The notes below the pieces were generated by a model, which saw nothing but the letters and a program-made list of their open reading frames with translations, made no database searches and was not told the DNA's origin. Shown piece by piece: positions 1 to 64,000 of a stretch of 64,000 nucleotides of DNA. The translations under genes were made by a program, and so were the position numbers. The DNA lies in contig NZ_BCSG01000003.1 of NCBI RefSeq assembly GCF_001570745.1, positions 1 to 64,000 on the forward strand, given 5' to 3'. Numbering within the stretch: position 1 is the first letter of the stretch; each line of letters starts with the position of its first letter. The stretch comes from Alicyclobacillus mali NBRC 102425 (GTDB taxonomy: Bacteria > Bacillota > Bacilli > Alicyclobacillales > Alicyclobacillaceae).

Positions 1-1
1 G

Positions 2-76
2 TCCAGCAGCGGTTCGTCCAGCGGAGGCGGCAGCGCCATGCCCAGTTTCCCCGGCCCCGTGACATCCGCGTCCTGA
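2..76 (+). CDS. C-terminal tail of an upstream gene (partial)
   Basis: An open frame enters from the left edge and stops at TGA 74-76. It encodes about 24 residues rich in Ser, Gly and Pro (SSSGSSSGGGSAMPSFPG). Such a low-complexity tail would fit the end of a secreted or membrane protein. Its stop lies 10 bases before the preferred apbE start, so it is probably the upstream member of the same operon. It is too short to assign. Confidence 0.45.
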   Translation, partial: SSSGSSSGGGSAMPSFPGPVTSAS

Positions 77-86
77 GGTGAATGCG

Positions 87-995
87 ATGCAATCCACCGC
101 GTTTCGCGCCATGGGCACCGACGTTGAGTTCTTCGTCGAAGACTGGCTGACCGGGCCCGATCTCGCCAGCCTCGCCTGCCAACTTGAGGCTTCTATTCGG
201 CGCTACGAGCGCATCTTCTCTCGCTTTGATCCCGCAAGCCATCTCTCGCGCCTCAATCGGCAGGCGGGATGTTGGCTCGAGGTCCCTGCCGAACTTTACG
301 AAGTCCTGCAACTCGCGGCGCACTGGTTTGAACAGACACGCGGCTATTTTGACCCGTTCGTCGGCGAGGACATGCGCCGCATCGGCTACAGCGTGAGCTT
401 TGATCAGCTTGATGTAACCGTCGAGCCCATCCTCGCCTCCACGCGCGTGCCGCCGTTGAGACCGCCCATCGAGTTAGGCCCCGGTTCCGCCGTGCGGCTG
501 CAGCCCGGCTACGAGGTCGATCTCGGCGGAATTGCCAAGGGCTTCATCGTCGCGCGCTGCACGGAAGAACTTCGCGCCCAGGGCCTCCGCAATTTCGCGC
601 TGTCAGCGGGCGGCGACGTCCAGGTTGTGAGCGACACTGAGCCCTGGCCCGTCCGCGTGGCGAATCCGTTTGGCGCCTCGGAACCGATTGGCACGCTGGT
701 GGTACAGCGGGGCGGCGTCGCGACGAGCGGCACGTACAAGCGCCGGTGGCAGACTCCGTCCGGGCGCGTCTTGCACCACTTACTCGATCCCTTTACCGGG
801 CTGCCTGCCGACACCGATGCGCTGTCCGTGTCGGTATGCGCCGACGAACTCACCACAGCCGAAGTGCTGGCCAAGGTCGCGCTGCTCCTCGGGGCGGATG
901 GAGGAACCCGTTACCTTGACGCGGCGCGCGAGGCGGGCCTCTGTTCTTCCTTTCTCATCGCGACCACGAAGGGAGATGTGATCCTATGCAATTGA
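87..995 (+). CDS. apbE: FAD:protein FMN transferase (ApbE family)
   Basis: This 302-residue protein belongs to the ApbE family, which moves FMN from FAD onto a Ser/Thr of extracytoplasmic flavoproteins in a magnesium-dependent reaction. Visible family motifs are DLGGIAKG near residues 145-152, AGGD near 174-177 and HHLLDPFTG in the C-terminal third. The length is normal for the family. ATG 87 was chosen because GAGGTGA sits about six bases upstream; an in-frame GTG at 78 overlaps that site. Its 3' end overlaps the next gene, a ferric-reductase-like membrane protein, which suggests the pair serves one membrane electron-transfer chain. No flavin-acceptor protein is visible here, so it may be encoded just left of the window. 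Confidence 0.9.
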   Translation: MQSTAFRAMGTDVEFFVEDWLTGPDLASLACQLEASIRRYERIFSRFDPASHLSRLNRQAGCWLEVPAELYEVLQLAAHWFEQTRGYFDPFVGEDMRRIGYSVSFDQLDVTVEPILASTRVPPLRPPIELGPGSAVRLQPGYEVDLGGIAKGFIVARCTEELRAQGLRNFALSAGGDVQVVSDTEPWPVRVANPFGASEPIGTLVVQRGGVATSGTYKRRWQTPSGRVLHHLLDPFTGLPADTDALSVSVCADELTTAEVLAKVALLLGADGGTRYLDAAREAGLCSSFLIATTKGDVILCN

Positions 996-1654
996 TGGCG
1001 AAGCCGCAGCGATGGCCGTTCCTATACACGTGGATCGTGATCCTCGGGATCGTGTTCGCGTCGTACGCGCTCACGGCCCTGACGAATCCGGCCCCAGCGA
1101 GCGCCAACCTGACCCACTGGTATATGGCGCGATCCGCCGGCATGACGGCCTACCTGCTCCTGTCGCTCACGGCGTTCCTTGGCGTCACCACCGCGAGCGG
1201 CATGTGGGACAAGCTGAAGCTCAGGAAGCTCGTGACGCAACTGCACCAATTTTCAGCAATGCTCGTGCTCCCGTTTGTGTTTTTCCACCTGTGGGGCCTG
1301 TACGAGGATAAAACCGTTCCGTTTTCCGTTTCGTCTCTCTTCGTCCCGTTTGCCGATCGCTACCGTCCTGCGGCCGTCGCGCTGGGCATTCTGAGCCTCT
1401 ACACATGGGTGCTGCTCGTCCTCACGTCCCTGTTTCGCGAGCGGCTCAAGGCCACGGCGTGGCGCCGCATCCACATGCTGGCCTTTCCGATGTTCGCGGC
1501 CGTGACGCTGCACGGCCTGTTGGCGGGATCCGACAGCCACACCGTCTGGGCGAAGCTCGTATATGCCGTGCCGAGCGCCATCATCCTCGCCGCGTCTATC
1601 GCGCGTTGGCGAAAGGCGAGATCGAAAGCAGCGCGGCAGCCGGCGGCGGCCTAA
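986..1654 (+). CDS. ferric reductase-like transmembrane protein
   Basis: This is a 222-residue membrane protein with about six hydrophobic segments. Two pairs of histidines, H87/H101 and H163/H176, are spaced 12-13 residues apart on two helices. That is the usual bis-heme arrangement of the ferric-reductase-like/YedZ family. No FAD or NADPH domain is present, so electrons must come from or pass to a partner. It starts inside the apbE end (10-base overlap) behind an AGGGAGATG ribosome site and is surely co-translated with it. A role as the heme subunit of a flavin-dependent extracytoplasmic redox system is inferred. Confidence 0.75.
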   Translation: MQLMAKPQRWPFLYTWIVILGIVFASYALTALTNPAPASANLTHWYMARSAGMTAYLLLSLTAFLGVTTASGMWDKLKLRKLVTQLHQFSAMLVLPFVFFHLWGLYEDKTVPFSVSSLFVPFADRYRPAAVALGILSLYTWVLLVLTSLFRERLKATAWRRIHMLAFPMFAAVTLHGLLAGSDSHTVWAKLVYAVPSAIILAASIARWRKARSKAARQPAAA

Positions 1655-1658
1655 CAGC

Positions 1659-2678
1659 TCAGCCGCCGATGCGGGCCACACTGTCTCGCGAGACAAGCTC
1701 GACGGGAATGGTGATGACGCGCGGAGGACGATTCGGGTTGTGCATCAGGTCCAACAGCTCCCGCGCCGCCTCCTCGCCCATGGCGCGCGTGTTCTGCCGA
1801 ATCGTCGTCAGGGCGGGGGTCACGAGCCTGGCAATCACCACGTCGTCAAAGCCGACGAGGGAGATGTCTCGCCCAGGCTCAAGGCCCTTTTGTCGAAGCG
1901 CCTTCATCGCGCCAATGGCCATCATGTCCGAGGCGAAAAAGACGGCGGTCGGCCACTCTCGCGCCTCGAGGATCCGGTGCATCGCCTCTTCACCCGACTC
2001 CTCCATGAAATCCCCTTCCGCGACCCACTCGCTGCGAAATGTCAGTCCCAACTCCTGCATGGCCATGTGATAGCCGAGCGCGCGATCCTGCCCCGGTTTG
2101 GTGCCGTAGCGATCGCCGACAAAGCCGATCTTGGTATGCCCCATGGCGGCGAGGTACTCGACGGCGAGCTTCGCCCCGCCGACGTTGTCGGAAGACAGCC
2201 AGCTCGCGCGTGGGCCGAACAGGTCGAGATCGACCGAGACGATGGGAATGCGGCTGCGGACGAGCGAAGGAAGTCCCGCCGACGTGCGCGGGATGCCGAG
2301 CAAAAACAGGCCGTCCACGCCGCGATGACGGGCGCGCGCCTCAAATCCCTGGGGCGCACTGGGAGGCGTGGTCCGCGAGAAGAAAAGAAGGTCATACCCG
2401 CTCTCGCCGACGACGTCCTGAAAGCTGGCGACGATGTCATGGAGAAACGGATGCCGAAATCCCATTCGGGCGTCATCCTGGAAGAACACGCCGATGGACA
2501 TGGATCGCCGCGTGACGAGGCCGCGAGCAGCCGCGTTGGGCTGATACCCCAGTTCGCGGGTGATGCGCTGCACTTTTTCGCGCGTCTTTTGGCTCACGTC
2601 GGGATAGCCGTTCAGGACTTTGGACACGGTGGTGGCCGACACGCCAGCCCGGCGCGCGATATCGTAGATGGTGGTCAT
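1659..2678 (-). CDS. LacI-family transcriptional regulator
   Basis: A 339-residue repressor with an N-terminal LacI helix-turn-helix (TIYDIARRAGVSATTVSKVL) followed by a periplasmic-binding-protein-like effector domain. ATG 2678 starts right at the DNA-binding domain behind AAAGGTG; a longer open frame upstream adds only unconvincing sequence. It is divergent from an aldo/keto reductase and a 338-base gap lies between them. That gap carries inverted repeats of LacI-operator type, one overlapping the -35 of the reductase promoter. It probably represses itself and the reductase in response to an unidentified sugar-like ligand. Confidence 0.9.
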   Translation of the reverse strand: MTTIYDIARRAGVSATTVSKVLNGYPDVSQKTREKVQRITRELGYQPNAAARGLVTRRSMSIGVFFQDDARMGFRHPFLHDIVASFQDVVGESGYDLLFFSRTTPPSAPQGFEARARHRGVDGLFLLGIPRTSAGLPSLVRSRIPIVSVDLDLFGPRASWLSSDNVGGAKLAVEYLAAMGHTKIGFVGDRYGTKPGQDRALGYHMAMQELGLTFRSEWVAEGDFMEESGEEAMHRILEAREWPTAVFFASDMMAIGAMKALRQKGLEPGRDISLVGFDDVVIARLVTPALTTIRQNTRAMGEEAARELLDLMHNPNRPPRVITIPVELVSRDSVARIGG

Positions 2679-3016
2679 AGGACAACACCTTTTCCCGCGG
2701 CGAAGCGACCGCGGCGTGATCGAAAGCGTTTTCGGGACGACGGCCACAAATCCGTCAAATTCTTCTCACACCCCTATTGTACGTGGCCTCGCCGCGCGCC
2801 GCAAGGGGCGAGAGGCGAACCGAACGAAAGGCGGATCGAAATGAGCGTTTTCGAACGCCGCGCCATGCGACTGGCCCATGCGTCACGTTGCCTAGCTTCA
2901 GCCTGAGACGCTCGCAATTTCGCGCAGAATTTGAACATCCCAAACGATTTGAAAGCGTTGCCACAAAGTGATATGAATCATAGAGTGAGGACAACCGTAA
3001 AGGAGTGTGGTCTCAA
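2679..3016. promoter_or_regulatory. divergent control region with LacI-type operators
   Basis: No gene is seen in this gap. Three related sites carry the core GCGTT(T): the near-perfect inverted repeat CGAAAGCGTTTTCG at 2721-2734, ATGAGCGTTTTCGA at 2841-2854, and TTGAAAGCGTTGCC at 2949-2962. A sigma-A-like promoter for the reductase reads TTGAAA (2949-2954), 17 bases, TATGAA (2972-2977), so the last site covers its -35. The sites resemble LacI/CcpA operators; binding by the adjacent LacI protein is inferred. Confidence 0.6.
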
Positions 3017-3994
3017 GTGCAGTACACGGCGCTCGGCCGATCCGGCCTCAAGGTGAGCAGGCTCTGTCTTGGCACGATGAACTTCGGACCCGAGACGGAG
3101 GAGAAAGAGGCGTTCCGGATCATGGACGCCGCGCTCGACGCGGGCATCAACTTCTTCGACACCGCCAACGTGTACGGCGGACCCGGCCACCGCGGCTGGA
3201 CGGAGGAGATCATCGGCCGCTGGTTTGCGCAGGGTGGCGGCCGCCGCGAGCGCGTCGTCCTGGCGACCAAGGTGTACAACCCGATGGAAGACCCTCTCGA
3301 CGGACCAAACAGCGGCCGCGGCCTGTCCGCGTACAAGATCCGCCGGCACCTGGAGGGATCGCTCAAGCGTCTCCAGACGGATCACATCGAGCTGTACCAG
3401 ATGCATCACGTGGATCTCTCGGTCTCCTGGGACGAACTGTGGGAGGCTTTTGAGGTGGCTCGCCACCAAGGGAAAATCGACTACGTGGGCGCGTCCAACT
3501 TTGCGGGATGGCACCTCGCGGTGGCCCAGGCGGCGGCCAAGGCGCGCAACTTCTTCGGCCTTGTCTCCGAGCAACACAAATACCACCTGCTCTGCCGCGA
3601 GCCGGAACTCGAAGTGCTGCCTTGCGCCCAGGCGCACGGGATCGGCGTCATTCCGTGGAGCCCGCTCGCCGGAGGTCTGCTCGGGCGCAACGCGCTGACG
3701 GGGGCCGGGCAGCGGTCGGCACGCGCGAAAGAGGAGATCGAGCGGCTGCGTCCGAAACTGGAGGCGTTCAAGAAGCTGTGCGACGAAATGGGAGAGCCAC
3801 AGGATGTGGTGGCCCTCGCGTGGCTGTTGCACAATCCCGCCGTGACCGCGGCCATTATCGGGCCGCGCACGCTGGATCAGCTGGTAGCCAATTTGCGCGC
3901 GCTTGAGGTCAAGCTCGACGACGAAGTGCTGAATCGCCTGGACGAGATTTTCCCGGGGCCGGGCGGTCCGGCGCCGGAGGCGTACGCGTGGTGA
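3017..3994 (+). CDS. aldo/keto reductase
   Basis: About 325 residues with the aldo/keto reductase TIM-barrel signatures: GTMNFG near the start, FDTANVYG carrying the catalytic Asp and Tyr, a Lys in LATKV, and the catalytic His in YQMHHVD. Such enzymes reduce aldehydes or ketones with NADPH. Sequence style is closest to the YajO/Tas/L-glyceraldehyde reductase group. GTG 3017 is preferred because AAAGGAG lies eleven bases upstream; the GTG at 3005 overlaps that site. Control by the neighbouring LacI protein suggests a carbohydrate-linked substrate, which cannot be named. Confidence 0.88.
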   Translation: MQYTALGRSGLKVSRLCLGTMNFGPETEEKEAFRIMDAALDAGINFFDTANVYGGPGHRGWTEEIIGRWFAQGGGRRERVVLATKVYNPMEDPLDGPNSGRGLSAYKIRRHLEGSLKRLQTDHIELYQMHHVDLSVSWDELWEAFEVARHQGKIDYVGASNFAGWHLAVAQAAAKARNFFGLVSEQHKYHLLCREPELEVLPCAQAHGIGVIPWSPLAGGLLGRNALTGAGQRSARAKEEIERLRPKLEAFKKLCDEMGEPQDVVALAWLLHNPAVTAAIIGPRTLDQLVANLRALEVKLDDEVLNRLDEIFPGPGGPAPEAYAW

Positions 3995-4046
3995 CAAACG
4001 AGGCGGCGCAGGGGCGTGGCTCGCGCGCCCTTGCCTGCCCTCTATT

Positions 4047-4757
4047 TCAGCCCCACTGCCCCATGACTCGCGCCGCCCACCCCGTGGGCGCAAGGCCGTG
4101 TGCCACGAGAAGAACGCCTAGGAAAACGAGCAAATAGCCACTCACCCGCGAGATCCATGCGCTGTACCGAGCCAGGCTGCGCAACCGCCCGAGCGAGGCA
4201 AATCCACCCGCAATGGCGAGAAACGGGATCGAAAATCCGGCGACATACGCGACCATGAGGGGAATGCCGAGCGCGGCGTGCGTGGCTGCGAGAACGAGCA
4301 CTGACGACAGAATGGGACCAATGCAAGGCGTCCAACCCGCCGCGAACGTCAATCCGACAAAAAAGGAACTGATGTAGCCAAATTTCCTGGCCCGTCCGAA
4401 TAACTTCCATTCCCGCATCAACCATGCTGGCTTCAGAATCCCCGCGAGCACAAGCCCCATGCCCGTGACCAGAAGTCCTCCCGCCACGCGAATGACACCC
4501 CGATACTGAATGAAGACCCGGCCCAACGAGCTCGCGGAGAGGCCGAGCGCGAAGAAAATCGCAGAGAAACCGAGCATGAAGAACAAGGCGTGAGCAACCA
4601 CTCGCATGCGGGCGTCCCACGTGAGGAGCCGCTCGTCGACCGAGTGGAGCGAAACCCCGGACAAGTAGGACAAGTACGACGGGTAGAGCGGCAGCACACA
4701 GGGCGAGAAAAAGGAAACCAGACCGGCTGCGAACGAGATCCAAACGGTCGGTGTCAT
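4047..4757 (-). CDS. ccdA: CcdA-type cytochrome c biogenesis / thiol-disulfide membrane protein
   Basis: A 236-residue membrane protein with six hydrophobic segments and the two conserved cysteines of the CcdA/DsbD core, in FFSPCVLPLYP near residue 20 and GWTPCIGP in the middle. CcdA carries reducing equivalents from cytoplasmic thioredoxin across the membrane to extracytoplasmic thiol proteins. It lies 36 bases downstream of a TlpA/ResA-like lipoprotein on the same strand, the expected acceptor. The pair would support cytochrome c maturation or spore-envelope thiol reduction. Confidence 0.88.
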   Translation of the reverse strand: MTPTVWISFAAGLVSFFSPCVLPLYPSYLSYLSGVSLHSVDERLLTWDARMRVVAHALFFMLGFSAIFFALGLSASSLGRVFIQYRGVIRVAGGLLVTGMGLVLAGILKPAWLMREWKLFGRARKFGYISSFFVGLTFAAGWTPCIGPILSSVLVLAATHAALGIPLMVAYVAGFSIPFLAIAGGFASLGRLRSLARYSAWISRVSGYLLVFLGVLLVAHGLAPTGWAARVMGQWG

Positions 4758-4793
4758 GTTGCCTCCTCGTTTGTTCGGTGCTCTGCGCCGCGA

Positions 4794-5420
4794 TCAGCGG
4801 CTCGCAAGGGCTTGTTCCATCACGGCCCGCAGCGCCGACCCGGAGAGTGCACCCACGTGGATCGACACCACGCGTCCTTGTTGATTGATGATGTACGTCA
4901 TGGGTTCTGCAATCACGCTGTAGGCCCGGTCGAAGTCTCCCTGTGTGTCGAAAAGCACGGGGTATGGGATGTGGTAGCGGCGGATAAAGGTCTCCGCGGC
5001 CGGGACGCTGTCGAGCGAAGTCAGATTGACCCCGAGGAACTGGACTTTCGTCCCGTACGCCCGGTACATCGAGACGAGTTGCGGCGTCTCTTCCCGACAC
5101 GGCGGACACCATGACGCCCAAGCATTGAGGACAACCGGTTTCTTCCCCAGATAGGCCGATATCGGCACGCGTTTGCCGCTCGGCTCCGCCGTCAAGAGCA
5201 CATCAGGCGCCATAGCGCCTGGCACGAGGATCTGCCCTGCACTCGTCGGTGCGGTCGCATTTCCGGGATGGACGGCACCCTCCTGGCCTCGCCCCGTCAC
5301 CGCCGCATTTGGCGATCCGGCATGTGTCGAAGCGGATTTCGAGGATGGAAGCCCACACCCGCTGAGTCCAAGCGACACGGTTACGACGATCGCCAGAAAA
5401 CGCCATGGCCCACTTCTCAC
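4794..5420 (-). CDS. TlpA/ResA-like thioredoxin lipoprotein
   Basis: About 208 residues: an N-terminal signal ending in the lipobox LSGC, a Ser/Thr-rich linker, then a thioredoxin fold with the redox motif WCPPC inside NAWASWCPPCREE. Such proteins are anchored outside the membrane and reduce disulfides, for example in apocytochrome c. GTG 5420 has AGGGA seven bases upstream; a GTG at 5441 would add seven residues with a poorer site. It is the first gene of an operon with the ccdA-like gene, which would re-reduce it. Confidence 0.85.
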   Translation of the reverse strand: MRSGPWRFLAIVVTVSLGLSGCGLPSSKSASTHAGSPNAAVTGRGQEGAVHPGNATAPTSAGQILVPGAMAPDVLLTAEPSGKRVPISAYLGKKPVVLNAWASWCPPCREETPQLVSMYRAYGTKVQFLGVNLTSLDSVPAAETFIRRYHIPYPVLFDTQGDFDRAYSVIAEPMTYIINQQGRVVSIHVGALSGSALRAVMEQALASR

Positions 5421-5471
5421 GTTGGTTTCCCTGCCTTCCACACCTGTGATCCGACGCTACGTTACGACCTA

Positions 5472-5490
5472 TGGTATCATAGCGATACCA
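5472..5490. promoter_or_regulatory. perfect 7-bp inverted repeat, possible operator
   Basis: TGGTATC and GATACCA are separated by ATAGC. The site lies in the divergent gap between the TlpA-like gene and the lipoprotein gene at 5604. The position suits a regulator-binding site; the regulator is unknown. Confidence 0.35.
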
Positions 5491-5603
5491 ATGGAGCGTC
5501 CATCGCGCGCCGAAGCGACAGCTTGGTCGACGCCCGGCCGCTCGGTATGATCACATCAGACCGTCCGTTGAAGCGCATCCGCGCATATCCGAAGGAGGAT
5601 GTC

Positions 5604-6104
5604 ATGAAGCCGAAGCGCATTCGCGCGTTGGCCGCGATGGTCCTCATCGCCGCATGGACCTCGGGTTGCGGCACGCAGCATGGCACGAAGACGGCCACAC
5701 CCCCGCCCTCGACGGCGCGCCCCAGTTCGCCGGTGATCATCGCGGAAGCGGCGCTCAAGCCTCGGTCCAAGAGCGCCATCAACGCGTCGGCGACGCTCGT
5801 CGTCAACCGGGAGAATCAGACGCTCACGGTGTCGGTGGACGCCGTGCACCTGACGCCGCACCGTAAATACGACGCGGTGCTCGTCGCGGCGCCAGGCGCG
5901 GAAGGCCCGTCGCGATGGCTCGGGACCTTCCAGGCCGACGCGCGCGGCGAAGCGACGTACATGACCATTGTTCAGCATGTGACAGATATTCCGGCATCCG
6001 GGTGGCAGATGGAACTCACGTCCGGCTCGAACGTGCTGGCCGCAGGCGACGTGCACTTGGTGCCCATGAGCAACCAACTGCCGAAAAGCCTGCCCACGAA
6101 TTGA
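5604..6104 (+). CDS. predicted lipoprotein of unknown function
   Basis: A 166-residue protein with a lipoprotein signal (hydrophobic stretch ending TSGCG), a Pro/Thr/Ser-rich linker and a compact domain of about 110 residues with alternating beta-type sequence (TLVVNRENQTLTVSVDAVHL). ATG 5604 follows a strong GAAGGAGGA site. The family was not recognised; the pattern resembles small extracellular beta-sandwich domains. It is divergent from the thiol-redox pair. Confidence 0.7.
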   Translation: MKPKRIRALAAMVLIAAWTSGCGTQHGTKTATPPPSTARPSSPVIIAEAALKPRSKSAINASATLVVNRENQTLTVSVDAVHLTPHRKYDAVLVAAPGAEGPSRWLGTFQADARGEATYMTIVQHVTDIPASGWQMELTSGSNVLAAGDVHLVPMSNQLPKSLPTN

Positions 6105-6132
6105 CCCCGTTCACTCGGTTCCGCACACGGCC

Positions 6133-6774
6133 TCACAGCGCCCCGATGGCGGTGAGAAACGCGCGCGCGATGACGAGGTGGCCGTTCAGGTAGGGATGTA
6201 CCCGATCCGGCGCCAACGCCCAGGTGTTTACATGCGTGAGCAGGTCATCGAACTCTGCCTGCACATCGACAAACGGGACGCGTTCGCTCGCAGCCACGTC
6301 GCGCATAGCCTCGATATACAAATCGACCGCCTTGCGCATCGGATCGCTGCGATTCGGCTCGAGGTAAAACGGGCTCAGGAGAAACATCTCGCGCACGCGC
6401 GGCTTCGTCGTCGCAACGAGGCGTCGCAGCGTGTCCCGGTATTCGTCGATCCCGACGTGACGCTCAACCACGAGCGGCATGTCAAACTGGCGCCACACGT
6501 CGTTCACGCCGATCATGAGGCTCACGTAGTCCGGCTGAAGCGCCATCACCTCGCCCTCCCAGCGCTGCGCCACGTCCGCCACCGTGTTGCCGCTCGTGCC
6601 CACATTCACCACGCGGATGCGCCAGTCGGGGTGAAGCGCTTGCAGATGCGCGTCCACAAGGGCGACGTAGCCGTTTCCGAGCCCGCCGCGCGGCGCCTCG
6701 CCCACCGGATGCGCCCGGCCGCAGTCGGTGATGGAATCCCCCACCATGACGAGCTTGCTCCCTGGTTCGATCAC
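6133..6774 (-). CDS. SGNH/GDSL-family hydrolase
   Basis: A 213-residue esterase-type protein with all four SGNH blocks: GDSIT near residue 12 (nucleophile Ser), the Gly block at GTSGNT, GVND with the oxyanion Asn, and DRVHP with the catalytic Asp and His. No signal peptide is seen, so it should be cytoplasmic. The substrate (acyl or acetyl ester) is unknown. Its GTG start overlaps the stop of the RnfD-like gene by four bases (GTGA), so it is translated as the last member of the flavinylation operon. That is an unexpected partner. Confidence 0.85.
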   Translation of the reverse strand: MIEPGSKLVMVGDSITDCGRAHPVGEAPRGGLGNGYVALVDAHLQALHPDWRIRVVNVGTSGNTVADVAQRWEGEVMALQPDYVSLMIGVNDVWRQFDMPLVVERHVGIDEYRDTLRRLVATTKPRVREMFLLSPFYLEPNRSDPMRKAVDLYIEAMRDVAASERVPFVDVQAEFDDLLTHVNTWALAPDRVHPYLNGHLVIARAFLTAIGAL

Positions 6775-7607
6775 GTCCTCGCCTCCCTCCCCGCCGATTG
6801 TAGCACACGGCGGCGCGCGCGGACGGCGGCGTAGGCCGCGTTCGCAGCGAGCAAGCCTATGAAAGGGTACAAAAGCCCGCTCGCGGCGAGATAGACCGCA
6901 GCCGAGACGCTCGCCGCCGCAGCGCCGAACGCCACCTGCTCAAACAGGCGGGAAGGAGATGTCGGCGGATCGCTCGCCATGAGGCCCGCCGCGAAGAGCG
7001 TCGAGTTGAGAATAGGGTTGTGAAATGCGTCGGCGCCAAGAGCACTCTGCATCGCGCCGGCGGCGAAGCAGATGGCGAGAAATGCCGCCATATACGCGAA
7101 GAACGACGCGAACTTGCGGGCGCGCCAGAGCACCACGTAGATGAGCGCGACGAGCAGTACGACGTAGACCGGATGGAGCCCGGCGAGATCGCCCCACCAG
7201 CTCTCGCTCGCGCCTGCGGCCGCGGCGAGGAGGAGACCGACGGCGGCCGGGTTGAAGACGTGACGATGGCGAAGGCGAATCACGTGTTTGGAGCAGATGG
7301 AGACGGCAGCTATGGCCGGGGCGAGCCACAGCGGGCTGTCTGCAGCGAGCACCATCCCCACGATGGCGCCTGTGATGATCGCCCCATCCGGAGCCGCGAG
7401 GCGTTGGCGACGAAGGCGGCGCAGCAGGAGATCACACAGGACCGCGGCGGCCATGGCCATCGCCATTTGGAGCAGCCCGCGCGGCGCTCCGCCACCCACA
7501 GCGCCGATGAGACCGAGCGCCCACAGTGCCGCGGTGCAGATCACCTTTGGCCTGCGCAAAAGCGCGCGCAGGCGCCGCCAAGACCACTTCCCTGCCGCGT
7601 CAAGCAA
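6771..7607 (-). CDS. RnfD/NqrB-like membrane protein
   Basis: About 278 residues and eight or more hydrophobic segments. Landmarks of the NqrB/RnfD family are DGAIITGAIVGMVL, HVFNPAAVG and MASDPPTSP near the C terminus. In Rnf and Nqr complexes this subunit carries flavin and passes electrons across the membrane. Here it stands alone with ApbE and an FMN-binding protein rather than a full Rnf set. The start is uncertain; TTG 7607 behind GGGGGGA overlaps the end of apbE by eight bases. It probably forms the membrane part of a small extracytoplasmic flavin electron-transfer chain. Confidence 0.7.
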   Translation of the reverse strand: MLDAAGKWSWRRLRALLRRPKVICTAALWALGLIGAVGGGAPRGLLQMAMAMAAAVLCDLLLRRLRRQRLAAPDGAIITGAIVGMVLAADSPLWLAPAIAAVSICSKHVIRLRHRHVFNPAAVGLLLAAAAGASESWWGDLAGLHPVYVVLLVALIYVVLWRARKFASFFAYMAAFLAICFAAGAMQSALGADAFHNPILNSTLFAAGLMASDPPTSPSRLFEQVAFGAAAASVSAAVYLAASGLLYPFIGLLAANAAYAAVRARRRVLQSAGREART

Positions 7608-8505
7608 GATCAACGTCCCCCCATCCCTTCGTTTCGACGGAATCCCCGCCCTCGTACCACACCTTTGCCTGCGCGCCCGCCGCCTCGCACAACGGCTCAA
7701 GTTCGTCTGGTTCCACCAACATGCAGGCGGTGGCGAGGCCGTCCGCCATCATGGCGTACGGGGCGACGACGGTCGCCGCCAGGGCCTGGGCTCGTCCGGG
7801 GCGCGGATGCCACAGGTGACAGGCCCCACGGGGGCTCCGCCGCGCGTACAGCCCGGACGAACACACGCTGCCCGAGGCCACACGAAGCATCATCGGCAGA
7901 AAGCCCGGGATCTCGTGGCGGACCTCAACCTCCCACGGACCGCCGTCTGGCGCGGAGCCAAACGCGGCGAGATCGCCGCCCGCGTTGACCAGGGCGCCGT
8001 CCAGCTGAGCACCGCGAAGGCGCGCCAGGGCGAGATCCACCGCGTAGCCCTTCGCCACGGCGCCGAGATCGAGGAGCAGGGGGCGGCGCGTTCGCACGGC
8101 CGTGCGCGCCAGGTCGAGCTCCACGTCGCGAAACGTCGCATCCGGCGAGCACTCGGGCGAAGAAAGTCGTTCGCCCGTCTGATAATCCCGATCAAAGCCG
8201 AGCGCGGCCAGGTGATGGCCGCAGGCCGGATCGAAGCGGCCGTCCGTCCACTCGGCGAGCCAGAGGGCAACCTGCAGCGGGTACCAGACGTGCGGCGAGA
8301 CGCGCAGCCACATCCCGGGTGTTGCTGCGATGCGGGCGACGTCGCTGTCCAGGCGAAAGCGCGTCGTCACCGCCTCCACCTCGTAGAAGGCGCCCACTGC
8401 GTCGTCGAGCGCCCGCACCAGCTCCTGCTCGCTCGCGCCCTCTCGCCACCCCGCCATGTCGATCCGCGTGTCCATGGCCACATACGCGCGGCGGACGTAC
8501 GTCAT
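7600..8505 (-). CDS. apbE: second FAD:protein FMN transferase (ApbE family)
   Basis: A 301-residue ApbE homologue with DLGAVAKGYAVD and NAGGDLAAFG in the middle, and a diverged C-terminal HLWHPRPG in place of the usual HIxDP block. It attaches FMN covalently to an acceptor Thr. The gene starts in a 4-base ATGA overlap with the preceding FMN-binding protein, whose SGAT motif is the obvious target. The C-terminal block also differs from that of the first ApbE at 87-995, so the two copies probably serve different partners. Confidence 0.85.
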   Translation of the reverse strand: MTYVRRAYVAMDTRIDMAGWREGASEQELVRALDDAVGAFYEVEAVTTRFRLDSDVARIAATPGMWLRVSPHVWYPLQVALWLAEWTDGRFDPACGHHLAALGFDRDYQTGERLSSPECSPDATFRDVELDLARTAVRTRRPLLLDLGAVAKGYAVDLALARLRGAQLDGALVNAGGDLAAFGSAPDGGPWEVEVRHEIPGFLPMMLRVASGSVCSSGLYARRSPRGACHLWHPRPGRAQALAATVVAPYAMMADGLATACMLVEPDELEPLCEAAGAQAKVWYEGGDSVETKGWGDVDLA

Positions 8506-8966
8506 GCGCCTCCCCCCGCAGAGTCCGGATTTTTGGCCTCGTCAAGGGCCTGCTGCACGGCGAGCGCGAACGCGAACGACGACAACGTGGCGCCTGAGAC
8601 AAAGCGGATGTTGGCGGATTGCGCCTTGATCACCTCGTCGGGCAGGGCGGGATCGATGTCGCTCTGTGGATAATGCGTATCGCAGCGTGTGATGACGACT
8701 TTGGCGATCCGCCCGCTGGCAATCGTGACCTCCACGCCGATGGTGCCGATTTGATCCGAGCCGGACCCTCGGTAGACGCCATCTCGATACCGCGCGCTCG
8801 CAGTTCCCCGTTTTCCTTCACCCACGTGTCGCTGGGGAGATGCTGGTGGAGAACCCGGCGACGCGCGGTGCGCGTAGGGCTCCGTGGCCACGTAGCCAGC
8901 GCCGTACACCGCCGCGAGAGCCGCGGTGCAGATGGCGACGAGCGGCGCGCGGCCCAACTTTCCCAC
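8502..8966 (-). CDS. extracytoplasmic FMN-binding domain protein
   Basis: About 154 residues: one N-terminal membrane anchor or signal (PLVAICTAALAAVYGAGYVA), a linker, then an FMN-bind domain whose C-terminal SGATLSS (residues about 124-130) matches the ApbE target motif, with the first Thr as the flavinylation site. GTG 8966 lies seven bases after GGAGGAG; an ATG six bases earlier is too close to that site. It is the first gene of a coupled operon (FMN-bind, ApbE, RnfD-like, SGNH). It likely shuttles electrons outside the membrane. The electron acceptor is not evident. Confidence 0.82.
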   Translation of the reverse strand: MGKLGRAPLVAICTAALAAVYGAGYVATEPYAHRASPGSPPASPQRHVGEGKRGTASARYRDGVYRGSGSDQIGTIGVEVTIASGRIAKVVITRCDTHYPQSDIDPALPDEVIKAQSANIRFVSGATLSSFAFALAVQQALDEAKNPDSAGGGA

Positions 8967-9028
8967 GGACATCTCCTCCTTCGAGAAGCCTCTGTCCGCA
9001 GTATAGCCGTTCTCTCTGAAAGACGAAT

Positions 9029-9050
9029 GGAGCCAGCCCGGGCTGGCTCC
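9029..9050. terminator. 22-base perfect palindrome, probable transcription stop
   Basis: GGAGCCAGCCC is followed directly by its reverse complement. It lies between the stop of the small gene 9067-9279 and the FMN-binding gene on the same strand, so it probably ends the former. The T-run is weak (TTCGTCTTT on the minus strand). Confidence 0.55.
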
Positions 9051-9066
9051 AACATTCATCCTTTGT

Positions 9067-9279
9067 TCACTCCTCCGCGCACGCGCCGCGGTTGTAGCCA
9101 AGCACCAGGTACGTCCGCCCGTCCACTGCGGACACCTCCTGATAACCGTGGGTCAGGAGCGTGTACACAGCGTCGCGGGCGAGCTCTCCCCGGTGGATGT
9201 CCGGCGCACCCGCGCTCTTCACCACCCGCACGACGCGGTTGGTGCGCTTGTCGATGGTGAGAACCACGACATTCTCCAT
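9067..9279 (-). CDS. small protein of unknown function
   Basis: 70 residues, starting MENVVVLTIDKRTNRVVRVV and ending in an acidic tail. The start ATG 9279 follows GAGGTGAGATGC, a good ribosome site. No signal or membrane segment is seen. The composition looks like a small soluble alpha/beta protein. A perfect palindrome follows it, consistent with a separate transcript from the downstream flavin operon. The family was not recognised. Confidence 0.6.
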   Translation of the reverse strand: MENVVVLTIDKRTNRVVRVVKSAGAPDIHRGELARDAVYTLLTHGYQEVSAVDGRTYLVLGYNRGACAEE

Positions 9280-9435
9280 GCATCTCACCTCGCTTCCACA
9301 GAGCGGTGCGTCCGCGCGGACACCGTATCGTGTGCGACGCGAGGCTTGCGCGGTATGGACAAAAGGTCCGCCAGGCGCAAAAAGGGGCCCCGGCCGCGAA
9401 CGCGCCGCGGCAAGGGCCCGCCTGTGCTCACGCGA

Positions 9436-9464
9436 AGGGCCGATCGCGATTTGCGATCGGCCCC
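9436..9464 (-). terminator. stem-loop downstream of the small gene 9475-9669
   Basis: GGGCCGATCGC and its complement enclose a short loop (GATTT), giving an 11-bp stem about ten bases past the stop codon of the minus-strand gene. The T-tract is poor. Confidence 0.5.
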
Positions 9465-9474
9465 GTTCAGCGAT

Positions 9475-9669
9475 TCACGCGATCTCATCCGGGACGATGG
9501 TCGCTCGTAAATCCCTCAGGTGTCCATCCGGCGTGTACAGGATGGCATCGGCCGTCCCGGCCTGATACGCGTCCTGCACCTGCGCTTTGGTGAGGCTGAG
9601 CCCGTCGCTCGCTTCGTCGAGCCTCAGGGCTTCTCGTTCTGGCGCGCGTCTTTCGTGGCGCTCTGCCAT
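9475..9669 (-). CDS. small hydrophilic protein of unknown function
   Basis: 64 residues, basic N terminus and acidic C terminus (ending IVPDEIA). A GGGGGG tract seven bases before ATG 9669 and a stem-loop after the stop support a real gene. It contains SLTKAQVQDAYQAGTADAILYTPDGHL, a plausible compact domain. There is no signal or membrane segment and the family is not recognised. It sits alone between the MFS exporter and the 70-residue gene. Confidence 0.45.
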   Translation of the reverse strand: MAERHERRAPEREALRLDEASDGLSLTKAQVQDAYQAGTADAILYTPDGHLRDLRATIVPDEIA

Positions 9670-9726
9670 CCGCCATCCCCCCGTCCATCGAACGTGATCG
9701 CCAAGCGTAGTTTGCCTCGACTGGCA

Positions 9727-11247
9727 TCAGGCATGCGCGCGATTCGCCTGAACCTTCGCCTGTTGCTCCATGAGTTTGGCATGCGAAGGCAAAAACCACG
9801 CGATCACGACGATGGCGAGGCTCACGCAGAACATGGCGAGGAAGATGTCGTGCAGCGTGTGCGCGAGCATGCCGTCGACGAATCGCTTGACCTCAGCCGG
9901 GATGCCGGCCGCCTGTCCGCCGCCGGACAGGTTGTTGAGGATCTGCGTCAGATCTCCGCGATTCACGCCCGCTGGCGCGTTCGTGCGCACGTAGCTCACC
10001 GTGATGCTGTTGAACAGGCTGCCAAACACCGTCACGCCGAGCGTCTGGCCGAGCGCTCGTGCGAACTGGTTCGATCCCGTGGCGGCGCCGCGCATCTGCC
10101 AGCTCACCACGGACTGAATCATGACGGTGGTGGGCGTGTTCAGGTATCCCATGCCGAGGCCCATGACAATCATGACGCCGACGAAGAACCAGTACGGCGT
10201 GCCGAGCTTAATGGCGAGGAGCCACGCGGCGGCCACAGCCACGAGGAGCGTCCCGATGACTGTCGTCCGCTTGGCGCCGATGCGGTACATGTACCGCCCG
10301 GACAGGGTCGACGCGAGCGGCCACGCGAGCGACATCGGCATGAGCGTGAGGCCCGAGTTCGTCGCGCTGTGCCCGAGGATGGTCTGAATCCACATGGGCA
10401 GGTACACGTTGCCGCCGATGAGCACGAACGCGGCCAAAAACGCCAACACGTCCGACACGGCGATCACGGGATTGGAGAGCAACTTGAGCGGCAGCATGGG
10501 TTCGTCGACCTTTGCCTCAATCCACACGAAGGCCGCGAGAAAGACGGCGCTCGCCACAAATAGCCCGAGGATGACGGCGCTCGTCCACGCGTACTTGCTG
10601 CCGCCGTTCAGGAGCGCATAGAGCAGCGACGAGACGCCGACGGTGAAGACCAAGGCGCCCCACACATCCACGCGGTGCTGGTGGCGCTCAAACCGCTCGT
10701 GCAGGAAGAGAAGCACCAGGACGAGCGAGAGCGCGCCGACGGGCACGTTGATGTAGAAGATCCAGCGCCAGCTGACGTGATCGACAAACAGGCCGCCGAC
10801 CAAGGGGCCGAGAAGTCCCGCGACGCCCCAGACGGAGCTGAACAAGCCCTGCATGCGGGCGCGCTCCTCGCCCTGAAAGATGTCGCCGATGATGGTGAAC
10901 GTCACGGGCATGGCGGCGCCGGCCCCGAGACCCTGAAAGGCGCGGAACCAGACGAGCTCCGTCATGTTCTGCGACAGGCCGGAGAGCGCGGAACCGATGA
11001 CAAACAAAACGACGCCGATGCAGAAGATGGTCTTGCGGCCGAACAGATCGGCCAGCTTGCCGTAGATGGGCGTCGTCACGCACGTAGTCAGCGTGTAGAT
11101 GGCGAAGACCCAACTGTATAAGTTCAAACCGTGCAACTGGCGGACGATGTGCGGCATCGCCGTGCTCACGACGGTGACGTCGATGGCGACCAAAAACACG
11201 GCGAGCATCATCGCCACGGAGACCATCCGCCTGTTGGTGTGATGCAT
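9727..11247 (-). CDS. MFS multidrug exporter, DHA2 (EmrB/QacA) family
   Basis: A 506-residue transporter with about 14 membrane segments, as usual for the DHA2 proton antiporters. Typical signatures include the motif-C-like stretch VFLVAIDVTVVSTAMPHI in the first helix, YGKLADLFGRK (motif A) after helix 2, and a large loop near residues 395-435. ATG 11247 follows GGGGAGGGGGGCGTGAGG; a longer open frame upstream lacks sense. It likely exports hydrophobic cations or drugs. No regulator gene is adjacent. Confidence 0.88.
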   Translation of the reverse strand: MHHTNRRMVSVAMMLAVFLVAIDVTVVSTAMPHIVRQLHGLNLYSWVFAIYTLTTCVTTPIYGKLADLFGRKTIFCIGVVLFVIGSALSGLSQNMTELVWFRAFQGLGAGAAMPVTFTIIGDIFQGEERARMQGLFSSVWGVAGLLGPLVGGLFVDHVSWRWIFYINVPVGALSLVLVLLFLHERFERHQHRVDVWGALVFTVGVSSLLYALLNGGSKYAWTSAVILGLFVASAVFLAAFVWIEAKVDEPMLPLKLLSNPVIAVSDVLAFLAAFVLIGGNVYLPMWIQTILGHSATNSGLTLMPMSLAWPLASTLSGRYMYRIGAKRTTVIGTLLVAVAAAWLLAIKLGTPYWFFVGVMIVMGLGMGYLNTPTTVMIQSVVSWQMRGAATGSNQFARALGQTLGVTVFGSLFNSITVSYVRTNAPAGVNRGDLTQILNNLSGGGQAAGIPAEVKRFVDGMLAHTLHDIFLAMFCVSLAIVVIAWFLPSHAKLMEQQAKVQANRAHA

Positions 11248-11342
11248 CCTCACGCCCCCCTCCCCAAATCGATCAAAGCCGCCGCCCATTGTAGTCGAAG
11301 AGGATCCGCCGAGCAAGGGAGGACGAGGCGCGCGCAGAAGAC

Positions 11343-12209
11343 CTACGGATCCACGTGGAACTGGAAGTTGTCGATGAGCCGCGCCTTGCCGAAGTATGCG
11401 GCGACAGCGAGCATGATGTCGCCCTCGATGCGCTCGATGGGCTCGAGATCCGGTATAGAGACGAGATCGGCGTAGTCGAGCCGGGCGACTGGATCCGCCT
11501 CAATCCGCTCGCGCATGCCCTGGCGAATGACGGCCGCACGCCGCTCGCCAGCCAGAATGGCGTCTTTCGCCCAGCTCAACGTGCGGTAGAGGACGACGGC
11601 GTGTTCTCGCTCCTCGGGCGTCAGGTAGACGTTTCGAGAGCTCTTGGCGAGGCCGTCCGGCTCGCGCACCGTGGGCACCCCGACGATGCGGACGGGGAAG
11701 TTGAGATCCGCGACCATGCGCTGAATGATGGCGAGCTGCTGCCCGTCCTTTTGTCCGAAGCAGGCGATGTCGGGCTGCACGATGTGAAACAGCTTCGAGA
11801 CGACCGTGGCCACGCCGGCGAAGTGGCCCGGGCGCGATTGGCCGCACAGGCGATCCGACAGGGCCGGGAGCGACACCTCCGTGCGAATGGGCTGCGGGTA
11901 CATCTCGTCGACGCTCGGCGCGAAGACGGCGTCCGCGGCGCCCTGCTGGCGGAGCAGGCCGAGATCCCGGTCGAGATCGCGCGGGTAGCTCGCGAGGTCC
12001 TCGCGCGGACCGAATTGAAGCGGATTGACGAAGATGCTGACGACGACGAAGTCCGCCTCCTGCCGCGCCCGCTCGACGAGCGCGAGATGGCCTTCGTGCA
12101 GGTAGCCCATCGTGGGCACGAGCGCCACCTGCCGGCCTTCGCGGCGCACCGCTTGCACCGACTGACGCACCTCGGCGATGGTGCGCAGAAGCCGAGGACG
12201 ATTACTCAC
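11343..12209 (-). CDS. panC: pantothenate synthetase PanC
   Basis: 288 residues, the normal length. It joins pantoate and beta-alanine with ATP to give pantothenate. Class-defining motifs are PTMGYLHEGHLAL (HIGH-like nucleotide site), FVNPLQFGP, and KSSRNVYLTPEER in the second half. GTG 12209 lies inside the end of panB (8-base overlap) behind GGGGGTGG, so translation is coupled. It is the last gene of a DUF2520-panB-panC operon; panD is not in the window. Confidence 0.96.
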   Translation of the reverse strand: MSNRPRLLRTIAEVRQSVQAVRREGRQVALVPTMGYLHEGHLALVERARQEADFVVVSIFVNPLQFGPREDLASYPRDLDRDLGLLRQQGAADAVFAPSVDEMYPQPIRTEVSLPALSDRLCGQSRPGHFAGVATVVSKLFHIVQPDIACFGQKDGQQLAIIQRMVADLNFPVRIVGVPTVREPDGLAKSSRNVYLTPEEREHAVVLYRTLSWAKDAILAGERRAAVIRQGMRERIEADPVARLDYADLVSIPDLEPIERIEGDIMLAVAAYFGKARLIDNFQFHVDP

Positions 12210-13071
12210 GCGGGCCACCCCCGTGCCGCGCGACCATGGATTGAAAGAGCCGCAGCTCCCCATCCTGCAGGTGAACGGTCTGTTCCTCGCCCGGGAACAC
12301 GCCTTGCGCGACCTCCTCGATGTATTGGCGCGCGGCGTCTCGGATGACGGACGCGAGGTCCGCGTAGCGCTTGTTGTGCTTCGGAATATAGCCCGAGGTG
12401 TAACCGATGAAGTCGTGGAAGACGAGCACCTGCCCGTCGCAGTCCGGCCCCGCGCCGATGCCGATGGTGGGAATGGACAGCCGGTGCGTGATCTCGGCCG
12501 CCACTTCCGCAGGAACCGCTTCGAGCACGATGCTGAACGCGCCAGCCTCTTCGATCGCCAGGGCGTCTTCCATCATCTCGAGGGCGCGATCGGCCGTTTT
12601 GCCCTGCACGGCAAACCCACCAAAGGCATGCACGGACTGCGGCGTGAGGCCGATGTGGCCCATGACAGGAATGCCGGCTTCGACGAGGCGGCGCACTGTC
12701 TTGGCCACCTCGCGCCCGCCTTCGAGCTTGACGCCGTGCACGCCGCCCTCCTGCATCAGCCGCCCAGCCGAGCGCAGGGCCTCCTCGGCCGACACCTGAT
12801 ACGTCAGAAAGGGCAGATCCGCCACGACCATGGCGCCTTCCGCACCGCGCGAGACGAGGCTTGCGTGGTAGACCATGTGATCCAGCGTCACCGGCACGGT
12901 GGTCGGCTGCCCCTGCACCACCATCCCGAGCGAGTCGCCGACCAAGAGCACGTGAACGCCCGCCTCAGACAAGAGTTTGGCGGTCGGATAATCATACGCT
13001 GTCAGCATGGCGATCTTCTCGCCCGCCCGCTTCATGTTGGCGAGCGTGCGCACGGTCACTGTGCGTGCCAT
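12202..13071 (-). CDS. panB: 3-methyl-2-oxobutanoate hydroxymethyltransferase PanB
   Basis: 289 residues. It adds a hydroxymethyl group from methylene-tetrahydrofolate to 2-oxoisovalerate, giving ketopantoate. Typical motifs are MLTAYDYPTAKLLSEAG and VLLVGDSLGMVVQG near the N terminus (metal and substrate ligands), and MGHIGLTPQSVHAFGG in the middle. Its ATG directly follows the TAG of the upstream DUF2520 gene, whose last bases supply the GGGGGAATG ribosome site. It acts one step before the reductase and PanC. Confidence 0.96.
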   Translation of the reverse strand: MARTVTVRTLANMKRAGEKIAMLTAYDYPTAKLLSEAGVHVLLVGDSLGMVVQGQPTTVPVTLDHMVYHASLVSRGAEGAMVVADLPFLTYQVSAEEALRSAGRLMQEGGVHGVKLEGGREVAKTVRRLVEAGIPVMGHIGLTPQSVHAFGGFAVQGKTADRALEMMEDALAIEEAGAFSIVLEAVPAEVAAEITHRLSIPTIGIGAGPDCDGQVLVFHDFIGYTSGYIPKHNKRYADLASVIRDAARQYIEEVAQGVFPGEEQTVHLQDGELRLFQSMVARHGGGPRE

Positions 13072-13971
13072 CTACATTCCCCCTGTATCCGCAAACCATT
13101 GTGACAGGCGGCCCGCCGCCTCCGGATCGAGCGTCCCCTTCGCCACCGCGATGGGCACGGTGGCCGCCGCGAGGGCGAGATACACGCGGCGCGCGGCCGG
13201 ATCGCGCTCGAGGGCGCGAAGGTGCTCGGCCACGGTGGCCACGTCGCCGCGCTCGATGGGCCCGGTGAGCGCGGCCGGGATCCCGAGCGACGCCAGATTT
13301 TCAAGCGTCCTCCGCGCGAGCGGCAACAGGCTCTTCGCCCCCTCGGGCAGGGGCGCGAGACGCGACGCGGTGGCCATGAGGGCGATCACGGCGTTGGACG
13401 CAAGCACCGCCGCGGCGTGATACGCTGGCTTGTCCGCCGCCGCGATGGCAAACGGGCGGGCTCCCCACGCCTCTGCGAGGGAAAAGGCCAGGCGCACGGC
13501 CTCGGGCTGCCCTTCCACGGCCACGGCCACGCCCCTCAGCCGCTCGGCGTCGTCCTCATCGCCCGCAAACGTCTGCAGCGGGTGCACGCTCGCCGTCTTC
13601 ACGCCACGAACGGCCGCCTGCTCCAGGACGTCGCTCGCGAGTGCGCCCGAGGTGTGAAACACCACCTGCCCGCGCCGCCAGGCCCCCGCCTCTGCGAACT
13701 GACGGCACACCGAGGCGATGGCCCCGTCAGGCACGGTCATCCAGGCGATGTCTGCTCGCGCCATGACCTCCTGCGCGCGATGCATCGCGTAGACCCGCGT
13801 CCCCGTCATCTGAGCAAAGGCCCGCGCCTTGTCGCTGTCTGGACGGCGGGCGACGGCACCCATGACCTCATAACCCGCGCGCATCGACGACAGCGCAAGG
13901 GCGACCGCCGTCCGGCCGGGCCCGACAAACACCATCCGATCAGGGCGAGCCTCGTGTTCGGCGCCGGACAT
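13072..13971 (-). CDS. Rossmann/DUF2520 reductase, possible ketopantoate reductase
   Basis: About 299 residues: an N-terminal Rossmann domain (VFVGPGRTAVALALSSMRAGY) and a C-terminal helical DUF2520-type domain with KPAYHAAAVLASNAVIALM. ATG 13971 follows GGAAGGCGG. It is the first gene of the operon with panB and panC. A member of this general family (PanG of Francisella) has been described as an alternative ketopantoate reductase. Position and fold suggest the same step here, but that is inference; no panE-type gene is in the window. Confidence 0.72.
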   Translation of the reverse strand: MSGAEHEARPDRMVFVGPGRTAVALALSSMRAGYEVMGAVARRPDSDKARAFAQMTGTRVYAMHRAQEVMARADIAWMTVPDGAIASVCRQFAEAGAWRRGQVVFHTSGALASDVLEQAAVRGVKTASVHPLQTFAGDEDDAERLRGVAVAVEGQPEAVRLAFSLAEAWGARPFAIAAADKPAYHAAAVLASNAVIALMATASRLAPLPEGAKSLLPLARRTLENLASLGIPAALTGPIERGDVATVAEHLRALERDPAARRVYLALAAATVPIAVAKGTLDPEAAGRLSQWFADTGGM

Positions 13972-14095
13972 CGCACCGCCTTCCCTTCCCTGTTGGAACA
14001 TCGCGTTTCGAAGTGATTGTACCAGTCCGGCATGAAAATGTGGAATTGAGCCAACCTTGTGGAGAGAGCTACCATGCGCAGGGAGGCAAAAGGCC

Positions 14096-14512
14096 ATGCA
14101 GGCGTTCTGGCACTGGATCCGCCGTGAAGACCATTTCCCTCGCCACGCCAAGCTGCTCGGGGCAGCCGCGTTTGCGCTCGGCCTCGCGTGCGCAGTCATG
14201 CCGCGGACGGGCGTGCTCCGGCTTGAGCCCATCGCCGTGGTCTGCGGGACCGTCTGCCTGTGGGCAGGCTTGTCCGCCCTTGGGTACGGCGTGTTTGTCC
14301 TGCTCGCCATGGACCTCATCCTGAGCCCCGCGTTCTGGCGGAGCCTCACCCACCTGGCTGCCCCGGGCTCGCTCGCCGACAGCGCGGGCGCGTACTTCGA
14401 TCTCGTCGGCGTGATCGCCATGTCCGTGGCACTGGTACGACAGGCGCTCGTGAGGAGATCTGGTGACAAGGCTGCGGCGCCCACGCAGGACTCGGACCCC
14501 ACCCCCAACTGA
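14096..14512 (+). CDS. small membrane protein of unknown function
   Basis: 138 residues with three to four hydrophobic segments and a charged N terminus (HWIRREDHFPRHAK). ATG 14096 follows GGGAGG. It lies 13 bases upstream of an MFS transporter gene on the same strand, so the two are probably co-transcribed. It may assist the transporter. The family is not recognised. Confidence 0.65.
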   Translation: MQAFWHWIRREDHFPRHAKLLGAAAFALGLACAVMPRTGVLRLEPIAVVCGTVCLWAGLSALGYGVFVLLAMDLILSPAFWRSLTHLAAPGSLADSAGAYFDLVGVIAMSVALVRQALVRRSGDKAAAPTQDSDPTPN

Positions 14513-14525
14513 AGGAGGCGAGCAC

Positions 14526-15746
14526 ATGCGGCACCGCGCATGGCTTGGGATCTTGGCCGCCAGCCTCATCCCGTTTGTCCTGACGCTCGGCAATTCGATG
14601 ATGGTGCCCGTGGTCCCCGTGATGCAGTCGGCTTTCGGCGTCTCGCGGACCGCGGCGAGCCTGCTCATCACGGCGTATTCCGTCATTGCGGTCGTTCTCA
14701 TGCCGGTGGCAGGATTCGTCTCAGACCGGGTGAGCCGCAGGCGACTGGCCATGGCGGCGCTCGCGCTGGCCGCCGTCGGCGGTGGCATCGCGGCCGTCGG
14801 CGCCTCGGCCGCCCACAGCTACGCGTGGGTGCTCGCGGGCCGCGTGGTACAGGGCGTCGGCGCGGCCTTCTCGATGCCGCTGGCGCTTCCCCTTGCGGGC
14901 GATCTCGCCGATCCGCGCGGCCGCGGGCGTGCGGCCGGGTTCACGGAAGTCGGCAACACCGTCGGCAAGCTCGTGAGTCCGCTTCTCGGCGCGCTGCTCG
15001 CAACCTGGGCGTTCTTCGCGCCGTTCTGGGCAGTGTTCGCGCTCTGTGGAACGCTCGCGGCCGCCATCGCGTGGATGATCCCGGGCGAGCGCCATCCGGC
15101 CCCACGCGCAAAGCGCCCCACGGGGTGGCGCCGCGCGTTTCGCGAGCACGCATCTCTTCTCGGCGCCACCTACCTGAGCGGCGCGGTCTGCATGTTGTGC
15201 CTGTTCGGCGGACTGGTCAACCTCTCGGAAGCGCTCGCGGATAGCGCCCACGTGCCGGAATGGCAGAACGGCCTGCTGCTTTCCATTCCACAGGCCATGC
15301 TTTGCCTGGCAAGCCTCGTCATGGGCTTGTTTGCGGATCGATGGAAGGCGCCGGTTCGCGCCGCCATCTGGCTCGGCCTTGGTTGGACCGCCGCGTCGTT
15401 CGGCGCCGCGGGCACGTTCCAGCACATGACCTACCAAATCACGGCGGTGAGCCTCGGCGCGTTCGGCATCGGCACGGCCGTCACGGCCATCGACGCGCGC
15501 CTCGCCACCGCGCTCTCGCGCGACGTGCGTGGCAGCCTGTCGTCGCTCTACACGAGCGCTCGCTTCCTGGGGCCCACGCTGGGCCCACCGCTCGCATCCT
15601 GGCTACAGAGATTCGGCCCAGGAGCGCCTTACATGACACTCGGCGCCTTTGCCCTTGCGGCAGCCCTCACCTCCGGCGCGCTTCTCTGGCGAAGCGCCCG
15701 AAACCACGAGCCGGCGAGCTCAGAGCGCCAACCAGCCCATACCTAG
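14526..15746 (+). CDS. MFS transporter (DHA1-like, 12 segments)
   Basis: 406 residues, about 12 membrane segments. Motif A-like GFVSDRVSRRRLA lies after helix 2 and the drug-antiporter motif TEVGNTVGKLVSPLLGALLA in the fifth helix, as in proton-driven efflux pumps. ATG 14526 follows AAGGAGGCGAGCAC. It follows a small membrane protein and precedes a glycosyltransferase after 149 bases. The substrate is unknown. Confidence 0.82.
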   Translation: MRHRAWLGILAASLIPFVLTLGNSMMVPVVPVMQSAFGVSRTAASLLITAYSVIAVVLMPVAGFVSDRVSRRRLAMAALALAAVGGGIAAVGASAAHSYAWVLAGRVVQGVGAAFSMPLALPLAGDLADPRGRGRAAGFTEVGNTVGKLVSPLLGALLATWAFFAPFWAVFALCGTLAAAIAWMIPGERHPAPRAKRPTGWRRAFREHASLLGATYLSGAVCMLCLFGGLVNLSEALADSAHVPEWQNGLLLSIPQAMLCLASLVMGLFADRWKAPVRAAIWLGLGWTAASFGAAGTFQHMTYQITAVSLGAFGIGTAVTAIDARLATALSRDVRGSLSSLYTSARFLGPTLGPPLASWLQRFGPGAPYMTLGAFALAAALTSGALLWRSARNHEPASSERQPAHT

Positions 15747-15894
15747 ACGCTCCTGCGCGCAGATGTCCGTCCTCTGCCGCGCACCTGCGGCGCTGCCACA
15801 GGCGGCCGCATTCCATCTTCGCCCATGGCGTCCGGGTGTACAATCGGGAAGGATGGATAAGGTCCCCGACGGACCTCTTGAAAGGAGCCGGCTC

Positions 15895-17208
15895 ATGACG
15901 TTGGAGCATTCGCACGCGCGCGCCGCGGCCATCAGCTCGCCCTCGGCAGCCATTCTCGCCGTGGATGCCGCCTCGGTCACGGCCGTCGCGTTTCTGCTTC
16001 GCCTCCTGTGGCTCACCATGGTGCACCCCGTTCCCACGTCGGATTTCGCCTGGTATCGCGATCACGCACTCGCCCTGGCCGCTGGCCAAGGCTACACCTA
16101 TGACGGCAGACCCACCGCCTACTTCCCGATTGGATACCCCCTCTTCCTCGCCGGAATCTATCAACTGTTTGGAAGCGGCTTTTGGAGCGGCACCATCGCC
16201 AACGCCATGCTGAACAGCCTGACCGCGGGACTCGTGACCATCCTCGGAGCCCGTCTGTGGAAGCGCTCAGCTGGACTCATCGCGGGCCTCCTTTTCGCGG
16301 CATACATATCCCAAATGGCCTGGTCCAGCGTGCTGTGCAGCGAAATGCTGTTCACGTTTCTCCTGACGCTGGCTGGGCTCGTGGGCGCTGTGCGGCGAGC
16401 CCATGAATTGCGGCTCGGCCGTGTCTTTGCCCTTGGATGCATCGTCGGGCTCGCCTGCACCGTTCGCCCCGTTCTCATGCTCGCGCCCGCCCCGTGGTTC
16501 GCGTACCTCTTGATTGCGCGCGCGGGATGGCGACGGGCGGCAAGGTTTGCGGCGGTGATGCTGGCCGGCATCGCGCTCGCGGTCGCGCCCATCACAGTGC
16601 GGAACGCGCTCGATCTCCACGCCTTCGTGCTCGTGTCCACAAACGGCGGCGTGAACCTGTGGCAAGGCAACAATCCACACGCAAACGGCGCCTATTTTTG
16701 GCCGCTCAATCCACATCAAAACCCGTTTTTGTCCTATGTTTCGAATGAGGTGGTGGAAGATCACGCCGCCGCGCAAGCCGCGCGCATCTACATCTTCACC
16801 CACCCACTCCGCACGGTGGAGATGGGCTTTGTGAAGTGGTGGCACCTGTTTGCCGGCGTCTCGAATGCGCTGCACTGGTCCATCGGCCAGAGCTCGCCAC
16901 CCGTTCCCAACTGGTTCGCGCGCAGCGCGTACGCGGTCGATCTCGGCACATATCTCTTCATGCTCACGCTGGCCTGCGCCGGAACGGCCACCGCAGTGTG
17001 GAAGGCACGCCGCACGCGCGACGCGCGGGCTTTCTGGCCGCTTCTTCTTCTCGCGTATTATGTGGCGCTCTTTTTCGTCTTTCCCGCATGGGACCGCATG
17101 CGTGCGCCCATCGAGCCGTTGTTGGCGCTTTTTGCTGGGTACGGCGCTGTTCAGGTCATGAGGTTCATCCGGCAAGCGCCATGGGCGCGCCGCTTCGGCC
17201 GGGGATAG
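15895..17208 (+). CDS. membrane glycosyltransferase, family 39-like (PMT/ArnT type)
   Basis: 437 residues with about 10 hydrophobic segments. The first extracytoplasmic loop carries SDFAWYRDHALALAAGQGY, the acidic loop typical of polyprenyl-phosphate-sugar-dependent GT39/ArnT/PMT proteins, and PIGYPLFLAGIY follows. These enzymes move a sugar from a lipid-linked donor to a protein or envelope glycan on the outer face. ATG 15895 follows AAAGGAGCC; an earlier in-frame ATG at 15853 lacks a site. The acceptor is unknown. Confidence 0.78.
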   Translation: MTLEHSHARAAAISSPSAAILAVDAASVTAVAFLLRLLWLTMVHPVPTSDFAWYRDHALALAAGQGYTYDGRPTAYFPIGYPLFLAGIYQLFGSGFWSGTIANAMLNSLTAGLVTILGARLWKRSAGLIAGLLFAAYISQMAWSSVLCSEMLFTFLLTLAGLVGAVRRAHELRLGRVFALGCIVGLACTVRPVLMLAPAPWFAYLLIARAGWRRAARFAAVMLAGIALAVAPITVRNALDLHAFVLVSTNGGVNLWQGNNPHANGAYFWPLNPHQNPFLSYVSNEVVEDHAAAQAARIYIFTHPLRTVEMGFVKWWHLFAGVSNALHWSIGQSSPPVPNWFARSAYAVDLGTYLFMLTLACAGTATAVWKARRTRDARAFWPLLLLAYYVALFFVFPAWDRMRAPIEPLLALFAGYGAVQVMRFIRQAPWARRFGRG

Positions 17209-17236
17209 AAGGATGATGTTGGCACACCGCAAATGC

Positions 17237-17265
17237 TTGGCATTCGCCGCAGAGCGTGCTATACT
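17237..17265 (+). promoter_or_regulatory. sigma-A promoter of the 6S-like RNA
   Basis: TTGGCA (17237-17242), a 17-base spacer, then TATACT (17260-17265): a near-consensus promoter ending about six bases before the predicted RNA start. Confidence 0.75.
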
Positions 17266-17270
17266 ACAGC

Positions 17271-17498
17271 AACAAGCTCCTGTGATGTTCGTGGGGCAGT
17301 TTTGGTTTTCATCCACGCAGTACCTACGGGAATCCGTGTCCGTCTGCGGATGCCATGCCTCGGCGTTGTGGACGGTTGAAACCGGCGGTAGGATACCCAC
17401 CTTGGAGATGGGGATGCAAAACCGATTGTCCCACGGCAGAACGGGGTTACATACCAAGCCGCTTGTCGACGCGCATATCGCTCGGCGGGCGGCTTTTT
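17271..17498 (+). ncRNA. ssrS: 6S RNA (SsrS) candidate
   Basis: A transcript of about 225 bases is bounded by a near-consensus promoter and an intrinsic terminator (AAGCCGC...GCGGCTTTTT, 17456-17498). The ends can fold into a long interrupted rod: GTGGG pairs with TGTCCCAC, and GGTTTT pairs with CAAAACC. Inner arms CCTAC/GTAGG and TCCGTC/GGACGG flank a central bubble. The 5' part GATGTTCGTGGGG and the 3' part GGGGTTACA resemble the conserved ends of bacterial 6S RNA, which binds and sequesters housekeeping RNA polymerase. No sensible protein is encoded here. Confidence 0.65.
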
Positions 17499-17517
17499 CA
17501 TGCGCTTGGCGGCAGCT

Positions 17518-17952
17518 TCAGTTGTCCGCCCCGCCCGCGCAGCGATCGCAGTAGCCGTAAATCTCGAGCCTGTGGTCTTCGATATGAAAGTTCGGCACCT
17601 GTTGCCGAATTCGGTCGATGGGGCACTCTTCGATGGGGATGGACGCTCCGCAGCGCAGGCACACGAGGTGATGGTGATGCCCGCGCGCGCACTGCAGGCG
17701 GTAACGAGCCCTGTCGTCCGCGAACTCCATCGGCTCGATCACGTTCTGTTCCACGAGGATCCCGAGCGTCCGGTAGATAGTGTCAAAGCTCACGGACGGG
17801 TAGATTTGACTGACGTGATCGTACACCTCTTTCGCCGAAAAATACCGATCCCGGTTCTCGACGAACAGATCCACCACCGCACGCCGCTTGCCGGTGAATT
17901 TGTAGCCCGCCTCTTTCAGCGCCTGGAGGATGGAGGCTGTGGTCTCGTGCAC
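17518..17952 (-). CDS. zur: Fur-family zinc regulator (Zur-like)
   Basis: 144 residues with the Fur fold: a winged helix in the first 85 residues, then metal ligands in GHHHHLVCLRCG and a C-terminal CDRC. The two CxxC pairs form the structural zinc site. GTG 17952 follows AAGGGAG. It is divergent from a ZnuACBB operon, and two 21-base AAATCG-type palindromes that match the Bacillus Zur box lie between them. It should repress zinc uptake, and itself, when zinc is sufficient. Confidence 0.85.
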   Translation of the reverse strand: MHETTASILQALKEAGYKFTGKRRAVVDLFVENRDRYFSAKEVYDHVSQIYPSVSFDTIYRTLGILVEQNVIEPMEFADDRARYRLQCARGHHHHLVCLRCGASIPIEECPIDRIRQQVPNFHIEDHRLEIYGYCDRCAGGADN

Positions 17953-17984
17953 CGAATACAACTCCCTTCTTCCGCCTCTATCAT

Positions 17985-18005
17985 AAATCGAAATCAATCC
18001 GATTT
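17985..18005. promoter_or_regulatory. Zur box 1
   Basis: An imperfect palindrome with AAATCG and CGATTT arms, 21 bases. Its right end overlaps the -35 element (TTTACA, 18003-18008) of the zinc-uptake operon promoter. It lies 33 bases upstream of the regulator start, so it can control both directions. Confidence 0.75.
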
Positions 18006-18031
18006 ACAAACCGCCCACAACCTGATATACT
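18003..18031 (+). promoter_or_regulatory. promoter of the zinc ABC transporter operon
   Basis: TTTACA (18003-18008), 17 bases, TATACT (18026-18031). The -35 is covered by Zur box 1 and the start point lies just before Zur box 2, a layout suited to tight zinc repression. Confidence 0.75.
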
Positions 18032-18045
18032 CCTCTCGGCAACCC

Positions 18046-18066
18046 AAATCGGAATCGTTCTGATTT
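18046..18066. promoter_or_regulatory. Zur box 2
   Basis: A 21-base near-palindrome with AAATC and GATTT arms around GGAATCGTTCT. It lies about ten bases past the expected transcription start and 20 bases before the znuA start codon. Confidence 0.75.
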
Positions 18067-18085
18067 GAGAGGGTGGAGAGAGAAC

Positions 18086-19024
18086 ATGAAGCGCCCATGG
18101 AGAAGTACGACCATCACCGCATTGGCCGCCGCGCTCATCGCGACGGGTTGCGGCATCGCGAAACCCGCATCGAACGGCGGAGCGTCGGCATCCCAGCCGA
18201 AAATCCGCGCAGTCGGAGCAGAGAGCGAATACGCGGACCTCATCCGCCAGATTGGTGGACCGTATGTGTCCGTCACAGCCATCATGTCCAACCCCGCGGT
18301 GGACCCGCACGAATACGAGGCCAATCCGAAAGACGCCATCGCGGTGGCTGAGGCAAACCTGGTTGTGCAGAACGGGCTCGGTTACGACGAGTTCATGAAC
18401 AAGCTCGAGCAGGCTTCGCCGAACCCCAAGCGGTACGTGATCGACGCGGGGCAGGCACTTGGCTATCAGCCGAACACCGCCAATCCTCATATCTGGTATC
18501 AATTGAATACCATGCCCCGGTTGGCGAAGATGGTCGCATCGGATCTGGGCAAACTGGATCCCAGTCAGGCGGCCTACTTTCAGGCGCGCGCGCATGCGTT
18601 CGTCCAGTCGCTCAAACCGTGGGATGAGGCGGTGGCCCGCCTGAAGGCGGCCTATCGCGGCCGCGGTGCGGCGGTCACGGAACCTGTGTCGGACTATCTG
18701 CTTCAGGAGGCAGGTCTCCAGATCAAGACGCCCTGGGCATTTCAGGAAGCCATCATGAACGGCACGGATCCGTCGCCGCAGGACGTGGCGCTGCAGACGC
18801 AGCTGTTCACGCACCACGAGGTGAGCGTGTTCTGCTACAACAAGCAGGTGGTGACAAACGTCACCAAGATGTTCCTCACGCTCGCCCAGCGAGAACACAT
18901 TCCGACGGTCGCCGTGTACGAGACGGAGCCCACGGGACTGACGTATCAGCAGTGGATGCTTGAGGAGACCAACGCCATCTACAACGCGCTCGCGCACGGC
19001 ACGTCCCTGGAGGCGATCTCGTGA
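18086..19024 (+). CDS. znuA: zinc ABC transporter substrate-binding lipoprotein
   Basis: 312 residues: a signal with lipobox ending ATGCG, then a cluster A-I metal-binding fold. Metal-ligand regions include DPHEYEANP near residue 80 and the NPHIWY motif near residue 135, each giving a His ligand. ATG 18086 follows GTGGAGAGAG. The His-rich acidic loop of many ZnuA proteins is absent. Coupling to ATPase and permease genes and flanking Zur boxes mark the substrate as zinc rather than manganese. Confidence 0.88.
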   Translation: MKRPWRSTTITALAAALIATGCGIAKPASNGGASASQPKIRAVGAESEYADLIRQIGGPYVSVTAIMSNPAVDPHEYEANPKDAIAVAEANLVVQNGLGYDEFMNKLEQASPNPKRYVIDAGQALGYQPNTANPHIWYQLNTMPRLAKMVASDLGKLDPSQAAYFQARAHAFVQSLKPWDEAVARLKAAYRGRGAAVTEPVSDYLLQEAGLQIKTPWAFQEAIMNGTDPSPQDVALQTQLFTHHEVSVFCYNKQVVTNVTKMFLTLAQREHIPTVAVYETEPTGLTYQQWMLEETNAIYNALAHGTSLEAIS

Positions 19025-19842
19025 CACCTGCCATCTCGTTTTGCGACCTCACCGTATCGTACGGCTCCCGCACCGTGTTTGCGCATCTGACGGGCGAGAT
19101 TCGGGCCAGACAGTTCGTCGGCGTGCTGGGACCAAACGGCGCCGGCAAGTCGACGCTGCTCAAAACGCTGGCCGGGCTCATCCGCCCCGCCGGAGGTGTT
19201 GTCGAGATCGACGGCAAGCCCGTCCGGCGGCGCAACGAGGCCATTGGCTACGTGCCGCAGGCGGTGCATTTGGACGAGGACGTGCCGCTCACCGGGCGCG
19301 ATCTCGTCGGCCTGGGTCTGGATGGGCATCGCCTCGGCTTTCCGCTCCCCTCCAGGCGGCGGCGCGACGCAATTGAAGCGGCGCTCGCGGAGGTGAACGC
19401 GCTCCACCTGGCGGACAGGCGCATCGGACGGCTGTCGGGCGGCGAGCGCCAGCGGCTGCTGATTGCGCAGGCCATCGTCTCGAAGCCGCGCGTCCTGCTG
19501 CTCGACGAGCCGCTCAACAACCTCGATCTCGCCTCCACGCACCAGGTGGTGGATCTCGTAAAGCGGCTCGCGCACGAGGGCCAGATGGCGGTGTTGCTCG
19601 TGGCGCACGACGTGAATCCGCTCATTGGCCGCGCCGACGAAATTCTCTATCTGGCCAATGGCCGGATGGCAAAAGGCGCCTTGGACGACGTGCTGCGCCC
19701 GGAGGTGCTGTCGGGGCTCTACGGCTACCCGGTGGAGGTGCTGCGCGCAGGAGGCCGGATCATCGTGGCTGCCGGGGCCATCGACGGACACGGGCACGCC
19801 GTGTCGGCGGCGAGCCCAGAGGCGAGCGTGATGCTGCCATGA
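19021..19842 (+). CDS. znuC: zinc ABC transporter ATP-binding protein
   Basis: 273 residues with Walker A GPNGAGKST near residue 38, a Q-loop, signature LSGGERQRLL and Walker B VLLLDEP. It powers metal import with the downstream permeases. It starts at GTG 19021 in a 4-base overlap with znuA (GTGA) and ends in a 4-base ATGA overlap with the first permease. About 25 C-terminal residues extend past the ATPase domain. Confidence 0.93.
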   Translation: MTPAISFCDLTVSYGSRTVFAHLTGEIRARQFVGVLGPNGAGKSTLLKTLAGLIRPAGGVVEIDGKPVRRRNEAIGYVPQAVHLDEDVPLTGRDLVGLGLDGHRLGFPLPSRRRRDAIEAALAEVNALHLADRRIGRLSGGERQRLLIAQAIVSKPRVLLLDEPLNNLDLASTHQVVDLVKRLAHEGQMAVLLVAHDVNPLIGRADEILYLANGRMAKGALDDVLRPEVLSGLYGYPVEVLRAGGRIIVAAGAIDGHGHAVSAASPEASVMLP

Positions 19843-20714
19843 CGCTCGGTTGGCTGGGCGAGGCGCTCGCGAGTGCGCCTGTCGAGCACGCGCTCGTCGC
19901 TGGCACCGAAATCGCATTTCTCTCCGGCCTGGTGGGTGCGTTCGTCATCTTGCGCGGGCAGTCGTTCGCGGGCCACGTGTTGACCGACGTTGGCACTACC
20001 GGCGGCGCCGGCGCCTACCTCGTCGGCATGAACGGCTGGCTTGGCTTTCTGTCGTTTGGCGTCGTGGCGTCCGTCGGCATGGAACTTACCGGCGGCCGAA
20101 CGCGCGGCGAGCGCGATCTCGCCACCGGCGTCGTGCTCTCCCTCGCGCTCGGCTTCGGCGCCCTGTTCCTGTACCTCGACGCACAGCTCGCGCACGCCAA
20201 CGCGTCGATGGCGGTGCTGTTCGGCTCGTTGTTCACGCTCGATCCCGCCCTCGTGCCGTGGATCTCGTTGGCGGCCGCTGCCTGCCTGGTGGCGATGCTC
20301 CTCATCTGGCGCCCGCTCGCCCTCGCGTCCGTCAACCCGGACCTCGCGCGCGTGCGCGGCGTTCCGGTTCGGGCGATATCCGTCGCGTTCATGGTGGTGC
20401 TGGCGGTGGCCGTCGAGACGGACGCCCTCGTGGCCGGATCGCTCCTCGCCACGGCGCTCATCGTCGGGCCAGCCGCGACAGCCGCTCGTTTCACGGCCAA
20501 CCCGCTTCGCGCGGGTCTCACGGGCGGCTTGCTCGGCGCGTTGATTGTGGCTGCTAGTGTGCTTTTGTCGTACGACAGCTACACTTGGCTGCCGCAGCAC
20601 ACCAGTTGGCCGGTGAGCTTCTTTGTTGCGGCGCTGGCGTTCTTGGCATACGCCGCGGCGGCAGGCGCAGACCGAGCCACATTTCGGCGCAGAGCGGAGG
20701 TCGAGCTGCGATGA
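19839..20714 (+). CDS. znuB: zinc ABC transporter permease 1
   Basis: 291 residues with about eight hydrophobic segments, of the ABC-3 (ZnuB/MntB) family. A coupling helix region is seen around the VNPDLARVRGVPVRAIS stretch in the second half. The first segments contain GAFVILRGQSFAGHVLTDVG, typical of this family. It is translationally coupled on both sides (ATGA overlaps). Confidence 0.87.
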   Translation: MTLGWLGEALASAPVEHALVAGTEIAFLSGLVGAFVILRGQSFAGHVLTDVGTTGGAGAYLVGMNGWLGFLSFGVVASVGMELTGGRTRGERDLATGVVLSLALGFGALFLYLDAQLAHANASMAVLFGSLFTLDPALVPWISLAAAACLVAMLLIWRPLALASVNPDLARVRGVPVRAISVAFMVVLAVAVETDALVAGSLLATALIVGPAATAARFTANPLRAGLTGGLLGALIVAASVLLSYDSYTWLPQHTSWPVSFFVAALAFLAYAAAAGADRATFRRRAEVELR

Positions 20715-21538
20715 ACCCGTTTTTGGTCCTTGCCTTTCCGTTCGCCCGGCACGCGCTGCTCGCGGCGAGCTTCGTCGCCGTGGCAGCGGGTTGGATCGGC
20801 TTCTACGTGGTCGTTCGAGGCACGGCGTTCGCGGCGCACGCGCTCCCGAAAATCGGATTTGCCGGCGCAAGCGGCGCCCTGCTCCTGGGCGTGAACTCGC
20901 TCGTGGGCGTCAGCCTCTACTCGGCCGTCGCCGCGCTCGGCATCGGGGCGCTGGCGGAACGGGACCGGCGCGATGTGGCGACGGCCCTCGTCCTCGCCTT
21001 GGGCCTCGGCACAGGCGCCCTGTTTCTCAGCCTGGGCAACCTGTATGCCGAGGATGCGATGTCGCTGTTGTTCGGCCAGGTGCTGGGCGTGAGTTCGTCC
21101 GGCGTCATCGAGACGGCCTGCGTGTCGGCCGTTGGCATCGCGCTTGTGGCGGCGTTTCACCGCAGGCTTCTCTTCACCACCCTGGCACGGGAAGCCGCCG
21201 CGGTCCGCGGCGCGTCCAACCGCATGGCGGACTGGGCTCTGCTCGTGAGCCTCGGCCTCGCGACGAGCGCCATGATGCCCGTGGTGGGCGCGCTTCTCTC
21301 GTTCAGCCTGCTCGTCGGCCCGGCGCTCGCGGCGCGCCATCTCGCCAGACGGCCCTGGCAGGCCATTGCCCTGAGCGTCGCGCTCTCGCTTCTCATCACA
21401 TGGCTATCGCTGTTCCTGTCGTTTTCGCTCGGTTGGCCCGTCGGGTTCTTCGTCTCCTGCCTGTCCGCGCTCGCGTATGCGGCGTCCCGCGGGAGCTCGC
21501 GCGCCTTCGCCCGCAAAACGGCTGCCCCCGCCGCATGA
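20711..21538 (+). CDS. zinc ABC transporter permease 2
   Basis: 275 residues, again ABC-3 family (GFYVVVRGTAFAAHALPKIG early, EAAAVRGASNRMADWALL later). Most Znu systems use one permease gene as a homodimer. Here two related but clearly different permeases follow one another, so a heterodimer is likely, as in some manganese/zinc systems. Starts at ATG 20711 overlapping the previous stop by four bases. It is the last gene of the operon. Confidence 0.83.
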   Translation: MNPFLVLAFPFARHALLAASFVAVAAGWIGFYVVVRGTAFAAHALPKIGFAGASGALLLGVNSLVGVSLYSAVAALGIGALAERDRRDVATALVLALGLGTGALFLSLGNLYAEDAMSLLFGQVLGVSSSGVIETACVSAVGIALVAAFHRRLLFTTLAREAAAVRGASNRMADWALLVSLGLATSAMMPVVGALLSFSLLVGPALAARHLARRPWQAIALSVALSLLITWLSLFLSFSLGWPVGFFVSCLSALAYAASRGSSRAFARKTAAPAA

Positions 21539-21671
21539 CGTGGTGATGGCCGTTTTTCGACATTCGCGTCCCCTTCGGCCCGAGAGCGCTTACACGATTT
21601 GCCACCCGAGCGATCCGTCTGCTAGGATGGGTTTCGTCATCATGGTTCGTTCTCGACGAGGGGTGAAGAGG

Positions 21672-22208
21672 ATGGACGAACAAGAGCGGCTTCGCCCGAA
21701 GACGTGCAAGGAGTCGCGCGCCACGAAAATCCTGCGCGTCTTCCCGGGGGATCTCAACGATCACCACACGATGTTCGGCGGCAAACTCATGGCCTACATC
21801 GACGACGTGGCCTCCATCTCCGCGGAGCGGCACGCCCGCGCGGAGACCGTCACAGCCTCGACCGACAGCGTCGATTTCCTGTTGCCCATCACCGAAGGAC
21901 ACTCGGTCTGCCTCACCTCGTACGTGACGTCGACGGGCCGCACGTCGATGGAAGTGTTCGTCAAGGTCGTGATTGAGCACCTGCGGACGGGTGAGCGCAA
22001 AATCGCGGCGACGGCGTTTCTGACGTTCGTCGCGCTGGACTCGGACGGAAAGCCGATTCCGGTGCCGCCCGTCATCCCGGAGACGCAGGAAGAGAAGGCG
22101 CTGCACGAGAGCGCACCGGCGCGCGCCGAGGCTCGACGGCAACACCGGGAGCAGAGTCGGCTGTTGGCCGCGCATCTGAAGCCGGATCGCCTGTGGGAAA
22201 TGATTTGA
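21672..22208 (+). CDS. acyl-CoA thioesterase (hotdog family)
   Basis: 178 residues. The hotdog thioesterase core reads VFPGDLNDHHTMFGGKLMAYIDDVAS, with the Asn/His and Asp residues of the YciA/BFIT-type active site, followed by ASTDSVDFLLPI. It hydrolyses acyl-CoA to free acid and CoA. GAGGGG lies eight bases before ATG 21672. The C-terminal 35 residues are basic and helical. An intrinsic terminator follows directly, so it is monocistronic. Confidence 0.87.
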   Translation: MDEQERLRPKTCKESRATKILRVFPGDLNDHHTMFGGKLMAYIDDVASISAERHARAETVTASTDSVDFLLPITEGHSVCLTSYVTSTGRTSMEVFVKVVIEHLRTGERKIAATAFLTFVALDSDGKPIPVPPVIPETQEEKALHESAPARAEARRQHREQSRLLAAHLKPDRLWEMI

Positions 22209-22211
22209 GGG

Positions 22212-22239
22212 AAGCCGCCCGCGTGGGGCGGCTTTTTTT
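22212..22239 (+). terminator. intrinsic terminator after the thioesterase gene
   Basis: AAGCCGCCC and GGGCGGCTT pair around a short loop (GCGT), followed by a run of seven T. Confidence 0.92.
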
Positions 22240-22267
22240 GTGTGGAGCTCTTGAGGTGCCCGCGGCT

Positions 22268-23260
22268 TCAGCGCTCGATGATGACGCGCCGCCCCGCGCG
22301 CGCCGAAAGAAGGCACGCGTCCAGCACGCGCATGTTTGCCACCGCATCCTCGGGCGGGAACCGAAGCGGCTTGCCTTCCAGGATGGCGCGGCCGAGATCG
22401 TCGACTTCGAGGGCGTAGGGGTCGAGCGGATCGAACGTCTCCACGCGCTCGCCCTCGGCCGAGATGAGGCGCAAGGTCACGGGCTCGCCGAGGAACGCGT
22501 GTTCCAGGATGAGGCGGCCGTTTGCGCCGACGATTTCCACCTCATTCCGATCCGCCGCCCACATGCCGCAGTCGAAGGTGAGCGAGACGCCGCCCGCGAA
22601 CTCGACGAGGCCGGCGAGGTACATGTCGACGCCGTCGTGATCGGGCGAGAAAAAGGCATGCGCCGTGGCCGCGATGGGTTCTTCGCCCAGAATGAGCCTG
22701 GCCGCGGAGATGGGATAGCAGCCGACGTCGTAGAGCGATCCGCCGCCCCAGTCGCGGCGGTAGCGGATGTTGCCGAGATCGGCCGCATTGTTGAACGTGA
22801 ACGAGCCGCGCATGCCGCGCACCGGCCCGATGGTGCCGGCCTGGATGAGTTCGAGCACCCTGTTGTAGCGCGGATGGTGGCGGTACATGAACGCCTCCGC
22901 AAGGTATACCCCGTGCGACCGGCAGGCGTCCACCATGGCCTCCGCCTCGCGGGCGTCGAGCGCGATGGGCTTCTCGCACAGCACGTGCTTCCCCGCCTCG
23001 GCCGCGTGGATGGTCCATGGCTTGTGCAGGTGATTGGGCAGCGGGATGTAGACCGCGTCCACGTCGGGATCGCGGAGGAGTTCCTCGTAGCTCGCATACG
23101 CGCGCGCCGCCCCGAAGCGACGCGCCACCTCCTTGGCTTTGGCGCCGTCGCGGCTCGCGACAGCGTAAAGCTCCCCCGTTTCGGACGACAGAATCCCGGG
23201 GATGAGCTTGCGAATGGCGATATCCGCGCACCCGAGAATGCCGAAGCGAACTTTCCTCAT
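22268..23260 (-). CDS. Gfo/Idh/MocA-family oxidoreductase
   Basis: 330 residues. The NAD(P)-binding Rossmann start is RFGILGCADIAIRKLIPGI; the family motif CEKPIAL lies near residue 95, and MYRHHPRYNRV and GGGSLYDVGCYPI follow in the catalytic domain. Such enzymes oxidise or reduce sugars, inositols or related compounds. ATG 23260 follows AAAGGGGTG; the open frame continues upstream only through 33-base repeats. It resembles xylose/glucose-fructose dehydrogenase types, but the substrate is unknown. Confidence 0.88.
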   Translation of the reverse strand: MRKVRFGILGCADIAIRKLIPGILSSETGELYAVASRDGAKAKEVARRFGAARAYASYEELLRDPDVDAVYIPLPNHLHKPWTIHAAEAGKHVLCEKPIALDAREAEAMVDACRSHGVYLAEAFMYRHHPRYNRVLELIQAGTIGPVRGMRGSFTFNNAADLGNIRYRRDWGGGSLYDVGCYPISAARLILGEEPIAATAHAFFSPDHDGVDMYLAGLVEFAGGVSLTFDCGMWAADRNEVEIVGANGRLILEHAFLGEPVTLRLISAEGERVETFDPLDPYALEVDDLGRAILEGKPLRFPPEDAVANMRVLDACLLSARAGRRVIIER

Positions 23261-23331
23261 CTGAACACCCCTTTGTTCCTGGATGACATCTGGCTCTCCC
23301 CATTCTGCCACACGGCGCGATCCATGTCGCC

Positions 23332-23430
23332 GTGATCCGATCTCCGGTGTCGAACCGCGCAGGCGTGATCGGATCTCTTTTGTCGAACATGGGCGGCGAG
23401 ATCGGATCTTTTTTCGAATATCGCGCAACG
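23332..23430. repeat. three 33-base tandem repeats
   Basis: Units begin at 23332, 23365 and 23398 and share the core GATC(C/G)GATCT followed by TCGAA. They lie just upstream of the oxidoreductase gene start, in the gap before the lipoprotein gene on the other strand. Because the period is a multiple of three, they leave an open but probably untranslated frame on the minus strand. Confidence 0.7.
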
Positions 23431-23503
23431 CCTGGGCGCATGGCAGCGCCTTCGTTTGCGGCGCGCCTTCGTGCACGAGCATAATGGGTGCGAGGTGATT
23501 GAC

Positions 23504-24736
23504 GTGCATCCTGGCCTTCGAACGGCCCTCGCCGCGCTCGCCATTTCGTCAGCGCTCGCGGGGTGTGGGACGGCACCTGCCACGCCCACGCCGCCCCATT
23601 CGACAACGCAAGACGACCATCTTCCCGAAGGCGCGTCCCCCGGCGCCCTCGTGGCGTGTGGATCGACGGAGGTGGCCGAATACACCGCTGGGAATTGGGT
23701 GTACTTCCCGGCTTCATCCATTCTAAGCGCGCCGTCCACCCTGTTCGAATCCGTGGACGTGTCCCCGACAGGCGAGGTGGCCGCGGTGACGAGTGGATCG
23801 CCCGACGCGTCGACGCCCGGGATGTCCTCCGCCAACATGCTCTGGACGTATCGCAAAGGCTGGCACCTGGTGTCCGTCCGCAACGACACGGACGTTCAGC
23901 TGCACACGTTTGGGCCGGACGGCTCGCTGTACGTCGTGCCGGACGACGGCACGCTGGCTGGCATTTGGAAACAGACGGCGAGCGGCTGGCAGCAGCTGCC
24001 CGGCAGCGCGCAACTGGGCTACATCGCCTCTCTGGCGTGGTCGCCGAAGGGCGTGCTCACGGTCGTGTCGGTGCCACAGAACGGAGCGACCACCGTTTGG
24101 CAGTTTGAAGGCGACCACTTTGTCGCTGTGACGAGCGATCACGCCCCATTCGCCGCAGACTCGCTGACCGTCGGCTTCGCTCCAAACGGCGATCTCGCCG
24201 TCGGCACGAGCGCGCACGGCGTGTGGATTGACGAAGGAGGTCGGTTTGTCCAACCGGGCGGCGTGGCCTGCCCCGTCACCGACGTGGGACAGTTCGCCTG
24301 GTCGCCAAAGGGCGTGCTGACCGTGAGCGGTAAGGCGGGATCGCAAAACGGCCTGTGGCAGTTTTCCGGCGGACGGTGGCAGCAGGTGCAGGGCGCGGGC
24401 CCGAACATCGGAGCGGATAAAATCTACCAGTTCGGCTGGTCGCCCCAAGGCGTGCTGACCGTGAGCGACGCCTCCCGGTGCCAAATCTTTGAACTCGTCG
24501 ACGGGCACTGGACGCCCGTGTGGACCAAGACGCACGCGACGGATCGAAACGCGACGCCGCCGAAATTCGCGTGGTCACCCACAGGCACGCTTGTGACGAG
24601 CGGCGGCGATCTCGGCGGGCTCTGGGAGCTCACCCCACGAGGCAACTGGACGGAAATTGGCGGCAAGTCCTCCCCGTTCGCTGGCGAGGTGGGCGTGAGC
24701 TTCACCTTCGCGCCGACGCGGTTTGTTCACGCGTGA
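23504..24736 (+). CDS. beta-propeller-like lipoprotein
   Basis: 410 residues: signal with lipobox ALAGCG, a Pro/Thr-rich linker, then at least five repeats with WSPKGVLTV-type cores (SLAWSPKGVLTVVS, QFAWSPKGVLTVSG, QFGWSPQGVLTVSD, KFAWSPTGTLVTSG), each followed by a WQF/WEL segment. This is the pattern of a multi-bladed beta propeller, probably on the outer face of the membrane. GTG 23504 follows GAGGTGA. Function is unknown; ligand or wall binding is a guess. Confidence 0.75.
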   Translation: MHPGLRTALAALAISSALAGCGTAPATPTPPHSTTQDDHLPEGASPGALVACGSTEVAEYTAGNWVYFPASSILSAPSTLFESVDVSPTGEVAAVTSGSPDASTPGMSSANMLWTYRKGWHLVSVRNDTDVQLHTFGPDGSLYVVPDDGTLAGIWKQTASGWQQLPGSAQLGYIASLAWSPKGVLTVVSVPQNGATTVWQFEGDHFVAVTSDHAPFAADSLTVGFAPNGDLAVGTSAHGVWIDEGGRFVQPGGVACPVTDVGQFAWSPKGVLTVSGKAGSQNGLWQFSGGRWQQVQGAGPNIGADKIYQFGWSPQGVLTVSDASRCQIFELVDGHWTPVWTKTHATDRNATPPKFAWSPTGTLVTSGGDLGGLWELTPRGNWTEIGGKSSPFAGEVGVSFTFAPTRFVHA

Positions 24737-24811
24737 GCAGAGGATTTCGCGGGCCGGATGGCGAATTGATGTGGCAACGCTTCAATTGAGCACAAAGGAT
24801 GATGACGCACT

Positions 24812-27211
24812 TTGCAGCCGGTTCCGCAGACGTACATTCCGACGCTCGTAATCCTCTCCTACGTCGTCGCGTCCCTCGCCGCGTACGCCTCGCTCGACCT
24901 CGGCCGCCGCGTGCTGGAGACCAGGGCGAATCGCCAGCTCGTCTGGGTCGTGCTCGGGGGCGTCGCGATGGGTATCGGCATTTGGTCCATGCACTTTGTG
25001 GCCATGCTGGCGCTGATGCTCCCTGCGCAGATGACATACAACTGGGCAGTCGTCGCCCTGTCGCTCCTCTTCGCCATGGCGGGCCCAGGGGCCGCGCTTT
25101 ACGTGGTGGCGAGATCCGCCTCGACTGCGAAACTGGCGTACGGGGCCCTGCTGATGGGCGCGGGCATCGTCTTCATGCACTACACGGGGATGGCCGCCAT
25201 GTCGGTGCAGGGCGGCAGCTTCTATTACCGTCCAGCCCCCTTTGTTCTTTCGGTCGTGATCGCCATCGTCGCATCGTACGTGGCGCTTTGGCTGTCGTTC
25301 CGGCTGGCCACGGCGCGGGGATGGCTCGCGCAGATGGCAAAAGTCGCGTGTGCTCTCGTGATGGGCGTCGCCATCGCGGGCATGCATTACACCGGGATGT
25401 GGGCGACCGTGTTCGTACTGCCCACGCATCGGTCGGAGGCGCCCATGGCATACAACGGCCCGCTGGCGCTCGTGGTGACCGTCTTCAGCGCGTTCATCCT
25501 GCTCGCCGCCATGGCGACGGTGATGCTCGACCGGCGCCTGCAAGCGGACAGGCGGAGATTTCGGCTGGCGGACGAGCGGTTCCGCTCGCTCTACACGCAC
25601 CATTCGGACGCCATCTTCACCCTCGACGCGCGGGGGGAGATTGTCGACCAGAACCCCCGCGCACAGAAACTTGTGCCTGAGCGAGAACTCCAGACATCGG
25701 CCCGCGCATTCGCGCGGATGATCGACAGGCGGGATCGGCCGCGGGTGTTTGCCGACTACCGGCGAGCGCTCGGGGGCAACACCACCAACGGAGAGTTTGT
25801 GCTCCGGACGGGAGAAAAGGCGCTGCACATGAGCGCCACGCACATCCCCATCGTGCTCGACGACGAGATCGAAGGTGTGTTTCTGGTCGCACGAGACGTG
25901 ACGGCCGAAAAAGCAGTGGCTGAGCGCATGAACTACCTCGCCTTTCACGACACCCTGACGCAGCTCGCCAACAGGCGCCACTTCGAGACGCGCGTGGATG
26001 CGTTCATCCGCGGCGCCCGCCCTGACGACGAGATGCAGATCCTGTTTGTCGATCTCGACCGTTTCAAATCGGTGAACGACACGCTTGGACACGAGTTTGG
26101 AGACAAGCTGCTTCAGGAAGTCGCCCGCATCCTGACGGAGGTGGCCGGCGAGGACGCGCTCGTGGCGCGCATGGGTGGCGACGAATTCACCATCACGCTG
26201 TTCCGCCAGCCGATGGAACGCGCCATCGCCGTCGCAGACGCCATTCTGAACCGCCTGCGCAAGCCCGTGCGGGTGGAGGACCGCCCGCTCTACATGACGG
26301 CGAGCCTAGGCATCGCGAGCTTTCCCCGACACGGAGCGACGCGCGACATGTTGCTGCGGCACGCGGATCTCGCCATGTACACGGCTAAAGCCGAGGGACG
26401 AAGCACCTATCGCCTGTTTGAGGAGCGAGCTGCTGCGAGCGCGAAAAGTCGGCTGGAACTCGAACAGAAGCTGCGCACGGCGGCCCAGCGCGGAGACTTC
26501 GAGATCCATTACCAGCCGAAGATCGATATGCGCGCGAGATCCGTCGTGGGCGTGGAGGCGTTGCTTCGCTGGCGCGGGCCGAACGGCGAATACGTGCCGC
26601 CGAGCGAATTCATCCCCATCGCCGAGGAAACGGGGCTCATCGCCCCCATCGGCGAGTGGTGCCTGCGCAACGCGTGCCGTCAGGCGAAAGCGTGGCTCAA
26701 CGCGGGCCGCCCGCTGAGAGTTGCCGTCAACCTCTCGCCATATCAGGTGCTCACCGATGGCTTCCTCGACGTGGTGCGTGAAGTCCTTGAGGAGACCGCG
26801 CTTCCAGCGCAGTACCTCGAAATTGAAGTCACGGAGAGCGCGATGATGGACGCCGAGCGGGCCGAACGGTTTCTCGCCGGATGCCAGGCGCTCGGCATCG
26901 AGGTGTCGCTCGACGACTTCGGCACCGGCTACAGCTCGCTCAGCCGCCTGACGCACCTGCCACTCAACGTGGTGAAGATCGATCGCGCCTTCACACAGCG
27001 CGCGGTGGATGGCGGTCGGGCGCGAGCACTCGTGGCGAGCATCGTGGACATCGCGCACAACCTCGGCATGCGATGTGTCGCGGAGGGGATCGAGACGAAG
27101 GAACAGTTGTCCGTCATCGAGGCGCTCGGATGCGACGAGGCGCAGGGATTCTACTTCGCCCGCCCCGTCCCCCCATCCGATCTCGAAGCGCTCTCGATCA
27201 CGGCAGGGTAA
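24812..27211 (+). CDS. MHYT-PAS-GGDEF-EAL cyclic-di-GMP protein
   Basis: 799 residues. An N-terminal seven-helix MHYT sensor (MHFVAM, then MHYTGM twice) that may bind metal or a gas spans about residues 1-240. A PAS domain (260-370), GGDEF domain with intact MGGDEF near residue 454, and EAL domain (about 560-795) with [25 protein letters not shown] and KIDR follow. Both the cyclase and phosphodiesterase active sites look complete, so the net activity may be switched by the sensor. The start is TTG 24812, with AAAGGA about twelve bases upstream; spacing is loose. It lies downstream of the propeller lipoprotein. Confidence 0.88.
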
Positions 27212-27254
27212 GAGGTGAGACGATGGAGAGGGGATTTCGAGTCGCGCCATCTGC

Positions 27255-27460
27255 GTGGCGGCGCTTAAGCACAGTTGCGACGTGATGGCGGAGAAGCCGT
27301 TCGCCCCCACCCGCGCGGATGCCGACGCCATTCTCGACGCCGTGGCGCGATCCGGCAGGCGCCAGATCGTGATGCAGAATCGAGCAACGTCGAAAGCGCG
27401 GCCATCCGAGCCGCCGTCCGTGTCGCCGACGGCAGCCCGGCTGCGCGGCGCCTCTGCTGA
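27255..27460 (+). pseudogene. fragment of a Gfo/Idh/MocA oxidoreductase gene
   Basis: Bases 27255-27383 encode ALKHSCDVMAEKPFAPTR, then ADADAILDAVARSGRR and QIVMQNR. This is the characteristic EKP region of Gfo/Idh/MocA enzymes. The similarity then shifts frame, continuing as VESAAIRAAVRVADG up to a TGA at 27458-27460. Neither the Rossmann start nor the catalytic domain is present, so this is a remnant with at least one frameshift, squeezed between the cyclic-di-GMP gene and an MFS transporter. Confidence 0.6.
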
Positions 27461-27461
27461 C

Positions 27462-28727
27462 TCAAAGTTGAATCGGTTCGCTCGCCACTTGGCCGCCTCG
27501 GCGGAGACGGATGGGAGCGGTTTCACGGATGAAGAACGCTATGATGCCGCTTACAAAAGCGCCCGCTGCCGCAATCCACATGGGTGCCGGCAGCCCGAAG
27601 TGATCGGCGGCCACGCCTGCGACGGTGGGCATCACGGCGCCGCCGACTAGCTCTCCCACCATCTGGACCAGGCCCACCGCGGTGCCGACGTATTTCGGCG
27701 ACAGCGACTCGCCCGGGATGACCACCATGAACAGCGGGAAACACGCCTGCCCAGCGCAGGTGAGAAAGCCAAGCACGCACATCAGCGCGACTGAGCCGTG
27801 CACGAAGATGAGCACGAGCGGGGACAGCACGGCGATGAAGGAGAACAACACCAGCGTCGGCCGACGGCCCCACTTGTCGGAAATGTACGGCCCCATGAAA
27901 CCCCAAAAGAACGTCCCCAGCCCCATGGCGGCTGAGATGAGCCCCATCTGCTCGCCCGTATAGTGGTCATACTCGACGAGGAACGTCGGCGCGAACGAGG
28001 TGAACGCAAAGAGCCAGGTCATCATCAGGATGGCGATAAACAGCGTGAACCAGATGTTCCACGTCCGGAACACCACCGGGAAGTCCTCTTTGCGCAGGCG
28101 GTGTTCGCTCTTCGCAAGCTCCTCCTTGGACATGCGCTTGTTGGGCTCTCGCATGAAGAAGAGCAGCACGAAGAACATGATGAGACCCGGGATTCCCGCG
28201 ACGTAAAAACCTGCATGCCAAGAGTAGTTCGTGGCCGCCCAGGTGAGAATCAGTGGTCCGAACGTCGAGCCGATGAGTCCCAGCGCGCTCTGGACGAAGC
28301 CCATGTTAAAGCCGCGCCTCGCCTCCGTCGAGTCGGCCATCACGGCGGCCTGCGCGATAGGCAATACCGGGCCCTCCGACACACCCATCAGGGCTCGAAT
28401 CCCAAGCATTTGCCCGAAATTCTTCGCGAGCCCCGTGAGGAAGGAGAGCAGCGAAAAGGCCAAGGTGATGGGAACCAGCACGTTCTTGCGCGATCCCAGA
28501 AAGTCCGAAATTGTCCCAAAGAAGAAACCCGACAAAGCCCAACAAATCGCGAGAACCGACACAATTAAGCCGAGCTGCGCGTTATTCAGCTTCAGATCCG
28601 GCGCCAAATACGGGAACAAGTAAACGACGCTGAGCCGCTCCATGAAGACAAAACCGAACGTGAAAAACATCATCAGGACGACGCCGTTCTCGTACCGCCA
28701 AAACGGCTTCTGCGGTCCTTGATCCAT
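27462..28727 (-). CDS. MFS transporter, anion:cation symporter-like
   Basis: 421 residues and 12 predicted segments. Motif A-like GTISDFLGSRKN follows helix 2, a GPVLPIAQAAVM stretch lies in helix 4, and YISDKWGRRPT sits in the second half. The style fits the ACS family, which imports organic acids such as hexuronates, galactarate or phthalate. A degraded oxidoreductase gene next to it hints at a former sugar-acid pathway. ATG 28727 has AAGGGAAGGG upstream. A promoter lies over 200 bases upstream, leaving a long leader. Confidence 0.82.
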   Translation of the reverse strand: MDQGPQKPFWRYENGVVLMMFFTFGFVFMERLSVVYLFPYLAPDLKLNNAQLGLIVSVLAICWALSGFFFGTISDFLGSRKNVLVPITLAFSLLSFLTGLAKNFGQMLGIRALMGVSEGPVLPIAQAAVMADSTEARRGFNMGFVQSALGLIGSTFGPLILTWAATNYSWHAGFYVAGIPGLIMFFVLLFFMREPNKRMSKEELAKSEHRLRKEDFPVVFRTWNIWFTLFIAILMMTWLFAFTSFAPTFLVEYDHYTGEQMGLISAAMGLGTFFWGFMGPYISDKWGRRPTLVLFSFIAVLSPLVLIFVHGSVALMCVLGFLTCAGQACFPLFMVVIPGESLSPKYVGTAVGLVQMVGELVGGAVMPTVAGVAADHFGLPAPMWIAAAGAFVSGIIAFFIRETAPIRLRRGGQVASEPIQL

Positions 28728-29003
28728 GCTCGGATGTCACCCTTCCCTTGAATTGTCGACACGTTTGTATGGCACACATGCGTCAGCCAGAGTGTTTGCA
28801 ACCGATTTCATAAAGTCCAGTCCGGCTCCACGACCTCCCTTCCGAGGAGCGTCCACCTCGCTGCCATCGAAACTACCCGAGCCCCGCAGACGGATCAACG
28901 CCCGTATTCCTGCATGCGGAACGCAACCTAATAAATCGTCTGACAATGTGATCAAACAATAGAGCATGACAATTAAGAAGTCAATCTTGTATGCTCCTAA
29001 ACA
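28728..29003 (-). promoter_or_regulatory. promoter and long leader of the MFS gene
   Basis: On the minus strand TTGACT (28984-28979), 17 bases, TATTGT (28961-28956) form a good sigma-A promoter. The 220-base leader that follows has no recognised riboswitch. Its last 130 bases read as a plausible protein C terminus (LDFMKSVANTLADACVPYKR), so they may be a gene remnant. Confidence 0.5.
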
Positions 29004-29030
29004 CAAAAAGAGAACCCGCGTTGCGGGCTC
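29004..29030 (-). terminator. intrinsic terminator of the small membrane protein gene
   Basis: GAGCCCGC and GCGGGTTC pair around AAC, followed on the minus strand by TCTTTTTG. Confidence 0.85.
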
Positions 29031-29062
29031 CCACAGAGCAGCCGGCCCTTGCGGCGTTCGAG

Positions 29063-29308
29063 CTACCGCCACGTCCGCCAGTCTTTCCAGGCCATGCGGA
29101 CGAACATAGCCGTCGCTCCGACGGCCGAAAGCGTGCCGACTGCCACCGCGGCTGCCAACCACACGCCCCACGGGTTCACCACCTGTCCGCCTAGGATGCC
29201 CGCGTTCGCGTATGCCGCCAGCACGTACTGTTCGGCAAAGGCCCAAACCAAGATGACCGAAACGAGAAAGAGTGCAACGCATCCCGCAGTGAACCACTTG
29301 CCGCGCAT
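29063..29308 (-). CDS. small two-helix membrane protein
   Basis: 81 residues with two hydrophobic segments (FTAGCVALFLVSVILVWAF and WLAAAVAVGTLSAVGATAMF) and a basic, Trp-rich C terminus. ATG 29308 follows AGGAGGTGGAGG. An intrinsic terminator follows. It lies downstream of pit with that gene's terminator between them. Unknown function. Confidence 0.65.
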   Translation of the reverse strand: MRGKWFTAGCVALFLVSVILVWAFAEQYVLAAYANAGILGGQVVNPWGVWLAAAVAVGTLSAVGATAMFVRMAWKDWRTWR

Positions 29309-29405
29309 CGACCTCCACCTCCTGTGAAGGAGACGATCGCGCGGGCCGAATTGTTTCACTCGGCTGACATCGGACGCTGGAGCTGCGCCGCACTCGCCAT
29401 TGAAA

Positions 29406-29432
29406 AGGACAAGCCTACAAACGGCTTGTCCT
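29406..29432 (-). terminator. intrinsic terminator of the phosphate transporter operon
   Basis: A perfect 10-bp stem (AGGACAAGCC with GGCTTGTCCT) and 7-base loop, followed on the minus strand by TTTTC. Confidence 0.88.
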
Positions 29433-29440
29433 CGGCCCCG

Positions 29441-30424
29441 TCAGAGGAGCACCAGCTTGGTGAGACCTGCCGCGATGAGTCCGGCCATAGGGATGGTCAC
29501 GAGCCACGCGACGAGGATCCGCCCTGCCACGTTCCAGTGCACCCCCTGCGGGCGCTTGGCCGCACCCGATCCCATGATGGCCGACGAGATGACGTGTGTC
29601 GAACTCACGGGCAATTTGAACAAAGTGAAACCGAAGATGATGATGGAACTGGTCAGATCGGACGCAAACCCATTGATGGGCTCAATTTTAATGATCTTCG
29701 ACCCCACCGTCTTGATGATCCGCCAGCCGCCGGAGGCCGTCCCGAGGCCCATGGCAACGGCACAGAGCGTCTTCACCCAGAAGGGGATATGCATCGTGTG
29801 CTGATACCCTCCTGCGATGAGCGCGAAGGTGATGACACCCATCGTTTTCTGAGAATCATTTGTGCCGTGCATGAACGCCTGCGCTGCCGCCGAAAAGCAC
29901 TGCAGGACACGAAACACGCGGTTCACCCTGTGCGGCGAGCGCCAGCCAAACGCCCCCCGGAACAGCCACATGATGGCAAACCCCAGCACAAAAGCGCAGA
30001 TGGGTGACGTGATGAGGGCCTCGATGATCGAAGTGAACCCGGCGAGATCGACCGCATGAAATCCCGCTGCGCCGATCACGGCCCCTGTCAGCCCGCCGAT
30101 GAGCGCGTGCGAGGAAGAGCTCGGAATTCCAAAATACCATGTGAACAAGTTCCAGAAGATCGCGGCCACGAGTGCACACAGGACCACAATGGTCCCATGC
30201 GGGATCTTCAGCGGATCGGCGATTTTGCCGCCGATGGTCTTGGCCACGCCCGTGAAGGTCATGGCACCAATCAGATTCATCACACCAGCCAACAGCACGG
30301 CGGCCCTGGGCGACAGCGCTCGCGTCGAGACGCTTGTCGCAATGGCGTTCGCGGTGTCGTGAAATCCATTTGTGAAGTCGAACACCAATCCCAATAACAC
30401 GATGAGCACGATAACAACCAACAT
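29441..30424 (-). CDS. pit: Pit-type inorganic phosphate transporter
   Basis: 327 residues, about ten membrane segments, with both halves of the PiT signature: FDFTNGFHDTANAIATSVSTR near the N terminus and FMHGTNDSQKTMGVI in the second half. Both repeats hold the phosphate-binding Asn/Asp residues. It imports phosphate, usually as a metal complex, with protons or sodium. It starts 11 bases after a DUF47 protein gene; Pit-DUF47 pairs are a standard low-affinity phosphate system. Confidence 0.94.
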   Translation of the reverse strand: MLVVIVLIVLLGLVFDFTNGFHDTANAIATSVSTRALSPRAAVLLAGVMNLIGAMTFTGVAKTIGGKIADPLKIPHGTIVVLCALVAAIFWNLFTWYFGIPSSSSHALIGGLTGAVIGAAGFHAVDLAGFTSIIEALITSPICAFVLGFAIMWLFRGAFGWRSPHRVNRVFRVLQCFSAAAQAFMHGTNDSQKTMGVITFALIAGGYQHTMHIPFWVKTLCAVAMGLGTASGGWRIIKTVGSKIIKIEPINGFASDLTSSIIIFGFTLFKLPVSSTHVISSAIMGSGAAKRPQGVHWNVAGRILVAWLVTIPMAGLIAAGLTKLVLL

Positions 30425-30435
30425 GCGGACGCACC

Positions 30436-31047
30436 TCAGGCGTTTTTCAGGATCACGGACTCGAGCACGTCCGCCACATCTTCACAGCGATCCGTCACGC
30501 TCTCAAGAATCTCGTAGATCTCCTTGAGCTTAATGAGTTCAATGGCGTCCTTGCTCTCGGCGAACAGCGACCGAAGCGCGGCGTGCAGCAGCTGATCTCC
30601 GTGCTTTTCCAGCACGTTCAATTCCTTGACGTGATCGCGAATTTGGAGCAGCTTGCGCTCGTTCAGCTTGCGGATGGCTTCCTGAATTTCCTTCGCACTG
30701 CGATGGATGTCTTTCGCAAACTCGATCATCGTCGGCGTCGATCCCGTCACGTCATACAGCGTGAACCGCACGCTACAGGCGTGAATGCCGTCAATGATGT
30801 CGTCGAGCGTCGTGGCGAGCGTGACGTAGTCTTCACGCTCAAGCGGCGTGATGTACGTGTTGTTGAGGAGCGAGATGAGTTTGGAAATCAGTTCGTCGCC
30901 CTTGTCCTCGTAGGTTTTCATTCGGCTTGCGAGGGCTCCGAAGTCGCCCCCCTGTTCCAGCTCTCGCTGGAACGTCTCGGTCGCCTGCGCGATGTTCTCC
31001 GCGATTTCGACCAGAAACGCAAACAACTGATCACTGCGCTTCGACAC
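30436..31047 (-). CDS. DUF47 (PhoU-like) Pit accessory protein
   Basis: 203 residues, almost all helical, of the DUF47/TIGR00153 type. PhoU-like helices contain YEDKGDELISKLISLLNN and DDIIDGIHACSVRFTLYDV with conserved E/D pairs that bind metals in PhoU. It is thought to regulate the adjacent Pit transporter. GTG 31047 follows GGGGGATG. TTTACG/TTAACA-type sequences upstream could be PhoP sites. Confidence 0.88.
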   Translation of the reverse strand: MSKRSDQLFAFLVEIAENIAQATETFQRELEQGGDFGALASRMKTYEDKGDELISKLISLLNNTYITPLEREDYVTLATTLDDIIDGIHACSVRFTLYDVTGSTPTMIEFAKDIHRSAKEIQEAIRKLNERKLLQIRDHVKELNVLEKHGDQLLHAALRSLFAESKDAIELIKLKEIYEILESVTDRCEDVADVLESVILKNA

Positions 31048-31067
31048 GGTTCATCCCCCATTGAATC

Positions 31068-31132
31068 GAATCGTTAAGAAACTACATGATTCGCGTAAAG
31101 ATGTCGTGTTGGTTTTGTTAAGTTTCCGTAAA
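31068..31132 (-). promoter_or_regulatory. possible PhoP-binding region
   Basis: On the minus strand TTTACG (31132-31127) and TTAACA (31121-31116) are spaced 11 bases apart. Further TTTACG and TTAACG copies lie closer to the gene. Bacillus Pho boxes are TT(A/T/C)ACA-like repeats at 11-base spacing. Control of pit by phosphate is inferred. Confidence 0.35.
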
Positions 31133-31324
31133 CGCATGACCAAGTTCGACAATGTTCGGGACTTGGACACAATGGTGCCGAGCGGCTCTCTCAGAAGTGT
31201 GCCCTGTTTGAGGACGAACCGCACGTGCGCTTGCCGCATTTCATCAGCAGGGAACCAATGTGTGGGCAGATCTATCCGCATGATTTGGGGACATTGAGGC
31301 ACGTTAATCGCGAGGTGGTTGACG

Positions 31325-31546
31325 ATGTCTCGACATCATCGAGCGCACATGACCCGCCAAGCGGATGGTCGCTGGGGATGGCCTGTCGTCGGAGGTATTG
31401 GTGTGGGCCTCGGGGCTACGCTCTTGTGCATCCCGCAAAGCCGCAACGCCATGTTCCACGCAGTCGAGCGGTTGTTCGATCCGTCGAAGAACCCGGGAAT
31501 GGCGCGCCGCCCATCCATCCACGGCAACAGCCCCTACGGGCCTTGA
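31325..31546 (+). CDS. small membrane-anchored protein of unknown function
   Basis: 73 residues: a basic His/Arg-rich N terminus, one hydrophobic stretch (WPVVGGIGVGLGATLLCI) and a short polar tail. The layout recalls YtxH-like stress proteins, but similarity is not clear. ATG 31325 follows GAGGTGG at six bases. It converges on the ROK regulator gene. Confidence 0.55.
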   Translation: MSRHHRAHMTRQADGRWGWPVVGGIGVGLGATLLCIPQSRNAMFHAVERLFDPSKNPGMARRPSIHGNSPYGP

Positions 31547-31577
31547 CATCCCATCGGGCCGCGCGGCGGGCGCGGCC

Positions 31578-32807
31578 TCACCTGCTGATGGTGACATGGG
31601 AGCTGACTCGGGCTCGCGGTCCTGCGAAGAAGTCGTGCAGGACGAGCGCCGCGGAGCCGATGGCGCATGCATCACGCCCAAGCGCCGAGGTCTGCACCAC
31701 CACCTTGGCATACGGGCTCACAAGGCACCTGGACAGAATGGCCTGCTGCATGGCATCCGTCACCATCCGTCCGCCTTCGGCCAGCCGGTTCCCGAGGACA
31801 ATCATGGCCGGATTAAGGCCATTTACCAGATTGACTGCGCCAGCGCCGAGGTATCGCCCGACGGTCTGAAACGCCTGCAGGGCAGCCGGATCGGACGCTT
31901 GAAACCGCGCGAGCACGCCGTCGAAATCAAGTTCCTCCCCGGAGAGCTTGGCGTACGCGGCGACGAGCGCCCGCTCCGAAGCGTACAGCTCCCAACACCC
32001 CACATTGCCGCAGGGACAGGAGTCACCGTGAACGTCGATACTCATATGGCCGAACTCCCCAGCCACGCCGTCCGCACCGCGGATGAGTTCGTCCCCCATG
32101 ACGATTCCGGTCCCAATGCCCGTGCCGGCGCTGATGTACATCAGGCTCGACACGTGCGTCGCCGCCCCGTACAATTTCTCGCCGAGCGCGCCTGCGTTGG
32201 CCTCGTTGTCGACGAGGACGGGTTTGCCGAACCAGCTCTCCATCATGGCCTTAAGGGGGATGTTGTCCCACTTGAGGTGTGGCGCGTGCAGGACCACGCC
32301 GCGCGCGAAATCCACAAGCCCAGGCACGCCCACGCCGATACCGATGACTCCATACCGGCTCTCCGGCGCCTCCTCCAGCGCGCGCGCAATGGAGGACCGC
32401 AGGCGTTCGAGCACTTCTTCGGCGCCCAGGTTTTTCGGCAACGGTTCCTCGCGCACACTGAGCGCTCGAGCGGAAAAATCCGTGATGGCGACGCGCACGT
32501 ACTCCACGCCCAATTCCACCCCAAGCACGCTGCCAGCGCTGGCGTTGAACAAAAGCATGATGGGCCGCCGCCCCACGCGCGATCTCCCCTGCCCAACCTC
32601 CAGCACCAGGCCATCGCGAATCAACTCGTCGGTCAACGCGGACACGGTCGCTTTGTTCAGGCCCGTCTCGTTTGAAATCTGGCTGCGAGAGATGGGGCTG
32701 TGAAATCGGATGCGGTTTAAAACAATCGACTTGTTGATCTCCTTCATCAGCGCCTGATCTGCCGTTTTCTCCAAGACGCGTCTCCCCTGCGTGATGATGG
32801 ATGACAT
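31578..32807 (-). CDS. xylR: ROK-family repressor (XylR-like)
   Basis: 409 residues: an N-terminal winged helix (ISRSQISNETGLNKATVSALTDELI) and a ROK sugar-kinase-like domain with DNEANAGALGE and the zinc motif CPCGNVGCWE. This layout is that of xylose repressors such as Bacillus XylR. The gene lies just downstream of a GH3 glycosidase and sugar ABC genes on the same strand, so it probably controls pentoside use. The effector is not proven by sequence. Confidence 0.85.
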   Translation of the reverse strand: MSSIITQGRRVLEKTADQALMKEINKSIVLNRIRFHSPISRSQISNETGLNKATVSALTDELIRDGLVLEVGQGRSRVGRRPIMLLFNASAGSVLGVELGVEYVRVAITDFSARALSVREEPLPKNLGAEEVLERLRSSIARALEEAPESRYGVIGIGVGVPGLVDFARGVVLHAPHLKWDNIPLKAMMESWFGKPVLVDNEANAGALGEKLYGAATHVSSLMYISAGTGIGTGIVMGDELIRGADGVAGEFGHMSIDVHGDSCPCGNVGCWELYASERALVAAYAKLSGEELDFDGVLARFQASDPAALQAFQTVGRYLGAGAVNLVNGLNPAMIVLGNRLAEGGRMVTDAMQQAILSRCLVSPYAKVVVQTSALGRDACAIGSAALVLHDFFAGPRARVSSHVTISR

Positions 32808-32860
32808 CCATGTGACTCGGTTTCATTGTACCGCATTTGATAACCGCAAAGCGCAAATTA

Positions 32861-32890
32861 GGGCGCCCCGCAGACAAATGCGGAACGCCC
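32861..32890 (-). terminator. stem-loop after the GH3 gene
   Basis: GGGCG..CCGCA pairs with TGCGG..CGCCC in the gap between the GH3 stop and the ROK gene. There is no T-run, so it could also be a processing or stability element. Confidence 0.55.
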
Positions 32891-32903
32891 TTCGTGGCAT
32901 TCG

Positions 32904-35252
32904 TCACATGCGCTCGACGTTCACCGCGCTCTGATACACCTTCTCGTGCTCAATTTCGGTCATTGCGCCGTGAATCCTCACCATCCCGCGCAGGCGGATG
33001 TCCTCCGACGACGCCCCCACCATGAACTCCATCTCACCCGGCTCCACGACATAGCGCATCTCCCGGTTGTAAAAGCCGAACTGGTGCGCTGAAACCCGGA
33101 ACCGAACCCGCGCCTTCTCACCTGGCGCGAGCGGCACCCGCGCGAACCCGCAGAGCACCTTCACCGGTCGCGTCACGTCCGCCGCCACGTCGCGCGCGTA
33201 CAGTTGCACCACCTCTTCCCCCGCACGCGCCCCGACGTTCTCGATGACGCACGCCACCTCGATCTCGCCGTGCACACCCAATTCGCTCGCAGACAGCGTC
33301 AGATCCCGGTACTCGAACGCCGTGTACGACAGCCCGTGCCCAAACGGATAGAGCGGCAGATTGCTCTCGTCCACATACGCGCCCTTCCAGTGCGACCGGC
33401 CGCCCGACGGCTTGTGCCCGTAGTAAATCGGCACTTGCCCCACGCTGCGCGGAATCGTGATGGGCAGTTTTCCTGACGGGTTCACGTCGCCAAAGAGGAC
33501 CGCGGCCACCGCCTCCGCGCCCTCCTCGCCCGGCAGCCACGCCTCGAGAACGGCGTTCGCTCGCTCCGCAATGTCCGGAATGGCGAGCGGCCGGCCGCTC
33601 ACGAGCACTACGACGGTCTTCGTGCCCGTCGCGAGTACGCGCCGCACAAGTTCCTCCTGCCGCCCGATGAGCGAAAGCGTGGCCCTGTCTCGCGATTCCC
33701 CAGTCGTGCACGCGTCCGTGAGCCCGGCGCGATCGCCCACCACCACAACCGCCACGTCCGACTGCGCCGCGAGTGCCACCGCCTCGTCAAGGTCTGCGTC
33801 CTCACCTTCGAGGACGTCGCACCCCTTCGCGTAAACGACCTGCGCCTCCGCTCCAACGCGATGGCCAATGGCCTCGAGGATGGTCCGCATGGGGATGAAC
33901 TCATCCACGTGCTTCACGCCGCTCGGAAGCGGGGTCTGAAACACGTTGTCCTCGGACTGCTCGAGGAGCGACTCGATGTGGCACGGGTAGGCGTAATCGC
34001 CCACCAGGTTCCGCGTCGTGTGCGCGTTCGGGCCGATCACGGCGATGGTGCCGCAGGGCGCGAGGGGCAGAAGCCCATCGTTTTTGAGGAGGACCATCGA
34101 CTTCTCCGCCGCCTCCCGGGCCACCCGGCGCTGCTCCGCGTTGTCGAAGACGGCGATGGCCGCGCCCTCGTCCACAAACGGGTGATCGAACAGGCCGAGC
34201 CGGAACTTCCACGTGAGCACCCGGCGGACGAGTTCGTCGATCTCGGCCGGGCTGACGAGCCCTCGTGCCACGGCCTCGATGAGCGGCTTGCCGTACACGT
34301 CGCGCGTCGGCAGCTCCACGTCCACCCCGGCGCGCACGGCGAGCGCCGCGGCCTCCGCCTTGTCCCGGGCCACCTGGTGATATTCGAACAGCTGATTCAC
34401 GGCGAAATAGTCCGACACCACGAGTCCCTGGAAGCCCCAGCGCCCGCGGAGCGTCTCGCGCAAAAGCCCCGGATTGTCGTGGCAGGGCACGCCATCGAGC
34501 TCGTGGTACCCCGGCATGATGGCGCCGAGCCCGGCCTCGCGTACTGCCGCCTCGAACGGGAACAGATACACCTCGCGCAGCTCGCGCTCCGGGATGTGCG
34601 CCGGCGCCCAGTTCATGCCGCCCTCGGACGCGCCATAGCCCACGAAATGTTTGCCCGTCGCCATCACGCCCTGGTTCAGGTCCTCTCCCTGCAGCCCGCG
34701 GACGTACGCGATGCCCATCTGCGCCACGAGGTACGGATCTTCGCCGAACGTCTCCTCCACTCGGCCCCAGCGCGGATCCCGAGCCACATCCAGGAGCGGC
34801 GCGAGCGCCTGGCGCGCCCCTACGGCCCGCATCTGATCGCGGATGATGGCGCCAATGCGGCGGGCGAGATCGACATCCCAAGTGCTTGCGATGCCGATGG
34901 TCTGCGGAAAGCAGGTGGCCCCCTTGGCCATGTAGCCGCTGCACGACTCCTCGTGGATCAGCGCGGGGATGCCGAGGCGCGTGTGATCGCGCAGGTAGCG
35001 CTGAATCTGGTTGGCGAGGCGGGCCACATCCGGCGGGTCGAGATTGGTGGCGCCACCGATGCGAGTGACCTGTCCGATGCCCTGCCCGAGCAGGGCTGTG
35101 GCTTTCTCGGCGGAGAATTCGAGATCATCCAGGACTTCGAACGCCCAGATGGACGTGAGCTGAGCGACCTTTTCTTCGAGCGTCATATCGGCTAGGAGCG
35201 CGTCGACGCGCGCATCAACCGACTGTGCGGGATCGAGATACACGGGTGTCAC
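32904..35252 (-). CDS. glycoside hydrolase family 3 beta-glycosidase
   Basis: 782 residues with the GH3 (alpha/beta)8 barrel, alpha/beta sandwich and C-terminal fibronectin-III-like domain. The nucleophile Asp lies in GLVVSDYFAV near residue 281; KHFVGYGASEGG binds substrate. No signal peptide is present, so it acts inside the cell on imported oligosaccharides. It may be a beta-xylosidase or beta-glucosidase. GTG 35252 follows GAGGAGG at six bases. It is the last gene of a sugar ABC operon. Confidence 0.9.
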   Translation of the reverse strand: MTPVYLDPAQSVDARVDALLADMTLEEKVAQLTSIWAFEVLDDLEFSAEKATALLGQGIGQVTRIGGATNLDPPDVARLANQIQRYLRDHTRLGIPALIHEESCSGYMAKGATCFPQTIGIASTWDVDLARRIGAIIRDQMRAVGARQALAPLLDVARDPRWGRVEETFGEDPYLVAQMGIAYVRGLQGEDLNQGVMATGKHFVGYGASEGGMNWAPAHIPERELREVYLFPFEAAVREAGLGAIMPGYHELDGVPCHDNPGLLRETLRGRWGFQGLVVSDYFAVNQLFEYHQVARDKAEAAALAVRAGVDVELPTRDVYGKPLIEAVARGLVSPAEIDELVRRVLTWKFRLGLFDHPFVDEGAAIAVFDNAEQRRVAREAAEKSMVLLKNDGLLPLAPCGTIAVIGPNAHTTRNLVGDYAYPCHIESLLEQSEDNVFQTPLPSGVKHVDEFIPMRTILEAIGHRVGAEAQVVYAKGCDVLEGEDADLDEAVALAAQSDVAVVVVGDRAGLTDACTTGESRDRATLSLIGRQEELVRRVLATGTKTVVVLVSGRPLAIPDIAERANAVLEAWLPGEEGAEAVAAVLFGDVNPSGKLPITIPRSVGQVPIYYGHKPSGGRSHWKGAYVDESNLPLYPFGHGLSYTAFEYRDLTLSASELGVHGEIEVACVIENVGARAGEEVVQLYARDVAADVTRPVKVLCGFARVPLAPGEKARVRFRVSAHQFGFYNREMRYVVEPGEMEFMVGASSEDIRLRGMVRIHGAMTEIEHEKVYQSAVNVERM

Positions 35253-35266
35253 GGGAAGCCTCCTCA

Positions 35267-36100
35267 CTACTTTCCGAATCCAGCCAGCATGCCTTGTCGC
35301 AAGTAACGGCCTCCAAAGATGTAGGCCAAGAATAGCGGTATGGCTGAGAAGACGACTGCGGCCATCGTAACTGGCACGTCCATCGTGTGCTCACCTTGGA
35401 ACTGGACAATTGCGAGAGGGAGCACCCGAACGCCCGCGCTCTGAGTGAGCACCAGCGGAAAAAGAAAGTTGTTCCATGACTGGACGAACTGGTATACCGC
35501 TACGGAGATCAAGGCTGGCCTAGCCAGTGGCGCCACGAGTCGAAACACGATTTGAAAGTCATTGGCACCTTCAATCCCCATGGCTTCGTACAATTCATTC
35601 GGGATGTCACGAACAAAGTTCACCAGGATCAGTGTGCTTAAGGGTAAGGCAAACGCCACCATGGGGAGTATCATCCCGAGTAGGGTGTCGTACAACCCCA
35701 ACTTCGTAATCAAGATGTAAACAGGAATAATCGCCGCTTGAACAGGTATCGCCAAACCCACAACGAACCAATTGAACACGGTTTGAACCGCTCGATTGCG
35801 AGTTCGAACGACCACATAGGACAGCAGCAACGAGAAAACGACGATCAACAACACTGTACACACCGATACAATCGCACTGTTGATGAATGATCTCAGAAAG
35901 CCTGATTGTATGACCTGCGCGTAGTTCTGAAAGGTTGGGTGAATCGGAGGAACCCAAGGATTCCCCAGCAAATACCCATTTTGCGAACGCAAGCTGGTCG
36001 TTAAGATATAAAATACTGGATAGCACCCAATTATCAGCCAAACAACCCCAAACAACGTGAACAGCAGATTTCCTACGGAGACGCGCCGAAAAGCTTTCAC
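35267..36100 (-). CDS. sugar ABC transporter permease (MalG-like)
   Basis: 277 residues with six membrane segments and the EAA loop EAMGIEGANDFQIVFRLVAP that contacts the ATPase. It is of CUT1 type (oligosaccharide uptake). It ends 14 bases before the GH3 start and follows the other permease closely. No ATPase gene is in the cluster; these systems often use a shared MsmX-type ATPase encoded elsewhere. Confidence 0.9.
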   Translation of the reverse strand: MKAFRRVSVGNLLFTLFGVVWLIIGCYPVFYILTTSLRSQNGYLLGNPWVPPIHPTFQNYAQVIQSGFLRSFINSAIVSVCTVLLIVVFSLLLSYVVVRTRNRAVQTVFNWFVVGLAIPVQAAIIPVYILITKLGLYDTLLGMILPMVAFALPLSTLILVNFVRDIPNELYEAMGIEGANDFQIVFRLVAPLARPALISVAVYQFVQSWNNFLFPLVLTQSAGVRVLPLAIVQFQGEHTMDVPVTMAAVVFSAIPLFLAYIFGGRYLRQGMLAGFGK

Positions 36101-36103
36101 GAG

Positions 36104-36997
36104 TCACGCCCCCTCCATCTGACTTTCCATTTTATTAAATCCCGTAAATTTCAGTGTGATAATGGACAACAGCAGCCCAAACACGGCCAGAACCACCGCA
36201 ATGACACTGCCCGCGCCGATGTTGAGATTGGTAAACGCTTGCTTGTACATGTCGATGGCTAAAACCTGCGTTGCGTCACCGGGCCCTCCGTTTGTCACGA
36301 CATAAATCAGATCGAAATAGGTCAAGGTGCCCGTCAGTATCAACACCGTTGTCGTGGTGATGGTGTACTTCAATTGGGGGAGCGTGATCGAAAAGAATGT
36401 CCGAAGTGGCCCCGCTCCGTCGATCATCGCAGCCTCGTACAGCGACCGAGGAATTTGTCGAACACCACTCTGATACAGCAGCGCATTGAAAGGTATATAC
36501 TGCCACGAAATAATACACGCGATCACGAATAGCGCAATGTGCGGGTTGCCCAACCAGTTCTCAAACCCGTTCCCAATCCCCAACGCTTTGAGCAGGTTGT
36601 CCATGAGACCGAACGTGGGGCTCAAAATGTACGACCAAGTTACACCGATAGCGACGGACGAAAACAACAAGGGAATGAAATACAATGCGCCGAATACGGC
36701 GCGGTGCCGCTGAGCACCAGCCGTGAAGACACCTATCACAAGCCCCAATGGGTTCTGGAGCACCCAGCACCAAAACATCAGCGCAATTGTGAGCCAGAAG
36801 GAGTGCCACAACTCCCCACTCGCAAGCATGGATTTCCAATTTTGAAGTCCGACCCACGTCGCAGAGCCAACACCGGACCAATTGAGGCCGGAATAATATA
36901 CGGCCACGCACATTGGTATGAGCGCGAAAGCAGCAAAAAAGATCACTGCCGGCAACATCATGAGCAGGCGCGACAAATTCATACGATCGGTAACCAA
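36104..36997 (-). CDS. sugar ABC transporter permease (MalF-like)
   Basis: About 297 residues, six segments, with the EAA loop EAAMIDGAGPLRTFFSITLP. It pairs with the MalG-like protein. The start is uncertain: TTG 36997 lies eight bases after GGGGG, while ATG 36982 has no clear site. It ends 3 bases upstream of the MalG-like start. Base composition is less GC-rich than its neighbours, as in the other transporter genes of this operon. Confidence 0.86.
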   Translation of the reverse strand: MVTDRMNLSRLLMMLPAVIFFAAFALIPMCVAVYYSGLNWSGVGSATWVGLQNWKSMLASGELWHSFWLTIALMFWCWVLQNPLGLVIGVFTAGAQRHRAVFGALYFIPLLFSSVAIGVTWSYILSPTFGLMDNLLKALGIGNGFENWLGNPHIALFVIACIISWQYIPFNALLYQSGVRQIPRSLYEAAMIDGAGPLRTFFSITLPQLKYTITTTTVLILTGTLTYFDLIYVVTNGGPGDATQVLAIDMYKQAFTNLNIGAGSVIAVVLAVFGLLLSIITLKFTGFNKMESQMEGA

Positions 36998-37079
36998 GCA
37001 CCCATCCCCCAAATCAGGACGAGCTCGGTCAAGCAGCCCAAGCTCGTCCAATTGTGATACACTCCTCAGGGCAGCCGGC

Positions 37080-38420
37080 TTATTTGGTCAAATAAGTGTT
37101 CATATCTGCCTCAAACTGTGCCACCGACATCTGGCCAACCATAAACTTTCCGAGATCGGTATCGAGCTCGTTGCCCTCGGCGGTCGGCAGCGCGGTATCC
37201 CATGATTGTTGGAAGTACGGAGCGTTCTTCGCCAGGTTGTAATAGAACGTCTCGTACGCCGCGTCTTTCTGCTTCTTTAATTGGTTTTTAATTCCCTTCA
37301 CTGCCGGAACGTAGCCAATTTGCAGCAGGTCTGCGACGTTTTTCGAATCGAGATTGTTGTCCTTTAAGAACTGAATGGCTCCCTTAATCTTTGCTGGTGA
37401 GTCGTAACTTGGAATCGAGTAGAAGCCACTCGGGTTGCCACACACATCATTCGGATTGCCCTTTCCTCCAGGAACCGAAGGGAACGGGAACCAGCCCAAA
37501 TTCTTCAGGAAGGCGCTGTCGTCAGATGCTATGGTTCCGTAGCCCCAGCTTCCCATCAGCCACATTGCAGCCTTGCCGCTGTACAAAAGAGCCGCGTCCG
37601 AACCGTTATTGGAACCGATGGAGCTAAAGCCTGGTTCAAAAGCCCCCATGTTCGCCAGCTGTTTCATCATGTTCAGAGCCTTCGTGATCACCGGGTTGGA
37701 CCATGCGTTCGGTTTGCCCGCCATGACGTTATCAAACGGCTGTTGCCCGCCAAGCCGGTCAACCAGATATTCAAAGTACATCAGATCTGGCCAGTTGTCT
37801 TGACCACCCAGGGAAATCGGAATGATCCCCTTGCTTTTGAAGAACTGAATATCGCTCAGCAGTTGATCCCATGTTTTAGGCGGGGTGAGATGGTACTGAG
37901 CGAACAGCTGCTTATTGTAGAAAAAGTTCACCGGTTGCAGATTGCCGTAAGGAACGCCGTACACATGCCCATTGAACGTAATGGATTTCATCACAGAAGG
38001 AAGATATCGATTTGCCCAAGACGGATCGGCTTTCAAGTACGGCGTCAGATCAAGCACATCTCCGGCCTTAACGAACGTATAGAGTCGACCGCCGCCCCAG
38101 TTACTGAACACGTCCGCTGCTTGATGCGCACCCATCGCAATTTGCAGCTTCTGAAGGTACGGCGTTGACTCAAAGTACTCTCCGGTCATGTGGTATCCAG
38201 GATGCGTTGCATTGAAGCGAGCTATCGCCTTGTTGTCTACCTGCTCAGCCAAACCGGAATCGACGTTCCAAAGCGTCAACTGCACTTGCTTCGCGCTCGC
38301 CGAGCCCGTGGAGGACACTTGATTCGAGTTGGACTGCGATTCTGTGCCACAGGCCGTCACAGCGATGGTTGCCACAGCCGCCAAACCGACCGCTGCGATC
38401 TTACGAGCATCCTTAGCCAT
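37080..38420 (-). CDS. sugar ABC transporter substrate-binding lipoprotein
   Basis: 446 residues: signal with lipobox VTACG, Ser-rich linker, and a family 1 solute-binding fold (LTLWNVDSGLAEQVDNKAI; GVPYGNLQPVNFFYNKQLF). ATG 38420 follows GAGGGGG. It is the first gene of the operon binding protein, MalF, MalG, GH3. The promoter upstream carries a LacI-type palindrome. The likely ligand is a beta-linked oligosaccharide that GH3 then cleaves. Confidence 0.9.
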   Translation of the reverse strand: MAKDARKIAAVGLAAVATIAVTACGTESQSNSNQVSSTGSASAKQVQLTLWNVDSGLAEQVDNKAIARFNATHPGYHMTGEYFESTPYLQKLQIAMGAHQAADVFSNWGGGRLYTFVKAGDVLDLTPYLKADPSWANRYLPSVMKSITFNGHVYGVPYGNLQPVNFFYNKQLFAQYHLTPPKTWDQLLSDIQFFKSKGIIPISLGGQDNWPDLMYFEYLVDRLGGQQPFDNVMAGKPNAWSNPVITKALNMMKQLANMGAFEPGFSSIGSNNGSDAALLYSGKAAMWLMGSWGYGTIASDDSAFLKNLGWFPFPSVPGGKGNPNDVCGNPSGFYSIPSYDSPAKIKGAIQFLKDNNLDSKNVADLLQIGYVPAVKGIKNQLKKQKDAAYETFYYNLAKNAPYFQQSWDTALPTAEGNELDTDLGKFMVGQMSVAQFEADMNTYLTK

Positions 38421-38474
38421 GGAAAGTACCCCCTCTTTGCACCTTAATTTGTTCATCAAACAAATACACCATGC

Positions 38475-38503
38475 ATTATAGCCCTCCAAAATCGATTTTG
38501 CAA
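38475..38503 (-). promoter_or_regulatory. sugar operon promoter with LacI-type operator
   Basis: On the minus strand TTGCAA, 17 bases, TATAAT (38480-38475). The perfect palindrome CAAAATCGATTTTG at 38487-38500 overlaps the -35 and the spacer, so a bound repressor would block polymerase. The LacI-family gene just upstream is the likely ligand-sensing partner. Confidence 0.75.
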
Positions 38504-38711
38504 TCGCTTTCTACGCGTTTTGTCCATGGATAATCAGCGTGTTAATGAAGAATCGCCCAATTAAGGGGCCGGCGGAACCTCGGCCTGTACTTGCTCGTGC
38601 AGACGCTTTCATCGTGTGCGCTCGACAGCTGCAGTCTCCATTCGTGAGGGATGCTTCAAAACTTCAAACCCTTTCTGGATCTCTGTGATCGGATAGATGA
38701 ATACGAAACCG

Positions 38712-39731
38712 TCATACGTGCATGTTTCTTACTGAGTCTCGCTGCATCAGCTCAGGAATTAGATGTTTGTCGCCACCATGCGCCGCCGGCTCGCGTGCAA
38801 TCATGCTGAGAATCAGTCTGGCGGCCCTTCTTCCCAGTTCAAACCATGGTTGCCTTACCGTCGTAAGTGCAGGACAGATAGCATACGCAACTGCAATATC
38901 ATCGTATCCGACAATGGACACGTCCTCTGGGACACGTATACCTCGCACTACAGCTTCCCTTAGAGCGCCAATTGCCATGTAGTCGTTGAAGCAAAAGACA
39001 ACCGAGGGAAGACGATTGGCCCTCAGTATTCTCCGCATTGCATTTTGGCCTCCATCGACATCAAACAGGCCGTCTGCAATCCACTCGTCGCAAATCTCTA
39101 TATCGAGTTCCTCACAGCACGCTCGCACCGCATGTAGACGTTGCATACTGTCCAAATGACGAGAAGGGCCTTGAATCAACCCAAGTTTACGATGTCCTTG
39201 AGCCCACACGTGCTGCACAAGTTGCCTCACCCCTGACACGTGATCCACATATACGCAGTTCTCAACTCGACACAATGGATCTTTCTGCAAGTAAACGACA
39301 GGAAAGTCCTTTGGGATGTTGTCATGAAGGTATTGCGTCACGCCCTCGAATTGAGGCAATACCAGCAACCCATCAACGGACTGTTCAAGCGCCTTTCTGG
39401 AGAGCACGTCGAGCTTGTCTGGCGTCACGATGTCAAACTGAACCGAGTAACCTTCCGGCTCCAAAACTTGACATGCGCCAGCAGTCACGTGAAAAGCATA
39501 GTCCACAAATCGGAGATGCAAATCGACATTGATCAAATAGATACCGATGGAGAAGACTTTACCCGCGCGCAAACTTCGAGCACTCATTTTGGGGTGATAA
39601 TTTAATTGCTTGACGGCCTCGAAAATTCGCTTGCGGGTCTTCTCACTTACGGGCCGCGTCCCATTGAGAGCCCAGGATACGGTAGCCGGAGATACACCGG
39701 CTAACTTCGCAATGTCTTTTACAGTTGCCAA
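38712..39731 (-). CDS. LacI-family regulator of the sugar operon
   Basis: 339 residues, starting with the LacI DNA-binding domain (TVKDIAKLAGVSPATVSWALN) and followed by a type-1 periplasmic-binding-like effector domain. It lies 291 bases upstream of the binding-protein gene on the same strand. A palindrome in that gap and a similar site at 39865-39879 upstream of its own gene are probable operators. The cluster thus has two regulators of different families (LacI and ROK). Confidence 0.9.
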   Translation of the reverse strand: MATVKDIAKLAGVSPATVSWALNGTRPVSEKTRKRIFEAVKQLNYHPKMSARSLRAGKVFSIGIYLINVDLHLRFVDYAFHVTAGACQVLEPEGYSVQFDIVTPDKLDVLSRKALEQSVDGLLVLPQFEGVTQYLHDNIPKDFPVVYLQKDPLCRVENCVYVDHVSGVRQLVQHVWAQGHRKLGLIQGPSRHLDSMQRLHAVRACCEELDIEICDEWIADGLFDVDGGQNAMRRILRANRLPSVVFCFNDYMAIGALREAVVRGIRVPEDVSIVGYDDIAVAYAICPALTTVRQPWFELGRRAARLILSMIAREPAAHGGDKHLIPELMQRDSVRNMHV

Positions 39732-39864
39732 TCGTTCGACCTCCCAGTTTCAATAAGCCCCTACACAAATGCAACTTGCATAAAACTATATTCCAACACC
39801 ACATTTGCCCTCTTCGTCGAAGCCTCGTACGTCGTTCAAGCCATACACTTTGATCACCAAATTA

Positions 39865-39879
39865 CTAAAACGATTTTGG
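39865..39879. promoter_or_regulatory. possible second LacI operator
   Basis: CTAAAACGATTTTGG resembles the palindrome in front of the binding-protein gene. It sits 134 bases upstream of the LacI gene and could mediate autoregulation. Confidence 0.35.
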
Positions 39880-39984
39880 TACCGCAAGATGCCGCAAGAG
39901 GATTTTTCGGCTCATCTCCCCCACCCGTGAACTCTTCCCGCCTCTCACCGGTCCATGCCCACGGTGATGGAAAGGAGTGATCGC

Positions 39985-40629
39985 GTGATTCACGCGGCGC
40001 TGTTAAACCCGTTCGACGTACACCTGTACCACCTCATCAATGGCCTGGCGGGCAAGAACAAGCTACTGGACGACGTCATGATCTTCTTCGCGAAGGACGC
40101 GCTCGAGCTGTATGCGGCGCTGTTCATCGCGTATTGGTTTGCCCTGCCGAAAGACGACCTCCGGAGCCGCAACCAACTCGCGGTGGCGGGTTTTTCCGGC
40201 GTGCTCGCCCTCGTGTTGAACGTCGTCATCTCGCACTTTATCTGGTTTCGGCCGCGCCCGTTCGTGGTGTTTCCGAAGGGCACGTACACCCAGCTCATCC
40301 CGCATCCCGCCGACGCGTCGTTTCCGAGCGATCACAGTGCCGGATCGTGGGGATTTGCTGGAGGCTCGTGGGGACGCACCCCGAGGTGGATTTGGCTGCC
40401 CTTCACGGCCATCGCGGTGCTGGTGATGATCGCGCGGGTGTTCGTGGGCGTGCATTATCCGACCGACGTAATGGGCGGAATGGCCGTGGGCCTCGTGGCG
40501 AGCGCGGTGGTGCGCCCGCTGGCATCGCGGATCATGCCCCTAACGCGGCTCGTGGCAAGGCCGTTCGGCTACGGAAAGGCTACGAAAGAAGCACAGCGCG
40601 CCGGAGGAACCTCGCGCTTGAAAGGCTGA
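39985..40629 (+). CDS. PAP2-family phosphatase, probably undecaprenyl-diphosphatase
   Basis: 214 residues with six membrane segments and the three phosphatase motifs: FRPRP, PSDHSAG and HYPTDVMGG. The layout and length match BcrC-type undecaprenyl pyrophosphatases, which recycle the wall lipid carrier. GTG 39985 follows AAAGGAG at seven bases; the upstream ATG at 39955 has no site. A terminator follows. Confidence 0.85.
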   Translation: MIHAALLNPFDVHLYHLINGLAGKNKLLDDVMIFFAKDALELYAALFIAYWFALPKDDLRSRNQLAVAGFSGVLALVLNVVISHFIWFRPRPFVVFPKGTYTQLIPHPADASFPSDHSAGSWGFAGGSWGRTPRWIWLPFTAIAVLVMIARVFVGVHYPTDVMGGMAVGLVASAVVRPLASRIMPLTRLVARPFGYGKATKEAQRAGGTSRLKG

Positions 40630-40695
40630 CAAACAGAACACCCCGCCCATTCGAGACCTTCAAGGCCCCCTCCCGTTCACACAGTGACTTAAAAG

Positions 40696-40721
40696 GCCCT
40701 TCCGGACTGTGCCGGAAGGGC
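40696..40721. terminator. intrinsic terminator, possibly bidirectional
   Basis: A 10-bp stem (GCCCTTCCGG with CCGGAAGGGC), TCTTT on the plus strand and TTTTAAG on the minus strand. It separates two convergent genes. Confidence 0.8.
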
Positions 40722-40739
40722 TCTTTCGCGTGTGGAGAT

Positions 40740-41594
40740 TTACGTGGGGGCCCGATTGGCTCTGCGGCGATGGCGCCAACGCCACAGCCACTCGGCGGTC
40801 ACGCCGACGCCAGCGAGCCACAGGACCAGAAACAGAATCTGACCAATGATGGGAATGCTCGAAAACGCGACGATGAAACTCACGCCGGCGAGCGCCGCCT
40901 TCCACACTTCTCGCGCGCGATCCCGCCCGACAATCATCCGGCCAATCCAGACCGATACGACGGCGAGGCCGACGACGGCGCCTATGGCGTATAGCGCCAG
41001 GCAGAGCGCCGCCACCGGAATGCCGACGAGTGTCGCCGCGAGAAGTCCCGCGAGCGCAAGCACAGCCAGGGTGACAAACACGCCGCTCAGGCCAGCCCGG
41101 CGCGCGGACTTCTCGAGTTCGGCGAGAGGCACCTCGATGCTCTCGCGCAAGGCTGCCGCGATGACGGTGAGCAGGGCGGTAAGGACGATCCCGACCGCGA
41201 GGAGGCCCATCCACGCCACCAGCGCGCCGAGGCCCGCGACAATGGCGCCGCTCCAGAACGGGTTTCCGAGCGTCGCGTGGAGCAGCTTGTGCACCGTCGC
41301 ACCGGGCAACGTGCGGACCTCACCGCCGAGATCGATGACGGTGTCCACGCGGGCGGTGGGGAGAAGATCCACGTTGCCATTCACGACCAGGACGTGATCG
41401 GCCGTCCCGCCGATGGTCAGGTCGTGGCCGACGACGACGATGTCCCCGACCGACTGACCCGGCAACACGTCGGTCGCGCTCGTTCGGATGAGCCCCTGAT
41501 TCGAGACGACGGACGCCTGCGCGACGGCGGGCGCGGTGGCGAACAGCATGAGACCGCCGATGGCCGCGGCCAGACTTCGCTTCGCCCACCTCAT
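40740..41594 (-). CDS. secreted/membrane protein with bactofilin-like segment
   Basis: 284 residues: a signal peptide (LAAAIGGLMLFATAPAVAQA), a short repeat-like beta region (GDIVVVGHDLTIGGTADHVL, then VVNGNVDLLPTARVDTV) resembling polymer-forming domains, and about six hydrophobic segments. It is the third gene of the sigma/anti-sigma operon, starting in a 4-base ATGA overlap. It is likely an envelope-stress output or sensor protein. Not recognised more precisely. Confidence 0.7.
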   Translation of the reverse strand: MRWAKRSLAAAIGGLMLFATAPAVAQASVVSNQGLIRTSATDVLPGQSVGDIVVVGHDLTIGGTADHVLVVNGNVDLLPTARVDTVIDLGGEVRTLPGATVHKLLHATLGNPFWSGAIVAGLGALVAWMGLLAVGIVLTALLTVIAAALRESIEVPLAELEKSARRAGLSGVFVTLAVLALAGLLAATLVGIPVAALCLALYAIGAVVGLAVVSVWIGRMIVGRDRAREVWKAALAGVSFIVAFSSIPIIGQILFLVLWLAGVGVTAEWLWRWRHRRRANRAPT

Positions 41595-42100
41595 CGCCAG
41601 ACGACCTCGCTTCTCGTCCAATGGAGCGCCCGCCGCAGACAGGTAAGCGAGAGCACGAGGATGATGAGGCTCAGGGCGCCCAGCACCACGAGCCACTCCG
41701 CGTGCACGGACCAGGGCAGCGCAAACAGCGCGCGAACCACGGCCAGGGCAAAATGAAACAGAATCGCCGCGGCAGACGCGGCAGGCAGGCTGACAGCGGC
41801 GAGGACGAGCGCCACCCCAAGCGCCAGGCTCGCGAAGTACACGTAGGCGAGTCGGCGCGACTGCACCTCTTGGCGCGACAGCCCGAGGGCGTTCAGGACG
41901 CGCATCGGCATGTCGGCCGGCGCCGCGAGCGTTCGCGCCCACGACAAGAGCGCGCGATCGTCGTTTTGCATGGCGTCGACAAGCTCTCGGCAATGCGCGC
42001 ATGCCGCGAGGTGCGCCTCCACGCGAGCCTTGTCGTCTTTCGCGAGCTCGCCGTCCAGGTACGCGGACAACATGGGCTCCATGAACTCACACGATTGCAT
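41591..42100 (-). CDS. anti-sigma factor with zinc-finger domain
   Basis: 169 residues: an N-terminal zf-HC2/ZAS domain with HLAACAHC (H-x3-C-x2-C) near residues 30-37 that binds an ECF sigma factor, then three hydrophobic segments. It would hold the sigma factor at the membrane until a signal releases it. It begins with TGATG, overlapping the sigma stop by one base. Confidence 0.85.
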   Translation of the reverse strand: MQSCEFMEPMLSAYLDGELAKDDKARVEAHLAACAHCRELVDAMQNDDRALLSWARTLAAPADMPMRVLNALGLSRQEVQSRRLAYVYFASLALGVALVLAAVSLPAASAAAILFHFALAVVRALFALPWSVHAEWLVVLGALSLIILVLSLTCLRRALHWTRSEVVWR

Positions 42101-42633
42101 CAGCTATCACCCCTCTCGCCGCTGAGATACGTGCGCAGCTGCATGCGCGCATGGTGTAGGCGGGATCGCACCGTGCCAATGGGAATATCGAGCACCTGCG
42201 CGATCTCGTCGTACTCAAGGCCTTGCACCGCCCGCAGGACAATCACGGTGCGGTGCTCGGGACTGAGCTTGGCCAGTGCGCGCTCAAGGTCAATCCGGAG
42301 CGAGGCGGCGTCCTCACCTCCGTCGACGGAACCGTGGATCTCCTCGGTGGGATCCTGCGCACGCCGCGCTTTAGCCTGCACCATGTCGAGCGAGATGCGG
42401 ACCGCGATGCGCGCGAGCCACGTCGGAAACGTGCGGTCCTCGCGAAGCCGCCCGAGCGAGCGAAACGCGCGGATGAACGCCTCCTGCGTTGCGTCTTCGG
42501 CGTCCGCGACATTCTGCAGAATGCCGTAGGCAGTTCGATATACAAAGGACTGATAATTGCGCACGATGGTTTCGATGGCCTGCGGATCACCGTGCCGGGC
42601 TCGGCGTATGAGTTCGAGGTCCGCTTGTTCCAA
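42100..42633 (-). CDS. ECF sigma factor (SigW-like)
   Basis: 177 residues with regions 2 and 4 only: DAEDATQEAFIRAFRSLGRL in region 2 and EYDEIAQVLDIPIGTVRSRLHHAR as the region 4 helix-turn-helix. TTG 42633 is chosen because GGAGGTGA lies six bases upstream; in-frame codons further upstream lack a site. It is coupled to its anti-sigma factor. A matching ECF promoter lies upstream. Confidence 0.9.
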   Translation of the reverse strand: MEQADLELIRRARHGDPQAIETIVRNYQSFVYRTAYGILQNVADAEDATQEAFIRAFRSLGRLREDRTFPTWLARIAVRISLDMVQAKARRAQDPTEEIHGSVDGGEDAASLRIDLERALAKLSPEHRTVIVLRAVQGLEYDEIAQVLDIPIGTVRSRLHHARMQLRTYLSGERGDS

Positions 42634-42716
42634 ACGGGCATCACCTCCATCGGCGAGCGTCGGTCCGCTCCCAAGCCGGACGCACCATCGGCGCGGCCGC
42701 ATTGATCCTGTCAAGA

Positions 42717-42742
42717 GACGTATCTCGTCGCGCCGCGGTTCA
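42717..42742 (-). promoter_or_regulatory. ECF-type promoter upstream of the sigma gene
   Basis: TGAACC (42742-42737), 16 bases, CGTC (42720-42717). This matches the TGAAAC-N16-CGTA pattern of SigW-like sigma factors and suggests autoregulation. Confidence 0.55.
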
Positions 42743-42840
42743 TTCGACAGACGGGTTTTGCTTCAGGAGATGTGCCGCGCTGGCGCCCCTGCTTGCCTCC
42801 ATTGTACCCGGAGTCAATCCGTACAAGAAGCTGGAAAGCA

Positions 42841-42877
42841 AAAATCGGCCGGTCCGCGCGTGGCGGAACAGCCGATT
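42841..42877 (-). terminator. intrinsic terminator after the coat protein gene
   Basis: AATCGGC pairs with GCCGATT around an internal stem, followed by TTTTTGC on the minus strand. Confidence 0.75.
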
Positions 42878-42911
42878 CACTGAGCTTGTGCGCGAGCACC
42901 GGTTTTGGAAC

Positions 42912-43109
42912 TCAGCAGTTGCCCCCAGGGCAGCCGGGATCGACCGTCACGTTCTTCGTCTCGGGCTGCATGACATAGCGCGGGACGTTGACGATGAACT
43001 GGCGATTGACCCGCACCACGGGTTGGATAATGGGCACCTCCCGGCAAACGTAGCAGTCGTTGTACTCGTAAATCGGCGGGCATACAATCGGCGGGCACGG
43101 CTTCATCAT
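42912..43109 (-). CDS. CotD-like spore coat protein
   Basis: 65 residues, rich in Pro, Cys, Val and Tyr (KPCPPIVCPPIYEYNDCYVC; ending PGCPGGNC). Small Cys-rich proteins of this kind are CotD-family inner spore coat proteins. ATG 43109 lies nine bases after GGGAGG. It is monocistronic with its own terminator. It supports a spore-forming host. Confidence 0.7.
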   Translation of the reverse strand: MMKPCPPIVCPPIYEYNDCYVCREVPIIQPVVRVNRQFIVNVPRYVMQPETKNVTVDPGCPGGNC

Positions 43110-43235
43110 GACCTGCATCCTCCCTTTTACCCTGAGTATTCGCGGGATACTACAGGATACTGGGCCGCCGACCTTCCTGGCGCGGCGCGTGTCCCGGATG
43201 AAGCCTGCCAGCCACAACTTCCGTCTGACGATCGC

Positions 43236-44627
43236 CTAGGACACGCCTGCGACGTTGATGGCGTGATCGGCCGTGTCCTTCGGAAACCAACGGATGCCGA
43301 TGGACGGGTGGATCCCATCGGAGGGATTGTGCACGACCATGGCGGGATCGACGGGGCGGCCGCCGAGTTCCAGCACGGTGCGGCGCGGGTTCTGTGTATA
43401 AAACGTGACCCCCCGCACCTCGTCGAGCGTGGGAGCGTGGCTGCCCAAGACGGGATCGTCCACGGCGCGGATGTGGATATACGTGCGGCCAAAGGCGTGG
43501 GTCACGTCGTAGCGCAGGTGATCCCGAGTGACGTTGTAGTGGAGCAGGCGGCTGGTGCGCGTCACGAGCAGTCTGCCACTTCGCTCGTGCTGGGCGAGGC
43601 GCTCGAGCGCCGCCACGGCGTCCTTGGGCAGGACGCCTGGGTACGGCGTGCCACAAAGGTGCTGCGCCACCACCGCAAGTCCTCCGTCCGCTTCAAGACG
43701 TGCGAGGTGCGCCTCGGAGAGCTGCTCATCGAGCCCGTACGGGGTCCAGTTCCATACGACCGCGCCCTGGGGCGTGTAGCGCTCGTTCGTGTAGCGCCAA
43801 AATCCCCACACGCGCCGCCCATCCGTGAGGCGCAGCGGAAAGACCACCGACGGGCGCGAGAACGCGTTGCTCGAGATGTCCGGCCACACAAACCGGATGC
43901 CATAGGGAATGGTCAGATCCGTGTGGTAATACGGCGATCCCGGCAGATCGCCCTGTTGGTACGCATAGAACCGCCCGCGGCCGCGCGCCCCGAAGTTGTC
44001 GACGTTCGACCGATTGCCGTGATCCGTCCACACATCGACAAAGTCGCGATTTGCTTTCAGCGCGGTGACAGCTTGCGCGGCGAGATGGCGCCGGAAACGC
44101 GTCGTCTGTTGGTTGACCTGGCTGAAGTCGCCGTAGGTGTGCATGGTGTCGATCCAGCCGTCGCGGATATACGCGTGGATGGCCTTGGCGCCGTAGGGAA
44201 CCCGGCCCGTGCCGCGGAAGTAGGAGAGCTCCCGCTGGAGCGGCACGCGCCCAATTTCGTCCACGATATGAGGCTGATCGTTCGCGGTATACACAAAAAA
44301 CGAGTCGGCGTAGTCGAGTCCGAGTCCCCGGCCAAGTGGCGTGATTTGCGTCGTATTGATAAAACGATGCACCAGGTTGAACTTGCGCAACGTCTGACTG
44401 TCCGCGTCCGACGAGATGGCCAACATGGCACGATACGGATACGGAAACCGGCGCACGCCATAGACCGTGGGCGAAGCGGACGCAGCCTGCCACTCGGCCG
44501 CGGCCGGATGCGCGCCTGGAACTGCGCGCGGAGCCTCGCCCGCGAAGATCGCGCCAGGCAGCGCCGCGGCCGCCGCGCCGACGGCCATGCCCGTGATTGC
44601 AAGCAGGCGAACCCACCTGTTGAGCAT
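43236..44627 (-). CDS. large secreted protein, possibly polysaccharide deacetylase-like
   Basis: 463 residues with a signal peptide (LLAITGMAVGAAAAALPGAIFAG cut near residue 29). The next region AMLAISSDADSQTLRKF has the position and beta-strand style of the NodB deacetylase motif (SxDxD), and MHTYGDF and DVWTDHGNRSNVDNFG supply candidate His/Asp ligands. ATG 44627 follows GGAGGTGG. It probably acts on a wall or coat polysaccharide, but the family assignment is tentative and the usual HxxxH motif was not identified. Confidence 0.55.
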   Translation of the reverse strand: MLNRWVRLLAITGMAVGAAAAALPGAIFAGEAPRAVPGAHPAAAEWQAASASPTVYGVRRFPYPYRAMLAISSDADSQTLRKFNLVHRFINTTQITPLGRGLGLDYADSFFVYTANDQPHIVDEIGRVPLQRELSYFRGTGRVPYGAKAIHAYIRDGWIDTMHTYGDFSQVNQQTTRFRRHLAAQAVTALKANRDFVDVWTDHGNRSNVDNFGARGRGRFYAYQQGDLPGSPYYHTDLTIPYGIRFVWPDISSNAFSRPSVVFPLRLTDGRRVWGFWRYTNERYTPQGAVVWNWTPYGLDEQLSEAHLARLEADGGLAVVAQHLCGTPYPGVLPKDAVAALERLAQHERSGRLLVTRTSRLLHYNVTRDHLRYDVTHAFGRTYIHIRAVDDPVLGSHAPTLDEVRGVTFYTQNPRRTVLELGGRPVDPAMVVHNPSDGIHPSIGIRWFPKDTADHAINVAGVS

Positions 44628-44737
44628 GCAACCACCTCCTCTCCCTCGTGTTCCCGGGGAAAGAGGCGGCTATGTGACACGGCAGACGCAGGTTGCAGGA
44701 GAAATAGGAAATACAACCCAGTACCCCGCTCGTCTTG

Positions 44738-46267
44738 TTACGTCATCTCCGCGTCCTCGGTCGAACTGCAGGCGCCGCTCACCTCGTCCGCATCGGCCGC
44801 GAACAGTCCCATGCCGAAATGGCAGTTGGCGCCGAGCGCGATAGGGCCGTACACAGGTTCGGCGAACTCCAGCCGCCAAAACGAACCCCACCGCCCGGGG
44901 ATATTCTGTCGCTTGCCGTAGCGCAGCCTGCGGAACTTGTGCGCAGGTACCATCTGTCCCGCGACATGCGCCGCCGCACGAGGCGTGATGGCCACAGGTT
45001 CCGGCAGCCCGCGCAGTTTCAACTCCTTGCGGATCTGCTCGACGGGGCCGAACTTGGCTCCACCATGCTTTGCGTGCCATGGATGAAGATACGGCGTGAT
45101 GGAAACGAAGATGCGCGCAGGTCCCACCAGATGATCCTCGGGCAAAAGCGTCGCCCCCTCCCCGGCTCCCGGGACGCGCCACAGCTCTTCCAGCGAGACT
45201 CGCCACCTGCGCTTCGGGCCCGGCCACCAATCCGGCGTGACGAGGGTGCGAATGCGCTCGAGCGCCGCAATGACGCCTTCAGGAAACGGCTCCTGCGCGT
45301 AAATGAGCACATGGTCCAAGAATCCGTCGTCATCCAGGTCCTCGGGCAGCACAAAGACGTGCTGGTGGCCCCGCCGGCTGACGGCCCCCGGCTCATTCGG
45401 CTCATGCCCGGTGATGATGAGTGGGGCCGGAGCTTCTCGGTCATCGTACCGGCTCAGGATGGACTGATGAAAGACCTCCGAGATGTCCAATGCATCGGTG
45501 ATTCGAGGACGGGCCCCATCAGCGATTGCATACCGGGCGGCATTGACAGTTGCCCGATCCGCCAAGAGACGATACGAGCGCCTTGGCCTCCTGGAGACGT
45601 GCGCCGAGCGACCTTCGATTGCATACGTCACGCGGTGAGCGGCGAACGACGCCACGATGCCGTCACCGCGGGCCAAGGCTTCGAGCAGGTTGAACGGTTC
45701 CGGCACGGAGGAGCGGTGCGCCGAAGCCTGGGACCACACGTGGGACGGCAGCGGACAAAGCCATTCCACGCGCATCCCATGTCTATCGAGACTCTCGCCT
45801 GCTCTGGACGCAAGAACTGGGCGTGCATCCACCCGATGCGGCAACTCTCGCAACACTTCGCAACGAAGCCAATCCTCCGCTGAGCAAACACCCGGCAGTT
45901 CTGCCAGGATCTGCTCAAACAACTCGAGTTCGTCCGACCCAAGGGATATATGAGGCCAGGACACGCAGAAGATGGCGGGACGAGCGACCCGCAGGACGGC
46001 GCGCGCCGCGTGATCCCTCGCCTCTCGGTGCAACAGCTCGATACCGGAAGGAAGGGTGTACAAGGGCGGCTCAAGCGAGAGCGCTTCCACGAGGGAGCCA
46101 AGCGCAGGTGGCTGAGATGACGGATGGAACCGCATGCGGGTGGCGGCGACGACGAGGGCGCGCATGATTATCCACGGCGAAGGAGGCCATTCCATCTGGG
46201 ATCCACACCGCTTCTCGAGAGGCACGGGGTGCGCGCCTGCGGCAAGACGGAACGCAATGCCGATCAC
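44738..46267 (-). CDS. csb2: type I-G (I-U) CRISPR protein Csb2, Cas5-Cas6-like
   Basis: 509 residues, full length for Csb2 (GSU0054 family). The N-terminal Cas5-like part carries the hallmark EWPPSPW (26-32) followed by IIMRALVVAA. The C-terminal Cas6-like part has the conserved HQHVFVLPEDLDDDGFLDHV near 301-320, and a Gly-rich loop GANCHFGMGLF near 479-489. In type I-G complexes this protein binds and cuts precursor crRNA. GTG 46267 is used: it overlaps the stop of the 99-residue gene upstream (GTGA). No csb1, csx17 or cas3 gene is near, and the CRISPR array lies 8.8 kb away beyond sulfur genes. No truncation or frameshift is seen. Confidence 0.85.
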   Translation of the reverse strand: MIGIAFRLAAGAHPVPLEKRCGSQMEWPPSPWIIMRALVVAATRMRFHPSSQPPALGSLVEALSLEPPLYTLPSGIELLHREARDHAARAVLRVARPAIFCVSWPHISLGSDELELFEQILAELPGVCSAEDWLRCEVLRELPHRVDARPVLASRAGESLDRHGMRVEWLCPLPSHVWSQASAHRSSVPEPFNLLEALARGDGIVASFAAHRVTYAIEGRSAHVSRRPRRSYRLLADRATVNAARYAIADGARPRITDALDISEVFHQSILSRYDDREAPAPLIITGHEPNEPGAVSRRGHQHVFVLPEDLDDDGFLDHVLIYAQEPFPEGVIAALERIRTLVTPDWWPGPKRRWRVSLEELWRVPGAGEGATLLPEDHLVGPARIFVSITPYLHPWHAKHGGAKFGPVEQIRKELKLRGLPEPVAITPRAAAHVAGQMVPAHKFRRLRYGKRQNIPGRWGSFWRLEFAEPVYGPIALGANCHFGMGLFAADADEVSGACSSTEDAEMT

Positions 46268-46563
46268 GGTGCCACTTCCCTCTCTGCATAGATTCGCGCA
46301 TGGGGATGGCGCGAGGAGACATCGAGCGCATAAGGCAGAGGACTTCCATCCCTTTCCCAATTCTCAGAAACCTTGATTGGCCCGTGCACGAGCACGCGGA
46401 CGGCCATCAGTGGGGCACCATCGCTTGGATGGGAGACAAGGGGCCTTCGCTCGACGCTCCAAATGGACACGCTGACGCACCCATCGTAGTCTTCCTGGGA
46501 TTGGGCGTCAAGGTCTTGATCGGATATGCCTGGTTCAATCTTGTCGCATTCGTATCCCAGCAC
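46264..46563 (-). CDS. 99-residue protein coupled to csb2, unknown family
   Basis: It starts at GTG 46563 and ends in a GTGA overlap with csb2, strong evidence of coupled translation. The protein is soluble and acidic at the N terminus (IEPGISDQDLDAQSQEDYDG), with a predicted beta-rich middle (APLMAVRVLVHGPIKVSENW). It does not look like any Cas protein I know. It may be a small effector subunit, a partner of Csb2, or the last part of a larger decayed gene; a stop lies 11 codons upstream, and no good ribosome site is seen. Confidence 0.55.
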   Translation of the reverse strand: MLGYECDKIEPGISDQDLDAQSQEDYDGCVSVSIWSVERRPLVSHPSDGAPLMAVRVLVHGPIKVSENWERDGSPLPYALDVSSRHPHARIYAEREVAP

Positions 46564-46660
46564 CTGCGGCGGTTGCGCTTTCCTGTTCGTTTTTCATTTG
46601 TTATTCTATTTCATATGCGAATCTGCGAATCGACTATCCGCCAGCGTCTGGGAGGCCCTC

Positions 46661-47479
46661 ATGTCGCAACCTGTGACACATCCATTCGATAAAGCCACCG
46701 AGCTTTGCTATGACGGCCAACGGTTTCACGGAGACGTCAGAGCCGAATATTACAACATGGTGGGGCCGTTCGGCGGCGTCACCGCGGCCACCATGCTCAA
46801 AGCCGCCATGTCCCATCCCGAGCGCCTCGGGCATCCGCTCGCACTGACCGTGAATTTTACCGCGCCCGCCAAGGTGGCGCCGTTTGTCATCGAAGCGGTG
46901 CCTGTCCGCACAAACCGATCGACGCAGCACTTCTCGCTGACCATGGTGCAGGAAGGAGAAGTGGTCACCACCGCAACGGCCGTGTTCGGTATTCGACGCG
47001 AATCCTTCTTCCATACCGAAGCAATGATGCCCGACGTACTCCCGCCTCGGGAGGTGCCGAGATTCGTCGCGCCCGCGCCACTCCCGTGGATGCAGTGGTA
47101 CCACGTTCGCCTCATCCGAGGCTCCGCGTTCGACGACGTTCAGGAAGCCACCACCTACCAGTGGATGCGCGACGATCCGCCGCGCCCGCTCGATCACGCC
47201 GCGCTCGCCGCGCTATGCGACACGTTCGTGCCGCGTGTGTACGTGAAGCTGAAGCGGCCTGTCCCCATCGGCACCGTGACATTCACCGTGTACTTTCTCG
47301 CCGATCCGGAGACCATTTCCCGCCAAGGCACCAACGAGCTGCTCGGCGTCGCCCGCGCCACCAGCTTTTCCCACGGCTACTTCGACCAAATCGGCGAAGT
47401 GTGGTCGCAGGACGGTCATCTCCTGGCGACCACCACGCAGCTCGTGTACATGAAGGCACCCGTCAGCGGCTCTTCATGA
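46661..47479 (+). CDS. acyl-CoA thioesterase, TesB-like double hotdog
   Basis: 272 residues with two hotdog halves. The N-terminal half has YYNMVGPFGGVTAATMLKAA and the second ends with the Asp/Gln-type region DQIGEVWSQDGHLLATTTQL, which matches the C-terminal conserved block of TesB/acyl-CoA thioesterase II. It hydrolyses acyl-CoA esters. ATG 46661 follows GGGAGG at six bases. It is divergent from the csb2 pair and its 3' end overlaps cstR by 17 bases. Confidence 0.82.
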   Translation: MSQPVTHPFDKATELCYDGQRFHGDVRAEYYNMVGPFGGVTAATMLKAAMSHPERLGHPLALTVNFTAPAKVAPFVIEAVPVRTNRSTQHFSLTMVQEGEVVTTATAVFGIRRESFFHTEAMMPDVLPPREVPRFVAPAPLPWMQWYHVRLIRGSAFDDVQEATTYQWMRDDPPRPLDHAALAALCDTFVPRVYVKLKRPVPIGTVTFTVYFLADPETISRQGTNELLGVARATSFSHGYFDQIGEVWSQDGHLLATTTQLVYMKAPVSGSS

Positions 47480-47723
47480 GCAGCTCGATGGCCTCCTGAA
47501 TGACGTGCTCCGCGGAGCCTTTGCCAGCCAGCTCTTCGCGGATGCACTGTTCCATGTTTTCGCCAACGACGTACATGATGACGCGATCGACCGCCGTGCG
47601 GATGGCCGTGAGCTGATTGACAACCTCTTTGCAACTCTTGCCCTGTTCCATCATGCCGATGACGCCGCGCACCTGGCCTTCGATGCGCTTCAGGCGATTT
47701 TTCATCTGATCGTTGTATTCCAC
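47463..47723 (-). CDS. cstR: persulfide-sensing repressor CstR
   Basis: 86 residues, all helical, CsoR/FrmR (DUF156) family. Two cysteines sit exactly at C31 (GKSCKEVV) and C60 (NMEQCIREE), and the copper-ligand His at 61 is replaced by Ile. That is the signature of CstR, in which per- or polysulfides crosslink the two cysteines and release DNA. It ends a sulfur gene cluster containing rhodaneses, a persulfide dioxygenase and TauE. ATACC-type operators lie in the cluster promoter region. Confidence 0.9.
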   Translation of the reverse strand: MEYNDQMKNRLKRIEGQVRGVIGMMEQGKSCKEVVNQLTAIRTAVDRVIMYVVGENMEQCIREELAGKGSAEHVIQEAIELLMKSR

Positions 47724-47758
47724 AGGAATCCCACCTTTGTCGCCGGAATGTCGGATGG

Positions 47759-47781
47759 GCGGCCTCGCGTAAGCCGCCCTC
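47759..47781 (-). terminator. stem-loop between tauE and cstR
   Basis: A 7-bp perfect stem (GGGCGGC with GCCGCCC) and 9-base loop sits directly after the tauE stop. It lacks a T-run, so it may reduce rather than end read-through. Confidence 0.45.
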
Positions 47782-48580
47782 AGTGGATCAAGATACTGAT
47801 GTTATCGTACAACATGTAAAGTGCAACAAGCACAAGGATTGAGCCGAAGATAGTCTGCAGCAGCGATTTGCGGCCGCCCAACTTCGACGAAACCAAAGTG
47901 CCAAAAAACCCGCCGGCGATCCCGCCGAGCACGTACAGCAGGAACACGTTCCACGCCACGAGTCCCGACGCCGCGTACGATGCGGCGGTGGTGACGCCGA
48001 AAAGCCCCACCGACACAAGGGAACTCCCGATGGCGTCGATCATCTCCATCCCGGCGGCAAACATGAGGCCTGGCACAATCAAAAATCCGCCGCCGATGCC
48101 AAAGAAGCCGGACAAGAGCCCTGTACCGCCGCCTGTGGCGAGCACTCTCCCCCACCGGAAGGCTGTCGCGGCATCCGATGCCGCAGGCTTCCCATTCCCG
48201 CGCCTCGCCTGAATCAGCGTGCGAACCGCGATGACGAGAATGAGCAGCGCGAACAAGAAGAGAAGCGCCTTCCCGTCGAGCATCTTGCCGAAGATGGAAC
48301 CCACCACCGCCCCGATGGCGCCTGGGATGGCAAAGAGAATGGCGGGCTTCCATCGCACATGGCCGTGCCGCCAGTGCGGAATCAGGTTGATCCACGCGTT
48401 GACCGCCACCGCGAGCGCGGTCGTCCCGATGACGATGTGGGCGTTGTGTATCCCCACCACGTACAGGAGCAAAGGCACTGCGAGAATGGAACCGCCGCCG
48501 CCGATGAGGCCCAGCGTAAACCCGACGACCCCGCCACATGCGATGGCAAGCACAATCTGTAGGCCACTCAGCGCGACCAT
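47780..48580 (-). CDS. TauE/SafE-family sulfite exporter 1
   Basis: 266 residues, about eight segments in two repeated halves (GGVVGFTLGLIGGGGSILAVPLLLY; TGLLSGFFGIGGGFLIVPGL), the TauE/SafE signature. It probably exports sulfite or thiosulfate formed by the neighbouring persulfide dioxygenase. It follows that gene after a gap holding a large hairpin. A second, different TauE protein is encoded divergently at 51557. Confidence 0.88.
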   Translation of the reverse strand: MVALSGLQIVLAIACGGVVGFTLGLIGGGGSILAVPLLLYVVGIHNAHIVIGTTALAVAVNAWINLIPHWRHGHVRWKPAILFAIPGAIGAVVGSIFGKMLDGKALLFLFALLILVIAVRTLIQARRGNGKPAASDAATAFRWGRVLATGGGTGLLSGFFGIGGGFLIVPGLMFAAGMEMIDAIGSSLVSVGLFGVTTAASYAASGLVAWNVFLLYVLGGIAGGFFGTLVSSKLGGRKSLLQTIFGSILVLVALYMLYDNISILIH

Positions 48581-48611
48581 CGAGCTTCCCCCTCAAATCA
48601 AAGTTCTCCAC

Positions 48612-48651
48612 CCGGATCAATACCTGTACATGTTCAGGTATCGATCCGGGC
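48612..48651. repeat. large imperfect palindrome between the persulfide dioxygenase and tauE genes
   Basis: CCCGGATC and GATCCGGG enclose ATACCTG and CAGGTAT around an 8-base loop, giving a stem of 15 pairs with one mismatch. The inner arms resemble CstR half-sites. It may be an operator, an RNA processing site or an attenuator. Confidence 0.6.
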
Positions 48652-48680
48652 GCGAAAAATCCGCAAATCGAACGCCATCT

Positions 48681-49817
48681 TCAGCCGTGCACCGCGCACC
48701 GATTCGGGCCAATCTCCATCTCGCTCGCCTCGTCTGTGTTCGGCGTCAGCTTGCCCATATTCGTCATCCGAATCTGCTGATAGGCGTTCGGTTGCGGCGG
48801 CAGGTTCTCTGTCACGGTCGAGACGAATTTACCTTCGTCCTGAATCTGAAGACCCGGATTCTTCTCGTAGAGCTCCGACAGAGTGGCGCACACGCAGCCG
48901 TGATCGTTCACCTCGGACGCCCACGCGTAGTGCGCCGGGAGCACCACGAGATGGCCCGGAAGCTCGCGATAGGTCTCGTACAGCGTCCGCCGCAAATCCG
49001 GCGCGAACTCCTTCGCGCGCCCTGCGAGATCCGGCCGACCGATGGAGCCCACAAACAGGATGTCGCCGGAGAGCAGGTACTGGCCATCCACCACAAGCGA
49101 CGTGCTGCCCGGCGTGTGACCCGGCGAGTGAAGTGCCCGGATGGCGATGCGGCTGTCGCCAATGCGAATTTCATCGCCGTCGTTCAGCGGTCGGTACGCG
49201 TACGTCACCTCGCTGGCATCGCCCGGCGGCAGATAATACGCGGCCGAAGCTGCCTCCGCCAGCGCGCGCCCACCCGAGATGTGGTCCGCGTGCAAATGCG
49301 TGTCGATCGCGGCGACAAGTTTCGCGCCCTGCTCCTTCGCAAACTGCAGGTATACGTCGACGAACCGCGCCGGATCGACCACGGCCATCTCGCCGTTTGA
49401 AACGACGGCGTACGACAAACACCCCTTGCCGACGCGCAGGAACTGATACAGCGCGCCTCCTGCCACGTCCCCCACCTTTACCGGATGCAGGTACTCGCTC
49501 CAGGCCCGCATACCGCCCTGGAGATAGGCGACGCGCTGAAGCCCCGCCTTCACGAGCTCCTCCGCGACAAACTTGGACGATCCCTCCTTCGCGCACACGA
49601 CGAGGATGTCCTTGTCTCGCGGAAGTTTGGGCAACAGCGCATCGACGCCATCCAACAGATCGAAGTATGGCACGTTCAGCGATTCAATGACTTCCCCTTC
49701 GATGCGCCAGTCCGCAAATGCATCCTCGTTCCGCACATCGAGCAAGAAGAACGGCTCGCGGCGAAGGATGCGCTGATAAACCTCGGACGGCGTCCAGGCC
49801 GTCAACGTCAGTTCCAT
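48681..49817 (-). CDS. rhodanese-persulfide dioxygenase fusion (CstB-like)
   Basis: 378 residues. The N-terminal rhodanese domain has its active Cys at C75 (VVCAKEGSS). The C-terminal metallo-beta-lactamase domain of ETHE1 type has HLHADH at 174-179. Such fusions oxidise glutathione, bacillithiol or CoA persulfide to sulfite and pass sulfur to thiosulfate. In the usual CstB the order is dioxygenase-rhodanese; here the rhodanese comes first. Its ATG overlaps the stop of the TusA-rhodanese gene (TAATG). Confidence 0.86.
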   Translation of the reverse strand: MELTLTAWTPSEVYQRILRREPFFLLDVRNEDAFADWRIEGEVIESLNVPYFDLLDGVDALLPKLPRDKDILVVCAKEGSSKFVAEELVKAGLQRVAYLQGGMRAWSEYLHPVKVGDVAGGALYQFLRVGKGCLSYAVVSNGEMAVVDPARFVDVYLQFAKEQGAKLVAAIDTHLHADHISGGRALAEAASAAYYLPPGDASEVTYAYRPLNDGDEIRIGDSRIAIRALHSPGHTPGSTSLVVDGQYLLSGDILFVGSIGRPDLAGRAKEFAPDLRRTLYETYRELPGHLVVLPAHYAWASEVNDHGCVCATLSELYEKNPGLQIQDEGKFVSTVTENLPPQPNAYQQIRMTNMGKLTPNTDEASEMEIGPNRCAVHG

Positions 49818-50422
49818 TATTCTTCCACCTCCGACTGCTCCACAGGCCCGTTCCACGCCGACATGCCAGGCACGACGTTTTTTACGCGTGTGAAGCCGTG
49901 ATCGGCGAGAATCTGGCAGGCCAGGTCGCTGCGATTGCCTGTGCGGCACACCACGTAGATGTCCTTGCCCTCGTGCGCCTTCAGTTCGTCGATTCGGGCT
50001 TCGAGCGATCCGAGTGGCGCAAGCACAGCCCCGGGGATGTGTCCGAAGGCATACTCCATCGGCTCGCGCACGTCGATCACGACGGCGTCCCCCTTCGACA
50101 CGCGCTCGGCGAGTTCCTCATTGGACGCCACGTGCGGATATTTCTTCTCCGGTTTCGCCTCTTCCGGCGCGGCCTTGCGGATGTAGTGGCGATACACGCC
50201 ATCCTTCTCCACCGTGCCGAGGTACTGGTGGCCCGTTCGTGTCGCCCAGCTGCGGATGTCCGCGACCGAGCCGGGATCGGTGGCCAGCACCTCAAGCACC
50301 TGACCGGCCTCCATCTCGTCGATGGCCTTCTTGGTGCGCACCATCGGCATGGGGCACGAGAGACCTTTGCAATCGATGAGCTTGTCGACGGTATATGCCT
50401 GCGTCTGCCCTGTAGAACTCAT
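49817..50422 (-). CDS. TusA-rhodanese sulfur carrier (CstA-like)
   Basis: 201 residues. The N-terminal TusA domain has the sulfur-carrier Cys at C23 (GLSCPMPMVRTKKA). The C-terminal rhodanese domain has its active Cys at C159 (YVVCRTGNRS). Such two-domain proteins relay persulfide sulfur. ATG 50422 follows TAGGAGG. The domain order resembles Staphylococcus CstA, which has an extra DsrE domain that here is a separate gene. Confidence 0.88.
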   Translation of the reverse strand: MSSTGQTQAYTVDKLIDCKGLSCPMPMVRTKKAIDEMEAGQVLEVLATDPGSVADIRSWATRTGHQYLGTVEKDGVYRHYIRKAAPEEAKPEKKYPHVASNEELAERVSKGDAVVIDVREPMEYAFGHIPGAVLAPLGSLEARIDELKAHEGKDIYVVCRTGNRSDLACQILADHGFTRVKNVVPGMSAWNGPVEQSEVEE

Positions 50423-50589
50423 GCGTTGTTCATCCTCCTAGCAGTGTTTGTGTAGAGTCTCTATGACATCGCCGCCTGAGGTGGCGCGGCGTCGTGTGCG
50501 GACCTCGAGAGGGAGCGGTGAGTCGAAAGCCGCGCGACCGCCCGCGCACACGGCGCGGGCTGCGGCGGTGCACTGCTCCAAGACACGTA

Positions 50590-50985
50590 TTAAAAGGTGA
50601 CGGTCACGTCTGCGTCGTACGCGAAATCAAGGAAGTTCACGGCTCCTGCAAATTCGACGCCGTCGATGAAATCCTCGGGCTTGAGTTCCATCACGTCGAC
50701 GGTCATCTGGCAAGCGATGAGCCGGACGCCGCTCTCTTTCGCCATCTGAAGCATCTCCTGGATGGACGGCACGTTGTGCTTCTTGAAGTTCTCCGCAAAC
50801 GGCTCGTTTTCCGGCTTGAATTTCAGTATTTGCGCCGAATGTTTGTGGATAATGTTCAGACCTTCGAAGGTGAAGAAGATGGAGACCTCGGCGTCCGTGG
50901 CGACACCCGCCATGGCGATGTTCAGCACTTTGTAGGCCGTTTCGAGTCCCCCGTTTGAGGCGATGATGGCGACTTTCTTGGACAT
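50590..50985 (-). CDS. DsrE-family sulfur transfer protein
   Basis: 131 residues of the DsrE/DsrF-like fold, starting KKVAIIASNGGLETAYKVLN and carrying the conserved Cys C92 in RLIACQMTVDVM, the usual persulfide-carrying residue of DsrE2/DsrE3 proteins. ATG 50985 follows GGGGAGGAA. It lies in the middle of the CstR sulfur operon. Confidence 0.86.
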   Translation of the reverse strand: MSKKVAIIASNGGLETAYKVLNIAMAGVATDAEVSIFFTFEGLNIIHKHSAQILKFKPENEPFAENFKKHNVPSIQEMLQMAKESGVRLIACQMTVDVMELKPEDFIDGVEFAGAVNFLDFAYDADVTVTF

Positions 50986-51063
50986 GATGTTCCTCCCCAC
51001 AGTGTCTCTGAGCTTCACTTATCCGAGTCACGCACCCAGCTCATGGCAGGTGCGGGATGGTCC

Positions 51064-51372
51064 TCATTGCACCGATCCATGCCAGCCGAGCATACCGCCC
51101 ATCAGGTTCCAGAGATTCGAGTAACCTTGGGCCATCAAAAACTGGCATGCGCGTTCGCTGCGCGCCCCACTCCGACAGACCATGACGGTCTCTTGGTGTG
51201 GGTCGATTTCCCGAAACCGCTCCTGGAGCTGGCTGAGCGGGATGTTCTTCGCGCCCGGGATCATCCCCGAAGCCACTTCGGCGGGCTCGCGCACATCGAT
51301 AATCTGCAGCTTTTCTCCGCGCTTCAATCGCTCCTCCAGATCTTGAGAAAGCATGCCGCGCACTTGGCTCAT
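51064..51372 (-). CDS. single-domain rhodanese
   Basis: 102 residues, one rhodanese domain with active Cys at C66 (MVCRSGARSERA). It transfers sulfane sulfur. It is the first gene of the sulfur operon, directly after the CstR-type control region. ATG 51372 follows GGGGGTGATGAGC; an ATG nine bases earlier overlaps that site. Confidence 0.88.
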   Translation of the reverse strand: MSQVRGMLSQDLEERLKRGEKLQIIDVREPAEVASGMIPGAKNIPLSQLQERFREIDPHQETVMVCRSGARSERACQFLMAQGYSNLWNLMGGMLGWHGSVQ

Positions 51373-51436
51373 GCTCATCACCCCCTTGTCCTATCGTACG
51401 CTTCCTTTACCGCCGCATCCAGCGGCGTCTCCAAAT

Positions 51437-51530
51437 GTACGGTACGGGGTATAGTATATACGACGCCGACGCTCGCGTCAACATACCCCGTTAGGTATAT
51501 TTCAACGATCGCGCGCATAGCTTGTATCAT
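51437..51530. promoter_or_regulatory. divergent CstR-type control region
   Basis: Minus-strand promoter: TTGACG (51481-51476), 17 bases, TATACT (51458-51453). Operator-like site 1, ATACCCCGTTAGGTAT at 51483-51498, lies upstream of the -35. Site 2, with GTACGGTACGGGGTAT at 51437-51452, abuts the -10. Plus-strand elements TTCAAC (51501-51506) and TATCAT (51525-51530) could drive the TauE gene. ATACCCC-type inverted repeats are the known CsoR/CstR operator style. Confidence 0.7.
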
Positions 51531-51556
51531 CCGACGGACGAGATGAGGTGACGCGC

Positions 51557-52342
51557 GTGAGTTGGGAGATGTTCGCCACGCTTCTCGCGATTGGCTTCGC
51601 GGGTTCGGTGTTGGCCGGGATGGTGGGCGTCGGAGGCGCCATCGTCAAGTATCCGCTGCTTTTGTATCTGCCCCCGCTGCTCGGCGTGGGCGCATTCAGC
51701 GCACATCAGGTGGCCGGGATCAGCTCGGTCCAGGTGATGTGCGCATCGCTCGCCGCAGCTTGGGCGTACCGGAAGTCGGGCTATCTGCACCGCCGCCTGA
51801 TTGGCGACATGGGACTCGCCATGCTCGCCGGAAGTTTCGTGGGGGCTTACATGGCGCACTTTTATTCGGAGAGCGTCGTGAATCTTGTCTACGCCCTGCT
51901 CGCCACCGCGGCGACGCTCATCATGCTGCGCCCGTCCGCCTCCGACGAACTGCGCGGCGAGGTCGACGAGATCGCATATCCTCGGCCACTGGCGGTGGGG
52001 CTCGGAGCACTGGTGGGCCTGTTCTCCGGCGTGGTGGGCTCCGCGGGCGCCTTTCTGCTGATGCCCATCCTGCTCGGCATCCTGCGAATCCCGACGCGCG
52101 TGGCCATTGCGTCGTCCATTGCCATCACGTTTGTCGCATCGCTCGGTGGGTTTGTGGGCAAGTGGGCGGCGCACGAGGTGATGTGGGGGCCGGCACTCGT
52201 GCTGGCTTGGGCGAGCGCCGTGGGGGCGCCACTCGGGGCAAAGTTGAGCAGGCACATGGACGCGCGCTGGTTGCGCTGGCTGCTTGCAGCGCTCATCGCG
52301 GCGACGTGTGTGCGAATTTGGATGACGGTGTTAGGGTGGTGA
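51557..52342 (+). CDS. TauE/SafE-family exporter 2
   Basis: 261 residues, about eight segments, with the paired GFAGSVLAGMVGVGGAIVKY and GLFSGVVGSAGAFLLMPI repeats. It is the second sulfite/organosulfonate exporter of the cluster and only distantly similar to the first. GTG 51557 follows GAGGTGA. It is divergent from the rhodanese operon across the CstR-like operators and convergent with cas2. Confidence 0.88.
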   Translation: MSWEMFATLLAIGFAGSVLAGMVGVGGAIVKYPLLLYLPPLLGVGAFSAHQVAGISSVQVMCASLAAAWAYRKSGYLHRRLIGDMGLAMLAGSFVGAYMAHFYSESVVNLVYALLATAATLIMLRPSASDELRGEVDEIAYPRPLAVGLGALVGLFSGVVGSAGAFLLMPILLGILRIPTRVAIASSIAITFVASLGGFVGKWAAHEVMWGPALVLAWASAVGAPLGAKLSRHMDARWLRWLLAALIAATCVRIWMTVLGW

Positions 52343-52435
52343 AGGAGCACGCGCAGGTGGGTGATAGAGCCGGTCAAATCAATATGGCCATGCGTGGACC
52401 GCGCATGCGCCCCTTCTCGCACCCCGACGATTATC

Positions 52436-52726
52436 TCACACCACCCACGTGCCGCCGAGCTCCAGACCAAGGTTCTTTCCCAGCACAATCAGACTGTTTT
52501 TCGTAAAGTCCTGCGTCCGGTAGATGCGCACGCTGTCCTCGTCACGACGGATGAGATCGCCCAGCCGATGCACGAGTTCCACGTATCGCACCTCGTCCAA
52601 CACGCATTCAAAGACGGACTTCTGCACGCGCTGGCCATAGCCTTCGCACGCTTGGGCCACACGGCGGAGACGCCTTTGTCCTTCGCGGGTATCGGTGGCG
52701 ACATCGTACGTCACGACGTAATACAA
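52436..52726 (-). CDS. cas2: CRISPR-associated protein Cas2 (type I-C-like)
   Basis: 96 residues with the ferredoxin-like Cas2 fold. YYVVTYDVATDTREGQRRLR carries the conserved Asp of strand 1, and VQKSVFECVLD follows. Sequence and length match Cas2 of type I-C. TTG 52726 lies five bases after AGGTGA; a GTG three codons earlier is too near that site. Cas2 joins Cas1 in the spacer-integration complex. It follows cas1 without a gap. Confidence 0.9.
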   Translation of the reverse strand: MYYVVTYDVATDTREGQRRLRRVAQACEGYGQRVQKSVFECVLDEVRYVELVHRLGDLIRRDEDSVRIYRTQDFTKNSLIVLGKNLGLELGGTWVV

Positions 52727-52735
52727 GGCGATCAC

Positions 52736-53776
52736 CTACCCTCTGTAGAGAAAGGGTGTATAGCCAAGATCCTGGGAGCGGATGGCCCGCGCGAGCATCC
52801 TGGCCTGGATGTCCAAGAGGCGACCGTACGGGACGGGTTGGCGCAACAGAGGGTGCTCGATTTCCCTCTCTCTTCTTCGATCCCACTCCGCGAATACGGT
52901 CTTTCGCCCCGCTTCGCCAAGCTCGATAGCTCCCCCAGGCAGCGTCTCGAAGTCCGCCTGCTGAAGCTGTCGGCGGTTGAACATTGAAAGCATGACGCGA
53001 TCGGCGAGTACCGGGCGCATTTCCTCCATGAGGTCGAGCGCTAGCGAGGGACGGCCCGGCCGGAGAGTGTGAAGGAACCCGACCTGCGGATCGAGTCCCA
53101 CGCCGAGCAGGGCGCTCTCCGCGTCGCGCATCAACATGGCGTAGAGGAAGGAGAGGACGGCGTTGACCGGATCGCGCGGAGGACGGCGATTGCGTCCATC
53201 GAACGCGAGATCCTGGCGCACACTGGGCGCGAGCAGATGGCGAAGTGCGGCGAAATAACGACGTGCGCTGACTCCCTCAATCCCGCGCACCTCGTCCGGA
53301 TCTGTTGCCGATCGAAGCTTCCGCAGTTCACGGGCGAGATCGTCGACGGCGGAACGGACGGCGTCGCGATCCGCCGGTTCCGCGACATCGCGCGACGCTT
53401 TGAGGAGAAGTTGGCGCTGATTGTGAACCTTGGCCGCGACGATGGCGCGCATGATGGCCAGCGATTTGTCCGGCGATCGACTGGCCTCGTGCTGGGCGGC
53501 GCGAAGAAGGACGTTGCCGGAAAGACGGCCTTCGATGCGATACAGGAAACGTCCGCCGCGTGTCATGCGGACGACGGATCGACCCTCGGCGGCGCAGCGC
53601 TCGAGCAGCGGACTTGTGAACGACACGCGGCCAATCCCGACAATCGACTCAATCATGTGAAAGGGAACACGCAACACCTTCTCGCCCTCAACCGTCACGA
53701 GCACCGTATCCTGTTGAATGCGCACCACAGCCCCGTCTCGTTGCACGAAGAGTGTCTTCAGCATCACAGGCGGCAT
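52736..53776 (-). CDS. cas1: CRISPR integrase Cas1 (type I-C-like)
   Basis: 346 residues. The catalytic metal ligands are E167 (RGIEGVSARRYF), H236 (VGFLHTLRPGRPSLALDLMEE) and E251 or a neighbour in LDLMEEMRPVLADR. The sequence style (FDGRNRRPPRDPVNAVLSFLY) is that of type I-C Cas1. In type I-G systems Cas1 is normally fused to Cas4; here it is separate. ATG 53776 overlaps the end of cas4 by 13 bases. It integrates new spacers at the leader end. Confidence 0.95.
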   Translation of the reverse strand: MPPVMLKTLFVQRDGAVVRIQQDTVLVTVEGEKVLRVPFHMIESIVGIGRVSFTSPLLERCAAEGRSVVRMTRGGRFLYRIEGRLSGNVLLRAAQHEASRSPDKSLAIMRAIVAAKVHNQRQLLLKASRDVAEPADRDAVRSAVDDLARELRKLRSATDPDEVRGIEGVSARRYFAALRHLLAPSVRQDLAFDGRNRRPPRDPVNAVLSFLYAMLMRDAESALLGVGLDPQVGFLHTLRPGRPSLALDLMEEMRPVLADRVMLSMFNRRQLQQADFETLPGGAIELGEAGRKTVFAEWDRRREREIEHPLLRQPVPYGRLLDIQARMLARAIRSQDLGYTPFLYRG

Positions 53777-54399
53777 GATGCCTCACCCCCGAGATCTTGA
53801 TCAATCATTTTCCAGAACGACCGATCGGAGCGCCGCATCGACCAACGTGGTAGACAGGCCGGTTCAAGTGAACAGCGCTCACAGCGGCGATCCGCGACGG
53901 GAGGTGGGAGTTCATGACTGTCGACCATCTCGCGAATCCGCGCGATCACGTCCAATGTGGTGCTTCGAAGCGCGTCATCGAGGATTACGCGCGATCGCCG
54001 GTGGCTGTGAATGTGGAAGATGGAAGCTTCTTCAATGCGGACTTCGAACATCTCCTCGAGGCATAGGGCTTGTGCACAAAGCTGAATTTCATGGGCGCGG
54101 CTTCGCCGCGTCTTGCCGCGCTTGAACTCAATGGGCCGCGGGATTTCGCCATCGAACTCCACGGCATCACAGCGGCCCACGAGCCCCAAGTGCTCCGACC
54201 ATACACGCATACCCGTGATGACCTTACGACCGCGAGCGGAGAATACATGATCCTCATCGACGCGCTGGTGGAGCAAACGGCCATTGACGGTCAGGTCGTT
54301 GTGCAAAAAAGTCTGCTCAACGTAAATGAGCGCGCACTGCCTCGGACAGTAAGCGTAGTGCTCAATAGAAGAGATAGGAATGAGCCACTCGCCGTCCAT
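53764..54399 (-). CDS. cas4: CRISPR-associated exonuclease Cas4
   Basis: 211 residues. Four cysteines for an iron-sulfur cluster are at C18, C173, C176 and C182; the RecB-type nuclease residues are H44, D78 (GRCDAVEF), E91 and K93 (PIEFKRG). Cas4 trims prespacers and sets their PAM and orientation. It is the first gene of a cas4-cas1-cas2 operon oriented away from the array, about 640 bases from the first repeat. Confidence 0.93.
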   Translation of the reverse strand: MDGEWLIPISSIEHYAYCPRQCALIYVEQTFLHNDLTVNGRLLHQRVDEDHVFSARGRKVITGMRVWSEHLGLVGRCDAVEFDGEIPRPIEFKRGKTRRSRAHEIQLCAQALCLEEMFEVRIEEASIFHIHSHRRSRVILDDALRSTTLDVIARIREMVDSHELPPPVADRRCERCSLEPACLPRWSMRRSDRSFWKMIDQDLGGEASCRL

Positions 54400-55037
54400 G
54401 TCGCATACCTCCTTTGGCGCCGGGGATGACGTGATAGCTTCCTGCGTTACGGGTGGAAATGATAGTTTCAGAATGGACCGAGAAGAGAAGGTCTATACGG
54501 GGGCAAGCGGGATCGGACACGGTCGGATGGCCGAAGGCTCATGTTGGTAACTACATCCATTGACCAACTCGCTCATGGTAAGCCAGGTGGAATGCGTTCG
54601 TGTCGGCAGCATCAACCTAGCGCGCATTCCTCGGCTGTTACCCAGAATGTCGTGAAGGCTGAGAACTGAGAACTGTCGCGATGGACTGACTGGTAAGCGT
54701 CACGCGACTTAAGCAGATGCTATATGGCTCGCCATATGGCATCGGGGAGCAGGGTGCGAATCCTGCCCCATCTAGTAGAACCACCCGTCGTCTCGCGTCG
54801 CCGCATGCTGCACAGAGAACGCGGGCAGCCTATCTTCACGGAGCAAATTCGCGAACCTGAATCGGTGGCAAAAAGCCCGGGGTTTCGCGTTTTACTCGAA
54901 AAGCGCGCCAAATCTGGACTTTTTCGATGTGAGGAGGTATGATAGGTGCACAGGATTGTGGTTCAAGGGCGACCTCGTGTGGAGGTTCGCGTTTTTGACC
55001 CGGGAGCCCGCGTCAGGACCGGGCTCAAAGGAGTGCC
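54400..55037. promoter_or_regulatory. CRISPR leader region
   Basis: This 638-base stretch separates cas4 from the first repeat and must hold the cas promoter and array leader. Two adjacent strong hairpins lie at 54716-54743 and 54744-54769, and a 41-residue reading frame at 54946-55071. No other gene is recognised. The leader side is set by the decayed repeat at the far end of the array. Confidence 0.65.
54716..54769. repeat. tandem hairpins in the CRISPR leader
   Basis: Hairpin 1: GATGC-T-ATATGGC pairs with GCCATAT-G-GCATC (13 pairs, including one T-G). Hairpin 2 follows directly: GGGG-A-GCAGG pairs with CCTGC-CCC around GTGCGAAT. Their role is unknown. The second looks slightly like a tRNA T-arm, but the loop is one base too long and no tRNA fits around it. 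Confidence 0.6.
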
Positions 55038-55071
55038 CTTGATCCGCCGAGATCGTCGGCGGCCCCATTGA
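54946..55071 (+). CDS. 41-residue reading frame entering the first CRISPR repeat
   Basis: GTG 54946 lies eight bases after a strong GAGGAGG site. The product starts MHRIVVQGRPRVEVRVFDPG and its last 11 residues and stop come from repeat 1. It might be a leader peptide, the stub of a lost gene, or chance. Because ribosomes would enter the array, it could affect transcription or processing of the precursor. Confidence 0.35.
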   Translation: MHRIVVQGRPRVEVRVFDPGARVRTGLKGVPLIRRDRRRPH

Positions 55072-56394
55072 AGCTGCCTGCCACAGCGCCCGTCACGCTG
55101 CGCCAGGTTGCTTGATCCGCCGAGATCGTCGGCGGCCCCATTGAAGCTGCTCCACGTATGTGGGATGGGCGCTCCGGCAAGCTTGATCCGCCGAGATCGT
55201 CGGCGGCCCCATTGAAGCCCAACCATGAGCAAGTCGCCAGACGGCCCCGTGGCCTTGATCCGCCGAGATCGTCGGCGGCCCCATTGAAGCCAAGAATACA
55301 CTTGCCACTTTCTTTTGCAGCGGCCTTGATCCGCCGAGATCGTCGGCGGCCCCATTGAAGCTATATAGATCGGAAGAGACACAGATCGAAGGCAGGCCTC
55401 TTGATCCGCCGAGATCGTCGGCGGCCCCATTGAAGCTCGATATGGGACGGACAAAAAGGACAGTGGGTGGCCAACTTGATCCGCCGAGATCGTCGGCGGC
55501 CCCATTGAAGCCTATCCGCCATCCCGACGCTCCTCCTCGTGAATGACCTTGATCCGCCGAGATCGTCGGCGGCCCCATTGAAGCATACTATGTATCCTCG
55601 GTCTATGCTCACTGTACGCTGTTCTTGATCCGCCGAGATCGTCGGCGGCCCCATTGAAGCTTATATGGGATCTAAGATACGAATGGGTTTAGAGTGGGCC
55701 TTGATCCGCCGAGATCGTCGGCGGCCCCATTGAAGCGTTATTACCAATATAGTCACATAGACGATCCTCATACTTGATCCGCCGAGATCGTCGGCGGCCC
55801 CATTGAAGCGGAATTGTATACGAAACTGTGATCAATTCTATTCAACTTGATCCGCCGAGATCGTCGGCGGCCCCATTGAAGCTCGAACAATGTCGCGAAA
55901 GACGGAAAGAAAAGACCCCCTTGATCCGCCGAGATCGTCGGCGGCCCCATTGAAGCTTAAACGCTTGGAGTTCAGCGATCTCGACAATCCACTTGATCCG
56001 CCGAGATCGTCGGCGGCCCCATTGAAGCTAAACGCTCCTAGAACCCTTTACGCGCGAAATACGCCCTTGATCCGCCGAGATCGTCGGCGGCCCCATTGAA
56101 GCGCTGTTGTGGTCCGTCGATGTCTGAAGCATATCACCTTGATCCGCCGAGATCGTCGGCGGCCCCATTGAAGCCCATAAATATCATAGTGATCGAAAAC
56201 CTTAAACTTAACTTGATCCGCCGAGATCGTCGGCGGCCCCATTGAAGCGACGCCTGCCTCCGGCGTGTCGTACACGACGACGCGATCTTGATCCGCCGAG
56301 ATCGTCGGCGGCCCCATTGAAGCATTATGGGACAGACGGAAAAAACGCCATTGGGCACTTGATCCGCCGAGATCGTCGGCGGCCTCATTCGTAG
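55038..56394 (+). CRISPR. CRISPR array, 19 repeats and 18 spacers
   Basis: The repeat is 37 bases. It begins CTTGATCCGCCGAGATCGTC and ends GGCGGCCCCATTGAAGC; copies 1-18 are identical. Inside, CCGCCGA pairs with TCGGCGG around GATCG. The final ATTGAAGC would be the 8-base crRNA handle. Repeats start at 55038, 55111, 55182, 55254, 55325, 55400, 55475, 55548, 55624, 55700, 55773, 55846, 55920, 55992, 56066, 56138, 56212, 56287 and 56358. Spacers are 34-39 bases. The last repeat is altered at its 3' end (GGCCTCATTCGTAGC), so the leader is on the left, next to cas4, and crRNA reads on the plus strand. The repeat differs from usual type I-C repeats; ATTGAA(A/G)C ends are general to type I. Confidence 0.98.
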
Positions 56395-56480
56395 CCTGCT
56401 CTCCTCTACATGTCTACCGCTGTCTCGCACCATGGAAAAAGCCGCTCCGCATCGGAACGGCCTTCCTGTGCAAACCCATC

Positions 56481-58208
<1,728 letters not shown>

Positions 58209-58211
58209 TCA

Positions 58212-58230
58212 CCCTCCTCGCACGGGAGGG
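58212..58230 (-). promoter_or_regulatory. hairpin enclosing the thiC ribosome-binding site
   Basis: On the minus strand CCCTCC pairs with GGAGGG around a 7-base loop, and the GGAGGG is the thiC Shine-Dalgarno sequence. This would hide the site and could be the expression platform of the upstream TPP riboswitch. Confidence 0.6.
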
Positions 58231-58387
58231 GCGGATGGGGCGCTCATGGCCGTAACCTTTGGGGAATTCGCAGGGGTTCTAGCGCTTGCCACAGCAGACC
58301 AGAAGCTCGGCTCCACAAATGGGGGAAACAGGCATGAAGAGCGGTCCTGCGCCGCAAGCACCGAATCAATCGCGTCTGCACGCAATC

Positions 58388-58477
58388 CAACATCCCTACG
58401 CTGGTATTACCCAGATCAGGTCCGACGGTCGGCAGCTCCAAAGCCGCCCTCTCAGCCCGGTGTCACCGAGCTCCCGT
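58388..58477 (-). ncRNA. TPP riboswitch
   Basis: On the minus strand the aptamer shows the conserved GGGCTGAGAGGG (P3 side), then CCTGATCTGGGTAATACCAG (pyrimidine and phosphate pockets), and CGTAGGGA closing P1 with the 5' GGGAGC. It senses thiamine pyrophosphate and represses thiC. A promoter (TTGCTC, 17 bases, TATGAT at 58525-58497) lies just upstream. Confidence 0.95.
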
Positions 58478-58496
58478 TTGTGCAGAATTCAGTTTC

Positions 58497-58525
58497 ATCA
58501 TAGGACTTGTATGCCTCAGGAGCAA
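58497..58525 (-). promoter_or_regulatory. promoter of the thiC transcript
   Basis: TTGCTC (58525-58520), 17 bases, TATGAT (58502-58497) on the minus strand, about 20 bases before the TPP aptamer. Confidence 0.6.
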
Positions 58526-58608
58526 CCGGTATTCCGAACTTTCGAATTCAAGCGCTCAAATCCAGATGATAGACCGACGCCAATCTATTGCCCATGCCGG
58601 GCGCAACT

Positions 58609-58640
58609 AAAAAAGCCGCGCGCAGGGTTTGCGCACGGCT
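58609..58640 (-). terminator. intrinsic terminator of the NCS1 transporter gene
   Basis: AGCCGTGCGC pairs with GCGCGCGGCT, with a loop of AAACCCT, followed by TTTTTT on the minus strand. Confidence 0.88.
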
Positions 58641-58658
58641 AAGCGTGATTTGTGCCGT

Positions 58659-60128
58659 TTACGACGCTTTCGCCTCCACCTTGCGGTGATTGGCGCGTTC
58701 GCGCCGCGGAGAAATGAGAAGATACACAATCCCCGTCACAATGGGCGCCGCGTACGCCGAGACATCGGCTCCCCCGAACCACGCATTGGTGAGCGGGCTC
58801 TGCCACAGCGCACTATTGACGGACAGGAACGTCGCCACCGCACCGACCACGAACGCGAGAATTGCGCGCCAGTTAAATCCCCCGTTGTACCAGTACACGG
58901 ACGACGGTGACGTATCGACGAGATCGTCGGCAGCATAACGTCCGCGCACAACGAAGTGGTGAACGATGTAAATCGCCGCCCAGGGCCCCATGACCGTGAT
59001 CATGAGGTCGAGGAAGTTCTCAAAGAAGTCCACGAAGTTGTTGGAGAAAAACAAGGCATAAATACCGATGGCCGTGCAGATGGCGCCGTCCAACGCGACC
59101 GCAAAATGGCGTTTCAAACGGATTCCCATGGACAAAAAGCTCATCCCGGAGCTGTAAGCGTTCAGGTAGTTAGCGCAGACGTCGCCGAGCACCACCACAA
59201 TCAGGAACGGAATTGCAGCCCATTCTGGAATGGCCTTTGCAATCGCCATCACCGGATTTTCGGAGAAAGTTTTGGCGTTGATTATCGTGCCGAGCACCAC
59301 GCCAAGACCCATCATGATGAAGTTGGCAAGCCCTCCGCCGAGGAAGGTCGCCCATACCATTCGGCTCGTCTTAGTGTCCTTCGGCAGATAGCGGGAGTAA
59401 TCAGCGGCGAAATTCGCCCAACCGTAGAACGTGCTCGCCAGCCCGACGGAGAGCGCGAGCAAGAACGTCGGGAACACACCGTGCGCTGCAAGCGCGCTCG
59501 CGGGAGGATTGAAGTTCCATTTGACGTCGGGCAATACGGCGAAGAGCACGAGCACCGTGCACGCCGCAAGAACGATAGCAAGGACGCGCTGCATGACCAC
59601 GAGCGTCGCGTGCCCCAGGATAGGCACCAGATACGTGAGAAAGAGCGTGATGACGAGCGCAACGAGCGTCGGTCCAACGCCTGTCGATGGCAGGCCAACA
59701 TACTGCGCGAGGCTCAGCATCGCCCAGACCGTGAGCACCATGGTCACGCTCTCCCAGCCGACGGCAGTAAACCAGCTGAAAAACGCCGGAATTTTGCCGC
59801 CGTGCACCCCGAATGCCGCGCGAGAGATGGTGAGCGTCACCGTTCCCGCGCGCGGGCCCGTCGCCACGTACAGTCCGAGCGCCGCAAACGAGATAGAGCA
59901 CAGGAGAACAATCAACAGGCTCTCCCACACGTTGAGTCCGAAGACGCCGGTGAAGAGCTGCCCGGTCACGACACCGGTGAAGGTCAGGACTGCAGCAAAC
60001 CACACATAGAATAATTCTCGAGGCATTCCATGCCGGCGATGCTCCGCGATGATGCCGTTGCCCTCTGTCTCAAGCCGAAATGCCTCGTCGACCTGCGCCG
60101 TATGACGAAGCTCGTCCGCGGTGGCCAT
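58659..60128 (-). CDS. NCS1-family nucleobase transporter
   Basis: 489 residues and 12 segments, of the cytosine/purine/hydantoin permease type. It has RAGTVTLTISRAAFGVHGG near helix 3, SWFTAVGWESVTMVLT and FYGWANFAADYSRYLP, the substrate-site helices. NCS1 proteins import nucleobases or thiamine-related compounds. ATG 60128 follows GAGGGGGAG. A guanine-class riboswitch and terminator precede it, so the likely substrate is a purine such as guanine, hypoxanthine or xanthine. Location next to thiC alone would have suggested a hydroxymethylpyrimidine transporter. Confidence 0.88.
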   Translation of the reverse strand: MATADELRHTAQVDEAFRLETEGNGIIAEHRRHGMPRELFYVWFAAVLTFTGVVTGQLFTGVFGLNVWESLLIVLLCSISFAALGLYVATGPRAGTVTLTISRAAFGVHGGKIPAFFSWFTAVGWESVTMVLTVWAMLSLAQYVGLPSTGVGPTLVALVITLFLTYLVPILGHATLVVMQRVLAIVLAACTVLVLFAVLPDVKWNFNPPASALAAHGVFPTFLLALSVGLASTFYGWANFAADYSRYLPKDTKTSRMVWATFLGGGLANFIMMGLGVVLGTIINAKTFSENPVMAIAKAIPEWAAIPFLIVVVLGDVCANYLNAYSSGMSFLSMGIRLKRHFAVALDGAICTAIGIYALFFSNNFVDFFENFLDLMITVMGPWAAIYIVHHFVVRGRYAADDLVDTSPSSVYWYNGGFNWRAILAFVVGAVATFLSVNSALWQSPLTNAWFGGADVSAYAAPIVTGIVYLLISPRRERANHRKVEAKAS

Positions 60129-60161
60129 GGGCCGAACTCCCCCTCTATTGAATGATGAAAA

Positions 60162-60212
60162 CAAAAAAGACCTCGGGCGACCGAACCTGGAGGTTCGTCT
60201 CGCCAAGAGGCC
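60162..60212 (-). terminator. riboswitch-controlled terminator
   Basis: On the minus strand CCTCTTGGCGA..CGAACC pairs with GGTTCG..TCGCCCGAGG, followed by TCTTTTTTG. Its 5' arm (complement of 60207-60216) can instead pair with the aptamer P1 strand: ten bases, GAGGCCGTTG with CAACGGCCTC. That is the classic antiterminator. Confidence 0.85.
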
Positions 60213-60304
60213 GTTGACGGAGAGATCGGGCACGCGGCCACCCACGGCGATCGATGGACTCGATTCTCGCAGGGGCAGCCAGCGCGGCACCGCTCTATGA
60301 CAAC

Positions 60305-60378
60305 GGCCTCGTAGCGCAAGCGATTTTCGGTCGCTTGGTAGAAACTGCCGAGCCATATTCCCGGCATTATACGAGGCC
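60305..60378 (-). ncRNA. purine (guanine-class) riboswitch
   Basis: On the minus strand P1 is GGCCTCGTA/TACGAGGCC. Conserved elements are TATAATGCCGGGAATATGGC, GTTTCTACCAAGCGACC and the J3/1 strand GCTACG. The base equivalent to position 74 is C, the guanine/hypoxanthine/xanthine code. Ligand binding would stabilise P1, freeing the terminator, so it is an off-switch for the NCS1 transporter. Confidence 0.93.
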
Positions 60379-60395
60379 TTTTCGATCACACGCCT

Positions 60396-60424
60396 AGTGT
60401 ATCGAGCGCTGACACGCGAATCAA
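60396..60424 (-). promoter_or_regulatory. promoter of the riboswitch transcript
   Basis: TTGATT (60424-60419), 17 bases, TACACT (60401-60396) on the minus strand, about 18 bases before the aptamer. Confidence 0.6.
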
Positions 60425-60472
60425 TGGAAGTTATCTCACACAGGCGGCGAAACGGTGACGTTTGTGCAATTG

Positions 60473-61264
60473 TTACAAATTCGACACGAGGGTTTCGTTC
60501 GGGCGATCTTTCGACGTGATCGTGAGATACGCGACAAGCACGACGATGAAGAGTGTCGTGACGAGCGCAACGGCCCCTCGGCCAAACCCGAGCCCCCCGT
60601 ATGCTTTCTCGACGCCCAGCCAGTCCGCGAAGGAAGCGCCAAGCGGCCTCGTCATGACATAGGAGAACCAAAACGCGAAGATCTCATTCATACCCGCCCA
60701 GCGCTTCAGCAGGAAGGGCGCGCCGAACAGCACGATGAACAGAATGCCAGAAGCGAAGTACCCGAGGTGAAGCGTCGTCGCCGTCATATCCCCGCACGCC
60801 GTTCCCATGGCAAAAGTGGCAAGAACCGCAGCCCAGTAGAACAGCTCTCGGCGCCGCGTCACAATGCTGTGAATGTCGAGCGTGCGCTCCGTGCGATACC
60901 AGGTGATAAATACCGCGGCCAGGAAAATGGCAAACGCAGAGGTCGAAGCCCAGTAGGGCACCCCCAGGACGATGTGGATGGCGTCGGCCACCATGGTTCC
61001 AAACACCGCCACCATCGTCACGAAGGTCCAATAGATGTAGGGAACATATCGCTTGGCGCGGTATTGAAACCAAAAGGCAACCCCAAACGCGACGGCGCCG
61101 AGCAGCACCGCCAAGTACTTGTTGAGGTGCAGGACCAAGAAGTCCGAAGTCGCTTCTCCCATCGCCGTCGTGAGGAGCTTTACAATCCAGAACCACACGG
61201 TGATCTCGGGCACCTTGCTGACCATCGGGCGTATGCGCCGCGTACTCACGCGCGCGGTGGACAT
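60473..61264 (-). CDS. DUF347-type membrane protein
   Basis: 263 residues with about eight hydrophobic segments in repeated pairs. Blocks such as WFWIVKLLTTAMGEATSDFLV and GTACGDMTATTLHLGYFASGI match the DUF347 repeat (COG4705). These proteins are of unknown function; some have been linked to manganese or other export, which is unproven. ATG 61264 follows GGAGGG. It lies downstream of the Dam-type methylase on the same strand. Confidence 0.8.
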   Translation of the reverse strand: MSTARVSTRRIRPMVSKVPEITVWFWIVKLLTTAMGEATSDFLVLHLNKYLAVLLGAVAFGVAFWFQYRAKRYVPYIYWTFVTMVAVFGTMVADAIHIVLGVPYWASTSAFAIFLAAVFITWYRTERTLDIHSIVTRRRELFYWAAVLATFAMGTACGDMTATTLHLGYFASGILFIVLFGAPFLLKRWAGMNEIFAFWFSYVMTRPLGASFADWLGVEKAYGGLGFGRGAVALVTTLFIVVLVAYLTITSKDRPNETLVSNL

Positions 61265-61341
61265 GCGAATCCCTCCTGTGCAGGCGCCTCACAGGCGCCG
61301 TCCGTTCCAACGGTCATGGACGCCCGAGGGGAGCCGCAGGT

Positions 61342-62154
61342 TCAACGCGATCTCGGCGTAAACAGCGCGAGAACTTCCGGTGCGTAGCCGCGCCGAGCTC
61401 CCTGGCAGCTGATGGCGCGGCGGACCTGGAGTTGACGGCACTCTGCACGGCGGTACGCCCGCTCCGTAAAAGGCGTCAGGTGGTTGGAGATGAGCACCGG
61501 AATCCCGCGGTCGGCGAGTTCCTCCGCAATGCGGGCGAGATCGCGCTGTTCGCCTTCCCCGAAGCCCTGTGCCGCGTACTGGCGAAAGTTTGCCGTCTTC
61601 GACAGCGGGACATACGGCGGATCGCAATAAACCACGTCGCCGGGCTCCGCCATGCGCATCACCGCGCGAAAATCGACGCAAAGGAACTCCGCGCGCCTCG
61701 CTTTCTCGCGAAAATATCGCATCTCGCCCTCGGGAAAGTAGGGGCGCCGGTACCTTCCAAACGGCACGTTGAAGCGCCCTTCCGTGTTGTATCTGCAGAG
61801 CCCGTTATACCCGTGGCGATTCAGGTAGACAAACAGGACGGCGCGGCGCACCGGATCGCGGGAGGCATTGAACTCCTCCCTCAGCGCATAGTACGCCTCA
61901 GGACAGTTGTTCTCCGGAACAAACAGCCGCCTGCAGTCCTCGATGAACGCCTCGCCGTACACGCTCAACGCGCGGTACACGGCGATCACGTCCGCGTTGA
62001 TATCCGACAGCACATAGGCGTCGTAGCTCGTGTTCAGAAATACAGCCCCAGAGCCGACAAACGGCTCTATCAGCCTCCGGCCAGGTGGCAGCGCGCGCTG
62101 AATGTATGGTAGAAGGCGGTACTTGCCTCCCGCCCACTTCAGAAATGGCTTCAT
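61342..62154 (-). CDS. dam: Dam-type DNA adenine N6-methyltransferase
   Basis: 270 residues of the D12 class. FLKWAGGK (4-11) and FVGSGAVF (32-39) bind S-adenosylmethionine; the catalytic DPPY lies at 178-181. GLCRYNTEGRFNVPFGRY is the segment that in Dam/DpnM enzymes reads GATC. No restriction enzyme gene is adjacent, so it is solitary or a relic of a lost system. Target GATC is likely but not proven. Confidence 0.88.
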   Translation of the reverse strand: MKPFLKWAGGKYRLLPYIQRALPPGRRLIEPFVGSGAVFLNTSYDAYVLSDINADVIAVYRALSVYGEAFIEDCRRLFVPENNCPEAYYALREEFNASRDPVRRAVLFVYLNRHGYNGLCRYNTEGRFNVPFGRYRRPYFPEGEMRYFREKARRAEFLCVDFRAVMRMAEPGDVVYCDPPYVPLSKTANFRQYAAQGFGEGEQRDLARIAEELADRGIPVLISNHLTPFTERAYRRAECRQLQVRRAISCQGARRGYAPEVLALFTPRSR

Positions 62155-62303
62155 GCACGCCGCCTCCTCGTCGCGGCCGCGCGCGGCGGCTCATCTCCCC
62201 TCATTCTAATCGGAGTCAGATCCGCCGTCTACCGCAAGAGGAAGACGAGATCGATCTCGGCCAAGGAGTGGATCGATGCCGGAGCTGGCGGAGGATCGAT
62301 GCC

Positions 62304-62507
62304 TTATTCCACATCATACCCAGCCTCTTCGACGGCAGCTCGAATAGCAGAAACCGGCGTCGAATCGGCGTGGGTCACGACAGCCTCTCCCTTCTCAAGG
62401 CTGACGTCCACTTGGGAGACGCCTTCGACGGCGGACAGCGCGCGTGTCACAGAGCGAACGCAGCCGTCACAAGTCATACCCTTGACGCGAATCGTCGTGA
62501 TGGCCAT
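62304..62507 (-). CDS. copZ: copper chaperone CopZ
   Basis: 67 residues, one heavy-metal-associated domain with the metal motif MTCDGC near residues 11-16. It carries Cu(I) to an exporter. ATG 62507 follows GGAGAGGGGGTGAG. The csoR gene lies 40 bases upstream on the same strand. A CopA ATPase is not in the window. Confidence 0.92.
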   Translation of the reverse strand: MAITTIRVKGMTCDGCVRSVTRALSAVEGVSQVDVSLEKGEAVVTHADSTPVSAIRAAVEEAGYDVE

Positions 62508-62547
62508 GGTCTCACCCCCTCTCCGGGCCGCATGTTCGCGGTGAGAG

Positions 62548-62847
62548 TCACAGCTTCGTGAACTGGCGAAGCACCTGAATGAGCTCGTCCACCTTCTCCT
62601 GTTCGCGGTCCCGCTGCTGCAGTGCCTCCGCCACACAGCCCCGTGTGTGAGACTCCAGGATCGACAGCCCCACCTGATGGAGCGCACTTTTCACGGCGGC
62701 AATCTGAACGAGAATATCCACGCAGTAGCGATCTTCCTCCACCATTTTCTGCAACCCGCGCACTTGGCCTTCGATTCGGCGGAGGCGCCGGGCCAAGTCG
62801 GCCTTCATAGGTCCATAGCTGTGCGTGTGTTCGTGCGATTCTTCCAC
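62548..62847 (-). CDS. csoR: copper-sensing repressor CsoR
   Basis: 99 residues. The Cu(I) ligands are C42 (DRYCVDIL), H67 and C71 (LESHTRGCV), the full C-H-C set of CsoR, unlike the CstR protein in this window. GTG 62847 follows CCGGAGGGGG. The N terminus has extra His residues (ESHEHTH) that may also bind metal. It should repress itself and copZ until copper binds. Confidence 0.93.
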   Translation of the reverse strand: MEESHEHTHSYGPMKADLARRLRRIEGQVRGLQKMVEEDRYCVDILVQIAAVKSALHQVGLSILESHTRGCVAEALQQRDREQEKVDELIQVLRQFTKL

Positions 62848-62907
62848 GTTTCCCCCTCCGGAGCAGAGCCGCCGCGCGAGCGGCATTCGTCTTCTCAATC
62901 TGTATTG

Positions 62908-62931
62908 TATACCACACCCCTGTAAGGTATC
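62908..62931. promoter_or_regulatory. possible CsoR operator
   Basis: ATACCACACCCCTGTAAGGTAT contains outward ATACC and GGTAT arms and a CCCC core, and overlaps a TATACAAT-type -10 on the minus strand upstream of csoR. Confidence 0.45.
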
Positions 62932-62939
62932 CAGCCTCA

Positions 62940-63478
62940 GTTATGCGATCACGCCCCAACGCACGCGCGCAATCGACCGATTTCGCGCGTGATCGACAGG
63001 AAAGCTTGTCCTGGCCTGCTCAATGGGTTATGCTGGTGTCAGAATACCAAAGCCTGTAGGGCATCCGAACGCCGCGATGCGACGGGTCACCAGTCCCGCA
63101 AACGGCACAGGAGCCTGACTTCCTCGAAGTGCACAGCCATCCAGAACGACAACGACACCCAGAACAACCTCAGGCACGTTCTCAATTGCGAAAACTCCCT
63201 TGGATTTAACCCACCAAGAATGCGTTCAGCCGAACTTGCTCACGGATTTCGACAGCAGGTAGCAAGGAAGCGAAAAGATGTATTTACACAACATGTATAG
63301 TTATACAGATACAATAGAATTCATTATTTGCTTTCCTTTTTATCTATTCTCTGATACAATCGCGCACAAACAAACCTCTTCGAAAGGAATGTGGGTCGAC
63401 TTTCCTGCGGCCAACCTGACAAAATGTCCGGTCTGATGGATGTCGTGAGATTCTCATTCGTGAAAGGGGAAGAGATGC
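62940..63478. other. intergenic stretch without recognised gene
   Basis: About 540 bases. A reading frame at 62989-63300 has no ribosome site and unnatural composition. Bases 63280-63365 are AT-rich (TATAGTTATACAGATACAAT and TCTGATACAAT), likely promoter elements for the following gene. No riboswitch was recognised. Confidence 0.5.
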
Positions 63479-64000
63479 ATGGCCAATCTGGAGTACACCC
63501 TCACCGAGAGCGGCACGATTCACATCGCGGAGGACGTGATTCAGACCATTGCAGGCGTAGCGCTGTCGGAGATTGACGGCGTGGCGAAGATGGCTGGTTC
63601 AGCCGTGAGCGGCCTCGCCGAGCAGATCACGGGCCGTCGCAACCTCACACGCGGGGTGAAGGTGGAGTTCTCCAACGAGGAGCAGGCGTGCACCCTCACA
63701 GCCCAGGTGGTGTTGCGCTACGGCGTCCGCATTCCCGACGTCGCGGCTCAGATTCAGGAGCACGTGCAGGCGTCGGTCGAGCAGTATACGGGACTCCGCG
63801 TCGCCGCAGTGAACGTGCACGTCGTGGGATTGTCGCTTCGCGACGAAGACGATGAAAGCGATGGGTTTGGCTTGCCGGGCAAGGTTTCCAATCTGATTCA
63901 ACAAGGAACGGATCTCGTGAAACAGGGCTACGATACGGCGAAAAACAAGGTTCAGTCCGCCGCACAGGCGACCAAAGACGCGGCCGCTGACGCCATCGGA
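63479..64000 (+). CDS. Asp23/Gls24-family envelope stress protein (partial)
   Basis: 174 codons are visible and the frame is still open at the window edge. The Asp23 fold starts YTLTESGTIHIAEDVIQTIA and includes LSEIDGVAKMAG and VKVEFSNEEQACTLTAQVVL. After about residue 125 comes a glycine/acidic linker and a helical repeat-like tail (KVSNLIQQGTDLVKQGYDTA, then KNKVQSAAQATKDAAADAIG) that recalls LEA or lipid-binding repeats, unusual for this family. ATG 63479 follows AAGGGGAAGAG. Members are thought to help membrane or wall homeostasis. Confidence 0.85.
   Translation, partial: MANLEYTLTESGTIHIAEDVIQTIAGVALSEIDGVAKMAGSAVSGLAEQITGRRNLTRGVKVEFSNEEQACTLTAQVVLRYGVRIPDVAAQIQEHVQASVEQYTGLRVAAVNVHVVGLSLRDEDDESDGFGLPGKVSNLIQQGTDLVKQGYDTAKNKVQSAAQATKDAAADAIG

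Follow-up and report, generated by a model that had tools for sequence, protein, structure and literature searches.

A guanine-class riboswitch directly upstream of an NCS1 transporter gene in Alicyclobacillus mali predicts a purine substrate for the transporter

In a 64,000-nucleotide stretch of the Alicyclobacillus mali NBRC 102425 genome (contig NZ_BCSG01000003.1, positions 1 to 64,000; here called the window), a full-length purine riboswitch of the guanine class lies directly upstream of a gene for an NCS1-family transporter (P0001; Table 1). The RNA is very probably an OFF switch for guanine, and it would act at the level of transcription on a monocistronic NCS1 gene. Under guanine limitation, CAACGGCCUC would capture the 3' strand of P1, the terminator would thereby lose its foot, and the transporter would be made; binding of guanine (or hypoxanthine) would close P1, so that the terminator would form and transcription would stop before the gene. 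The predicted substrate of P0001 is probably a purine base (most likely guanine and hypoxanthine), and the protein would do, in its own lineage, the job of an AZG/PbuG-type NCS2 permease. The combination of an OFF switch with a purine-importing NCS1 protein that serves in place of an AZG/PbuG-type permease is likely to be the best explanation as a whole. We infer the ligand, the direction of control, and the substrate from the computational evidence presented below.

Table 1. Features of the riboswitch-transporter locus located by computation or by eye (positions in the window)
Feature	Position	Strand	Basis
Purine riboswitch aptamer RF00167, full-length	60292..60394	-	cmscan, 74.6 bits (cut-off, 37)
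P1 5' strand, GGCCUCGUA	60370..60378	-	Fold and covariation
P1 3' strand, UACGAGGCC	60305..60313	-	Fold and covariation
J3-1, CGC (3 nt instead of the usual two; C74 corresponds to the C at 60314)	60314..60316	-	Aptamer alignment
Antiterminator 5' strand, GAGGCCGUUG, overlapping the P1 3' strand	60301..60310	-	Leader folding
Antiterminator 3' strand, CAACGGCCUC, overlapping the 5' foot of the terminator	60207..60216	-	Leader folding
Intrinsic terminator (hairpin at 60210-60171, followed by UC and a run of six U at 60168-60163)	60163..60210	-	Leader folding; partly by consensus scan
Shine-Dalgarno-like sequence, AGGGGGAG, 8 nt before the ATG	60137..60144	-	Read by eye
Possible weak promoter, TTGATT-17 nt-TACACT	60396..60424	-	By eye only
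NCS1-family transporter P0001, 489 aa (ATG at 60128; stop included)	58659..60128	-	ORF, Pfam, fold

A cmscan search of the whole window matched the RNA to the purine riboswitch model RF00167 over its entire length (positions 1 to 102 of 102; E = 2.1e-11), and this was the strongest of the three Rfam matches that reached their gathering cut-offs in the window. A 6S RNA was also detected by cmscan (17274 to 17451 on the plus strand; 66.3 bits). We aligned 25 aptamers, comprising 23 located directly 5' of the transporter gene and its orthologs, one from the guaA-NCS1 operon of a relative (genome G020), and one from the guaA gene of the genome of the window. The equivalents of U22, U47, U51, and C74 (xpt numbering) were invariant in all 25 rows. 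U22, U51, and C74 are named as riboswitch positions in the available text of PMC9295807. A C at position 74, as expected for guanine, rather than the U74 of adenine aptamers, together with the retained U22 and U51, places every row in the guanine class. The stems of the three-way junction covaried: changes on both sides were found for 13 of the 23 pairs, a number that none of 500 shuffles reached, and 95.5% of the cells were paired, compared with 26 to 42% when the structure was slid along the alignment as a control. By stem, both sides were changed for 2/9 pairs in P1, 5/7 in P2, and 6/7 in P3; P1 adds little covariation, with frequent disruption of its outermost pairs. Chance is ruled out by the covariance model score, the conservation of the riboswitch in 23 of 24 orthologs, and the covariation. 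The preliminary description had recognized a complete guanine-class aptamer, and the full-model RF00167 match and the four invariant positions bear this out. Judged by its sequence, this is a typical RNA of the known guanine riboswitch class in an unusual place, with guanine as the predicted ligand.

An expression platform coupled to P1 was found between the aptamer and the gene. The two antiterminator strands are perfect complements over 10 nt, the 5' strand extending from within the P1 3' strand into the bases that follow, and the terminator is a CCUC...GAGG hairpin with six U residues behind it. These overlapping strands and this hairpin correspond to the antiterminator and terminator named in the preliminary description. 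When the leader was folded alone, its minimum-energy structure (-125.5 kcal/mol) had P1 closed and the terminator formed, and forcing the antiterminator (-125.4 kcal/mol) cost 0.1 kcal/mol; two folds of nearly equal energy are what a ligand-driven OFF switch needs. Since the upper terminator stem still forms in the forced fold, and only the four-pair foot is lost, the OFF mechanism would rest on the loss of this foot. In 14 of the 23 leaders, no more than 5% of 300 mononucleotide shuffles gave a match for the duplex between the antiterminator and the P1 3' strand; the six closest leaders are near copies rather than independent cases. The expression platform was unconvincing in 9 of the 23, partly as a result of failed automatic terminator picks (doubtful in L043, L044, L052, and L055; none obtained for L050). 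A consensus terminator scan caught only an inner part of the hairpin region (60185 to 60172), 0.4 such sites being expected by chance. A promoter scan that required at least 9 of 12 matches reported none at the position of the possible promoter read by eye; the upstream limit of the preliminary description (60424) coincides with the start of the weak -35-like TTGATT of this reading.

P0001 belongs to the NCS1 family on the basis of its match to PF02133 (155.5 bits; cut-off, 23.5). Its scores against the NCBIfam models TIGR00800 (ncs1; 92.2 bits) and TIGR02358 (cytX; 69.3 bits) were below the curated cut-offs (353.1 and 309.85 bits, respectively). Because a sequence search of the PDB returned no match for P0001 (E up to 0.001) or for a 24-row profile (E up to 0.01), we turned to a comparison of folds. 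An AlphaFold2 model built from P0001 and 19 relatives (mean pLDDT, 77; pTM, 0.79) had Mhp1 or CodB as all five of its best Foldseek PDB matches (E = 4e-12 and 6e-11, respectively; 18 to 20% identity). The earlier reading of the gene product as a cytosine/hydantoin-permease-type protein thus agrees with both the Pfam match and the predicted fold. By motif reading, Trp125 and Thr129 of P0001 were equated with Trp223 and Glu227 of the plant NCS1 protein PLUTO; in the available text of PMC3951388, PLUTO Trp223 corresponds to Mhp1 Trp117, and Mhp1 has a Gln at the place of Glu227. The purine determinant Glu227 of PLUTO is not conserved in P0001 according to this reading, and the P0001 clade would therefore need another way to bind guanine. 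The substrate-pocket residues, compared in this way by motif, give no verdict on the substrate.

Orthologs of P0001 (63 to 100% identity) were found in 24 of 121 genomes, including that of the window, all within the same family; the next matches had about 35% identity or less. Likewise, in a class-wide sample of 299 genomes that included part of the family, the matches with at least 857 bits were all in the family, and the next scored 286 bits. In named genomes, P0001-type proteins were found in Alicyclobacillus species and their relatives. Among the 41 family genomes, a purine riboswitch stood directly upstream of the NCS1 gene for 23 of the 24 orthologs, and the 24th (in G020) had the order riboswitch-guaA-NCS1, with the NCS1 gene on the same strand as guaA. 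A scan of named genomes found the riboswitch at 15 of 19 loci, and these 15 were already among the 24 ortholog records. Counted over distinct records, the link held in 24 of 28; for the most distant relatives (L103, L105, L106, and L107; 50 to 61% identity), a scan of 3 kb of upstream sequence found no purine riboswitch of Rfam. One of them (L107; 50% identity) adjoins molybdenum-hydroxylase subunits resembling XdhA and XdhC, all scoring below curated cut-offs, with the small subunit scoring slightly better as glyceraldehyde dehydrogenase gamma. Another (L106; 61% identity) lies behind RihC nucleoside hydrolase-like and ribokinase-like frames, also below curated cut-offs; between this cluster and the NCS1 gene, a hairpin resembling a terminator was read by eye. 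The XdhA-like and ribokinase-like frames are cut by the ends of their loci. The two neighborhoods lend weak backing to the purine-importer reading. Six distant NCS1 loci (L057 to L062) had no riboswitch. Given the conserved place of the riboswitch in the family, this NCS1 clade is best read as one of purine-base importers.

A search for a conserved gene neighborhood in the 24 loci found none beyond close relatives (the NCS1 frame of L080, missed by the neighborhood count, was placed by a protein search of the genomes). In the window, a gene for a DUF347 repeat protein (60473 to 61264, minus strand) lies directly upstream of the riboswitch; the frame at this position clusters across eight close relatives, one of which was confirmed as DUF347. 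Elsewhere in the window, a CRISPR-like array (55032 to 56400) contains 19 repeat copies with a spacing of 71 to 76 nt, and a Cas4-like gene (53764 to 54399, minus strand) lies about 0.6 kb from it.

The 41 family genomes carried 82 purine riboswitches, 24 of them linked with the NCS1 gene. The 58 others stood before guaA (34), xpt (10), pur genes (9), a Bmp lipoprotein gene (2), a contig end (1), or an unassigned frame followed by pbuX (2; L122 and L129). The names guaA, xpt, pbuX, purE, purK, purB, purC, and purL were verified on one representative each, and guaA in G022 and in G023, which the frame filter had missed, was placed separately. At L129 (G038:C33:45795-47050), the pbuX-like gene behind the riboswitch is split over two frames. 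The two Bmp/PnrA-type lipoprotein genes that follow a purine riboswitch (L162 in G004 and L163 in G013) probably encode a component of a nucleoside ABC transporter.

Of the 41 genomes, 23 encode an AZG-like NCS2 permease, so named from its PF00860 match and from its solved relatives, the adenine/guanine permeases AZG1 and AZG2. It matched the NCBIfam pbuX model weakly (28 bits), and its plasmid relatives were called 'NCS2 family permease' where they were named, among the matches listed (15 of 430). We take PbuG to be its counterpart in B. subtilis. The AZG-like gene follows guaA in all 23 genomes (22 on riboswitch stretches, and G034 by coordinates). The distributions of the two permeases were reciprocal: the NCS1 ortholog occurred by itself in 18 genomes, the AZG-like permease by itself in 17, both in 6, and neither in none. 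The raw Fisher test of this reciprocity (p = 6.9e-7) overstates the case, since a guaA tree shows few independent events, and it was set aside as main evidence. In this tree of 36 genomes, the NCS1 trait changes six times and the AZG-like trait five times. Among four independent pairs on well-supported branches, the AZG-like trait went in the direction opposite to the NCS1 trait in one to two, in the same direction in none, and otherwise did not differ; with relatedness considered in this way, the reciprocity falls short of significance (median p of 0.5 in a sign test). The tree left out G034 (guaA split), G039 (no full guaA), and G017, G032, and G038 (no anchor motif); it is unrooted and thus compatible with either permease having come first.

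In the genome of the window, P0001 is the sole NCS1 match at E of 0.001 or less. The single NCS2 protein resembles uracil permease (354 bits, a score below the cut-off of 477 bits), no AZG-like permease was found, and a PbuX query returned nothing closer than this NCS2 protein at 34% identity. HGPRT scored over its cut-off (212 bits), and no XPRT did (best, 50 bits; cut-off, 164 bits); on this gene content, the substrate would fit guanine and hypoxanthine better than xanthine. That the riboswitch predicts a purine substrate was already proposed in the preliminary description. This prediction, which it still is, gains support from the guaA-NCS1 operon of G020, from the AZG-like reciprocity, and from the finding of no other recognized NCS1 or NCS2 purine-base permease in the genome. 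With somewhat less assurance than for the substrate itself, we propose that a bacterial NCS1 clade became a dedicated guanine/hypoxanthine importer in the riboswitch slot (once behind guaA) of a PbuG/AZG-type permease.

If guanine were sensed but the NCS1 protein carried a non-purine compound (e.g., cytosine, uracil, or allantoin), guanine control would serve to balance the purine and pyrimidine pools. Plasmid relatives of P0001 with about 30% identity do bear the name 'cytosine permease' or 'allantoin permease' in their annotation, the nearest structures include CodB, and the bacterial NCS1 proteins named as characterized in the available text of PMC11633122 carry such substrates. We nevertheless regard this explanation as unlikely, because every one of the 41 genomes has the NCS1 ortholog or the AZG-like permease, the NCS1 gene stands behind guaA in G020, and the genome of the window already encodes a uracil-permease-like NCS2 protein.

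A second alternative starts from the other neighbor of the transporter gene. Directly downstream of it lies thiC (56481 to 58202, minus strand), preceded by its own TPP riboswitch (58376 to 58487, minus strand; 63.9 bits). The ThiC reaction uses an intermediate of the purine pathway. P0001 could on these grounds be a CytX-like importer of hydroxymethylpyrimidine or another thiamine precursor, and its weak cytX match points the same way. However, thiC has a switch of its own, and a TPP riboswitch occurs within flanks of about 1.5 kb only at the 6 closest (L033 to L038) of the 24 loci (L033 to L056), while the riboswitch 5' of NCS1 or guaA-NCS1 is of the purine class in 24/24. The general ncs1 model also outscores cytX (92 versus 69 bits), and we consider a thiamine-precursor importer highly improbable.

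The aptamer of the window departs from the class consensus in the length of J3-1, which is three nucleotides instead of two. This one-nucleotide insertion was found in 6 of the 25 aptamers, those of the window and of the five relatives nearest to it, which have CGC; the other 19 rows have two nucleotides (AC, CC, or GC), and the guaA aptamer of the same genome is among those that have no insertion. Insertions in J3-1 and J2-3 go with a change to xanthine, and xanthine-II RNAs with a J3-1 insertion also carry U51G and J2-3 insertions, according to the available text of PMC9295807. An altered ligand specificity in this clade (e.g., for xanthine or a nucleoside) is very doubtful, given that U22, U51, and C74 are retained, that J2-3 has no insertion, that orthologs with a two-nucleotide J3-1 precede the same gene, and that the genome has no XPRT over the cut-off. 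Since U51G and the J2-3 insertions of xanthine-II are absent here, guanine is the ligand that we predict to have been retained.

For the comparison with published transporters, we take PA4719, PA0166, PA1519, PA2938, and PA0352 to be NCS2 proteins and the carriers of allantoin, cytosine, and dihydrouracil to be NCS1 proteins. In the available text of PMC11633122, guanine and hypoxanthine go with the former five proteins, and the substrates named for characterized bacterial NCS1 transporters are allantoin, cytosine, and dihydrouracil; hydantoins are given for Mhp1 in that of PMC3951388. The tree of PMC11633122 is said there to hold all characterized bacterial NCS1 transporters, and the same text stresses how few have been characterized. 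No guanine or hypoxanthine importer is among the characterized bacterial NCS1 proteins named in the available parts of these two papers. In the open-access literature, as far as its available text extends, we found no NCS1 gene described as preceded by a purine riboswitch. The category 'Purine & precursor transporters' appears in PMC3766115, and the words NCS1, cytX, and Alicyclobacillus are absent from its main text.

The substrates of bacterial NCS1 proteins are hardly readable from sequence. A riboswitch names a physiological ligand pool and therefore provides a testable substrate prediction for the whole transporter clade. If the prediction is true, P0001 would be the first guanine/hypoxanthine importer among the bacterial NCS1 proteins named in the available parts of those papers, with a pocket that lacks the purine determinant of PLUTO, and at this locus one transporter family would probably be doing the work of another under unchanged RNA control. 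A wrong prediction would mean that non-purine transporters, too, can come under a guanine riboswitch, and a common route of gene annotation would be weakened.

Among RNAs, the xanthine-II and guanine-II variants (available text of PMC9295807) share joining-region insertions with the aptamer of the window, which differs from them in having a single extra nucleotide in J3-1 only, with U51 kept and no insertion in J2-3. Among proteins, PLUTO (plant) and FcyB (fungal) are NCS1 members able to carry guanine and adenine, PLUTO with a Km of 6.3 uM for guanine (available text of PMC3951388); PLUTO Glu227, which is important for guanine, is absent at the equivalent motif position of P0001. Mhp1 (hydantoin) and CodB (cytosine), also of the NCS1 family, have the folds nearest to that of P0001, a PF02133 protein, and differ in their low sequence identity, in their non-purine substrates, and in the Gln/Glu place that Thr129 occupies in P0001. 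The PbuG/AZG-type NCS2 permeases occupy the same regulatory slot (i.e., under a purine riboswitch and, in relatives, behind guaA) and presumably do the same job as P0001, but they belong to another protein family (PF00860 versus PF02133).

Another close known system is the guanine riboswitch (guanine-I), which controls xpt, purine permeases, and guaA in B. subtilis. For C. difficile, the available text of PMC11477304 describes how guanine riboswitches switch off xpt, permeases, and guaA. The locus resembles guanine-I in its aptamer, its C74, a predicted OFF-type attenuation, a P1 strand common to the aptamer and the antiterminator, and the context of purine salvage. It differs in the extra J3-1 nucleotide of its own clade and in its target, which is an NCS1 gene instead of the usual NCS2 permease gene.
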